The notes under the pieces were generated by a model. The model was not told the DNA's origin. It did no database searches and saw nothing but the letters and a program-made list of their open reading frames with translations. Both the position numbers and the translations under genes were made by a program. Positions 1 to 54,594 of a stretch of DNA of 54,594 nucleotides are shown in pieces. Each line of letters starts with the position of its first letter. The stretch's first letter is position 1. This stretch comes from Cochliopodium minus (Eukaryota > Discosea > Himatismenida > Cochliopodiidae), in assembly GCA_024220525.1 (NCBI GenBank), contig JAMYWO010000233.1:10522-65115 (forward strand), read 5' to 3'.

Positions 1-604
1 ATGGCTACTTTATTTTCAATTATTTTTTGAAAACCAATTTTCTCGTATTTCTCTTTTTCTTCTTCTGTTAGTTTCATCACATTGTCAAAAGGCTTTATAT
101 TTGCTTGTGTTTTTGCTTCTTCTTCCCCTTTATGATTTATTTACATATTAAATATTAATGAAAATATTTAAATATTTTATTTTTATTTAATTATATATTT
201 TATTTTTATTTAATTATTTAAAATATTTTATTATAGAAAGTTTTGAGTACAATGATTGTTTATTTCATCAAATTCTTTCTCCAAATTTTCAATATCTAAT
301 GTCTACGAAGAGATTTATTAAGGTTGTTAATAAAAATTTTAATTTGAAAAATCACTTTAATATCCTCAAATAATTCTTCTTTTTGATTTTGTGTGAATTC
401 ATTTTCAAATCTAAAAATATGTCCTTGTCCATGTTTAACAAATTTTTCTATTTTAAAGGAAGAATTTGAATTTAAATAAATAATTAATATTATTTCAAAT
501 TTGTTTACCCTATTTCCTTTTAATTTGAAATTATTTCTTAAATTAATTGTTTTAACCTTTAATTCTTCATATGCTTGATTAGAAAACTTTAAATTCTTTT
601 TCAT
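1..604 (-). CDS. Unknown protein, 3' part beyond the window
   Basis: I do not recognise this gene. The start codon is at 604-602. Exon 1 runs 604-356, then an intron with donor GTGATT ends at CGTAG. Exon 2 is 302-251, a second intron starts GTACTC, and exon 3 runs from 127 off the left edge. Phase closes at both junctions. The protein is charged and probably helical; residues from about 65 onward are rich in Glu, Lys and Asn, as in a coiled coil. A stop would lie at 233-231 if the second intron were not removed. That intron is inferred from the good Glu/Lys-rich frame that reopens at 127. The gene is divergent from the IST3-like gene, with 61 bp between the two start codons, so the promoters must overlap. 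Confidence 0.5.
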
Positions 605-665
605 TTTTTTTAATTTAAATCAAAATGAAAAAATAAAAAGGAGAAGAAAAACTTACAATTCATAT

Positions 666-1121
666 ATGAATGTAATTCAAGAAATACAAAGAATAACATT
701 GAAGGAATTGGAGCAAGGAATACCATTGACATCATCTTGGCATTATGAATATAAAAATTCAAATTATATTTTTATTGGTAACTTAGATTTTGGTTTGACA
801 GAAGGAGATATATTGTGCATTTTTTCACAATATGGAAAGGTTAAAGATTGTAATTTGATTAGGGAAAAAGATACTGGAAAATCAAAAGGATTTGCTTTTT
901 TAGCTTATAAAAAATGGGAAAGCACTATTTTGGCTGTGGAAAATTTTAATGGGAGCAAATTACTTGGGAGAAGTCTAAGAGTGGATCACACAAAAGATTA
1001 TAAACCTCCAAATGAAGAACAAGTTGAAAAAATTAAAGAACTCAAAGATGAAAAAAAGAGAAAAAGGAGAGAAGAAAAAGAAACAAAGAGAAATCATAGA
1101 AAACATAGACATGATAAATAA
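666..1121 (+). CDS. IST3: RES-complex splicing factor IST3/RBMX2-like
   Basis: This is a 151-residue single-exon RNA-binding protein. One RRM spans about residues 37-110, with RNP2 YIFIGNLDF and RNP1 KSKGFAFLAY. The stretch SSWHYEYKNSNYIFIG just before and at the RRM start, and GDILCIFSQYG inside it, are hallmarks of the Ist3/Snu17/RBMX2 family (established). A basic Lys/Arg/Glu tail follows from about residue 120. Family members join Bud13 and Pml1 in the RES complex, which helps the activated spliceosome and retains unspliced mRNA in the nucleus. The family match is strong because the flanking signature is specific and not shared by general RRM proteins. The length is close to yeast Ist3 (148 residues). 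The HPt gene follows 40 bp downstream on the same strand. Confidence 0.9.
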   Translation: MNVIQEIQRITLKELEQGIPLTSSWHYEYKNSNYIFIGNLDFGLTEGDILCIFSQYGKVKDCNLIREKDTGKSKGFAFLAYKKWESTILAVENFNGSKLLGRSLRVDHTKDYKPPNEEQVEKIKELKDEKKRKRREEKETKRNHRKHRHDK

Positions 1122-1161
1122 TTATTGTTTTGAAAAATAAAAAAAATTTTGATTATATTTT

Positions 1162-1606
1162 ATGGATAAATATTTGCCTTCATTAAATGTCAATAGACTT
1201 CAAGAAACATCAATGGATGATAGAGAATTTGAGGAGGAATTATTAGAAATATTTGTTTCAAATATAGATAGTCAACTAGAAAATTTGAAAAATTCTCTCA
1301 CAAACAAAAATTGGGAAGAAAGTTACGATATTTCCCACACCATTAAAGGAAGTAGTGCACAATTGGGAGGAGATCAAGTATCATTGATTTCAAAGGAAAT
1401 AGAAGGTGAATTGGGAAATCCACATGGTAAATCTCATTTAAAAAAATAGTTTGCATCAATCTTTTAATTTTCCTCCTTTCACAGTTTCAAAAGAAAAACC
1501 AAATGAAGAAAAATTTGAAAGAGCATTTAAAAAATTTCAATCTTTGGAAATAGAAACAAAAAATTTTATTGATATTTTTAAAGAATATTTGAATGATTCC
1601 AAATAA
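1162..1606 (+). CDS. Histidine-phosphotransfer (HPt) protein
   Basis: The 128-residue protein is encoded by two exons, 1162-1426 and 1485-1606, with a 58-bp GT-AG intron; phase closes exactly. The motif SHTIKGSSAQLGG contains His59, the expected phospho-accepting residue of HPt four-helix domains (compare HxxKGSSxxLG). HPt proteins such as Ypd1 and RdeA carry phosphate from hybrid histidine kinases to response regulators. This is a stand-alone HPt, shorter than Ypd1 or RdeA. No kinase or receiver domain lies in the window. Reading straight through the intron would give a truncated 95-residue product, but the second exon supplies the fourth helix (FERAFKKFQSLEIETKNF). Confidence 0.88.
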
Positions 1607-1715
1607 AATTAATCATAATCGCAAAAAAATTTGAATTCTTTTTGAAAACGAAATTAATTCCGATCAACTCCAAAATGATCCAATTTTATGTATAGGGAAA
1701 ATCTATCCATTCTAA

Positions 1716-4700
1716 TTAATATTCCCAAAACATTTGGATTTTTTTTTCCAAAGAAAAAATCTTGAAAAGCTTTGGATAGTGGTATTTAAATTTATTTAAT
1801 TTATTGAAATAAAAATTTNAAAATAAAAAATAAAAATAAAAATAAAAATAAAAATAAAAATAAAAATAAAAAATAAAAAATAAAAAATAAAAAATAAATA
1901 AAATAAAAAATAAAAATGAATAAAATAAATAACAATTTGAATAAAAAAATACAAAAAAATTTTCAAACCATAAAATTATCTTTAGAAATATTGTCTTCAT
2001 GGTCCCACACTTGGACGAGAATACCGGTGTAATCAGGCTTTATATTGGTAATCACCATGTCCTCGTTCCACTTTGGATTCAAATTGTTTTTGATGTATTT
2101 CGTTTGTTTGGAAGAAGACACTTTAAGAAAAAAAAATGAAAAAAAAAAGAAAAATGATAAAATCATTTTAAAATAAAAGTGTAAAAAAATAAAATAAGGT
2201 AAAAATGTAAAAAATAAAATAATAAAAAAAATTATAAACCTTTTAGAAATAAAAAATGAAAAAAAGAAAAAATAATATAAATAATAAAGACAAAAAAAAA
2301 TTATACTTTTTAGAAATAGAAATGAAAAAAATAAAAATAATAAAAATAATAAAATTAATATAATTGAAAAAATCAATAAATAATAAATAATAAATAATAA
2401 AATTTGATTAAGATTATAATTAAAATTAAATTAAAATTTATTTAAAAAATAAATTAAATAAAAAAATAAAAAATATTGCTTACTGACTTTGTCTCCTTTT
2501 GAATCGAGGAGATAGACGATTGCATAGGGATCAGATAATCCTGATTTGTTTCTAGGAGCCAATCCAATTCCCTCTTTCATCTTGATGGTCAACATTCCTT
2601 CACTCCCAACTGTTTTTTTTTAAAAAAAAAAATAAAATAAAATGAAGGAAAGAAAATTAAAACAAAAAAAAAAAAAATGAAAAAAAATTAAAAATCATTT
2701 AAAATGATTAAAAAAATAAAATAATAAAAACAAAATTTTTAATTTTTAGTTACAGTTGTCTTGAATGTAAGATTCAGAGAGATAGTCTACTTGAACAGAT
2801 TCCTTGCGTCCCACAGAAGATTTTTTCAAATCACCTTTTTCTCCTATTGTAGATACGAGAACGCTGTCACTAATTTCATCAACCTGTTTCCAAAAAAATT
2901 TAAAAAAAAATATTTCATAAATAAAAAAATAAAAAATCAAAAAAAATATCAAATTATGAAAATAAAAAATAAGAAATAAAATATTTTCAAAAATTAGAAA
3001 TGAAAATAAAAAATAAGAAATAAATAAATATTTCCAGAAATAAAAAATTAAATTTAAAAAAAAAATTAAAAAAACCTTTTCGACATGAGGGTGACGAGTC
3101 TTGATCTTCTGTACAAGAAGGTCAAAATCATTATCACTGAGAAAACTGTCGAAAATAAAAGTCTTTCCATTGCCAGTGATCAACTTGATACGATTCTTGT
3201 TAGTAGTATAATTGATGCTCAAAAGTTCCTCATAGTCCAAATCAATGACCCTCTCATTTGTATTGGTGTAAAAGATGAGTTTGTTTTCGGTCGGATAAAA
3301 GCAACCGGAACTTTTTTTGTCCAACGAAAATTTGATGGTGCATTTAATCTCCTCGCTGCGGAAATATTCGTAGTCGAGCTCGATGGTTCCCTTCACTTCT
3401 TTCTTCTTTTTGGAGGAGTTTTTGTTTTCCAGCTTGAATTCCTTTTTCTCCACCTTTATGTTCTTGTCTGGTGTGATGTCCACTATTATTCTTCCCTAAA
3501 ACAAAAATTATTTTTTCAAGAGAATTTTGATTATTTGTATTTAATTATTTTTTAAAAATGAATATTTTTGTTATTTTAAAAGAATTTTAGATTTTAATTT
3601 TTTTTTTTTTTTGAAATTTTTAATTATTAATTTTTCTCACAACAAATTTTTAATTTTAAATATTTTTTTATTTGATTTTTTATTTTGAAATTATTAATTT
3701 TTCTCACAACAAATTTTTTAATGATTTTTATTTTTTGACTTTTTTTTGACATTTTTAATTTAATTTTTAAAATAAATTATTTCCTTACCAAAAATTTATC
3801 TTTTCCCAAGTTCTCTTTATCGTAGACTCTGATTTCAAAACCCTGAAATTCTTTGTAAATGTTGTAATTGAACGTTTGATCCCAGACGGGGTTGACAGTT
3901 TTGTGGATCGCCTCTGTCTTGTTGGTTTGGGACCTCACAAGACCATCTTTGTGTTTTGATTTTTCGTGTCTCGCAACAGAAAGGAGTGAAATTTTACAAT
4001 AAGGATCTGAAAGAATTTAAAATAAAAAAATAATGAAACAAAAATTGAATCATTAAAAAATGTTTAAAAATAAAATTATAAACTATTTTAAAAAAAATTA
4101 AATCATTAAAAAATGTTTTTAAAATAAAATTTTGAAAAAAGAAATTAATATATCAAATTGAAAATTAAATTTTAAAAAACATTATTCAAAAAATTAGTGA
4201 AAAAAATAAAAATTGTTTAAAACTATAAATAAATAATAAATAAATAAACAATAATTGAATAATAAATAAATAATAAAAATAAATAATAAATTTTTTAATT
4301 TACCAGATGTTCCACCCATGTCATTTGCATCTAAATCGAGAGCTTTGAAAATATTTACTTTCAAACAACCAATATCCCTTTTTCTCGAATTGTTTTCTGT
4401 CATGAATTCATCAATAGACACGCTTTCATCGTATCCAGAGCTCAGACCTGAATATTTTGAAATTTCCCTCAACAAAGCGATTGCTTCTTCCTGAAAATTT
4501 AAAAATTAATTAAAAATGGATTAAATTATGATATTGAAAGAATAAGAAAAATATTATTTTTAAGAAAAAAACAAATCAAAAGAAAAATTTTTTTAATTAA
4601 TCTTTAAAATAATAATTAACAAAAATAAACAAATTATAAAATCAAATTAAAAGAAAAAATTTTGAAAATAATGGAAACAAATAAAATTAATAAAATTACA

Positions 4701-6417
4701 GGACTAGAACAGGTTATATTGTAAGGCTCTTTTTTAGTTTCAACTAAAACCAAACGAGGGGTGACGGAAGGGGTGGACATGCGCTCGATGTTGCTGAAGG
4801 GGATACTCTCAATGAATTGTTTTGTTTGAAAATTGAAAGCCATGATTCTATCTTTCATCACATAAACCAATGATGTTGCTTCCACATGCTTTCCATGTGA
4901 ATAATCTTTTAAGAAATTATTAAAATATAAAAGATCAATTTTAAAATTAAGTTTAAAAAAATAAATTTAAAAAAAGATTATAAATAAAATGAATTTTAAA
5001 ATCAAAAAATTAAAAAAAATAAAAATAAAAATAAAAATAATATTAGTATTAAAACAAGAAAAAAAAATATTTACTTGTACGAAATTCTCTTGCTTGTTTA
5101 AATTGTACATGAAGCTTGATTTGGCCAGCAGGAGGCTTCTTTGACTTGTGGTTAGGAGAAGGAACAAGAGAGATCCAATCCTCAAGAACATAAGAAATCT
5201 CTCCCAAATTCGGTTCAATCAAAACACGCCCCATAAAGTCGTCTGTGCCCACTAGATCATTGTCGAACATTTCTATTTCGAGTGATTTGAAGTGTTCATC
5301 TACTATCGTGTAGAATGTCTCTTCCCATAGCGGGTTAAGCGATTTGTGTACTATTTTCGTTTTATCGACTTTAATTCTTTTGATGTTATCTTTGTTGGTC
5401 TTTATAATTAAATTTGTTAGGTAATTATTTTCAATAAAAAATAATAGAAAGCCGTAATATATAATAATAATAATATAAATTAATTATTGGTTTTTATTGT
5501 GGCATTTTTTTTTTTATCACATCAATGTTTAATATAAAATTTACCTTATCCTTCTCATCTGTCAAAATGTTTATTTTACAATAAGGATCGCTCGTTCCAT
5601 TGGAATCATATGCACTGAGATTCTTTGCTTGGATAACATCTATGTTGAGCCATCCCACCTTGATAAGATTGTGAGCTCTTTCACTCTTCACAATATCGAC
5701 CGATTTGGGTTCGTTGTTTGTTTCTATGAGATTGGTGCTCGATAAATTCATTTCAGTTGAAAGAGTAGAACTTTTTTTATCAATCGTATTCGTATTATTC
5801 GTATTATTATTGTTATTTGGTTCTTGATCATCCACTTGAGATTCAATTTTGAGATGTTGATTATTCTCATTTTCTTCCTTTCTTGGTGTTTTATTTCCAT
5901 TTTCTTCTTTTCTTGGTGATTTGTTCCCATTGATCAAATTTTCATTTGTAGTTTCTTTATTCAACAACAATAATTGGGACATCTTTTGATCTTTGATCAA
6001 CATTATCTTATTTTGGAGAATTTCAACTTCATTTGCTTCAAAATCATGCTATCATAATAAAAATATAACGAAATTATTCATAACAAAAATTTTAAAGAAA
6101 TATAATCTTTTACTATTATTTCAGCCAATTTAATAGTCAGAATTGATTTTTCTCTATCTGCACTGATTTCTTTAATATCTTGCAATGGGAATGAAAATTT
6201 TGTTTTTTTCAATAAATGCTTTCCAAAAAAATAAAATGATGAACTCGAAACCATTATTAGTCCTTTTCCTTTTGCATTTTTCAATTTACTTGCATGATCT
6301 GTTTTATTTTTAAAAATTAAAAAGGTGAAAAAATAATTATATTGAAAAATGATTACATATTTTTGGAAGTTCCTTTTCATTTGGGAAGTTCTTCTTGAAT
6401 TTTCTCTCATTACTCAT
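1716..6417 (-). CDS. Multi-domain protein with three GRAM/PH-like plus C2 units
   Basis: Exons (minus): 6417-6357, 6298 to about 6123, 6048-5545, 5399-5075, 4905-4700, 4490-4304, 4006-3789, 3495-3076, 2883-2754, 2609-2484, 2120-1969, 1769-1716. I chose the ATG at 6417 rather than 6408 because it gives NERKFKKNFPNEKELP, the usual lead-in to a GRAM domain. Order: a GRAM domain; an Asn/Lys/Glu linker; C2-1 (SDPYCKI, LNPLWEE, DDFMGRV); a PH/GRAM-like sheet (SLVYVMKDRIMAFNF); C2-2 (DPYCKIS, VNPVWDQTF, DKFLGRI); a second GRAM-like sheet (GCFYPTENKLIFYT); and C2-3 (SDPYAIVYLL, LNPKWNED). C2 domains bind phospholipids, often with calcium. GRAM domains bind phosphoinositides, so a membrane-contact or traffic role is inferred. 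The last exon, giving a short C2 end (LFKIFSLEKK), is the least certain, and its intron contains the ambiguous base at 1819. Confidence 0.78.
1819..1819. other. Ambiguous base (n) in a TAAAAA-rich intron tract
   Basis: A single n sits at 1819, next to a run of about 15 TAAAAA/AAATAA units (1819-1915) in the last intron of the C2/GRAM gene. It marks the only explicit assembly uncertainty in the window and lies where homopolymer errors are likely. Confidence 0.95.
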
Positions 6418-6630
6418 TTCTTTATTGTATTTTTTTTTATTCAATTTTAAAAAGTCGAATTTTTTTTTTTTTAAAATTTTATTTTTGATACACCAACAAG
6501 ATAAAATATGATTTAAAGTTCAAAATATTTTATATATTGGTCCCAGTTTGAATTTGATTTGAACTGGTTAGTATTGAAATGAATAGGAAAATCAACAACT
6601 TATTTATAATTTGCAAAATTTTTAATGATT

Positions 6631-7094
6631 TCAATAAATATTTGAATTATTATTGATCTTATTCAACATCTCTTCTGATTTTATCATCAATTCCATGTAT
6701 TCATTTTCACATTTCATAATATTATTCTGATTACTTGATAAACATTTATGAAATATTTCTAATTGCTCTGGAAAGATGTTGGATGAATAGCAGTATAACA
6801 TACCTCCATATTCCATCATGCATTTCTTTTAAAAATAAATCAATTGGGTAAGATGATAAGAAAAATATAATAATATATAGATTTTCTTACATTAAGATTA
6901 TTGTTATTTGTGTTTATACATTTAGATAATTCAATTGTTGGTAAAATACATTTTTTTTCACAAGATTTCATTTTTTCTCTGTTATCCACTAAATCATTTT
7001 TGAAAATATAATTTGAATCTAATTCTCTGGAATGAAAATAATGTGATGAATCAAACAATATTGTTTCTTCTACTCCATTTCTCAAATTCTTCAT
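6631..7094 (-). CDS. Small cysteine-rich protein, possible twin CX9C-type
   Basis: Two exons, 7094-6891 and 6825-6631, are separated by a 65-bp GT-AG intron; phase closes. The protein has 132 residues. Cysteines are concentrated in the middle. CEKKC comes first, then after the intron CMMEYGGMLYC (CX9C) and CLSSNQNNIMKC (CX10C), in predicted helices. This spacing recalls twin-CX9C proteins oxidised in the mitochondrial intermembrane space by Mia40. I do not recognise a specific family, and the N-terminal half has no family signature. It is divergent from the ELL gene, with 118 bp between start codons. Confidence 0.6.
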
Positions 7095-7212
7095 TTTTTT
7101 TTTTTTTAATCTGTCAGCATCATTTTATTTCAGCAAAAATTAATAAAAAAAAAAAGAAAGGATCTTTTTTCTTCTTTTTTGTTAATAAAGCAAACTCTTC
7201 AACTTTAATATA

Positions 7213-9796
7213 ATGGAAGAAAATGCAGAATTTATTTTACCTTCAAATGAAACAAAATGTGGAGTGATATCCCTCAAAATAAATGGAGATATCTTATCTT
7301 CTCTTTCTTCATTTAGTAATATAACATTTAAAACAGATGGTGATCGTATTGTAATAGAAATAATTTCATTTTAAAAAAATATATTTTTTAATTTTTCTTA
7401 AATAAATACCCAATATACCTTGAATTAAAGACACTTAAAGTGGGAGATTCTGATTATGAGTTCAAAAAAGAAAGAATAGATATTACAAAACCTTCATATA
7501 TTTACCAACAAGAAGATAACACATTGAATAAGATTGGTATGATTCAACAAAAGTACGCATCTATAGGATATAAGCCATCTGAACAATATATAAAAAGACA
7601 AAAAGAATTGAATGATATAATTGAAACAAACAAAAAGAAAAGAGGGTATGAAAAAAAAGAATCCATAAAAACTACATATATAACAAAATTTTACATATAA
7701 AATGCTTTGCTTTCTTATATTCTCAATTAATTCTTCATATTCTTCAAATTTATACAATTTATTGTAGAATAAATAAAGATTCAAAGAAGGAGCCTTACAC
7801 ATTGAATGCCTTAAATTCAATAAGCAACAATATAAATAATAATAGCAACTCCATAAAGAAAGATATCAAACCCAAAAAGATAGGGATCAATCCACCAAAG
7901 ACATATTTGAAGCCAAATGTTCCATCTAAATCAAAAAATGAAGCAAAAGCAGAAATTTCAAATAAAAATAGCAGCATCCTCAATAACATCAACAATATTA
8001 CCAGCAATCTCCATAATACAAACAATAATACAGTCAAAGTGAAAGAAGTGATAGAGCCAGTGAAGGATCTCTTTGATGAGGATGATTTCTTGGAACTTGG
8101 CGAACCCAAAAAGAAAGAATCTCCACCCAAACCTAATCCTATTGTGAATAAGAATGTCACAGGGGATAATAATGATCACAACAACAATGTTGGGATGGAT
8201 AAAAAAAATAAACATCAACAAAACAAAAATAACACAGCTATTAATCATAATCATACCACCAATGGTAATAATAATAGTACTACTTCAACCAACAATAGTC
8301 ATAATAATATCAGCACAAATAATTATAATTATAACAACAATAATCACCAATCTAAAAACAAATATCTCAACAACATCACTCATACCACTACCACCCCTCC
8401 TAGCACTTCCACCACCAGCAATAGCAATGCAACACCCACCAATAATTTGACACCCACCAAACAAGAATCTAATAATAGCAGTCAAAGTAACACCAATACA
8501 AATAATGGAAATAATAATACTTCAAATAATAATAATAACAGTACCACCAATAAAAATAAAAATAATAACATCAACAGCAATAATAATAGTGTTGTGAACA
8601 CTAATAATAATGCAATATCTGATTTTTCATCATTGTTTGAGGATTCTTCTCAAAGCAGCCTCCCTCCTTCTCAAGACATTACTACTCCTTCCAGTTATTC
8701 CTACAAGAGCAGTTACAGCAACAACACTGGTTACAGCAGCAACCTCCACAACTCTCTTCCCAAAGAAAAGGTTTCCCCTCCCAAAGTGAACACCATACAA
8801 ATCAGTGACAACTCTTTGCAAATCAATGATGACAAAGACTCTTCTGTTAATAAAAACAAAAATAATAATAAAAATAATAATGATAATAAAAATAATAATA
8901 ATGATAAAAATGATAAAAATAATAATAAGAATAAAAATGATAATAAGAATAAAAATGATGGTGTTGATTATGATGTAGAAAATAAAAATAAACCTAATAA
9001 TAAAAACAATAAAGAAAATAACAGTAACAAAGATAACAGTAACAGAGATAACAGTAATAAAGATAACAGTAACAGAGACAATAACAAAAGTAATAAAGAT
9101 AACAGTGACAAAAATGGTAGTAGTAATAATAACAAGAATAATATCAAGAATGGAAAAGACAAGGAGAATGAGGACAGAGACAAAGAGACTCCAAAGTTGA
9201 AGATTAGGATAAAGCCTCCTTCTTCTTCTTCTTCTTCCAATCTCAAAGAAGAATCTCTTTTGAATGCAAACAAAAACAAGTCTCAACATCTTCCTTCCAG
9301 CCAAAGTCAGAGCAAGGACAAACACAAAAACGAGAACGGAAATGTTTCTTCGCTCTCCAAAAATTCAACGAAAGGAGTATACGACACCTTTGTTCCTTCC
9401 CCCACTTCTTCTACTCCCATCGATCACAAAAAAACTTCCGATAGGCTTTCAGTGAATAAAAGCAGTTCTCCTGAGGATCTTTCTTTCAATAAAAGTGATG
9501 TTCAACAAAAGTTGGATGAGTTCAATCGTTTGATGGAAGTTGGATTCAAGTTGCACAGGGAGTTGTCTGACAACTCGGAGTTTTTCAGTTCTTTGAAGAG
9601 GAAGTTTTCTTCTGTCCATGATCCCAATAAGAAGCAGGAAATCTTCACTCAGATCAAGGATGAGCATGATTCTCGCCGTGTTCGCATCCAGAACTCTTTG
9701 AAACGTTACAAGGAGAACTCTGTGCATTTGGAGAAACTGAGAATCGATATTCACCAACTTTCTGTCAAATTTCCCAATCATTTTGAGAAGAATTGA
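7213..9796 (+). CDS. ELL: ELL-type RNA polymerase II elongation factor
   Basis: Three exons, 7213-7350, 7431-7645 and 7768-9796, give 793 residues with phase closing at both introns. The N-terminal part (1 to about 120) has the ELL fold pattern: short beta strands followed by DNTLNKIGMIQQKYASIG and EQYIKRQKELNDIIE, which parallels LDCLGSIQDKI...YQKARQSM of animal ELL. Residues from about 690 on (LDEFNRLMEVGFKLHREL ... LEKLRIDIHQLSVKFPNH) look like the occludin/ELL C-terminal helical domain. The middle of over 500 residues is Asn, Ser, Thr, Lys low complexity. ELL suppresses Pol II pausing within super/little elongation complexes. Assignment is by pattern only, so a divergent relative remains possible. 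The first two exons are easy to miss because they lie upstream of the long open frame. Confidence 0.7.
8160..9180 (+). repeat. Asn/Ser/Lys codon-repeat tract in the ELL-like gene
   Basis: AAT/AAC-rich low-complexity coding DNA. It includes NNKN-type runs (8855-8990) and a short tandem array of KDNSNRDNSN units (about 9015-9090). It is in frame and within the gene. Confidence 0.85.
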
Positions 9797-9884
9797 AAAT
9801 ATTATAAAAAAAAAAAAATGTAAAAAAAATTTTAATTAATTTTATTTAATAAATAAAAAAAGTTTTTGGAAAAAAAAATATTGG

Positions 9885-12787
9885 TTATTTCTTCTTTTTG
9901 TTCTTGTTTTTCTTTTTTTTGTTTTTTGTTATATTATTTTCATTTCCAGGTTTAACAGTGTTAATATTGGAATCATTTGTTTTTCCTTCTTTGTCCAATC
10001 TGTTTTGAGAAATCTCGATGACTTCAGTGTTCCCATTGTTAGGTTCATCATTATTCTCAATGATTGTATTTTCATTTTCTTCAATTTCTTGATTAATATT
10101 ATTATTTTCAATAAGAGTATTGTTTTCATTGAGATTTTCTTGTTGAGGAGAGTTGTTTTTAGAAAAAGAAAGGGGATTATTTTCTGAAAGAACTTCCATT
10201 CCTTCGTTTTCAGGTTGGTTTTGAGTTTGGTTTTGGAGGATGTGAATGGTTTCTTCCGTGAAATTCTCAACACTCTCACTCTCCAGATTTTGGTTGATAT
10301 CAGAGAACTGATCAGACTTTATTTCTTCTTCTTTTCTCAACAAACTTTCTTGTGTCTCTAATTCCTCCTCCTTATTTTCTTCTTTGTTTTCCTCCTCCTT
10401 GTTTTTTTCTTTGTTTTCTTCTTCTTTGTTTTCCTCTTCTTTGTTTTCTTCATTTTCTTTAAAATTTTCTGTTTTCTCCTCTTTTATATTATCTTGTTTT
10501 TCGTTTTCTTTCGTTTCAGGGGGAGTGGAAGTGGAGGAAGGAGACACGTCAGATTTGCGTAGTTGGAGAGCTCTGCAGAGGCTTTCGAGGGTTGTTTTTT
10601 GTTGGTGTACAAGAATAAGATCCTTTCTCATCTCTTCTTTGTCTATCTGCAACTGTTTATTCTCTATTGATACCTATTTAAAAAAAATGAAATTTCAACA
10701 AATAAAGTTTTAATAAAAAATAAAAATAAAAATAAAAAATAAATTTAAAACTAAAAATAAAATTAAAATAAATTTACCTGATAAACGATTCCTCTCAAAG
10801 ATTCATTATTTTTCAATTCGTTTAAAATCTGTTTATTTTTGGTCTCCAATTCTCTAATTTTTTTTATTTAAGAAACAAAGTTGAATTATAAATTTGGGAA
10901 AGAAAAGAATCAAAAAAAAACAAAAAAAATCAAAATTAAAATTATATTAAAAAAAAATATATAAAAATCAAAAAAAATTAAATTTGTATTAAATAAATAT
11001 TCAAGAAATTTTTTTTTTACGATTCAAATCTTTCAATGGTTTTTTTGGTTTGGTTCAAAACATTTTCATAATTTTTGAAGATTTTTTCACTGTTCTGATA
11101 GCTTTCACGGAGCTGTATGTTTTCTTTGGCGAGCTTTTTGATTTCATCCACGTAGATTTGTGTTTGGAGTCCGCTTTCCTTCACTTTTTCTTCTCCCAAC
11201 TGTTTTTCCAACTCGCTTTTTTTCAAGTGGTCCTTCAAATAATTTGTTAGAAGTTCTTTTTGTTCAAATTCGTTTTTGTATTGTTGTTCCAATCTTTTAA
11301 ATTAAAAAAAATTAGTAACACATCAAAAAAATATGAGATTAATTTAAATTAAATATTAAAAAATTTTAAAAGTGAAAATATAGAATAAAAAAATAATGAT
11401 AAATTAATAATTAAATTTAAAAAATTTAAATAAACAAAAAATTTAGTAACAAATAAATATAAAAATTGAATTTAACAAATTAAAAATTTAAAAACAAAAA
11501 AATAAAAAAATCAATGTTTAATTAAAAAATTTAAATAAAAATTTTAGAAACGAAAAATAAAAAATAAAAATTAGTATTTAATTAAGATAAAAATTGAATT
11601 TATTAATTAAAAATAAAAAATTTTAAAAAATAAAATAAAAAAAACTTAAAGAAATTAAAAATAAATGAAACTAAATGAATTAAAAAATAAAATAAATACA
11701 TAAAAAGTGAATAATAAAAAGATAATAGTACATGTCGTTTCTTTCGATCATTAGTTGAATGTCACCAGTTAACTATTAGTTATATTTTTTTTTTAATTTT
11801 TTATTTCTTAATATTAAAACATTTTTGAATCATTTAAATGGGAGAACCTTCTTGGTGGTGTCAATGTACTCTTGTGTTATTTTTTGCTTCTCTTCATATG
11901 TTTTCAACAATTCTTTCTTGTATTCTTCCTAAAAAAATAAAGAAAACAAAAAAATTAAAATTAAAAATATAAATGATTTAAAATAAAATAAAACAATAAA
12001 CAAAAATTAAAAATTAAAATGTAAATTAAAATACATGAAAAAAAAATTTTTTTACAAAATGATTTAAAATGAAGAAAAATTAAAAATTAAATTAAAAATT
12101 AAAAATTAAAAATTAAAATTAAAATTAAAAATTAAATTAAAATTAATAAAATGTAAAAAAAAAAAAATTCATAAAAATTCATAAAAATTCATAAAAAATA
12201 AAATACAAATAAAAAATTTATTTTTTACAGTGCTCAATTTGTTTTGTTTTTGAAGTCCTCTCACCAAGTTGCTCAGCTTTTCGTTCATGTCAGTGTACTT
12301 GCTTTTATCGTTGGAGTAAACTTCATTTTCTTTTGCAATCCTTTTGTTTTCGATCTGTAAAAGCTCCATATTGTATATCTGAAAAAAAAAATTTTATTAT
12401 TAAATTTTTTTAAATTTTTTTTTTTGAATTTTATCAATAATCTTTTTTTTTTACTAAGTTTGATATGCATTGATTTGTTTTTTCTTCTCTTTCCTTTTGT
12501 TCGGATTTTTGGAGTGATAAATTGAATTTCTCTACTTCTGCTTTTGCTTTTTTTTTATAACGTGGCATTATTATTTAATTGGAGTATATTAGTAATGATT
12601 TTGATACCTCTCAGTGCTATTTGATGAAGAAATTAATTTTTAAAAATTTTTTAGCCAAATATACAATTATAATTATATTTTGTTTGGAAAAAGAAAGGGA
12701 ATTACAGATTCTCTTCTTCTCATCTTTTTGGATTTGTTTCAAAAGAGGTACTTCTTTGGAAATGAATTCATAAAGAACAGTGTTCAT
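9885..12787 (-). CDS. Taxilin family coiled-coil protein
   Basis: Eight exons (minus): 12787-12706, 12546-12455, 12378-12229, 11928-11848, 11772-11732, 11293-11021, 10853-10778, 10673-9885. They sum to 527 residues with no phase conflict. Taxilin hallmarks flank a long coiled coil: KLSNLVRGLQKQNK near residue 95 (family: LEKLCRELQKQNK) and TLESLCRALQLR near residue 295. Between them NSEKIFKNYENVLNQTKK matches the family segment around F..FQ.TL.KSNE. Taxilins bind syntaxins and nascent-chain machinery. After the coiled coil is a lineage-specific acidic Glu/Asn/Lys tail of about 220 residues, ending in a basic KKKKNKNKKKK run. The tail has recent-looking KEEEN repeats. Confidence 0.85.
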
Positions 12788-13189
12788 TTTTTTTATATAT
12801 TTTTATAAATTGAGGTGTTAATATTTAAAGTTTTTGAAAGGATTCTCAAACTATACTGTCTGTAAATGAACTGATTGATTATTGTTTTTCAAATCATTTT
12901 TTAATTCACAAAAGTATATAGGAAAACAAAAAAAAATTGTTCACCTTTTAAATACATCTTTGATTAATGGTAAATGACATGAATTTCTTTTTATTTTTTC
13001 ATCTTTTCTATAATTTATCTCAACTTAAGATACCATATTATTGAAACATATTTTAATTTGGAAAGTAAAATATTTTATTTTTTGTGTTAATTTCGATACA
13101 TAAAGGAAATTTTTTTTTCTTTTTGAATATGGGTCTTGATATCCAGATACATATTTTTAGCATGTTATGGAACTCCAATCCCTTATGAA
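12788..13189. other. AT-rich spacer without a recognisable gene
   Basis: This stretch lies between the taxilin start and the LRR pseudogene. Short open frames are closed by frequent stops. It may include further, more decayed sequence from the same LRR gene, but I could not align it. Confidence 0.5.
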
Positions 13190-13716
13190 TTGTTGGAATC
13201 TTTTTTCGATTCTTTGAGAAATATTAAACATCTTGTTTATTAAAATTTTTGCACTTTCCTTCATTACACAGATAAAGATGTTGTGAAAAAAACTATGAGC
13301 ATTGTTTAGATTGTGAAAAAAATCTATAAGTATTGTTTGGATTGTTTGAAATCGAATGGTACATTACAGACTTTGTATCATTGTTTTCCTTCTGAACTTA
13401 GTTCTAAAATTTTTGATTTGTTGAATATTAATCATTCTCTTTCTACAATTGGAGGTTTAAGTGATTACGAAAATAGGAAAGGTATTGAATAACTTTTGCA
13501 TGTCAATGAAAGAATTTCAGGGAAACCATGTTGCAATCCTCAAAAACATTCTTCATTTGAAGAAGATTTCAAACAAAAAATAAGAACCTTTTTGGTTTGT
13601 TTCACAATCTTTTTGAAGAACAAAAAAAATTTGAAAATTCCAAAACCTTTGCTTTGCCAATTCTTTGTTCATTCTTCTATTCTTTTCTTGATTGAATTGA
13701 AAAATATTAATTGAAC
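13190..13716 (+). pseudogene. Decayed copy of the neighbouring LRR gene
   Basis: The sequence from about 13190 matches the last exon of the LRR gene at 18096-19950. TTCGATTCTTTGAGAAATAT corresponds to the same site at about 19411. The final 220 bp (13495-13715 against 19672-19892) is about 95% identical by eye. The copy is broken: an in-frame TAA replaces Phe (GAATAACTT versus GAATTTCTT), a TAG lies in the earlier part (TTGTTTAGATTG), and a segment of about 33 bp around 13277-13345 is duplicated. No intact start or LRR body precedes it. Only the C-terminal module survives well. Confidence 0.85.
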
Positions 13717-14000
13717 TAAAGTAAATACCATTTTAATCTTTTCACCAATTTTATTCATTTTAGTTTTAAAATTAAAATTTTGGTGAAGTTTCTTAAAAAG
13801 TTTCTTGATCTAAATTTCAAACCTTCAAAATTCCAAAGACGATTTCAAGAAAATAGATCATTCGTTTCTATAAAAAACCATCAAAAATATTTCTTTTTCA
13901 ATTGAAAAATCTTTTAATCTTTTTAATATTCGACAAAATATCGTTTTATTTTAAAATTATATGATTTAAAATTAAATAAATTTTAAAATAAAATAAAAAA
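13717..14000. other. AT-rich spacer
   Basis: I see no gene. It holds the shared string GGTGAAGTTTCTT (about 13782), also present about 2.5 kb downstream at 16251. Confidence 0.4.
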
Positions 14001-16119
14001 ATGCAAAAGATTTTGCTTTTTATTCTCGCATTCTTTTTGATTCAAGTATCATGTTATCCAAAATTTAGAGAAATAGGAATAATAAAATGTCCACATGCAG
14101 GATTTTTAACATTGGGTATTTTAAATTTAAAAAAATAAAATTTCTTTTTTTAACAAATATTTTTTGAAATTCAAAAAATAAAGGCAAAACAAATCCAAAT
14201 CAATTAGGATATGATTTTTATATATCTTCATTTGATGGAATACCATTTACTCAAGATCAAGTTTACGTAGTTAATAATATAGGAAGTGATTACAACAATA
14301 TATCTTCGATCATTCCAAAAGAAATAGTAAGTGTGACATGGCCAAATAGAGTGCAAATAGTACCAAAAGAAGTGGGATTTAAAGATTCGTATGTTTCAAT
14401 ATCTTCAGGATTTTTGGTTCCTTTTAAATCAACTGGTGGTGTATATTTGTTGGATATGAGTGAAAATCAAGGCAATCCAATAAAGATATCAACAGACAAA
14501 GTAAAAAAAAAAAATTTAATTTTTTTTTTGAAATTTTTAATTATTTTTTTTTTTAAACAAGGATGGATGGTTTTATCACCAAATTAGATGGTTTGATGTC
14601 AACAATGATGGTTTGTTGGACATCTTGACTTCACGTGCCCACAAAGGAATATTATCAAGCGGAGAAGGAGAATTGGTATGGATGCAAAATCCAGGAGCGA
14701 ATATACCTCCATCACAATGGAATGGTAAAAATTAAATAAAAACAAAATTACTTTTTAATCAATTTTTTTTTTTTTTTAAAAAAATTTAGAAAGTGTTTTA
14801 ATCAGCGGACCTGATGTCTTCTTTTCTCTTATTAAAGATCAAAACAACCAAACTTTTTTGATTGCAGCACAGTTTTTCACACAACAGTTGTCATTGTATT
14901 GGTAAATAAAAAAAGAAAAAAGAAAAAAAAATTTAATTTTTTACATCTTATAAATTTTCAAACAATTTTTCATCAACTTTATTGAAACTTCAAGTAAAAA
15001 CCAAGAATTGCATTATAATTCTGCAAAATAAAAAAAAATTAATTCTCTTTGTTAAAAATTAATTAACATAAACAAATGATAAGAAATTTTGCTCTCTTTA
15101 ATTAAAAAAATTAATTAACGTATACAAAGATTTTAAAGATGTTCAATAATTTTGCAACAATTTAAAATTTGCCAAAAATTAATATCCGCTAACAAAGTTG
15201 CAAAACATATGATAAAAATGGATCTCATCAATCAAAAAAATAATATCTTATGTTGAGGATTAAATATTGATCCAAATCATAAGCTTTTGATTCAAACAAA
15301 AAAAAAAATTTCCCTCACATCTTTCTTACATTCCCAAAAATTAGGTCAGACAATCTTGATTGGACAAAAGGAAAGTTAAATAAAAGAATTATTGATGGTA
15401 CTATTGGTCCTATCTTTGATGTTACCTTTTGTGATGTAAACAACGATGGCAAAAATGATTTGTTGGTTACTAACAACATCGATGTGGAAGGAGTGAGTGG
15501 AGTATTTGTCTATGAAACTCCGGATGACTTTAAAACTCAAGTATGGACCAAACATGTTCTAATTCAAGGAATAAAAACTAGATCAAGTAAAAAAAAAATA
15601 AAAAAAATAAAAAAAATAAAAATTATTTTTAACTAAAAATCACTTTTTTATAAAAAGGTGGTCCAGGATCTGGTAATTAACATTTCATCTTTCTTTTTCT
15701 TTATTTCTGAAAAAAAAATTTTTAAATTTTTTTTGTTTATTTTTTGTTTTTTTAACGAAGGTTCTCCTGGTTTTGGAAGATTGTTACAACCTGCCACAAA
15801 TTCTACTTCCAAACCATTGATTCTTTTGGCAGGAGATAATAGTGAAGAAGCTTACATAATAGAGCCCCTTTCCCAAGATCCAAATAATTGGTGAGTTAAC
15901 TCAATTATTTAGTGTTTTTTTTTAAAAAAAATTTTCTTATTTTTTATTTATTTATTTATTTATTTCTTTAATAGGAGTTACAGTAAAAATGTTATTTTGG
16001 TTGCAAATGATACAGTTGGAGAAATAGTGATTGGAGACATCAACAATGACGGATACAATGAGTTTTTCATTCCATTATACGAAAAAGGAATGATCTATAC
16101 TTATACTTTTTCTCCATAA
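14001..16119 (+). CDS. Secreted FG-GAP/VCBS repeat protein
   Basis: Eight exons: 14001-14115, 14184-14500, 14562-14724, 14790-14901, 15345-15586, 15658-15672, 15761-15890, 15975-16119. They give 412 residues in perfect phase. The N-terminus is a classical signal peptide (MQKILLFILAFFLIQVSC), so it enters the secretory route. At least three calcium-binding FG-GAP loops of DxNxDGxxD type are visible: FDVNNDGLLDIL, CDVNNDGKNDLLV and GDINNDGYNEFFI. These predict a beta-propeller like integrin-alpha or fungal/bacterial VCBS proteins. There is no transmembrane segment after the signal and no catalytic signature, so a secreted or surface binding protein is inferred. Exon 6 is only 15 nt. The 443-bp intron 4 is the longest and holds nothing I recognise. 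Confidence 0.82.
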
Positions 16120-16624
16120 AAAAAAATGAAAAATAAAATTTTTTAAAAAACTTTTTAGTAAAAAAAATGTTTGAAAGAATACTAATCCAAGAAATTCAAA
16201 AGTAAATTTTAAATACTTTTTTCTTTTTCTTTTTAAAATATTCCTCTTGGGTGAAGTTTCTTGACTAAAATATAAATCTTCAATGTTTTTCATTTAATTC
16301 CTCAAAGTTTAAAATGACTTTGTATTCAGATAAATATTTGAATGAGCATTAGTTTTTATTTTCAAAGAAATTTTCTTGATATTTTAAACTCAACATTTCT
16401 TTGATATTGATTCTCTTTAATTCATTTATATTTATAAATAATAATAAAAAAAAACGAAATCAACTTAAAAGAAAGGTATTCTTTAATTTAAAATTTAATT
16501 TTTTTAATTGGATTATCAGCCTTTTATAATTTAGAATTGAATTCCAGTTATCATATTTACGATATTGTTATACCTTTAGATTTTAATTCTATTTTTGCTG
16601 ATAAATTTAAAAGAATAGAAAAGA
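16120..16624. other. AT-rich spacer
   Basis: I see no gene or RNA here. The last 100 bp before the P0-like start are the presumed 5' flank of that gene. Confidence 0.5.
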
Positions 16625-17976
16625 ATGAATAAAGAGAATAAAAAGAATAAGATTGATAAATTGATCAATTTGATTGAAGAACATAACAATATGGTTGTTA
16701 TAAATTTCGAGAATATAAATTCAAATTCACTTAAAAAGATAAGGAAAATGATTAGAGATAAACAATCTGAATTGTATTTCGAAAAGAATACAATTATAAA
16801 GAAAATGTTGAAAGAATATCTCAATAAGAAACCCCAAAACAATAAAAAAACAAACCTTAAAGATTTGTTCCCATATCTGAAAGGAAACATAGCCATCTTG
16901 TTCACTAACCAAGAAGATATTAAAGAAATAGTACAAAAAATTGAATCAGTAGAACAAACAAGGTTTTAAAAAAAAAAATTGATTTATTTTTGAAAAAAAT
17001 TTAAAATTTAATCTTTAAAATTTTGAAAATAGTTCTGCCAAAGTAGGACAAATATCCCATAATGATGTTTTCTTAGAAAAAGGACCAACAGGACTGGCGC
17101 CTACCCAAACATCTTTTTTGCAATCACTCAACATTTCGACTAAAATAATAAAAGGACAAGTAGAAGTGTTGAACAATTTTCATTTACTCAGAGCTGGAGA
17201 GATCGTAAGAGAATCTCATGTTTCTTTGTTAGAAAAACTCAAAATGAAACCTTTTGTCTATAAACCACAAGCTAAAGCGATTTTTGCTTCTGGTTATGTC
17301 AGTGATGCTCTCTTTCTTAAATTTGGGAGGAACGAAGTTTTTCAGAATTTGTCTTTGGGTAACTAATTTTTTATTATTTAAAAAAAATAGTTTATTAATT
17401 TATTTATACTTTCCACAAATAATTTTATGATTTTTTTTGTTTTTTTTTTTTAAAGGTTTACAAAGAATAGCAACTATTTCGATAGAAACTAATATTCCCT
17501 GTCTTGCAAGTATCCCTCATTTTATCGCCAAAGCCTTCAAAAACATGGTCGATATTTCCATTCAAACTAATTGTGAGTTCAAAGAAACAAAACAAATAAA
17601 GCAAGAAATTTACGAAAACATTCTTCTTGAACAAAAACTCATCTATGAATATGATTCTCAATTTAACAAAGATTTCAAAACAGGGATTGTTTGGAAAAAA
17701 GAAAACTATGTCATTTATCCTTCGGCAGTGAAAGATAGAATCTTTAATTTTTTATTAGCAATCAAAGCATTTTCTAAAATGAAGAAAGTTATTTTTCCTA
17801 AACCTATTCTTTTGATCATTTTCCAACTCTATGTTAATTCTCTTCCTGTTCACATAAATGCTCAAAAGCTACAAGAATGTGGAAGTTGTTTTGTTGGAGT
17901 ACGTTGTCATTGTGAATATGACTACTCAGATTGTGATTATGATCCTGTGTTTGCTCTTTTTGGAGGAGATGATTAA
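16625..17976 (+). CDS. Divergent ribosomal stalk protein P0 (uL10) with foreign C-terminus
   Basis: Three exons, 16625-16962, 17033-17358 and 17456-17976, give 394 residues against about 305-320 in ordinary P0. The N-terminal rRNA-binding part is recognisable (VVINFENINSNSLKKIRKMI, KNTIIKKML, YLKGNIAILFTN). So is the central part (GPTGLAPTQTSFLQSLNIST, KIIKGQVEVLN, GLQRIATISIE, CLASIPHFIAKAFKNM). After about residue 275 the usual P1/P2-binding helices and Ala-rich hinge are missing. Instead there is FLLAIKAF, then IFPKPILLIIF, a Cys-rich stretch, and the end DPVFALFGGDD, which only vaguely recalls the P-protein tail (GFGLFD). Mrt4 is excluded because it lacks this C-terminal length. It could be the only P0 or an extra paralogue. 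Confidence 0.8.
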
Positions 17977-18095
17977 TGAATTTATTCTCATTCTTTCAAT
18001 TTTTTACTTTTTTTATTACTTTGAACATCTGTTCGATTGAGAAATTTTTGAAAGAGATTGAAAATAAAAATAAAAAAACTTCTCAATCCTAAAGA

Positions 18096-19950
18096 ATGGT
18101 TCAAAAAAATACCTTTTATTTGATAGAATTCTAAATCAACATTTGAATAATAAAAGGATCAAAAATCAGAAGAAATAATTGAGGAAATTATCGAGAAAAT
18201 AGAAAAGGGAAAGATTTCAACATTGCACTCATCCCATTTATATGGTATTAAGAAAGAAGAATTGAAAGTTTTTTTTGAGAGATTGAAAGAGCATAAATTG
18301 AAAGGTTTCATGGATGATGAAGCTGTATATCCTGGTTTAAAAGATTATTTTCCCTATTTGTTGGAATACATTAAACTTACCAAAACGCTTGAGACTTTAT
18401 CAATAATGATCAATGCAAGAATCAGAAAAGAAGAATGGGAAAAATTCAATGAAATATTAAAATCACATGCCTCAATTAAAAAATTAGAATTTGATAATTA
18501 TAATAGTGAAAAGAAAGAATTGATAGGCAAGATATAATTATTTTCTTTGATTAATTTTTTTTGATCATTTATAAATTTTTATTTTGAAAACAAATAAAGA
18601 GATTGTGAAAATGATATTGAAATCACTTCAAAACAATGAAAAGATAAAAAAACTTGCACTAATAGATTTAATAATAGATCTAAAATTTTCAAAAGATATT
18701 TCAGAATTTCTCCTCAAAAATAAAAGAATAACTTCTTTTGGATTGATATTTTCGAACAGTTACATAGATTCCAAAATAAATTGGATTCCCTTCCAATATA
18801 TTTGTGAGGCATTCAAAACTAACAAAAATTTACAATCTCTCAAATTGGATTATGATTTTGATTATGGAGAACCCGATAAGAATTTCCATCAATCTTTTGG
18901 AAATTTTATTCCAGACATTATAAATTCCAACGAAAATTTCAAAAAAATTTCTTTGAAAAATTTAGGACTTGATAAAAATCAATTATCTTCCATTTTGTCT
19001 TCTCTCTCCAATCATACTTCCATCACTTCTCTTGAGTTGAGTGAAGATCTTGGGAGCAATAAAATGGATCTCTTTTTATCTTCAACTACTACTCTTAAGA
19101 AATTGTAAATATTTTAATTTTATTTTGTAATTTTTTTGTTTTTTTCATTTTTTTTTATTTTTTATTTTCTTGTTTTATTTTTTAAATTTTTATTAATCTA
19201 TTTTTATCCAGAAAACTGACAAACTGTTATCAAAATGTTGAAAATTTGAAAGAAGGACTCTTGAAAAATGAATCTCTAAGATATCTAAATTTAACCTTTC
19301 CAGTATCTAATGGGGAAGGGGAATTAATTTCATATTTACTTTCCCATAAAAAACTGAAACGTCTTTTATTGAGTGGAATAGTTTTTCCACTCAAAGATCT
19401 CTGTTCTATTTTCGATTCTTTACGAAGCAATAAACATCTATTGCATTTTGGAATTGATACTTTGTCATTTATAAACAGAAACTACTGTGTTGATCAGGAA
19501 ACTGAAGAGCATTGTTTGGATTGTCTGAAATCGAATGATACTCTCCAGAATCTATCTTGTGTTTTTCAACAACAAAACTCTTCTAAAATTTTTGATTTGT
19601 TGAAAATTAATCATTCTCTTTCTAAAATTGGAGATTTAAGTAATTACGAAAATAAGAAAGGTATTGAATTTCTTTTGGATGTCAATAAAAGAATTTCAGG
19701 GAAACCATGTTGGAATCCTCAAAAACATTCTTCATTTGAAGAAGATTTCAAACAAAAAATAAGAACCTTTTTGGTTTGTTTCACAATCTTTTTGAAGAAC
19801 AAAAAATATTTGAAAATTCCAAAACCTTTGCTTTTCAAAATCTTTGATCATTCTTCTATTCTTTTCTTGATTGAATTGAAAAGTAATTTCAAAATCAATG
19901 AAACGGATCAAAAAGAAAATACGAAAAAAAGAAAACTTGATATTAATTGA
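18096..19950 (+). CDS. Leucine-rich-repeat protein with F-box-like C-terminal motif
   Basis: Model: exon 1 is just the ATG (18096-18098), exon 2 is 18157-18526, exon 3 is 18600-19104 and exon 4 is 19212-19950, giving 538 residues with exact phase. Intron 2 would be GC-AG (ATAG/GCAAGA). Irregular ribonuclease-inhibitor-like LRRs occur throughout (TLETLSIMI, NLQSLKLDYDF, SITSLELSEDL, SLRYLNLTF). The last about 100 residues carry KQKIRTFLVCF...IPKPLLFKIF, reminiscent of an F-box core (LPxExLxxIF) placed at the C-terminus. A ubiquitin-ligase adaptor or recognition role is only inference. The P0-like gene ends 119 bp upstream with a related motif, and a broken copy lies at 13190-13716. Confidence 0.72.
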
Positions 19951-19996
19951 ACTGTTTTTATATTTATTTCGAAAATTTAAATAAATTAAAATAAAA

Positions 19997-22900
19997 TTAA
20001 ATTTCGTCAACATCAACAAGGATAGTATCTCTTTTTTTCTTCTTTTTCGAAACAAGAGAATCATCCACATTAGAAATAGAAACAGAAGTAAGACCAAATA
20101 TTTCATCGACTTGGAGGTTCAAGTTATTTCTGAGTTGTTGTTTTTTTTTCTCTTTTTCGATTTCCTCAGGAGTTTTTTCTCTTCTTTGAGCCTTTATTTC
20201 CTCCACTTTCTTGTTTTGGGAAGTCTTTACTGTTTTCGCGCTTTGCTTGCTTTGTGCATAAGAGTATTGGGTGTTCTGTTGAGGAGAGGTTGATTTTTTG
20301 GTTGAAGGGGAAGGCTGGTCGAGAGGAGGATCGAATTGGTCATCTTCTAATTGATCATCGTACTGTAGATCGTATTGTTCATCATAAATTTCCTCTTCGG
20401 GGTTTAGTTCGGGAGTCTTTTCTTTTGTTTGGTTGTATTGGCTGTGTTGGTTATTTTGTTGAAAGGGAGGTCTGTTATTGTTTGAATCATAACTTCTGTT
20501 GAAATGTTGAGGAGGGGCTGGATTTCTGTTGTGAAAGTTATTGTGATTAGAGTTATTGATGTTATTAGCAGTGGGAGAATTGCTAGTGTTGTATCTTTCA
20601 TTGTTGTTATATCTATTAAAAGAGTTATTGTTGTTAAATCTTTCTCCATTATAGTTGTTGTTATTGTTGTATCTATTAAAGGTGTTATTGTGATTTGTAT
20701 TGTTAAAGTTGTTATTAAAGTTATTAAATCTTTCATTGTTATTATTGTTGTTATTAAATCTTTCATAATTGTTATTATTGTTGTTATTAATGTTGTTATT
20801 GTTATTAATGTTATTGTTGTTATTAATGTTGTTGTTATTGCTTCTATTGAAACTGTTGTTAAAAGTACGATTACTGTTGTTGCTAAATCTTTCACCACTG
20901 CTGTTGTTATTATTTCTATTTAAATTGTTATTGCTAACAGAATTGTTAATGTTACTATTGTTGTATCTTTCTCCATTATTGTTGGTATTATATCTTTCAC
21001 CATTATTGTTAATGTTATTATTGTTATTATATCTGTCATTATTGTTAATGTTATTATTGGTATTATTATATCTGTCGTTATTGTTGGTATTGTTATTATT
21101 GGTATTATATCTGTCACCATTATTAGTATTATTATATCTTTCACCATTATTGGTATTATTATATCTGTCATTATTGTTGGTATTATATCTTTCACCATTA
21201 TTGTTATTAACTCTTTCATTATTAGAATTGTTGTATCGATTAAAAGTGTTATTGTTATTAGCATTGTTATTTCTTTCACTATTATTATTGTTTCTGTTAA
21301 AAGTATTAGTATTGTATCTATCTCCATTACTGTTAGTATTATATCTTTCACTATTATTGTTAGTATTGTATCTACCACCATTATTAGTATTATTATATCT
21401 TTCACTATTATTATTGTATCTGTTATTATTGTTATTATTGTTATTGTTGTGTCTGTTGTTATTCCCAAAAGAATTAGTGGAAGAAGTATGAGAAGTATGA
21501 GGAGGGTTAATGGGAGTATTAGAAGAAGGGTGAGAAGAAGAGGTATTGTTATCAGGGGAAGGAGAATCAGATTTAATTTTAATGAGGGGTTGTTCTTGTT
21601 GTGAAGAGGAAGAATAAAAATTAATATTACCTCTGTTTATGTTGTTACTTCTATTTATGTTGTTATAATTATTACATCTATTTATGTTATTACTTCTAAT
21701 AAAGTTATAATTATTGTTACTATTGTTCTTTACATTATTACCAAAAAGATGATAATACGTCACATTCCCCACATACCTCGCTCTATTTAAAGAATTTGTC
21801 AAAGAAAGAGAAGATGAAAGAGGGGAGGAGGAAAGAGGGGAGGAAAGGGAGGAGAAAAAACGTTTGGAAGCAGTGAAATCTCTGCGAGGAGGTTTTTTGG
21901 GTCTTTCTTTTTTTGTTTTTTCAATTTTGGGTTGGGATAAAGACTCCTCGTCTATGTTTGTTTCGAGAAGCGTATCGTCGTAATCATCAAAGTCCTCTTC
22001 TATCTTTTTGCTTGGAGAGGAGGAGGGAGAAGAATGGGGAGACTTGGGTTCTTTCTTTTTGGATTGATTCTTTTCTTTGTTGAGAAGAGCCTGTTGCTTT
22101 TTCAACTTTTCTTTTTCTTTGGCAGGCAATTTTTCTTTTTTCTTTTTTGGTGGATTCTTTTTGGGGGTGTTTCCTTCATCTTCTGTTTCTGTTTCTGTTT
22201 CTGTTTCTGTTGCATCTGTTTCGGTTGCATCTGTTTCGGTTGCATCTGATTCACTTCCTGATGCATCTTCATTGGATTGTTGCCTTTTAGCGGATGGTTT
22301 GACTTTATCGCTTCCATCATTGTTATTGCTGTTACTGGAGGTGCTATAATCATTTCTTGGGATATAATTTTTTCTATTTGAGCTATTATAGTTGCTGGTT
22401 CTATTTCCATTGAATCCATTTCTATTATTGAATCCATTTCTATTATTATTGTTATTTCTATTGCTGTATCTGTTGTTATTACTCTTTTCAAGAGAATCAT
22501 TTTTATTGTTGAATGGTTTTTCTTTCTCACATTCTCTACATGTATCTCTACTTGCAAAATTGACAAATCCACAACCACATTTCCAATCTCCTGGTCTTGT
22601 TTCATTATTATTGTTTCTATCATTTCTCTTATTGAAAGAATCCCTATTGTTATCTCTTTTAATGAATGTATTTCTGTTGGTTGTGTTGATATCATCCTTA
22701 TTATTGCTGTATCTGTTGTTGTTACTCTTTTCAAGAGAATCATTTTTATTGTTGAATGGTTTTTCTTTCTCACATTCTCTACATGTATCTCTACTTGCAA
22801 AATTAACAAATCCACAACCACATTTCCAATCTCCTGGTCTCATATCATTATTATTGTTTCTATCATTTCTCTTATTGAAAGAATCTCTCTTGTTATCTCT

Positions 22901-23599
22901 TTTATTGAATGTATTTTTGTTGGTTGTATTTGTTTCATCGTTATCATTGTTGTCGAAAGGTTTTTCTTTCTCACATTCTTTACATGAATCTCTACTTGCA
23001 AAATTGACAAATCCACACCCACATTTCCAATCTCCTGGTCTCATTTCATTATTATTGTTTCTTTCATTTCTCTTATTGAAAGAATCCCTGCTTCTCTTCT
23101 CACTAAATTTGTATGTTTTGTTTATTTTATCAGTATCTCTATTCTTCAAATTAATATCAGATTGATCACTTTCTTTATCATTGTTGGTGGATTGATTTTG
23201 TTCAGCCTCCTCATTTTTATCGAGGGAACCAGAAAGAAGGGAAAATTTTTGAGTTTTTTCTTGATTTAATTGTTCCTCAATAGAGCCATCTTCGTCGCTT
23301 CTCCATTTAGAATGCAAAATCCTTGTGATAGCTTCAGGACTCACTCCATATCTCTTCGCAATCACCACTAAAGGTGTCCCTTGTGATTTTAATATTCTTA
23401 CATGTGCCATTTCCACTCTTGTAAGCTTTTTCTTTGGATTCCAATTTGCTTGTATTCCTTTTTCTTCTAAAATCATCTTCTTCAATAGTTTATGTGTTAT
23501 CTTATTTGCTACTTCATAGCCATATTTTGGTTCCAATTTTTTCATCAAATGATTTTTTTTCTCTTGATAACCTTCATCCGTAAGAACACTTTGTTTCAT
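19997..23599 (-). CDS. Neugrin/Rrg9-like HTH plus three RanBP2-type zinc fingers, Asn-rich
   Basis: This is a single exon of 1200 residues. Residues about 50-105 (KKLTRVEMAHVRILKSQG, VIAKRYGVSPEAITRILHSKW) match the neugrin/Rrg9 helix-turn-helix pattern (family: LTREAMEQIRYL...LAEGFDVSTDVIRRVLKSKF). Three zinc fingers follow at about residues 190, 255 and 335: DWKCGCGFVNFASRD.C.EC. They have CxC rather than the common CX2-4C spacing. RanBP2-type fingers bind RNA or ubiquitin. The remainder is low complexity: Asp/Thr-Glu runs, then dozens of NNGERYNTNN units, and a basic KKKKKR segment near the end. Neugrin family proteins act in mitochondrial RNA/translation, but no clear presequence is visible, so the location is open. 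Confidence 0.72.
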   Translation of the reverse strand: MKQSVLTDEGYQEKKNHLMKKLEPKYGYEVANKITHKLLKKMILEEKGIQANWNPKKKLTRVEMAHVRILKSQGTPLVVIAKRYGVSPEAITRILHSKWRSDEDGSIEEQLNQEKTQKFSLLSGSLDKNEEAEQNQSTNNDKESDQSDINLKNRDTDKINKTYKFSEKRSRDSFNKRNERNNNNEMRPGDWKCGCGFVNFASRDSCKECEKEKPFDNNDNDETNTTNKNTFNKRDNKRDSFNKRNDRNNNNDMRPGDWKCGCGFVNFASRDTCRECEKEKPFNNKNDSLEKSNNNRYSNNKDDINTTNRNTFIKRDNNRDSFNKRNDRNNNNETRPGDWKCGCGFVNFASRDTCRECEKEKPFNNKNDSLEKSNNNRYSNRNNNNNRNGFNNRNGFNGNRTSNYNSSNRKNYIPRNDYSTSSNSNNNDGSDKVKPSAKRQQSNEDASGSESDATETDATETDATETETETETEDEGNTPKKNPPKKKKEKLPAKEKEKLKKQQALLNKEKNQSKKKEPKSPHSSPSSSPSKKIEEDFDDYDDTLLETNIDEESLSQPKIEKTKKERPKKPPRRDFTASKRFFSSLSSPLSSSPLSSSLSLTNSLNRARYVGNVTYYHLFGNNVKNNSNNNYNFIRSNNINRCNNYNNINRSNNINRGNINFYSSSSQQEQPLIKIKSDSPSPDNNTSSSHPSSNTPINPPHTSHTSSTNSFGNNNRHNNNNNNNNNRYNNNSERYNNTNNGGRYNTNNNSERYNTNSNGDRYNTNTFNRNNNNSERNNNANNNNTFNRYNNSNNERVNNNNGERYNTNNNDRYNNTNNGERYNNTNNGDRYNTNNNNTNNNDRYNNTNNNINNNDRYNNNNNINNNGERYNTNNNGERYNNSNINNSVSNNNLNRNNNNSSGERFSNNSNRTFNNSFNRSNNNNINNNNNINNNNNINNNNNNNYERFNNNNNNNERFNNFNNNFNNTNHNNTFNRYNNNNNYNGERFNNNNSFNRYNNNERYNTSNSPTANNINNSNHNNFHNRNPAPPQHFNRSYDSNNNRPPFQQNNQHSQYNQTKEKTPELNPEEEIYDEQYDLQYDDQLEDDQFDPPLDQPSPSTKKSTSPQQNTQYSYAQSKQSAKTVKTSQNKKVEEIKAQRREKTPEEIEKEKKKQQLRNNLNLQVDEIFGLTSVSISNVDDSLVSKKKKKRDTILVDVDEI
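20560..21480 (-). repeat. Tandem ERYNNTNNG-type codon repeats
   Basis: Imperfect repeats encode ERYNNTNNGD/ERFNNNNN units of 27-42 nt within the neugrin-like gene. Repeat-to-repeat changes are mostly whole codons, as expected for replication slippage that keeps the frame. Confidence 0.85.
22518..23045 (-). repeat. Three tandemly duplicated zinc-finger coding blocks
   Basis: Near-identical blocks lie at about 22953-23043, 22758-22844 and 22518-22602. Each encodes RPGDWKCGCGFVNFASRD plus a shared Lys/Arg/Asn linker (RDSFNKRN). DNA identity is high even at silent positions, pointing to recent duplication or gene conversion. Confidence 0.85.
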
Positions 23600-23661
23600 T
23601 TCTCTAATTTTTGTTTGAGGAAAATTTTTATTGTTTGATTATATTTTCATATAAAATTATT

Positions 23662-23904
23662 TTACTCTATATCTTCTTTGAATGGTACTTTTTCCAAATC
23701 ATCATATTGTTCATGAGATAAAATCGATTCATTTTTCAATAAATCTTCCACAGTTGGTTTTTCTTTCTTTGGGATTTGATCTTCATCTGATTCTTGTGCT
23801 TCAAATCTATTTGATTTTGCAATATTTGAAAAATTAAATGAAGATATCCTTTTGAATCTGATTAAATTGGTCCAGCCTATCTTTTTTTTAGAAATAATCT
23901 TCAT
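23662..23904 (-). CDS. Small unknown protein, 80 residues
   Basis: Not recognised. It is a single exon with ATG at 23904-23902. The first 35 residues are basic with Phe/Ile and few acids (MKIISKKKIGWTNLIRFKRI), compatible with a mitochondrial presequence. The rest is acidic and contains KPTVEDLLKNESILSHEQYDDL, which could form a short helix. It lies 63 bp upstream of the start of the neugrin-like gene on the same strand. Confidence 0.5.
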   Translation of the reverse strand: MKIISKKKIGWTNLIRFKRISSFNFSNIAKSNRFEAQESDEDQIPKKEKPTVEDLLKNESILSHEQYDDLEKVPFKEDIE

Positions 23905-24066
23905 TTTTTTTTATTATTTCATATCTTTGTAAGTTGTGAGCTAAAAATGATAATTGAATTAGTAGTTTGAAATTATTACTGAATAGTTAAAAGATAAATC
24001 ACATGCAATCAATATTCACTTTAGAAAACTGGAAAAATATTTAAATAAAATTGAAAACAAAATAAG

Positions 24067-25539
24067 ATGGGAAATAAACAACCAGAAATAATTGAAATAC
24101 AAAATAGCGATTGGTAATTCGATTTTTAATCCTCTAATTTTTAATATTAATAAAACAAAGTGATGGGGATCTAAGGAAATTGATAAATAAAGACTATGAA
24201 CGTATAGAAGACAACAATGATGTATTATCACAAGAAGAAATAAGTGATTTAGGTATATTCTTATGAAATTAAAGCCAAAATTCAAACATTCATTTTAAAA
24301 AGAAAGAATATTATCAAAATTAAAAAATGTGAAATCAAGAGAACCAAAATATCGACCTAATTCCTTCTATGGTAATCTAAATATTAATAATGATCAATAT
24401 ATGAATATTCGGGTAAGTTTCTATTAAATTTAATAGAAATTTCAAAGAAAAAAAAAAAAATCAAAAAGGTTCCAAAATCAAATCCAAAAATCAAACCATG
24501 GTAAGAAAAAGAAAATAATTTTACAATTTTAAATCTTTATTAAACAAAAAAAAGGCTAACAAATAACATCCTTCTAATAACACTGGTTTGGCAAGTACTT
24601 ACAGTATTGATTTTTAGAGGTAATTTGATTCTTTTTTTAAAAAAATTTAAATTAATTGACAAAATTTTCCTACAGTTGGTTTTGATGATCCATATAGTAA
24701 TAATTTATTGATGGGAGGAATAATACTTATGTTATTTTTACAAACTATCCAATTAATATTCACAGTTTTAATCGTAAAAAAAAAATCAATGTTTTAACTG
24801 TATTTTAAAACTTTTTTTTTGATTTACTTTAAAAGTCTATTAAATTAACCAAGCAAATTTTGCATGGTACAGTCAGTAATTGGTTAGAAAATATTAACTT
24901 TATTTTAAAAAAAAAAAAATTCTAAAAAAACTTTTTTAAAAAGGTTTTTGATACAAAGGTAAAGAATGAAAAAATTAACATTTAATTTATTTTACATTTA
25001 AAACAAAGTTACCTTTCTACCATACTACTTTTTGGTAAATTGCTTTTTTAATTTCCAAATAAAATTAACAACACTTTTAGCTGGTAAAACAAAAAATGTT
25101 TTTTTATTAAACAATTATTTCAGTCCTTTTTTTTAAAATAAAAGGAATTTATTCGCTGGTTTACAGAATATCTGATACCTCTTTTGTTGGATTGATAGGA
25201 TCAGACCAAATAAACAATCGTCTAACTCACGATCTTATTTTCATCAGATTTATTTATTTTTCGACTTCAGTATTTATTATTCTTTTAAAAAACCTCGTCA
25301 TAATTTAACATTTTTAAAAAGGTTATGACTACAAGTGGGTTTGGAGATATACATAGTGCTAGATGGTTTGGTGATTTAGTTGTGATTGTACAAATGCTAT
25401 TAAGTGTGTAATAACCTTTGTTTTTAATTCTTTTTTTTTAATTTGGAAATTTTTTAAAATTCAAAATAAATTTAGATTATTCACCACAGTTATTTTTGTT
25501 CGTGGATTAGAAGTACTCTCACAAGTGAATCCAAAGTGA
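24067..25539 (+). CDS. Single-pore cation (potassium-type) channel
   Basis: Twelve exons: 24067-24113, 24161-24252, 24303-24412, 24468-24499, 24555-24619, 24676-24773, 24836-24882, 24944-24958, 25009-25034, 25124-25269, 25322-25407, 25476-25539. The sum is exactly 276 codons including stop. An acidic N-terminal tail of about 95 residues is followed by four hydrophobic segments (NNILLITLVWQVLTVLIF; LLMGGIILMLFLQTIQLIF; SYLSTILLFVLFF; LVVIVQMLLSVLFTTVIFV). Between the third and fourth lies the pore loop FIYFSTSVMTTSGFGDIHSA. Its TTSGFGD resembles the potassium filter T(V/I)G(Y/F)GD with Ser where Val/Ile is usual. The GFGDI core and position before the last helix fit the Ion_trans_2 family. With one filter per chain, a tetramer is expected. 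Most exons are 15-150 nt. Confidence 0.75.
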
Positions 25540-25690
25540 AAAATAAATTTGAATTAAAATTATTTATTACATTTTTTTTTTTTTTTGAGAATGGGAGATG
25601 ATTAATAAAATAAAATAATAAAAAATAAAAAAAAAAAATTGATATTATTTGATTTTTTTAAAATTACTTTGTGAAAAGAAAAGAAAGATA

Positions 25691-26391
25691 ATGAATCAAT
25701 CTAAAGTTTTATCAAACAAGTCATTCTTCTGGAGTAAAAAAAATAAATAAAAAATAATCAAATAAAAATATAATTAATTATTTTCAGATTATATATATTT
25801 CTGCTTATTAATTTCCTCATTCCCCCTTGAATAAATGGTCATTTCTAATCCCTTATTATTTTTGAATATAAAGAAATATTTATTGCATTCTTTTTCATTG
25901 GGATACTATCATTTATTGGATTGAAACCATCAGGCTTATATAAATATATAGAACTATCATGGCTGATATCATTGTGTTTTATTTGGACCGGAATGAGTGC
26001 AGCTATTGCATTATTTGAATTTTATATGAAATTTATTAGCACCAATATCGATACAATGGTTATAGATGCAGGAAGAACAGTAGCATTTGGACTCCAAAGA
26101 ATGGAAATTTTATTTATACACGTGGTATGGTTATTCACAATTGAATGGGGTATCATCAATCAAAAAAAACTCAATGTAGAAATATATGTTGCTCTTTTGG
26201 TCACCATTTTGGTTGTTATTCAAATATTTGCTATTCAACCAATTATGGATAAGAAAGCAAGAGATTTGATTGATAATAAGAGAATTCCTAAAGGTGGATT
26301 GCATTTGAGAAGATTTTATCTCCTTGAAATTTTGAAAATTTTCCTCTTCATCATTGTTTTGGTTTCTAATTTTTTCTCCACAACCAACTGA
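25691..26391 (+). CDS. Multi-pass membrane protein of unknown function
   Basis: Two exons, 25691-25733 and 25874-26391, with a 140-bp intron; 186 residues. I skipped the open stretch 25788-25827 inside the intron because it would force an in-frame stop. Five hydrophobic segments are visible: FIAFFFIGILSFIGL, LISLCFIWTGMSAAIALF, ILFIHVVWLFTI, YVALLVTILVVIQIFAI and EILKIFLFIIVLVSNFF. A conserved-looking loop VIDAGRTVAFGLQRMEILF and PIMDKKARDL recall small bacterial four-helix membrane proteins whose function I do not know; that resemblance is weak. It follows the channel gene by 151 bp on the same strand. Confidence 0.65.
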
Positions 26392-26684
26392 GAAGAAAAA
26401 AAATAATTATAAAATTTTATAATATCCAAACATTTTATACAAAAAATTTTCAATCTTACAAAAAGAATACACATTTAAATAAAACTTTTTCAATTTGTAT
26501 TTTTATTCATTTCTTTACTTTTCCTGTTGTATTTTTTGTTTATCATATTAGTTTGTGAGTATTTGTTTAAAAATTTCACTCCGATACAGTCACTGCTTTG
26601 AGCGAAAGTGTTAAATTATTGAAGAAGATTTACAAAGTTTCAAAAAAAAAAAAAAAAAATCGAAATTTAAAATTACAAACAAAT

Positions 26685-28298
26685 ATGGATGAATTAAATG
26701 AAGATGAAAATGTTTTAATATCTGTAAAAAATCCCAATAAATCAAAACCTTTATATTTTATAAACTCTTTTTTTTATTTTTCTTTCAGTCGAAAAAAATT
26801 TTTCTAGAATTAGAATGCCCAATTTGTATGAACGTATTGAATGATCCACATATTACAAGTAAAATTACCAACATGAATCTATTTTTCACTTTATTAAATT
26901 CTATATCCAACATCCTTAGTTTGTGGCCATAATTTTTGCCCTAAATGTATTGAAGGTTAATTAATATTCAATTTCTTAAAACATAATAGCTTACAAAATT
27001 CCATAGATGCACTCAATCTAGTAAAAATACTTATATTTCCTTTATAAATTAAAAAATAATCGAAAATCAAAAAAGAAAAAATCATGCCCTTGTTGTAATA
27101 AACAAATTACAATCAAAGAAGTATTTAAAAATCATCATCTCAATTCCATCATCTCCCTCCTCAAAAAGGAAAAGGAAATAGAATCCAAAAAACAATTCTC
27201 CAATCTGCTCAACAAATCAAACAACAAAATACCCACCTTATCTTTTAATAATCAAAAAAACGAAGATATGAAATTCAGTCCGATAGGTTCTTTCCAAAAT
27301 TTAAAAAAAAAAAAAAATTCATTCAATTGATCCCAAAAAAAAAATTAATTACTCAAAAAAAAAAAAAGAAACAATTTTCCACAATCACATGAAAAAGAGT
27401 TTGTCTCAATATGAAATATATTACCAAGAAATAAAATCAAGGTATTTACAAACGAGTAAACTTTTTTTTAATCATAAAAAAATTTAATTTTTTAATTTTT
27501 TTAAATATTATTTCTTCATCATTTTTTTAAAAAATAAAATCTTTATTAGTGGAAAAATTAAATGAAGATTACGTAAATAGAATGTGGAATGTAGAAAAAG
27601 AAGGAAGTGAAAAGAAAGTTTCGAAAGAAGTGATGGGAGAGGAAATAAAAAAACTAAAGGAGGAGTGTGAACAGAAAAAGAAAGAGTTGCAAGATAACTT
27701 TAGCAATCTGGAAAAACTTTTGATAGAAAATTACGATAAGTTTTTTTCACAATTTGCTATTGAGCCTATTTTTCTTCCTGTTTCTGTAAATATTAAATTG
27801 GAATGTGAAAATGTTTTACTTCAAAATATTGTTATTAAATCTGATGAAACTTTGTCACATTTGAGGTCTCTCGTAAAATCTAGGTTACAAGAAATAAACA
27901 ACCCTTTGCTTGAAGATTTCAAAGAAAGAAACCTTTTTCTTCTTCAAAGAGCTTTTTCTAATGATAAAGATAACTTGATCATTTTGACTGAGAAAACTCC
28001 TTTTGCCTCATTTAAAATAGAACAGGGGAGTTTGATTGTTGTGAGGGGTGCTTTGAAACTTCAGTCAAACAAGCCTCTTGTTTGCTTTTCTTTGGAATTT
28101 GATCCTAATGTCAAAAAATCTGTCAATTACTTTACTTGCAAAACTTGTAATCTTAATTGGATCTGTGAGAATTGCTCTGGTGCTTGTCACAATGGTCACT
28201 TGATTCAATCTTACATCCTTAATCATCAGCCTAGTTATGCTTGTTGTTACTGCAAGCGTTCTAAGAATGTCAAGTGTAACTGTTTACAAAATAAATAA
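26685..28298 (+). CDS. RING finger plus UBR-box-like protein, probable E3 ubiquitin ligase
   Basis: Seven exons: 26685-26723, 26789-26858, 26920-26955, 27007-27020, 27076-27286, 27369-27455, 27550-28298. They give 401 residues with every phase closed. A RING is assembled across four exons: CPIC, then CGHNFCPKC, then CPCC, with conventional spacing. A coiled coil (about 170-215) follows. Near the C-terminus YFTCKTCNLNWICENCSGACHNGH and CCYCKRSKNVKCNC show the cysteine/histidine layout of a UBR zinc box, which in N-recognins reads destabilising N-termini. Between them is a beta-rich module (SVNIKLECENVLLQNIVIKS) that may be ubiquitin-like. The last UBR cysteines have a variant spacing (CCYCK...CNC), so N-degron binding is not assured. 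Confidence 0.75.
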
Positions 28299-28433
28299 AG
28301 ATTTGATCATTGCAAAATTCAAAGATCATTTCTTTTATGTTTGTTTCTTAAATATAAAAAATAAAATATTATATAAAAAAAATCTCTTTCATTGTTTTTG
28401 ATTGGAAAAGAGAAACAAATATAATCTCAAAAA

Positions 28434-29567
28434 ATGGATAATAACCAAAATGTAGTTGAAGAAAATAATAAAATAGAATCCACAAAGAATGAAGAAATTA
28501 CAAATTCTCCCCCAGAAAATATTGATGCAAGTACTGAAAACAATTTAGAAGTAAATAATGAAAATGTGAATACAAATAATAACATTTTAGTTGATGAAGA
28601 AGATCTTGTTGAAATTAACAAAATTGAAAATGAGGAATTGGTTGAAATAATAAACAAAATGGAATCAACATCACAAGAATCTCAATCCACCGAAATTTTG
28701 GAAGAAATAAATGACGAAATACTCGAAGAATACTTGGAATTGATTGATGAAGATAAGATTGAGATAATCGAATCAGAGGAGTTATTAGAATTAATCGAAG
28801 AGGAAGAAGAATTACTCGAATTGAAAGAAACAAGCGAAGAAAATAGTGAATTGGAAGAATTATATGAAACTACTGAAGATGTATGTCTTGAGCTCAAAAC
28901 ATCCATCAGTGAGAATCAGATAAGGCAGATAATAAAGATGATCAAAATTTTGAGAAAGAAATCCCTCTTATCCATGAAGAAGGGACTTTTCTATGCTCTT
29001 TCATTGGATGATAAAAAGCAACAAAATCATATCAAGCTTTTGATAAAGGCAAATCTCCATTCCTTCCTTTTTTTTTAACCTTTCTCAAATTTATATTCAA
29101 ATTAGAACTTCCCTATCCTTATCAAGAAACTGGGATTACTTTTGGCACATCATTTCAAGACAGGAGGAAAAAATTCAAAGACAATTTCCGCCCTCAATCA
29201 AATTTTGGAAATCGTCATTTCACAACACAAACTCTTTTATACCCCTATTGCATCCACTGAATCAAATGATGAGGAATTGAAAGAATTGCCTGATACAGAA
29301 AACAATGAGGAGAATGATATCAAAGAGAACAAGGGTGATGATCAAAATAACCAAAATGTAATTGAAGAAAATAAGAATGAGATACAAGAGAACAAGATTG
29401 AGTCTGATATCAAAGAGAATATTGTTGAAAATGAAGACAAATCAGAATCTCACCAAAATAATCACAGTGAAATACAAGAGAACAAGAATGATATTCTTTC
29501 ACTTTCCAATACATCTCATGTTGATACTTCTAATACCGAATCCAACGAATCAAAAGATAATAATTGA
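28434..29567 (+). CDS. Acidic protein with central helical domain, unknown
   Basis: Exons 28434-29048 and 29106-29567 give 358 residues. The only way I can join them is a GC-AG intron (AAAG/GCAAAT ... ATTAG), which keeps phase 0. The first 160 residues are Glu/Asn/Ile-rich and very acidic. Residues about 165-260 form a helix-rich core (SENQIRQIIKMIKILRKKSL, HIKLLIKNFPILIKKLGLLL, NQILEIVISQHKLFY) that looks like a small folded domain. The last 95 residues are again Glu/Asn/Lys-rich. I recognise no family. If the intron is not spliced, the product would end at 29079 after 214 residues, losing half of the core. Confidence 0.6.
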
Positions 29568-29616
29568 TCAAATTTTTTTCATTTATGAAATTTATAAAAA
29601 AAAAAAATATTAAAAA

Positions 29617-30949
29617 ATGAAACTTTTTAAAAAGAATAATGGTCAATTTCTCATTAAAAATGATTCAAATGAGGATCTCTTTTCCTTCATTGATAAAATT
29701 GAAATGAATATGATTTGTGAATGCTCCAAATTAATGATCGAACCCAAAATCTGCTTTATTTGTCAAAAGACAATATGTTATGAATGTCATAAAGGGAAAA
29801 ATTGCTCGAAATGCAATCAAAAATTAAAAAAGAACAAAATAATCGGAAAAAGAATTAATAATTTGAAATGCAAGTGCCTAATTTGCAATCAAATCGTTTT
29901 ATTCTCCAATCAATCTTCCCATCCTCAATTCATCAAAGATCATCCAATATCATGTGCTGGATGTGGACTCAAAGATTTGCCTAATGTGATTAATGAACAT
30001 AAACAAAAATGTGGGGTTTTTTTGAATCAACAAATACAAAAAGACTTACAAATAATCAACGAAAAATTAATTAATAGAATCGATGAAATGAACACTCTCC
30101 TTGTCAATTACCAACGAGAAACTCAATTAAAGATAGAGAGTTTGTTAAACGAAATTTCTCAGCTAAAAAAAGAAAAACAAACTCCCGTTTCCACGCACAA
30201 TCACAACAAAAATAATCACAATGCCAATAATATCAACTATGACTATGAAAATAACAACTTTAACAATTACAATCTTAACAACTATCATAATCTTAATAAC
30301 AAAAACTTTTACAATCAAAATGATAATAATTACAAAAATAATCACATTGATAACATTAATAATCTTTTCCAGAACAATAATAACATTTCCAATCCTTTTT
30401 TTCTTAATGAAACTAATGGGAATGATAACAAAGGTAAAAAATTATTTTATTTTAAATTTATTTTATTTTAAATTAAATTATTTTAAATTAATTTATTGGG
30501 CAGGATCTTTCAAAAAATTGTTTATTGAGGCTTGTTTAAATCCAAAGTTATCTTTAAAAGAAATGGAAAAAGTAATAAAAAACAGTTCAGAAGACATAAT
30601 CCTTCTATCAAAAAGTCTTAAAAAAATGATAGAATCAGAAAAGCCAAACACACACATTATTTCTCTTCTATTACAATATGGAGCTCTTCCTTTCTCGAGA
30701 GTAAAGCACTCTATTTTCGTTCATAATATCCCAACAAGTTTGGATAGTGATGACTTGAAACAGGTTTTCGCTGAATTTAAAACCCTTTCCACTCAGGTTA
30801 TTTCAAATAAAGATGGTTCGAGTAAAGGTTTCGCTTTTGTTGTTTTTGAGGACGAAAACGAAAAACTTGATGCCTCAGAATCTTTGGATGGTGCAATTTG
30901 CAATGATAATGTTTTGATTATAAAGTTGTGTTATTTATTACTAAAATAA
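29617..30949 (+). CDS. Cys-rich zinc-binding, coiled coil and RRM protein
   Basis: Two exons, 29617-30433 and 30504-30949, give 420 residues. Residues about 32-130 carry many CxC/CxxC pairs (CECSK, CFICQK, CYECHKGKNCSKCNQK, CKCLICNQ, CAGCGLKD, HKQKC). These suggest a degenerate RING followed by TRAF-type zinc fingers. A coiled coil (about 140-185) and a His/Asn-rich linker follow. Exon 2 encodes a helical stretch and then an RRM at about 345-415, with RNP2 SIFVHNIP and RNP1 SKGFAFVVF. The combination would let an E3-like or scaffold protein bind RNA; this is inference. An alternative is two genes, but the intron has consensus ends and phase closes. Confidence 0.68.
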
Positions 30950-30987
30950 TTTTTAATTTTCTTTTTTTCTTTTTTTCTTTTTTAAAT

Positions 30988-31857
30988 TTAATCAAATATT
31001 AAATCGTTAATAACATGAGAAATTTTGTGGACTATACTGATGTGACCATGACCAATTACAATAGAATATCTTGCTTTGACATTTTCCTTATCCAAAGGCA
31101 CTTTCATGAGAGTTGAAGAAAAGTTTGGTACGTGAAAATCGTGTCCAGAAGCAATAAAAGAATAATTTCTTTCTATTTGAGGACAAATTTCCAAACTATT
31201 TTTCCAATCTTTGTGTAAATCTTTCATTTTGGTTGATTTTGTATGCATTTCTTTTTTGAGATGATTAGGTATTAGAGGAGTTAAACCAAATTTCACTAAT
31301 AAATCAACCATTCCTGAACCTTTACAAGCACCAACGATAGAAATGAATTGTATTTTCTCTATTGTGTTTTGTTTATCAAGATTTCTTGTCAATTTTGTTT
31401 CTATTGCTTTTGCTATTCTTCCTCCATTCGATACTCCTATCAAAACTAATTTTTTACTTGTTTTCTTCTTTGACCATTCTTCTATTGATGTATAAATAGG
31501 TTCACAAACCTTATCCAAGTATTCATTTCCTGAATTTGTTAATTGAGGAACAAAAATTTGAGTATCTGATAGATCATTCTCCTCAAATTTCTTTATTAGA
31601 TTTGTAAATTGACCTGGATTGCTTCCAAGCCCATGAAAACATACTATCAAATTGCTTTTTGAATCAGATTGATATTTGATGTATTTGTTGAGATCATTTT
31701 TTTGAAATATCAAGAGAATCTTTTGAATTGCAAAATAAAATAGGGTGAAATAACTCTTTATATGATTGTAAATTCTATCTTTGATCGACAATTCATTGAA
31801 TATATCCATACATTCTTGTCTATTTTGATAAAATGTTATTGTTTGGAATTTCTTCAT
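30988..31857 (-). CDS. Alpha/beta hydrolase
   Basis: Single exon, 289 residues. The sheet-and-elbow features are clear: VCFHGLGSNPGQF (oxyanion-loop HG), nucleophile elbow GVSNGG with Ser at about residue 143, a likely acid around ASGHDFHVPN, and catalytic His in GHGHISIVHK near the C-terminus. The order Ser-Asp-His agrees with serine hydrolases of the lipase/esterase superfamily. A hydrophobic stretch around residues 35-52 may anchor it to a membrane. The substrate cannot be told. It is tail to tail with the RRM protein, 38 bp apart, so the 3' UTRs must overlap or be very short. Confidence 0.8.
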   Translation of the reverse strand: MKKFQTITFYQNRQECMDIFNELSIKDRIYNHIKSYFTLFYFAIQKILLIFQKNDLNKYIKYQSDSKSNLIVCFHGLGSNPGQFTNLIKKFEENDLSDTQIFVPQLTNSGNEYLDKVCEPIYTSIEEWSKKKTSKKLVLIGVSNGGRIAKAIETKLTRNLDKQNTIEKIQFISIVGACKGSGMVDLLVKFGLTPLIPNHLKKEMHTKSTKMKDLHKDWKNSLEICPQIERNYSFIASGHDFHVPNFSSTLMKVPLDKENVKARYSIVIGHGHISIVHKISHVINDLIFD

Positions 31858-32169
31858 TTTTTTTTTTTAATTTGGAGTTTCCAAATACCTTAATTTTTGA
31901 TCTATTCCGTGTAATATGCTGAATATTTTTATAGTGAAGGATAATTATTTTTTTGATTGTATTTGATGTATTTTCTTAAATATCATTCTTGAACAAAAAT
32001 GAAACCCATATTTGAATTTGGAAAATTCTATTTGAACCCTTCTTTTTCTTTGTTTTTATTTTTTTTATATATTTTATTGTTGAACACTGAATAAAAATTA
32101 TAAAAGATAAAAAATAAAAAAAAAAACTCAAATCATAAATTTTTTTTATAAGAGCCAAAGAAAGAATTA
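31858..32169. other. AT-rich divergent promoter spacer
   Basis: A gap of 312 bp between the start codons of the hydrolase (minus) and SPT6 (plus). It must hold both promoters, but I see no specific element. Confidence 0.5.
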
Positions 32170-35100
32170 ATGGAGGATGATAAACGTAAATATATGGAAT
32201 AAAAGAATAAAATTCAAAGAATATCTAATATTCATCATATAAAATTAAAAAAAGATGTTAATTTTAGTTCTGAGGATGATGATATCAAAGATAATCAAGA
32301 ATTAAAAGATGATGAGTATCTTGATAATAAAGCTGAAGAATCTGGGGATGTGGTTGATAGCAGTGAAGAAGATGAAGCACCAGAAAACAATAATTATCAA
32401 ATTGATGGAAAATTCACTGTGGATGATGAAGAAATTGAGTTTTTTGATGATGATGGTGATAAAAAAAGGGATAGACCCCTTAATACTTACCATGGAAATT
32501 TTGATAGAAATGAAAGACCATCAAAAAAGAAGAAATTAACAAGATTGGTTAAAAAAACAAATGTGGATGAAGATAGATTCGATGATATGCCTCCAGAAGA
32601 GGGTAAAAATTAAAAACTGAAATTAATAATTGTTCATTTTATGAATAAATCTCATTTCAACACTTTTATTCAGAAAATAATGATGATGAAGGAGATTCTG
32701 ATGATTTCATTGTTGATAAACAAAGAAATAGAGTGGATTATAGAGAACCAGAAATAAATTCAAATATTTATAAATTGGGAGATTATTTTGGAAATGATTC
32801 AGAAGAGGTAAAAAAATATATTTCTCATTTTAGAGGATATTATCATTATTGCTTAAAAAATTGCTTATTTTTCCACCCAGGAAATTCAATATAATGAAGA
32901 TGATGAAGAAGTGGAAGTAAATAACAAAACAGATATTGAATTGTTGAGGGAACATTTTGAACCAGACGTTTTGAAAGAGAATTTTCTTACCAGAGAAGAT
33001 CAATTGATTAAGGAGATTGATGTTCCTGAAAGATATTTATTGAGAGATCAAATATTAGAGAAACAGTTGGGTGAAAAAAGACAGGAAATTACAAAAGAAG
33101 AATTATATGATGAAGCAAAATGGATATCATCGAAAATTAATCCTTTTCAAGAAAATGAAGAGTTTAATGAAAAAATAGAAAAGGTAATTTCAAAGATTGC
33201 AAATCATATTCTTTGATATAATTCATTTTTACATAAATTAAAACATATTATGTTTTCATAATTAGGTTTTGTATTACATGTACATAAATAGCGAAGATAT
33301 ACCATATATCTTTCAATATCACAAAGATGATCTTTATCCAGAAATCACTGATTACAAAACACTTTGGTCTATTTATGATTTCGATGAGAAATGGATTCTC
33401 CTCACCAACAAGAAAAAGAATTATTACAAGGTGATTGCAATGTTGGAAAGCGAAAACGAGGAAAGAGAAGATATCACCAAGATGTTGGAATATCTCAATG
33501 AATGCCAAACAGAAGAAGAGGTGGAGGACATTTTCAGCAATTTCCAATACATGTATGGAGAAGAGATTGCTGAATTCAAAGAAAATTCTGAAAAGAAAAG
33601 AAACAGAGAAACAGAAGAAGATGAAATCTCTTTTTACAACAATCCCAACTCCAACCCGAGTGGCTCCTCTTCCATCAAAAAAAGACCCCAAAAGAAAAGT
33701 TTCTACGAGAAATGTAAAAAAGACGGATACGTAAAAGTTGCTTCTCTTTTTGGTCTTTCTGCTTCTGAATTTGGTCAAAACTTGTTAAAAGGTTATGGTT
33801 ACCTTGCCCCTAAAGATCATCCTTCAGAGCCTATCAAACTCATTCAGAGCAAGTTTCCCCACCTTTTAAACTATGACGTTGCTCTTCAGAAATCCCGAAA
33901 ACTTCTTTCTCTTTGCATCTTCAATGATCCCAGGGTTCGCAAACATTTTCGCTCCATTTATCACGAGTTTTCCTACATCTCCACTATTCCAACCAACAAA
34001 GGGAAAAAAGAGATTGATGCTTTTCACATTTACTATGTACTATTTTTCATTTTCAATATATTTTCTTCTATTTATTGTTATTAGTTTATTCATTTCCCTT
34101 ATTTATTTTATTATTTTTAATTTAGTTTAGTTTTATAATATTTTATTCATTTTTGTTTTATTTATTCATAAATTTAATTTATTTTGATATTAATTTAGTT
34201 TATTAATTTGTCATTTTTTAATTTTATTTTAATTTTAGTTTATTAATTCACTTTTATTCACAAATGAATTAAATTGATTTAATTTAAATTCATTTATTCA
34301 TTGATTTTATCAAATTTTTTTAATATTGAAAAATAGAATGTGAAGAGATTGGAAAAGAAACCAATAGGATTGTTCAAAAACAGCATGCAGTGGCTGGAAA
34401 TACTGAATGCAGAGAAAGAAGAGCTGATAAAAGTGGAAATTAAAATACAGAGGGAACAAAGACTGGAAAAGTTTGAGGAACTTTATTTAAGCAAAGACTT
34501 TTCTTCTCATTCTCAGCTTTGGAACGATCAAAGGAAAATCATATTTGCGGATGCTCTCCTCCTCATTGAAGCGTACTTTCAAAACGAAATAAGAAACAAA
34601 TTAAAACTCCAAGCCAACTCCTACCTCATCGATCAGTGCACCATTGAACTCGAGAAGAGAATCACTGTCTTGCCTTTCGAAATCCAAAAGAGAAAGAACA
34701 ACAATGACAACAATGATGATCTCGACAACCATCTAAACAATGACAATCTCGATCTTAATCTTCCCAACAACAATCCTAATCTTTCAAACACTGATAATTT
34801 TTATAACACTAATCTTAACATTGTTGATTTGGAAGATGAGGAAGAAAGGAGGGAGAACAGGCTTTTGGATAAGAGATTCACTGTTTTGAGCATCAGCATC
34901 GACAATGAGGATGACAACAAGGGAATTGTTTGTGCTTTGTTGGACGTGAATGGAGAATTGAAACATTTTTTCAACTTGCAGTTTTTCATCACTCGTACTG
35001 AGCCCAACTCCCTCAATGCTAAACGTAAATCCCAAGAACGCAAAACTTTTTCAGAGTTTATCGTTCAACACAAGCCTTCGTAAATTATTTTTTTTAATTT

Positions 35101-37578
35101 TTTTGTTTTATTTTCTTTTTTTATTTTTATCCATTTTTATTTTTACATTATTTTCATTTTTTTTTAATCGTTTTTTTTTACATTTTTTATTTTACATTTT
35201 TATTTTTTATCCATTTTTATTTTTACATTATTTTTACTTTTATTTTTTTTTTAACTATAACAGGGTAATCGGAATAGGAGCATGTTTAGGAGGAAAAAAA
35301 GCAAAAGATGTGATGAGAGAGATGGAAGAGTTGAAGAAGGAAATAAACAGGGGATACAAAAGTGAGAGATTGGGAGGAATAGAAATCATGTGGATCAACG
35401 GCGAGGCCTCGCGCATCTTGTCGCAATCATCCGCCGAAGGGAAAAAAGGAGGGGGAGGCTCCGAAGGATTGAGCGAGTACAGCACGATGGAAAGAATGGC
35501 CATCTCATTGGGAAGAATGATCCAAAATCCACTCAGTGAAATCAGTAACTTGTGGAATGGAAGAGATGAGATCTTGTGTTTGCAGTTGCATCCTCTCCAA
35601 TCTTCTCTTCCTCCTCTCGCTCTCAAAAAGCAGCTGGAGAGAAAATTTGTGGAGGTGGTGAATCATGTGGGGGTGGACATCAATCAGCTTCTTCGCTTTC
35701 CTCATCACAGAAACAAAATGAAATTCATCAGTGGTTTGGGTGACAGAAAGCTCAATCAGCTTTTCATTTCTTTGAGTGGGAGTGGTGGCAAAATTTTGAA
35801 GAGGAGCGAGTTGGCACATTATTTGAGTAAAAACCTTTACCTCAACTCTGTTTCTTTCATCAAAATCGAGCCTCTTTATCTCCCTAAAAAAGATGTTCAT
35901 TCAGGAGATTGTTTGGACGTCACCCGCATCCATCCTACTCTTTATCCTCTCGCAAGAAGATTTGCTTATTATCTCGTCGAAGGGAAAATGGGTTTGCACG
36001 ATGAAGACAACACAAGTAACTCTAATGATATTTTTTCAGTCATTTTCCCCAAGTTGCTGAAGGATCCCATCAAATATTTCAAAAAGAATGATCCTCAGTT
36101 ATTTATCAACAAAGATTTCAACAACAAATTCACTTTGGAAGACATCCGTAACGAGTTTTCTCATCCCTTCCTCCTTTCCCGCCAGCTCTTTGTTCGTTTC
36201 CGCAACCCCACCGATTCCGAGCTCTTCACTTGGCTCACTGGTGAAAATGATATCACTCTTCACAGAGGTCAATCTGTTGATGCCAAAATCTGTTCCATTG
36301 GAAAAAATAAACAGGTAAAAAAAAAACTTTAATCTTTTTATTTTTGATTTATTTTTTTACATTTTCTTCATCATTTTTCTTCATTTTTTTTTTTTTTTCT
36401 AATATAAATTTATTTTTTGTATTTAAAAATAGGTAATGTGTTGGTTGCCAAATGGAATGCAAGGAGTAATTCCATTTATGTACATATCTGATCAAAGACC
36501 AGAATCACAAAGAGAAGTGGAGAAGATGATAAAGATAGGGATGAATGTGAAAGCGAGGGTTTTGGATGTCAAAAAATCAGATTTGAGAGTCAACTTGACC
36601 ACACGTGCTAAAGATTTGAAGAAAGACATTTGGGAAAGAGAATACATTAAAGAACACAAATTTGATCCCAATCTCATCCACGACAATTCTGCTAATAATG
36701 CACTTGATCTTCCTCCTCCCCCTCCCATTCCTCGTAGTTCTTCCATCCAACCAAACTCTACTCTTGGAGCTCTGTTGAAAGGAAGTGATTTTAACAGCGA
36801 TCTTCTCAACAATAATAACAATAATGACGATTTTTCGAGACCTCATGTTGTTTCTTCTTCTAAAAAACCCCTTCAAAACAGAATAGTGGATCATCCTCTT
36901 TTTAAAAACATTGATTATCAAAAAACGATCGAAGAGTTGGAAGGGAAGCCGATTGGTACTGTTGTCATTCGTCCTTCCAGTAAAGGAAACGATCATTTGA
37001 CCATTTCTTGGAGATTCACTGAAAAGATGATCGTACACGTTGATGTGAAAGAAGAAAAGAAATCAGAACTCACCCCTCTTTCCATTGGTAAACAACTCAT
37101 AATCGCTTCAAACTCTTATGAAGATTTGGATGAAATCTTGGCTAATTACTTAGATCCTATCGTTCTTTATTGTCAAGAAGTTTTTAATCACAGAAAGTTC
37201 AATCCTTCTCCTTCCAACATGATTGAAGATTTTCTTTTGAAAGAGAAAGAGAAAACTCCTTCTTCCATCCCTTACTGTATTGTCATCAACGAAAAACATC
37301 CTGGTTATTTTGATGTTTGTTATCTCCCTAACAAAAGAGTTCATCATGAATCTTTTTCTGTTCATCCTGAGGGTTATAAATTCAGAAAGAAAAACTTTAC
37401 AAATCCTTCCAAACTTTTGGATTATTTTAAGCATCATTACAAAGAAACTTCTCAACAATCCCTTTTGAAACATTCTACTCCCACTTCTGCTCTTCAAAAT
37501 AAAAGGCAATATCCTTCTTCTAATCCTTCAAATTCAAGACCAAGAGGAAATTATCCAAGAAATGAAGAATGGAATTAA
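32170..37578 (+). CDS. SPT6: Transcription elongation factor SPT6
   Basis: Eight exons: 32170-32185, 32255-32602, 32674-32807, 32881-33183, 33266-34036, 34337-35079, 35264-36314, 36433-37578. They give 1503 residues. The acidic N-terminus (SSEDDD, DSSEEDEAPE) is typical. Then come the HTH-like and core segments; a YqgF/RNaseH-like domain (VIGIGACLGGKKAKDV); HhH (RNKMKFISGLGDRKLNQLF); S1 (GENDITLHRGQSVDAKI ... MCWLPNGMQGVIPF); and the C-terminal tandem SH2 (HPLFKNIDYQKTIEELEGKP, GTVVIRPSSKGNDHLTISW). SPT6 is a histone chaperone that travels with Pol II and reads linker phosphorylation through the SH2 pair. The core contains an Asn/Asp-rich insertion at about 34690-34800. Exon 1 is just 16 nt. 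Confidence 0.93.
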
Positions 37579-37664
37579 AAATAAAATTTTTTAAATTATT
37601 AAAATAAAAAAAAAAACTTTTCTTTGTTAAAAATTATTTTTTTAATATTTTAAATTATTAATTT

Positions 37665-40600
37665 TTATAAATCATTATAAATTTCATAATGAAGTTCTCC
37701 ATTAAAATCTGTTTTTCTTTTTAAACTAATTATACTTGAATCAATGATAGGAAAGCTTTTCAAAAAGGAGAAGTAATCTTTTGTTTGAGGATGGTTCAAT
37801 AATCTTTTCAAGTTTTCAGTTTGGTCAAGATTGTAAGTGTTAAAATAAAGATATTCTTGAACAATCAAAGGATTCAAATCCATTTCAATAAATTCTAATT
37901 CAACTAGTCTTTCAATAAATTCAAGATCAGGTTCTCCACCTGCATTTTCATTGATATATACATGTTGTGAAAAAGAATTTAAAAGGTTTTTCAGTTGTTC
38001 AACTCCAAAAACATTCTTTATGGTAATGAAAGGTCTATTCAATCTTTTGTTCTCGATTGGTTTGTTCAAAACTCTTTCTTTTTCGTGTCGAGGGGAATTA
38101 GAAACATCTTCATTAACATTCTTTTTTTCAGAAAAATGAATTTCTTGGGGTACAAGAGTTTGAAGGTAAGGAGAAAAAGAATAGGTAGGATTATCTTCTG
38201 AAAAAGGAGAATTATCATCTGAAAAAGAATTTGAAAAAAAGATCCACTCGTGAATGTTAAATTTTTCAATTCCATAAGTGATGGCGAGATCCAAAAACTT
38301 TACTGCTGCAAAGATGATTTGAACTTCTTTTTTGGGATTCACAAAAATTTTGATGAGTTCTGTCAAAACTAAAGGCCACAAGGAATCCAACTTTTGAGAA
38401 GAAAAACGAACAACAATGACAGAAAGAAGAAGGAAAACACTTTTGTAAACAACTGGTGATTTTGAAACTTTTAGAAACTCTACTATCTTTTCTATGATTG
38501 TTGTAAGTTTTGTTTCATACTGATTTGTTTTACCAGAGAAGATGATAAAGGCCAATCTCTTCAAGTTTTTAGCACGATTCAAGTTTTCTTGATCCTTTGA
38601 AGTAAACATTTGTGTGGGAAGACTTTTTTTGAGTTGTTTCATGTGCTCCACAAAAACAGTAGGAGAAGAAAGAAGGAGGATGTTGATTGATTTTTTCCAA
38701 ACAGAAATAGATTTGGGCTCCATACTGTTAAAGAAATCATTATCATTGAAAAAGATTTCAGTCAAATACTTTTTCCAAATTTTCTGGGTGTAATTAAAAC
38801 AAGAAATGTTCGAAAGAACAACAGAAGAAATGAAAGAATGTTCTTCTTGTCCACCAACATATTGTTCAATGATGTAATGCAAAGAAGAGGAGGGTTTTCT
38901 TTTGATGTAAGCGGGGAAGATGTAGTAGAAAAAGTTGGAAATAATGTTTGCTCCCTTTTCCTTTTCTTTTTCTTCATCGTAAATGGTATCAAAGAGAGAA
39001 GGGACAATGTTGCTTAATGCTTTTAATCCACTCGTTACAGTCATTGTTTCTATGAGCATTCCTTCTTCTTTTTTACTCATTTTCCTTTCTTTTTTTTCTG
39101 GAAGAGGTTTGGTGTCTTTGTTGCTGTTGTTTGTTGTGATTTCTTTAATTTTACTTTCTATATCAAACTTTTCTTTATTATTTGTGTTATTTATGTTGTT
39201 TGTGTTTTTGTGAGAAGAAAGTACAGGAGCAGAGGAAGAGGGAATATGGAGATGTTTGTTTTGAGTGTTGTTTGTTGGAAGAGTAGTGGAAGTAGAAGAG
39301 ATAGTAGAAGAAGTAGAAGAAGTAGAAGAAGTAGAAGAGATAGTAGAAGAAGTTGAAGAGATGGTGGAAGAATAGTATTTTTTTTCTTTTTTTTGGTTTT
39401 TATTTTCGGGTTTTTCATTTTTTTCGATAAAAACGTTGAGAACCATAGAGGTGGTCATCATTTTCATTTCTTCTTCAGTCATTTTCACTTCCTCTTCTTC
39501 TTCTTCTTCTTCACTTTCCTTGTTTTCGTCAGTATTTATGTTTTCTATGTTCTCTGTTATGATTGTATCTTCAGTTGTGTTCTCTGTTGTATTCTCTGTT
39601 ATAATTCCAGTGTTCTCTGTTATATTTTCTATTAGATTTGTATTTTCTGTTGTATTTTCTGTTAGATTTGTATTTTCTGTTGTAAAGTTTTCTGTTAGAT
39701 TTGTATTTTCTGAAATATTTTCGTCTGTGTTGGGGGAGGGGGGGTTGAGTTTACCAGAGTCAGAGTTACTTTGAGAAAGGAGAGAGTTGTTAGGAGGAGA
39801 AGAGGGAAGAGGGACATCAATATCAGTGAGAGATTCATTGTTTTCGTTGTAAATGAATTGGTTTAGTTGTGATTCTTTCCAGTTTTCATTATTTTCTGTG
39901 AAATAAATGTTTTCTTGTGTTTTGTTTTGTTTTTCTTTTTTTTGTTTCTCTTCCTCTTTTAATTTAATCTCCAAGAAAGGAGAAATGGGAGATCCTGATT
40001 CAAATGTTTCAGAAAAATTATCTTCTTTGTTCAGAACACTTTGATCTTCTTTATTAACATTACTACTATTGTCATTATTATCTCCTTTATTAACATTATT
40101 ACTGTTGTCATTATTATTACCATTATTAATATTATTATTATCACTATTGTTGATATTATTGTGAGAGTGGAGAGGGGAGAGAAAAGAAGAAAGTTGTTGA
40201 GAAGAAGAAGAAACAAGAAAAGAAGGAGAAGAACGGATATGAGAAATGATGTTTTTTTTAAAAGAAGAGGCTTCTTCCAAATCAAAGAAAGAAGCAGTGC
40301 AGATGTGGGTGAGAGAATCCACTATTTTTGTTACCACACTTCTCAGTTCTCCTTTTTGAGGAGGAGTGAGTTTGGAAAAAGGAGCTTTGTTGACAAAACA
40401 ATCCACAATGGTGATGAGAAAGACTTGAGAATAAGGATTTTTGGTATGTGTTGAAAAAGTTTTCAAAATTTCGTTCAATAAAGGCCAAGTATTGTAAAGA
40501 AAACCTTTCTCTTGCGTTCCATCTGTTGATTCATTAATGTAATTGGAGAGGAATTCGAGTAAGAAAAGTTCTTTGGGGAATTGAGGAGACAGGTCTTTTT

Positions 40601-43600
40601 GTTTTTGGGTGGAAGGATTGGAATTGAAAGAAAAAGAATTTGTAATTTCATTTAATGCATGAAATACAGAGAGATGATTGATATTGAGATTGTTCAATAT
40701 TTCTATCCATTTGCTTTCAATCTTTTCACAATATTTTTTGTATTTGGGAGATCCAATTTCATATTTAACAGAATCTTTTTGAAGAGAGTATTTTTGGAAA
40801 GAAAGATTAGGTTTCCAATAAAGAAGAAGAGAATTGAAAAAATGAAAAGGAAAAGAAGAAGAAAGGGGATCAAGGATTTGCAAGATTTGATCTTGAATCG
40901 CATACTTGTTGTGTACTTCATCTGAATTTGAAAAAACATTACTTATAACAGGAAGAGAAGAAGCAAAGTTTATTTGAGAGATGGAAGAAAGGTTTGTTTT
41001 TTTAGAAAGAGGTTGTTTTGATCTTATACTCTTCTGTGCTAAAAGAGAAATAGATTGTTTTCTTTGCAAAACGAGATTGCTTGTATTGTTATTTGTTTTG
41101 TTCTTATTTGGATCTCCCCACAATTTGAGCATCGCTTTGAGGATATAAGGAAAACTGTTTATGAGAGCATTTTTAGTTTTGGTGGAATAATCTATTTGAG
41201 AAGAAGATTCGTTGGATTGAGAATTAAAAGTAAACAAATTTCCTAATAACCAGGGTTTTTTTTCTTCAACATTGCTTGTTTCTTTTTTGGTGGAAATCAA
41301 AATACAGGTGTTTATGATCAAAAAGAGAGCTTTTAAAAGAACTACGATGTCTTTTGCAGAGATGCTGTCATAAATGTTTTCGTAGGAAAGAATGATATCA
41401 GAAAGACATTTGATGATTGGCTCCACTATGTTGAACATTTCGTAGTAAAGAAGAGGAAGAGAAGAAGTGATGAAATCCAACCAGTAAAAACGAATGTTTT
41501 GAGAAGGATATTGCAATAAACCAACAATGAGAGTTTGTAAAAACATTTGAGAAGAAATGATGGAAGTTCTGTTGTTTGTTTTTGTTTTTTCTTTTTTTTC
41601 TTCTTCTTTTGGTGAAAAATGATTGTAATTAGAATAAGAAGAATACAAATTGGGCATAGAAGTGTTGGTAGAAGAATTGGAGAAAGAAGAAGGATCCAGA
41701 AGAGATTGATTTTGACTATCCACAAAAATTATTGTTCTTAAAAGTTTTAAAAGTTGAACTTGAAGAACTAAATTTTGAGAAGAAACAGATTTAGCCAAGT
41801 TTTGCAAAACAATTTCTTGTGTTAATTCTCCTATCTCTGCTGCTTTTACATTATCAGTAATGTTTATAATCAAGAATTGCAAAAACTCGGTTGCTTCCGT
41901 TTGAACAACAGAATGTTCTTCATAAAATTCTCCGCTTTTTTCTTTTGTTTCTCCTTCCAAGAATCTCAAAGCACTGATCACCAACATGTCCAAATAATTA
42001 CGTTTTGGAAAAGTGTGATAAAGAAAAGTCTTTTGAGGAGCATTTTCTGTTTGACTTTTCTTTTTACTCTTTCTATCATTGATGTTTGTTTTTGTGGTGG
42101 TGGTTGAGGTAGTGTTGCTGGTACTGCTGGTAGGGGTATTTTTTTCATCGTGTTGCTTTGTTTTAGAAGAAAAGTCGTTGTGAAGATCAAGATGAGGAGA
42201 ATCAATGAAAGAAGAATGGATAGTATCAGAGATGGGAGGATTGATGAAAGAGAGGATGAATTTGGAAGGAGATTGTTCAACAACGTATTTCATGAAAAGA
42301 CGAAAATCACAATCAATGATGGAGATTAGAATTTTGAAAAGATATCTTATTCTGCTCGTGTTGTAAGAAGTAAGAAAAGAACTGTCGGAAAAAGAAGAAA
42401 AGAGAGAAGTATCCAAAAGTTCTTCTAAAAGAGGATCAAGCAAACGATCAATTTTAGAAATAGACTCTGCCAACCAACTTCTGCCAGCCAATCTAAGAGA
42501 AGGTTGTTCACTGTTTAAAGAATCCAACATAAGAAAAACACTCTTTGAAAAAGGTTTGTATCCATGACCCAGTTCTCCTGTCAATCTCCATAGTAAAGAA
42601 AATTTGAGGTGAGATTCTTCTCTTTTGGAAAGGGAAGTGGAATTCATCATTTCTGTTAACACTTTTATTGCACTTGTTTTGTTTATGTCACTCATTTTGA
42701 TGAAAAGTTCTGCTACTTGGTAATGCACTACTGCCATTTTTCCATCCAACATCTCCAGTATCTTTCTTCCTATCTTTTCCATTTCTTCTTCGTTTTTTAT
42801 TACATCCCTCTTTTCTTTTTCTGTTAATCCCAATGTTTCTTTTTTTGGTTTTATTAGTGATAGAAATGTTCTGATGGAAATGACAGACACAATGTTGTTT
42901 GTTGACTAAATGAATTTATTTTCAAACAATTAATTAAAAGAAATAAAATCATTTTTTTAAATTTAAAAAAGAGTTTTACAGTGCAAGATTGAAGTAAAAC
43001 AGAAAACCACTGAGGAAGAGGTGTAGGTTCTTCTAATAAATCTTCTTTTTCACTTATTTCTTCATTTTCTTTTATGTCGATGGAATTAGAACGAGTGTGA
43101 CTGTGAATGTGAGAAGAATGTTTTACCTCTTCTCTAAAAGTGTTGGGAGTGCGAAGAAGGTTGGGGGAAGAGGGATTAGAAAAAGATTCAGAAAGAGAAA
43201 GGGAGGAGTTGGAATAAGAATTTGAACGATGATGTGTGTTTCCCTGTTGAAGAGTGCTTGCAAGAGAAGAGTTGATGGGTATTTCAAAAAAAGAATGAAC
43301 TGTTAAAAGCATATTTGAAACAACATCAAATGAATCAAACAAATTTGAAATGTTTTCAATCTTTTTGTTGTTATTATATGTCAAATTAGAAGATGTGTTG
43401 ATGTTATTTGAAGAGGGATTCTCTATTTTTCTATTGTTATTATTTGTATTCATTGTTGAAGTGGTAAAAGAGGTAGATGAGATAAAAGAGGTAAAAGAGG
43501 TAGATGAAGTGGAGGTGGATGAAGTAGAGGTGGATGAAGTAGAAGGAGGAGTATTGATATTATCATTGTTAGTTTCTGTGGTATTTAGAGAGGAAGGAGG

Positions 43601-46515
43601 AGAAGAGGAGAGAGAGGAAGAATAGAGGAGGGAGGGAAGGAGATGAGAGAGGGAAATAGATTTGTAGAGAGTATCTACTTTTTCAATCATTTGAATGAGA
43701 GGAACAGAAAGGAGAAGGGAGGGAGAAATAAAAGAAACGTTGGGATGCATTTGTTTTATCGCCAAAATCAATGCTCCTTCATGTATTTTACCCAACAGTT
43801 TCAGTGTGAACTTTAAAGTTTCGAGGATCATTTTGAAATCTTTTTCTTTCACTCCCTCCATCTTTTCTACCAGCATGCTTATCAACTCTGGCAAGTACTT
43901 TGTTTGAATTTGTGATGTATTTATTGGAATAAGATCTAATGAAGCATCAAACAATCCCAAAAACTATTTCATTTAAAAAAATTATTTTAAAAAGAAAAAA
44001 AAATTAAAATTTAAATATTAATTTAAATAATTAAAAAATTAAAATAATTAAAAAATTAAAATAATTTAAAAAATGAAACAATAAAGATAAAAAAAATGAA
44101 TAATGAAATTAAAAAATTAAAATAGAAATATAAATTTTTGAAATTTTAAAAAAAAGGATACATCAAGTTGGAGATTATTTTCAAGTTTAGATTTGAAAAA
44201 GTTCCAGATGAAACCTTCTTCTAATTGATCCAAAAGTTCAGTAAAACTGTTGATGACAGCCCTAGAAAAAGAATGACCATCCCTGTATATAAAAAACCTT
44301 TCCATCGCAAATTGAAAAACTTCCTCCACAATCTGTTCTCCTATTTCTTCATTTTCCAACACTCTCAATAACACTGAAAATGGAAATGCCGCACTTTTTT
44401 CGTCATTTGGTATCTCACCAAACATTTCCTGAAAAAAAAAAATATTAAAAAAATAAAAATAAAAAATAAAAAAATTCAAAAAAAAATAATTTACTTGGAA
44501 AGATTGTATGCAAAAAGGTTTAGAATATTTTTTAAAGTAAGAAATTCTTTTTTCGGAATCTTCGTCAAAAGAATAACCAAGTAACCATAAATAAAGTCTC
44601 CTATTAAGTGGCGTTTCTCTTCTTATCACTATTCCCAACCCATTCTTCACCAGCTCTAATTTGTGTTCCTCTTTAAACACTTCCAAATGTATCGGTACTC
44701 TTTTTATAAAATAATAAAATAATAAAATAATAAAATAATATAATAATAAATTAATAAAATCATAAAATAATAATTTACAAATTAAATTAAGAAATTAAAA
44801 AATAAATAAAGATAAATTATAAAAAATAAACTAATAAATTAAATTAAGAAAAGTTAGTAACTTTGAAGTTAAAAATTCAAGGGCACCAATTTGTGTAAAA
44901 GAAGAAGAGGAAGAAGAGTCTTGAAGAGAACGAGAAAGAGCTTGAATGACAATCAAACGTTCAGAGGGGGGAGGTAAAACTCTTTTCGCTTCTTCCTCTA
45001 CCGTACTCTTTTTGTCTCCCTGTGTGTTCAAATAATTCAGTGCACAAACTCTCAATTCTTGACTCACTTTTAAAAAAAAAAATAAATAGAAAATTAAATT
45101 AATTGAACACAATGAACAATAAAAAAAAATTTGAACAATAATAAAAATGAATTTATAATAAATTAATTTACAAACAAGAAAAAAAATTTAAAAAAGAAAA
45201 AAATTAATTTACAAACAACAATAGAAATAAACATTTATAATTAAAAAAATAAATTTACAAACAATAATAGAAATAAACATTTATAATTAAAAAAATAAAT
45301 TTTTGTAAACTATAGTTTCATCAAAAAATTAATGAAATTAATAAAATATTTAAATCAATTTTAAAAAATGATTCATTTATAAAATTAATTCCCAATTTTT
45401 TAATATTTATAAACAATTTAATTTTTAAAGTATTCGAACAAGATTTTAAAATAAAATGATACATTAAAAATAACGTTCAAATAAAAAATAAAAGTGATAA
45501 AATAAAATAAATGTTAAATTAAAAAATAAAATAAATGTTAAATTAAAAAATAAAATATTCAGAAAATTTTGATTTTATTTTTAAAAAAAATAGAAAAAAG
45601 TTACCTAAAAGAGATTTCCACATGCAATAAATGAAAATGGAGGGGGAGGAATTTTGAGAGATAGAATTTAAAAGATTCATTACTCTTTCATAAAACTCGT
45701 TTTTTTCTTCAATACCAGGAAGCAATGCCAATATCAACCCACTCAAACATGGTATCAAGTGTTTTTTTAATGGTAAATAATATTTTTCAAATAAATCTAA
45801 TACTTTTGGCTTTTTTTAAATAAAAAATAAAATAAAAAATAAAATAAAATAAAAAAATTAAATAAAAGAATTAAAAAATAAAAGAATAAGAAATAAGAGA
45901 ATTAAAATTTGTTCAAAAAAATGAAAAAAAAAATGAAAAATTAAAAGAGTTTTTATTTTTAAAAGAAGAAAATATTTTTTTTCAAAAAGAAATTTCCAAA
46001 ATTTTTTATTTAAAATTTAAAAATTTTACTTTTATTGTCATTGAAGCAAAATTAAAAACAGGAAAGAGACCCATACTAAAAAGAGGAAGGTCTTTGGCCA
46101 ATCTGTCTTGTCCTATTTTCTCGAATATTGTTTCAAAAAGCTCCAATGCTTTCAAGTGAAGCCCGTCTGGAAGTGCGGGGTTTAGGCATTGTGCTAATCT
46201 CTTTGATACGATTAACTTTGAAGGGATCAATGGAAATTTCGAATATTTTTCAAAAATCTATTTTCAAATCACAAATAAAAAAAATTTTCAGTTAAAAAAT
46301 AATTGTGGAAAATAGAAAATGAAAGGTTTAATTTATTTAGTTATTCTTACAGAATGTAATTTTCTTAATATATTTATTAAATCTGGCCATTCTTTTGCTT
46401 TATCAAAATTTTGAAGTATTGATGAAATTGTATCATGATAATTTCTGTATGAAGATTGTTTCATATATTCAAAATCTTCATCTTGTACTTTATTATCTTT
46501 GTTATCTTTATCCAT
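37665..46515 (-). CDS. DOP1: DOP1 (Dopey) leucine-zipper trafficking protein
   Basis: Eight exons (minus): 46515-46351, 46257-46030, 45809-45605, 45066-44862, 44699-44495, 44428-44162, 43963-42980, 42905-37665. They give 2499 residues in perfect phase. The N-terminal domain is diagnostic: YRNYHDTISSILQNF, FPLIPSKLIVSKRLAQCLNP, LPDGLHLKALELFETIFEKI, LAKDLPLFSMGLFPVF and LILALLPGIEEKNEFYERV all follow Dopey proteins closely. The C-terminal part keeps helical repeats. DOP1 partners MON2 in Golgi/endosome membrane traffic. The last exon of 5.2 kb contains lineage-specific Ser/Asn and Glu/Asn/Thr inserts (about 39080-40200), including ENTNLTEN repeats. Intron 3 (45067-45604, 538 bp) is long and A/T only. 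DOP1 is tail to tail with SPT6, 86 bp apart. Confidence 0.9.
39270..40200 (-). repeat. Coding microsatellite-like inserts in DOP1
   Basis: Ser/Thr repeats (SSTSSTISST, about 39285-39360), poly-Glu (about 39490-39515), ENTNLTEN/TENTTEN repeats (about 39540-39720) and NNDNSNNVNKGD repeats (about 40040-40160) are all in frame in the last DOP1 exon and are not part of the conserved protein. Confidence 0.85.
44706..44745. repeat. AATAAAATAAT microsatellite in a DOP1 intron
   Basis: A short run of taaaataa units lies just 5' (plus sense) of the exon 5 splice acceptor of DOP1. Confidence 0.6.
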
Positions 46516-46719
46516 AGCAAAGACAATAAATGTTTTATTGATTTCTATTTTTTTTATTTTATTTTTTGATTTTTTTATATTTTTAGTTGAATGAGAAGAA
46601 AAAGGAAAATCTTTTTATTTGAATCAATTTGATCTTATTTGGTCTAAATTTTCACAGATAAGGAGATTTCTTCAAAAGAAAATAGCAGAACCAAAAACAA
46701 ACAAAAAAAAATTTGAATC

Positions 46720-47113
46720 ATGTCACAAGATTTGGAGAAATTTATCACAAAAGAAGGAAGATTAAAATGTTGGAAAGCAAGGTGATAAAATGAGAGATTT
46801 AATTGCAAAACCATTATTAATCAACTTCAAAATAAAAATTATAAGAGATATGGTACTATATTTTTAAAGATAGAATCAAAATGTAAAATTTTTCTTTTTT
46901 CAAATAAGATGAATGAATGTATCAAAAATAATAGATCGGATAAAAAAGAATGCACAAAATATATTGAAGGAATCTCCCAATTTTGTCCAAGTTCTTGGGT
47001 AGATCAATATCTATTTAGGGTAAATTTTTTTTATTCTTTCAATCAAAAATAAGAAAATAATAAAATTAAAGATCACAACTGAAAATGTACACATTACTCG
47101 TTTCCATTCATAA
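46720..47113 (+). CDS. COA6-like cytochrome c oxidase assembly factor, copy A
   Basis: Four exons: 46720-46781, 46846-46852 (7 nt), 46909-47019, 47072-47113. They give 73 residues. The paired motif CWKARDMMNEC (CX9C) and CTKYIEGISQFC (CX10C) followed by PSSWVDQYL matches the COA6 pattern (CWGARDEYWKC ... CX10C PQQWIKYF). COA6 acts in the mitochondrial intermembrane space in copper delivery to COX2; import via the Mia40 disulfide relay is expected. The Tyr-Trp of the usual ARDEYWKC is replaced by Met-Asn, so this copy is more divergent than copy B. The fourth exon is inferred from consistent phase with copy B. Confidence 0.72.
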
Positions 47114-47241
47114 ATTTTCAAGAAAACTAAAATTCAGAAATTCAAATAAATTTGTTAATTATATAGAAATATTTTGTTATGTCAATAATATTCCATCATT
47201 TTGAGTATCCAAATTAAAAAAAAAAAAAATTGGCTTGATTG

Positions 47242-47690
47242 ATGAGTAATAATCTGCAAAAAGTTAGTTCCAAAGAAGGAAGAGTCAAATGTTGGAAAGC
47301 AAGGTGATTAGAATTGGATATTTTTGGATATTTTAGAATATTATTTTGAAAAAAAAGAGATAGGGTTTGTTTTTTTTAATATAAAAAATTGAAAAATGAT
47401 TAAAAAATGTAAAAAAGTTTTTTTACTGTTTGGATCACAACAAATTTGTTGATCAAGAAAGAGAATGCAGAAAGTATCTCGACGAATTAAGTGAGTAAGA
47501 AGTCTTTGTTTTTTAAAAAGTCTTTTAAAACAATTTTGAAAGAGTTTGTCCAAAAGCTTGGGTTAATCATTTCCTTTTGAAGGTAATTACACTAAAACAT
47601 AATTTTATAATAAAATTGACTTGTTTTTTTGAAATAAAGAGGGCAAGTGAAGTCAAAAGAAAATTGGAGCAAAGAGAAGAAGATGATTAA
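47242..47690 (+). CDS. COA6: COA6-like cytochrome c oxidase assembly factor, copy B
   Basis: Five exons: 47242-47303, 47358-47364 (7 nt), 47418-47494, 47543-47582, 47640-47690. They give 78 residues in phase. The protein reads RVKCWKARDRFFYCLDHN, then CRKYLDELSEVC PKAWVNHFLLKRASEVKRKLE. This reproduces COA6 almost position by position (CX9C, CX10C, W-x3-F, then a charged helix). Exon 1 has exactly the same length (62 nt) and phase as copy A, and both have the 7-nt exon that encodes the end of ARD. The copies are tandem with 128 bp between them. The presence of COA6 implies a copper-containing cytochrome oxidase, hence aerobic mitochondria. Confidence 0.85.
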
Positions 47691-47853
47691 AATTAAAAAA
47701 TTAAAATTAATTATTTAATCATTTTATCATCAATAATATTGAAGTATATAAAGATGAGGATTTTAATTTCATTCAACATGAGATGAAAAAATCATTCCAA
47801 AGTTTGATCCTGTGAGAAAAATAATTTAAAAAAATAAAAAAAATTGAAATCAA

Positions 47854-48406
47854 ATGTCTGAAAAAAAAGAGAAGAAAGATAGAAAGAGAAAAAAATCCAA
47901 AAAAGAGGAGAAAGGGACTGAAGTAGTAAAGGAAGAGAAAAAACCAAAAATTGAAGAAGTAAGAGAAGATGAGATTTTGTTAATTGCAACACCATTGGCT
48001 GATGAAAAAGAAACAAAAGATATTTTAGAGTTAACTACTTTGGCAACAAAAGCAAAATCAATTAGAAGAGGAGTAAAAGAAGTAAATAAATATTTGAGAA
48101 AAGGAGAAAAAGGGTAGAAAATATTAAAAAAAAAATTTTTTTTTTTTTTTTTTTTTAAAAATTCCTATAATTTTATTAATTTTTTGATCCAGAATCGCAA
48201 TTATTGCTGGAAATGTAAGTCCGGAAGATGTTATTTCTCATTTGCCAGTATTGTGTGAAGAATTGAATGTACCATATATTTATATTCCCTCCAAAGAAAA
48301 TCTTGGATTGGCTGCACAAACAAAAAGACCAACATCTGTTGTATTGATAAAACAAAATGAAACAATTGATAAACTCTATAAAAAATGTTCAAAATTCATC
48401 AAATAA
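47854..48406 (+). CDS. NHP2: H/ACA snoRNP protein NHP2 (L7Ae family)
   Basis: Exons 47854-48113 and 48193-48406 give 157 residues. A basic Lys/Glu N-terminal tail of about 45 residues is followed by an L7Ae/L30e domain: ATKAKSIRRGVKEVNKYLRKG, GIAIIAGNVSPEDVISHLPV, CEELNVPYIYIPSKENLG and ALAQ-like GLAAQTKRPTSVVLI. The VSPEDVISHLPVLCEE stretch is characteristic of Nhp2 rather than Snu13 or ribosomal eL8/eL30. Nhp2 works with dyskerin, Nop10 and Gar1 in pseudouridylation and telomerase RNP. The intron (48114-48192) has a donor GTAGAA and a long T run. Confidence 0.92.
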
Positions 48407-48557
48407 AAAGAGAACAAATTGAGAAAAAATCAATTAAAACTATTTAAAAATACAAAATTTTTCTTTAATTACATATTTATAAACACTTTTCAATGCCTTG
48501 TATCCTTTTTGATTCTTATATAAATACACTTTATAAAAAAAAAAGAGAATAAGAAAA

Positions 48558-49385
48558 TTATGGAGAAAGAAGATCCAAAATTTCATTCATTTTAAATTGC
48601 CCTCCACTTATAAAGTTTAAATAGCAAATAGATTTGAAATTATTTGGAAGGTTTTGACAAATCTCTGAGATATACTTTTCATCTGTGGATTGCTTCAAAA
48701 AGTTTTTGAGGAGATGAGAGAATGGGTAAACTCCTTTGCAAAGGAGAAAAAGAATAATAGATAGACAGAAAGAATCTTTTTGATATGGGAATATTTCTTC
48801 ATTTAAAAGAGATAAAGGATGAAGATAACCTTTGGAGCCTTTTACTTTTGTATATTTTTTTGGTTTAAATGGATCTTTCTCAATATGAAAGAAATCATTA
48901 AGAACCACTCTTATTGATTGATCATTTGATGAAAAATCAACCAAAACGTTTTCTAATTTGACATCTCCATGTATGAGGTTGGATGTGTGAAGAATTTCCA
49001 AAGAATGGGCCAATTGAGAAATAATAGATTGGATATTTTTAGATGTAAAGTATTCTGTATGATTTTTATAGAAATTAAACAGATCAAAGCTGAAATAAGG
49101 CATTGATATTTTTATTTCAGTATCTTTTTCTTGAATGTCCAAAATTGGTACGAGATATTCACTTATTGGTAGATTTTTCATTTGTTTTAACTTTTTTTTG
49201 ATTCTCACTATTTCCCTTTCATTCAGATTGCTTGTATTTACTGTTTTTATTGCTATTTCCTTTGTTTTTATTATTTCATCATTTGAAGATTTTGTCTTCT
49301 TTATTTTATTTTCACTTGATTTTCTCTCTTGTTGTTTTATGATGTATCCTTGATCTATTTTCCTCTTATTTTTATTGATTATCAT
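48558..49385 (-). CDS. Divergent protein kinase-like protein
   Basis: Single exon, 275 residues. Recognisable kinase elements are beta-3 IAIKTV, the catalytic loop IHGDVKLENVLVD (HGD in place of HRD, with Lys and Asn kept), NDFF where DFG is expected, and GSKGYLHPL in place of GTxxYxAPE. No Gly-rich loop is visible before IAIK; the N-terminus is a short basic Lys/Ser-rich stretch. So ATP-contact residues (Lys, catalytic Asp, Asn, DFF Asp) are present but the Gly-loop, the DFG glycine and the APE glutamate are not. It may be a weak or inactive kinase. It is convergent with NHP2 (151 bp between stops). Confidence 0.75.
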   Translation of the reverse strand: MIINKNKRKIDQGYIIKQQERKSSENKIKKTKSSNDEIIKTKEIAIKTVNTSNLNEREIVRIKKKLKQMKNLPISEYLVPILDIQEKDTEIKISMPYFSFDLFNFYKNHTEYFTSKNIQSIISQLAHSLEILHTSNLIHGDVKLENVLVDFSSNDQSIRVVLNDFFHIEKDPFKPKKYTKVKGSKGYLHPLSLLNEEIFPYQKDSFCLSIILFLLCKGVYPFSHLLKNFLKQSTDEKYISEICQNLPNNFKSICYLNFISGGQFKMNEILDLLSP

Positions 49386-49789
49386 TAAATTCTCTTTTTT
49401 TTTTTATTTTTTTTTTTGTTTTGCTTTTAATTTATTTTTAATTTACAATTTTATGAATAGTTCTTTATTTTTAATTTTTCCAACAATTGGAATTATCAAT
49501 ATTTAGTTTGAAAAGAGTTTTGTGGATCTCTTTTTATAAATCAAACAACTGACAAAAATTTATTTTTGATTATTTGGAATATTCCATTTATTTTAATTCT
49601 CTTGAATTCTCAAACCAAAAAGAAGAGTTGGTAAGCTATTTGGATTATGGGAATATTTGAAAATTCCAAATAAAATGATTTGAAATTTTCAATTTGTAAA
49701 ATTTTATTCACTGAAATAAAAAATATAAAAAATTTAATTGTATTATCTAACAAAATAAATAATATTCAACAAATGAGAAATAAATTCTT
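49386..49789. other. AT-rich spacer
   Basis: This is the stretch between the kinase-like start and the NDPK stop, both on the minus strand. I see no gene. Confidence 0.5.
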
Positions 49790-51049
49790 TCAAGAATCAT
49801 AAATAATGTTAGAATTACTCAGATTGTTAAAATGATTCTCGTTATTAATGTTAAAGTGCAAAATTTCTTCTTCACTAAACCATAGTTTTATTTCCTCTTC
49901 TGCATGTTGTGCATTATCAGCTCCTTATAATACAAAATAATTCAAAAATTAAATAATGTTTATTTGAATAAATTCTTGATAAAAATTATTTTTGAATTTT
50001 ATTTTATAAAAATAAATAAAAATAAATTTATTTAATTTAAATTATGAAAATTTTATTTGGTAAAAATATGTTATTAATAAAATTAAATGAATTTTTTTTT
50101 TTTTTTTACCATGAATGACATTTCCTCTAAATCTGTGTTTTGATTGATAGAATAAATATTTGGAAACATTATGATTGAAATCAAAACGGATGGTTCCAGG
50201 TCCCAACTCATCTTCTTTTAATTGACTTGATCCATTATATTTTCTTGCTATTTCCACCACATCCACCCCTTCCCACACCATAACCACTTTTTTAATGAAA
50301 ATTATTTTATTTCATTTTCCCATTTTTTCAAACAGAAATTTGAGGTTTTTAATTTAATTTTGTAAATTTTTAATTATTTTTTTATTTTTATTTATTAAAT
50401 TTATTAAATTTATTAAAATTGTTTGATTTGAATTATTTAATAAGAAAACCTATAAAGAATGATGGATATCCAAAACTAAAATTTATATGTTGGTGAAAAA
50501 AGATAATAATATAATGATAATGGGTCAATATTTGAATGAGAGGAATTGATAATCAAAGTGGATTGATTTTTATACAAAAAAAAAAAAAAAGGAAAACCGA
50601 TAGGGCTTGATGTGAAGTATTTAATTAATGCAGGGAAGAATTCTTTGGTTTTTTGTTCTTTGTAATGTTTGGATGTTTGTTCTTCAGTTGCTAAAATCAT
50701 TTTCATTGCAACTATTAATTTTTAAATAATCAGATATAAGCAAAGTTAAAATTAAAAAGTGTTGATTTACCCAAATTAAATCCCTTTTCTTCAAATTTTG
50801 AGATTATAAAACCAACTAATTTGCGCCTTACACCATCCGGTCTTTAAAAATGCAAGAATTTAGAATTTAAAATTTGAGAATTGTGAAAATATTTTTGGAA
50901 AGCTTGAAGCTTTTGAATCGTTGATTGATTACTAAATGAAAAATTATAAATAAATTTTTTTCCAAAACAAAATCAAAGATAAATTGATTTTAAAATAGAA
51001 CCTTTATTATTACTAATGTTCTTTGATAATTTGATTTTTTTGAGATCAT
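49790..51049 (-). CDS. Nucleoside diphosphate kinase
   Basis: Five exons (minus): 51049-51002, 50841-50771, 50711-50598, 50286-50110, 49923-49790, about 180 residues. Exon 1 gives YQRTLVIIK and exon 2 gives PDGVRRKLVGFIISKFEEKGF. Then come HYKEQKTKEFFPALIKYFTS, VVMVWEGVDVVEIARKYNG, PGTIRFDF and VIHGADNAQHAEEEIKLWF, where the His of IHGAD is the phospho-histidine. This is the NDPK fold in order; it swaps gamma-phosphates between nucleotides. Two oddities: about 12 extra residues (SKYLFYQSKHRF) precede RGNVIHG, and about 25 extra residues follow the usual end. The exon 1/exon 2 join leaves one surplus base at the Lys-Pro junction, so either an assembly error or a non-canonical site is present there. 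Confidence 0.85.
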
Positions 51050-51209
51050 AAGGTTTCAGAAAATGATCTCCTATTTTTTTTTTTAAATTTTTATTTGATA
51101 AAAAAACGGAAAAGATTAAACATCATTTTTTGTTTTCAATATAAAAATTTCATCATCTTTTTGATTTTTTAATTGATTAAATTTATAAAAAGGTTTTAAT
51201 TTTTGAGAG

Positions 51210-54512
<3,303 letters not shown>

Positions 54513-54513
54513 T

Positions 54514-54594
54514 TAATTAAATAAAATAAATAAAATAAATAAAATAAATAAAATAAATAAAATAAATAAAATAAATAAAATAAATAAAATAAAT
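54514..54594. repeat. 9-bp tandem repeat at the window end
   Basis: About eight copies of a 9-bp unit (taaataaaa) run to the last base. They lie inside a UAP1 intron and continue beyond the window. Confidence 0.85.

Follow-up and report, generated by a model that had tools for sequence, protein, structure and literature searches.

Tiny exons as such are already known, and the exon described here belongs to that class. Neuronal microexons are mostly regulated and frame-preserving, with lengths that are multiples of three. In plants, microexons of 1-15 nt have been described, and for APC11 and VPS55, exons of 1 nt are backed by RNA-seq and RT-PCR (PMC8831610). Animal microexons, including those associated with PRP-40 in C. 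elegans (PMC8378409) and those of vertebrate neurons, lie below the ordinary size for exon definition; in C. elegans, an unusually short flanking intron releases a microexon from its dependence on PRP-40, and intron definition is offered in the same paper as a speculative model of its authors. A module for exons of 3-15 nt was included in a study of ichthyosporeans (PMC4739763). Among the literature matches listed for protists, amoebae and single-celled eukaryotes, no protist microexon survey appeared in the titles and abstract openings, and the words 'protist' and 'unicellular' are absent from a review of non-canonical splicing (PMC13149111). Likewise, our searches found no literature uniting COA6 with a microexon.

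In this report, we analyze a stretch of 54,594 nt (the window) from the assembly of Cochliopodium minus (44.65 Mb, 598 contigs), in which a tandem pair of genes of the COX6B/COA6 family shares a 7-nt candidate exon. Like the plant microexons, these are tiny coding exons that are conserved within a family and of a kind often overlooked by annotation, and like the animal ones they fall below ordinary exon-definition size; they differ from the plant cases in lineage and genes, and in that the latter are RNA-backed (PMC8831610) whereas the COA6 exons are predicted from sequence. They stand apart from the neuronal type, since 7 nt is not a multiple of three and the exon is essential for the frame; with these two properties it is probably constitutive, unlike the neuronal ones. 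A sequence-only reading of this DNA had placed 7 nt near the lower limit for splicing, which is wrong, because validated 1-nt exons are known from plant APC11 and VPS55 (PMC8831610). We estimate a probability of roughly 90% for the joint reading, in which a COA6-type pair carries a constitutive, frame-essential 7-nt exon that would be spliced by intron definition, would predate the duplication and would be part of a genome-wide habit.

The COA6 locus and its gene models

The window has a G+C content of ~26%, and the pair occupies positions 46720-47690 of the forward strand, with copy 1 starting at 46720 and copy 2 at 47242-47690. The predicted structures are as follows.

46720..46781, + strand: copy 1 exon 1, 62 nt, ending in phase 2 within the Arg codon of ARD
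46782..46845, + strand: copy 1 intron 1, 64 nt, phase 2
46846..46852, + strand: copy 1 microexon AGATATG, 7 nt, between ag and gt
46853..46908, + strand: copy 1 intron 2, 56 nt, phase 0
46909..47019, + strand: copy 1 exon 3, 111 nt, with cysteines 2, 3 and 4 and the Pfam COX6B match
47072..47113, + strand: copy 1 putative last exon, an uncertain guess from the gene-finder parse, with no recognisable homology
47242..47303, + strand: copy 2 exon 1, 62 nt, ending in phase 2, with 46/62 bases as in copy 1
47304..47357, + strand: copy 2 intron 1, 54 nt, phase 2
47358..47364, + strand: copy 2 microexon AGATAGG, 7 nt, between ag and gt
47365..47417, + strand: copy 2 intron 2, 53 nt, phase 0, with a weak donor (gtttgt) and a weak acceptor
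47418..47494, + strand: copy 2 exon 3, 77 nt
47495..47542, + strand: copy 2 intron 3, 48 nt, phase 2, missing in copy 1
47543..47582, + strand: copy 2 exon 4, 40 nt, with cysteine 4
47583..47639, + strand: copy 2 intron 4, the last intron, 57 nt, phase 0
47640..47690, + strand: copy 2 exon 5, containing the stop codon

The joined predicted products are KCWKARDMMNEC (copy 1) and KCWKARDRFFYC (copy 2), and C-x9-C is present in both. Elsewhere in the window, a two-exon L7Ae/NHP2-like gene, presumably NHP2, lies at 47854-48406 (PF01248, 85.6 bits; intron 48114-48192), and 36436-37578 and 37665-42890 hold a protein with a tandem-SH2 domain (PF14633), which we take to be SPT6-like, and a DOP1-family protein.

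The 7-nt path is the one that restores the four-cysteine pattern

Exon 1 of either copy breaks off two bases into the Arg codon of CWKAR, and the frame downstream meets a stop immediately; retention of intron 1 in copy 1 reads AGG TGA. The 7-nt exon finishes Arg-Asp and adds one further codon, so that exon 3 is entered in phase 0. The sequence-only reading had proposed just this, namely an open frame that breaks after KCWKA(R) and is brought back into phase by 7 nt between AG and GT, with an exon 1 of 62 nt and a following phase-0 intron in each gene, and its segments, lengths and phases were all recovered here, with the same layout in both copies. Both segments are microexons in the sense of being at most 15 nt long, bounded by AG and GT and needed for the frame.

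Splice paths were enumerated between the start codon and the codon of the third cysteine, each with one or two introns 30-260 nt long and with GT or GC accepted at the first donor. Copy 1 has 35 open paths and copy 2 has 63, and the pattern C-x9-C-x(10-12)-C-x10-C was restored by exactly one path in each set, the 7-nt path. Against the human COA6 chain, this path was also the top-scoring one, at 87 (next 65) in copy 1 and 106 (next 88) in copy 2. Against the genome's own COX6B it was best in copy 1 (64, next 59), and in copy 2 another path scored 60 versus 59. The Pfam COX6B match reached 42.6 bits with the microexon in copy 1 as against 26.6, 26.8 and 21.3 bits for the three rival joins tested, and 47.9 bits in copy 2 as against 36.0, 30.9 and 23.8 for its three; these six joins fall 11.9 to 24.1 bits short of the microexon path. 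Chance was gauged by dinucleotide-shuffling the sequence that separates exon 1 from exon 3, with introns required to be 35 nt or longer: an in-frame exon of 7 nt that encodes RD arose in 16 of 20,000 shuffles for copy 1 and 21 of 20,000 for copy 2, and any in-frame internal exon starting with RD in 82 and 103 of 20,000, respectively. We thus consider the 7-nt exon to be confirmed at the sequence level in both predicted gene structures.

The alternative that survives best joins exon 1 to a site inside exon 3 (47462 in copy 2, 46935 in copy 1), skipping the microexon and giving a shorter three-cysteine product either alone or as a minor isoform. This join keeps the frame, since a phase-2 donor ending in AG can be joined to any in-frame AGA codon, and the one to 47462 was the choice of the unguided gene finder; however, cysteine 2 is lost, the Pfam scores fall below the curated cut-off of 26, at 23.8 bits in copy 2 and 21.3 in copy 1, and the segment skipped in copy 2 aligns to the COA6 chain (CLDHN versus CLDEN), which makes this alternative very improbable. 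For copy 1, a single intron at 46782-46847 could also be followed by reading on from 46848 into exon 3, with an insertion that yields C-x27-C. The path is open, its sites are canonical and its acceptor outscores that of the microexon (2.17 versus 1.75), but it breaks the CX9C spacing and matches COX6B at 26.8 rather than 42.6 bits, and copy 2 offers no counterpart, since no listed path that keeps CW reaches cysteine 2 by a single GT-AG intron; we judge this join to be more improbable still. Decay of one or both copies into pseudogenes spliced without consistency, to which a dN/dS of only ~0.5, the copy 1 end without recognisable homology and the weak splice sites could be ascribed, is just as hard to credit, given that the four cysteines, CW.ARD and CP..W are intact in both copies, that the 7-nt exon with its AG and GT is retained in both despite intron divergence, and that no other COA6 copy was seen among the best genome-wide candidates scored.

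Both genes are predicted to encode COA6-type proteins

COA6 acts in the intermembrane space, with a copper/thiol function in COX2 assembly. Both predicted products match PF02297 (COX6B) above the curated cut-off of 26, at the 42.6 and 47.9 bits already given, and show the C-x9-C...C-x10-C pattern, in which none of the four cysteines has been lost; CW.ARD and CP..W are retained as well. In searches against solved structures, three COA6 chains came first for copy 2 (E 1.5e-7 to 1.7e-5), followed by ATPEG5 (7.8e-5), and no COX6B chain appeared at E up to 1. For copy 1, COA6 came first at 8.7e-5 with ATPEG5 close behind at 1.8e-4, and the best COX12 chain at 0.28. These structure-chain searches place both copies with COA6 rather than COX6B, and together with the Pfam scores they bear out the COA6 identity proposed earlier. 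The predicted products resemble PDB 6NL3 and 6PCE, which we take to be human COA6, in the twin CX9C motif with its CW.ARD...C and CP..W pattern; both copies are divergent from them, and the spacing between cysteines 2 and 3 in copy 2 is 12 residues rather than 10. Sequence comparison thus supports the prediction that both genes encode a COA6-type twin-CX9C mitochondrial protein.

The COX6B gene of the same genome (G000:C321) belongs to the same Pfam family, PF02297, but its CX9C region lies in one unbroken frame without a microexon; the microexon is therefore not a feature of the whole family. Searched genome-wide at E up to 10, the copy 2 protein produced six matches to exons, every one of them in these two genes. 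The genome-wide family search had three matches, to exon 3 of copy 1, to the C321 COX6B gene and, weakly, to a site on C111; no further COA6 copy was reported among the best candidates scored in these whole-genome searches. Among viral contigs, seven pattern matches were obtained, and none was confirmed as a relative.

The exon most likely predates the tandem duplication

The two copies share 46/62 bases of exon 1 and 6/7 bases of the microexon, whereas the cores of their introns are no more alike than many shuffles, which aligned as well or better in 193 (intron 1) and 60 (intron 2) of 500 cases. Over 60 codons, dN is 0.41 and dS 0.78. Because the introns have diverged while exon 1 and the microexon have been retained, we infer that the 7-nt exon is most likely older than the tandem duplication; this origin had been suggested from the letters of the two genes, and the shared phases, together with the contrast between the diverged introns and the well-matched microexon, speak in its favor. 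The additional phase-2 intron of copy 2 (47495-47542), which copy 1 lacks, indicates that intron gain or loss went on after the duplication.

Splice sites and gene-finder behavior

A splice-site profile was built from 63 introns chosen for low G+C; this set replaced earlier training sets, which were dropped for contamination with coding DNA. Among the 63 introns, which were selected with the same kind of profile and thus form a yardstick that is not independent, the donors of introns 1 and 2 stand at the 57th and 48th percentiles in copy 1 and the 48th and 19th (gtttgt) in copy 2, and the acceptors at the 3rd and 27th in copy 1 and the 14th and 0th in copy 2, the intron 2 acceptor of copy 2 scoring below all 63. 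The donor of intron 1 in copy 1 (aag, then gtgata) outscores 97% of all GT dinucleotides in the window. The sites flanking the microexons are, by this profile, ordinary to weak. Donors in the genome sample follow the consensus GTAAAA/GTAAAT, and G is scarce at +5, though the 5' end of the U1 RNA is canonical.

We trained a gene finder that tolerated exons as short as 1 nt and introns of up to 260 nt. Its training DNA, 205 kb, consisted of the window and of 200 kb of contigs C1 and C2 from which N stretches had been removed, with 52 genes scoring above 20 and 340 introns. The gene finder chose the microexon in neither COA6 copy and preferred other joins, and at the normal gene penalty it predicted no gene at the COA6 locus, in agreement with the earlier expectation that standard gene finders would miss such exons.

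Tiny exons elsewhere in the genome

Besides the window, we examined 200 kb of contigs C1 and C2, partly N. In an RCC1-like gene on contig C2 (L017:8558-9262), two exons of 10 nt (8688-8697) and 14 nt (8756-8769) jointly give GDNRYGQLG, and a 9-nt exon (L017:9161-9169) encodes GQL of another repeat. For the first interval, six paths are open when up to three introns are allowed, and exactly one of them ends in GxNxxGQLG; with up to two introns neither of the two open paths contains this motif; for the 9-nt exon, one of ten open paths with up to two introns ends in it. None of 300 shuffles did so in either case. The donor ahead of the 10-nt exon is weak (-0.32). With the small exons included, the whole protein rose from 151.9 to 185.5 bits for RCC1 and from 226.9 to 241.6 for WD40_RLD, and fell from 169.2 to 164.7 for RCC1_2 and from 31.7 to 23.6 for Alsin_RLD; the version scored also includes a false 15-nt exon, and the claim for the 10-, 14- and 9-nt exons rests on the path enumeration.

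In a Rab-type cluster on C1, the switch-II block AGQERF lies on a 20-nt exon, and over the window and the 200 kb of C1 and C2 stretches, GQE[KR] sits in 20 nt between AG and GT at seven of nine sites; the remaining two, on C2, are not Rab-like in appearance. The upstream WDT/FDT block (LQLWDT) is carried by an 18-nt exon at five of the six such sites with a recognised block, and at the sixth AG is absent and the sequence reads as one longer exon. The 20-nt exons start as follows.

G000:C1 1054, 23260, 24844, 31005, 32569, 35793 and 39356: 5' ends of the 20-nt Rab exons (loci L007, L009 and L010)

With further tiny exons recognised by motif in a few other genes, the COA6 microexon looks real rather than a lone oddity, and the genome would appear to have a habit of setting introns close together, so that several gene families have exons of 7-20 nt.

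Other candidates were rejected. An 8-nt exon in a RhoGEF gene had raised the Pfam score misleadingly (135.6 versus 109.1 bits), and a single 389-nt intron giving QRIPRY fits better; the false exon arose because of the 260-nt intron limit of the gene finder. In the RCC1-like gene, 15 nt that had been proposed as an exon fit better as part of a 42-nt one. Eighteen genes had gene-finder exons of at most 15 nt, and a verdict was reached for two of them, these RhoGEF-like and RCC1-like genes. Unguided gene finding, which proposed false small exons and missed those of COA6, was thus discarded as a microexon census, and because of the false calls we claim no genome-wide count.

As separate observations, six RhoGEF loci (L038-L043) were compared by eye, and five have an intron in or beside the QR..RY motif at slightly differing positions, the sixth (L040) reading through it. 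The genome (G000) shows large expansions, with 152 RhoGEF matches, 53 actin-family matches and at least 150 RCC1-repeat matches, the last from the best 150 of 1306 candidates; all of these are exon pieces, not genes. Among solved actin chains, 4efh and 1nlv (Acanthamoeba and Dictyostelium) head the matches, and a human gamma actin follows within 4 bits (823.8, 820.5 and 820.2), too narrow a margin to indicate affinity.

A proposed mechanism and its implications

We propose that the splice sites pair across the short introns that flank each microexon (64 and 56 nt in copy 1, 54 and 53 nt in copy 2), so that the exon itself need not be bridged. The short introns would be recognised as units, without simultaneous binding of both ends of the tiny exon, and the two introns would be excised one after another. 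The shortness of the flanking introns, on whose length the argument is based, suggests intron-definition splicing. Between cysteines 1 and 2, the 7 nt would complete the Arg codon with its third base and add Asp and one variable codon; skipping of the microexon or retention of intron 1 would lead to a frameshift or a stop, and inclusion alone would give the four-cysteine hairpin. The frameshift caused by skipping makes constitutive inclusion probable. As for the machinery, the genome holds a U1 RNA with a canonical 5' end, AUACUUACCUG, although its 36.7 bits fall short of the 69.5 set as cut-off by Rfam, as well as a PRP40-like gene in which WW and FF each match twice.

For the organism, a broader reading has about an even chance of being right, namely that this probably unicellular eukaryote has an unusual wealth of constitutive microexons, 7-20 nt long, which are kept across the paralogous COA6 and Rab families and occur in others such as RCC1, and that it splices them by pure intron definition. 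Since very small exons elude ordinary gene finders, protein annotation in this genome is probably faulty in places. If the broader reading is true, many more microexons would await discovery, systematically overlooked by annotation. The COA6 pair itself offers a clean natural case, in which paralogues retain a 7-nt frame-essential exon amid diverged introns, and the genome may serve as a testbed for splicing with neighboring sites only a few bases apart.
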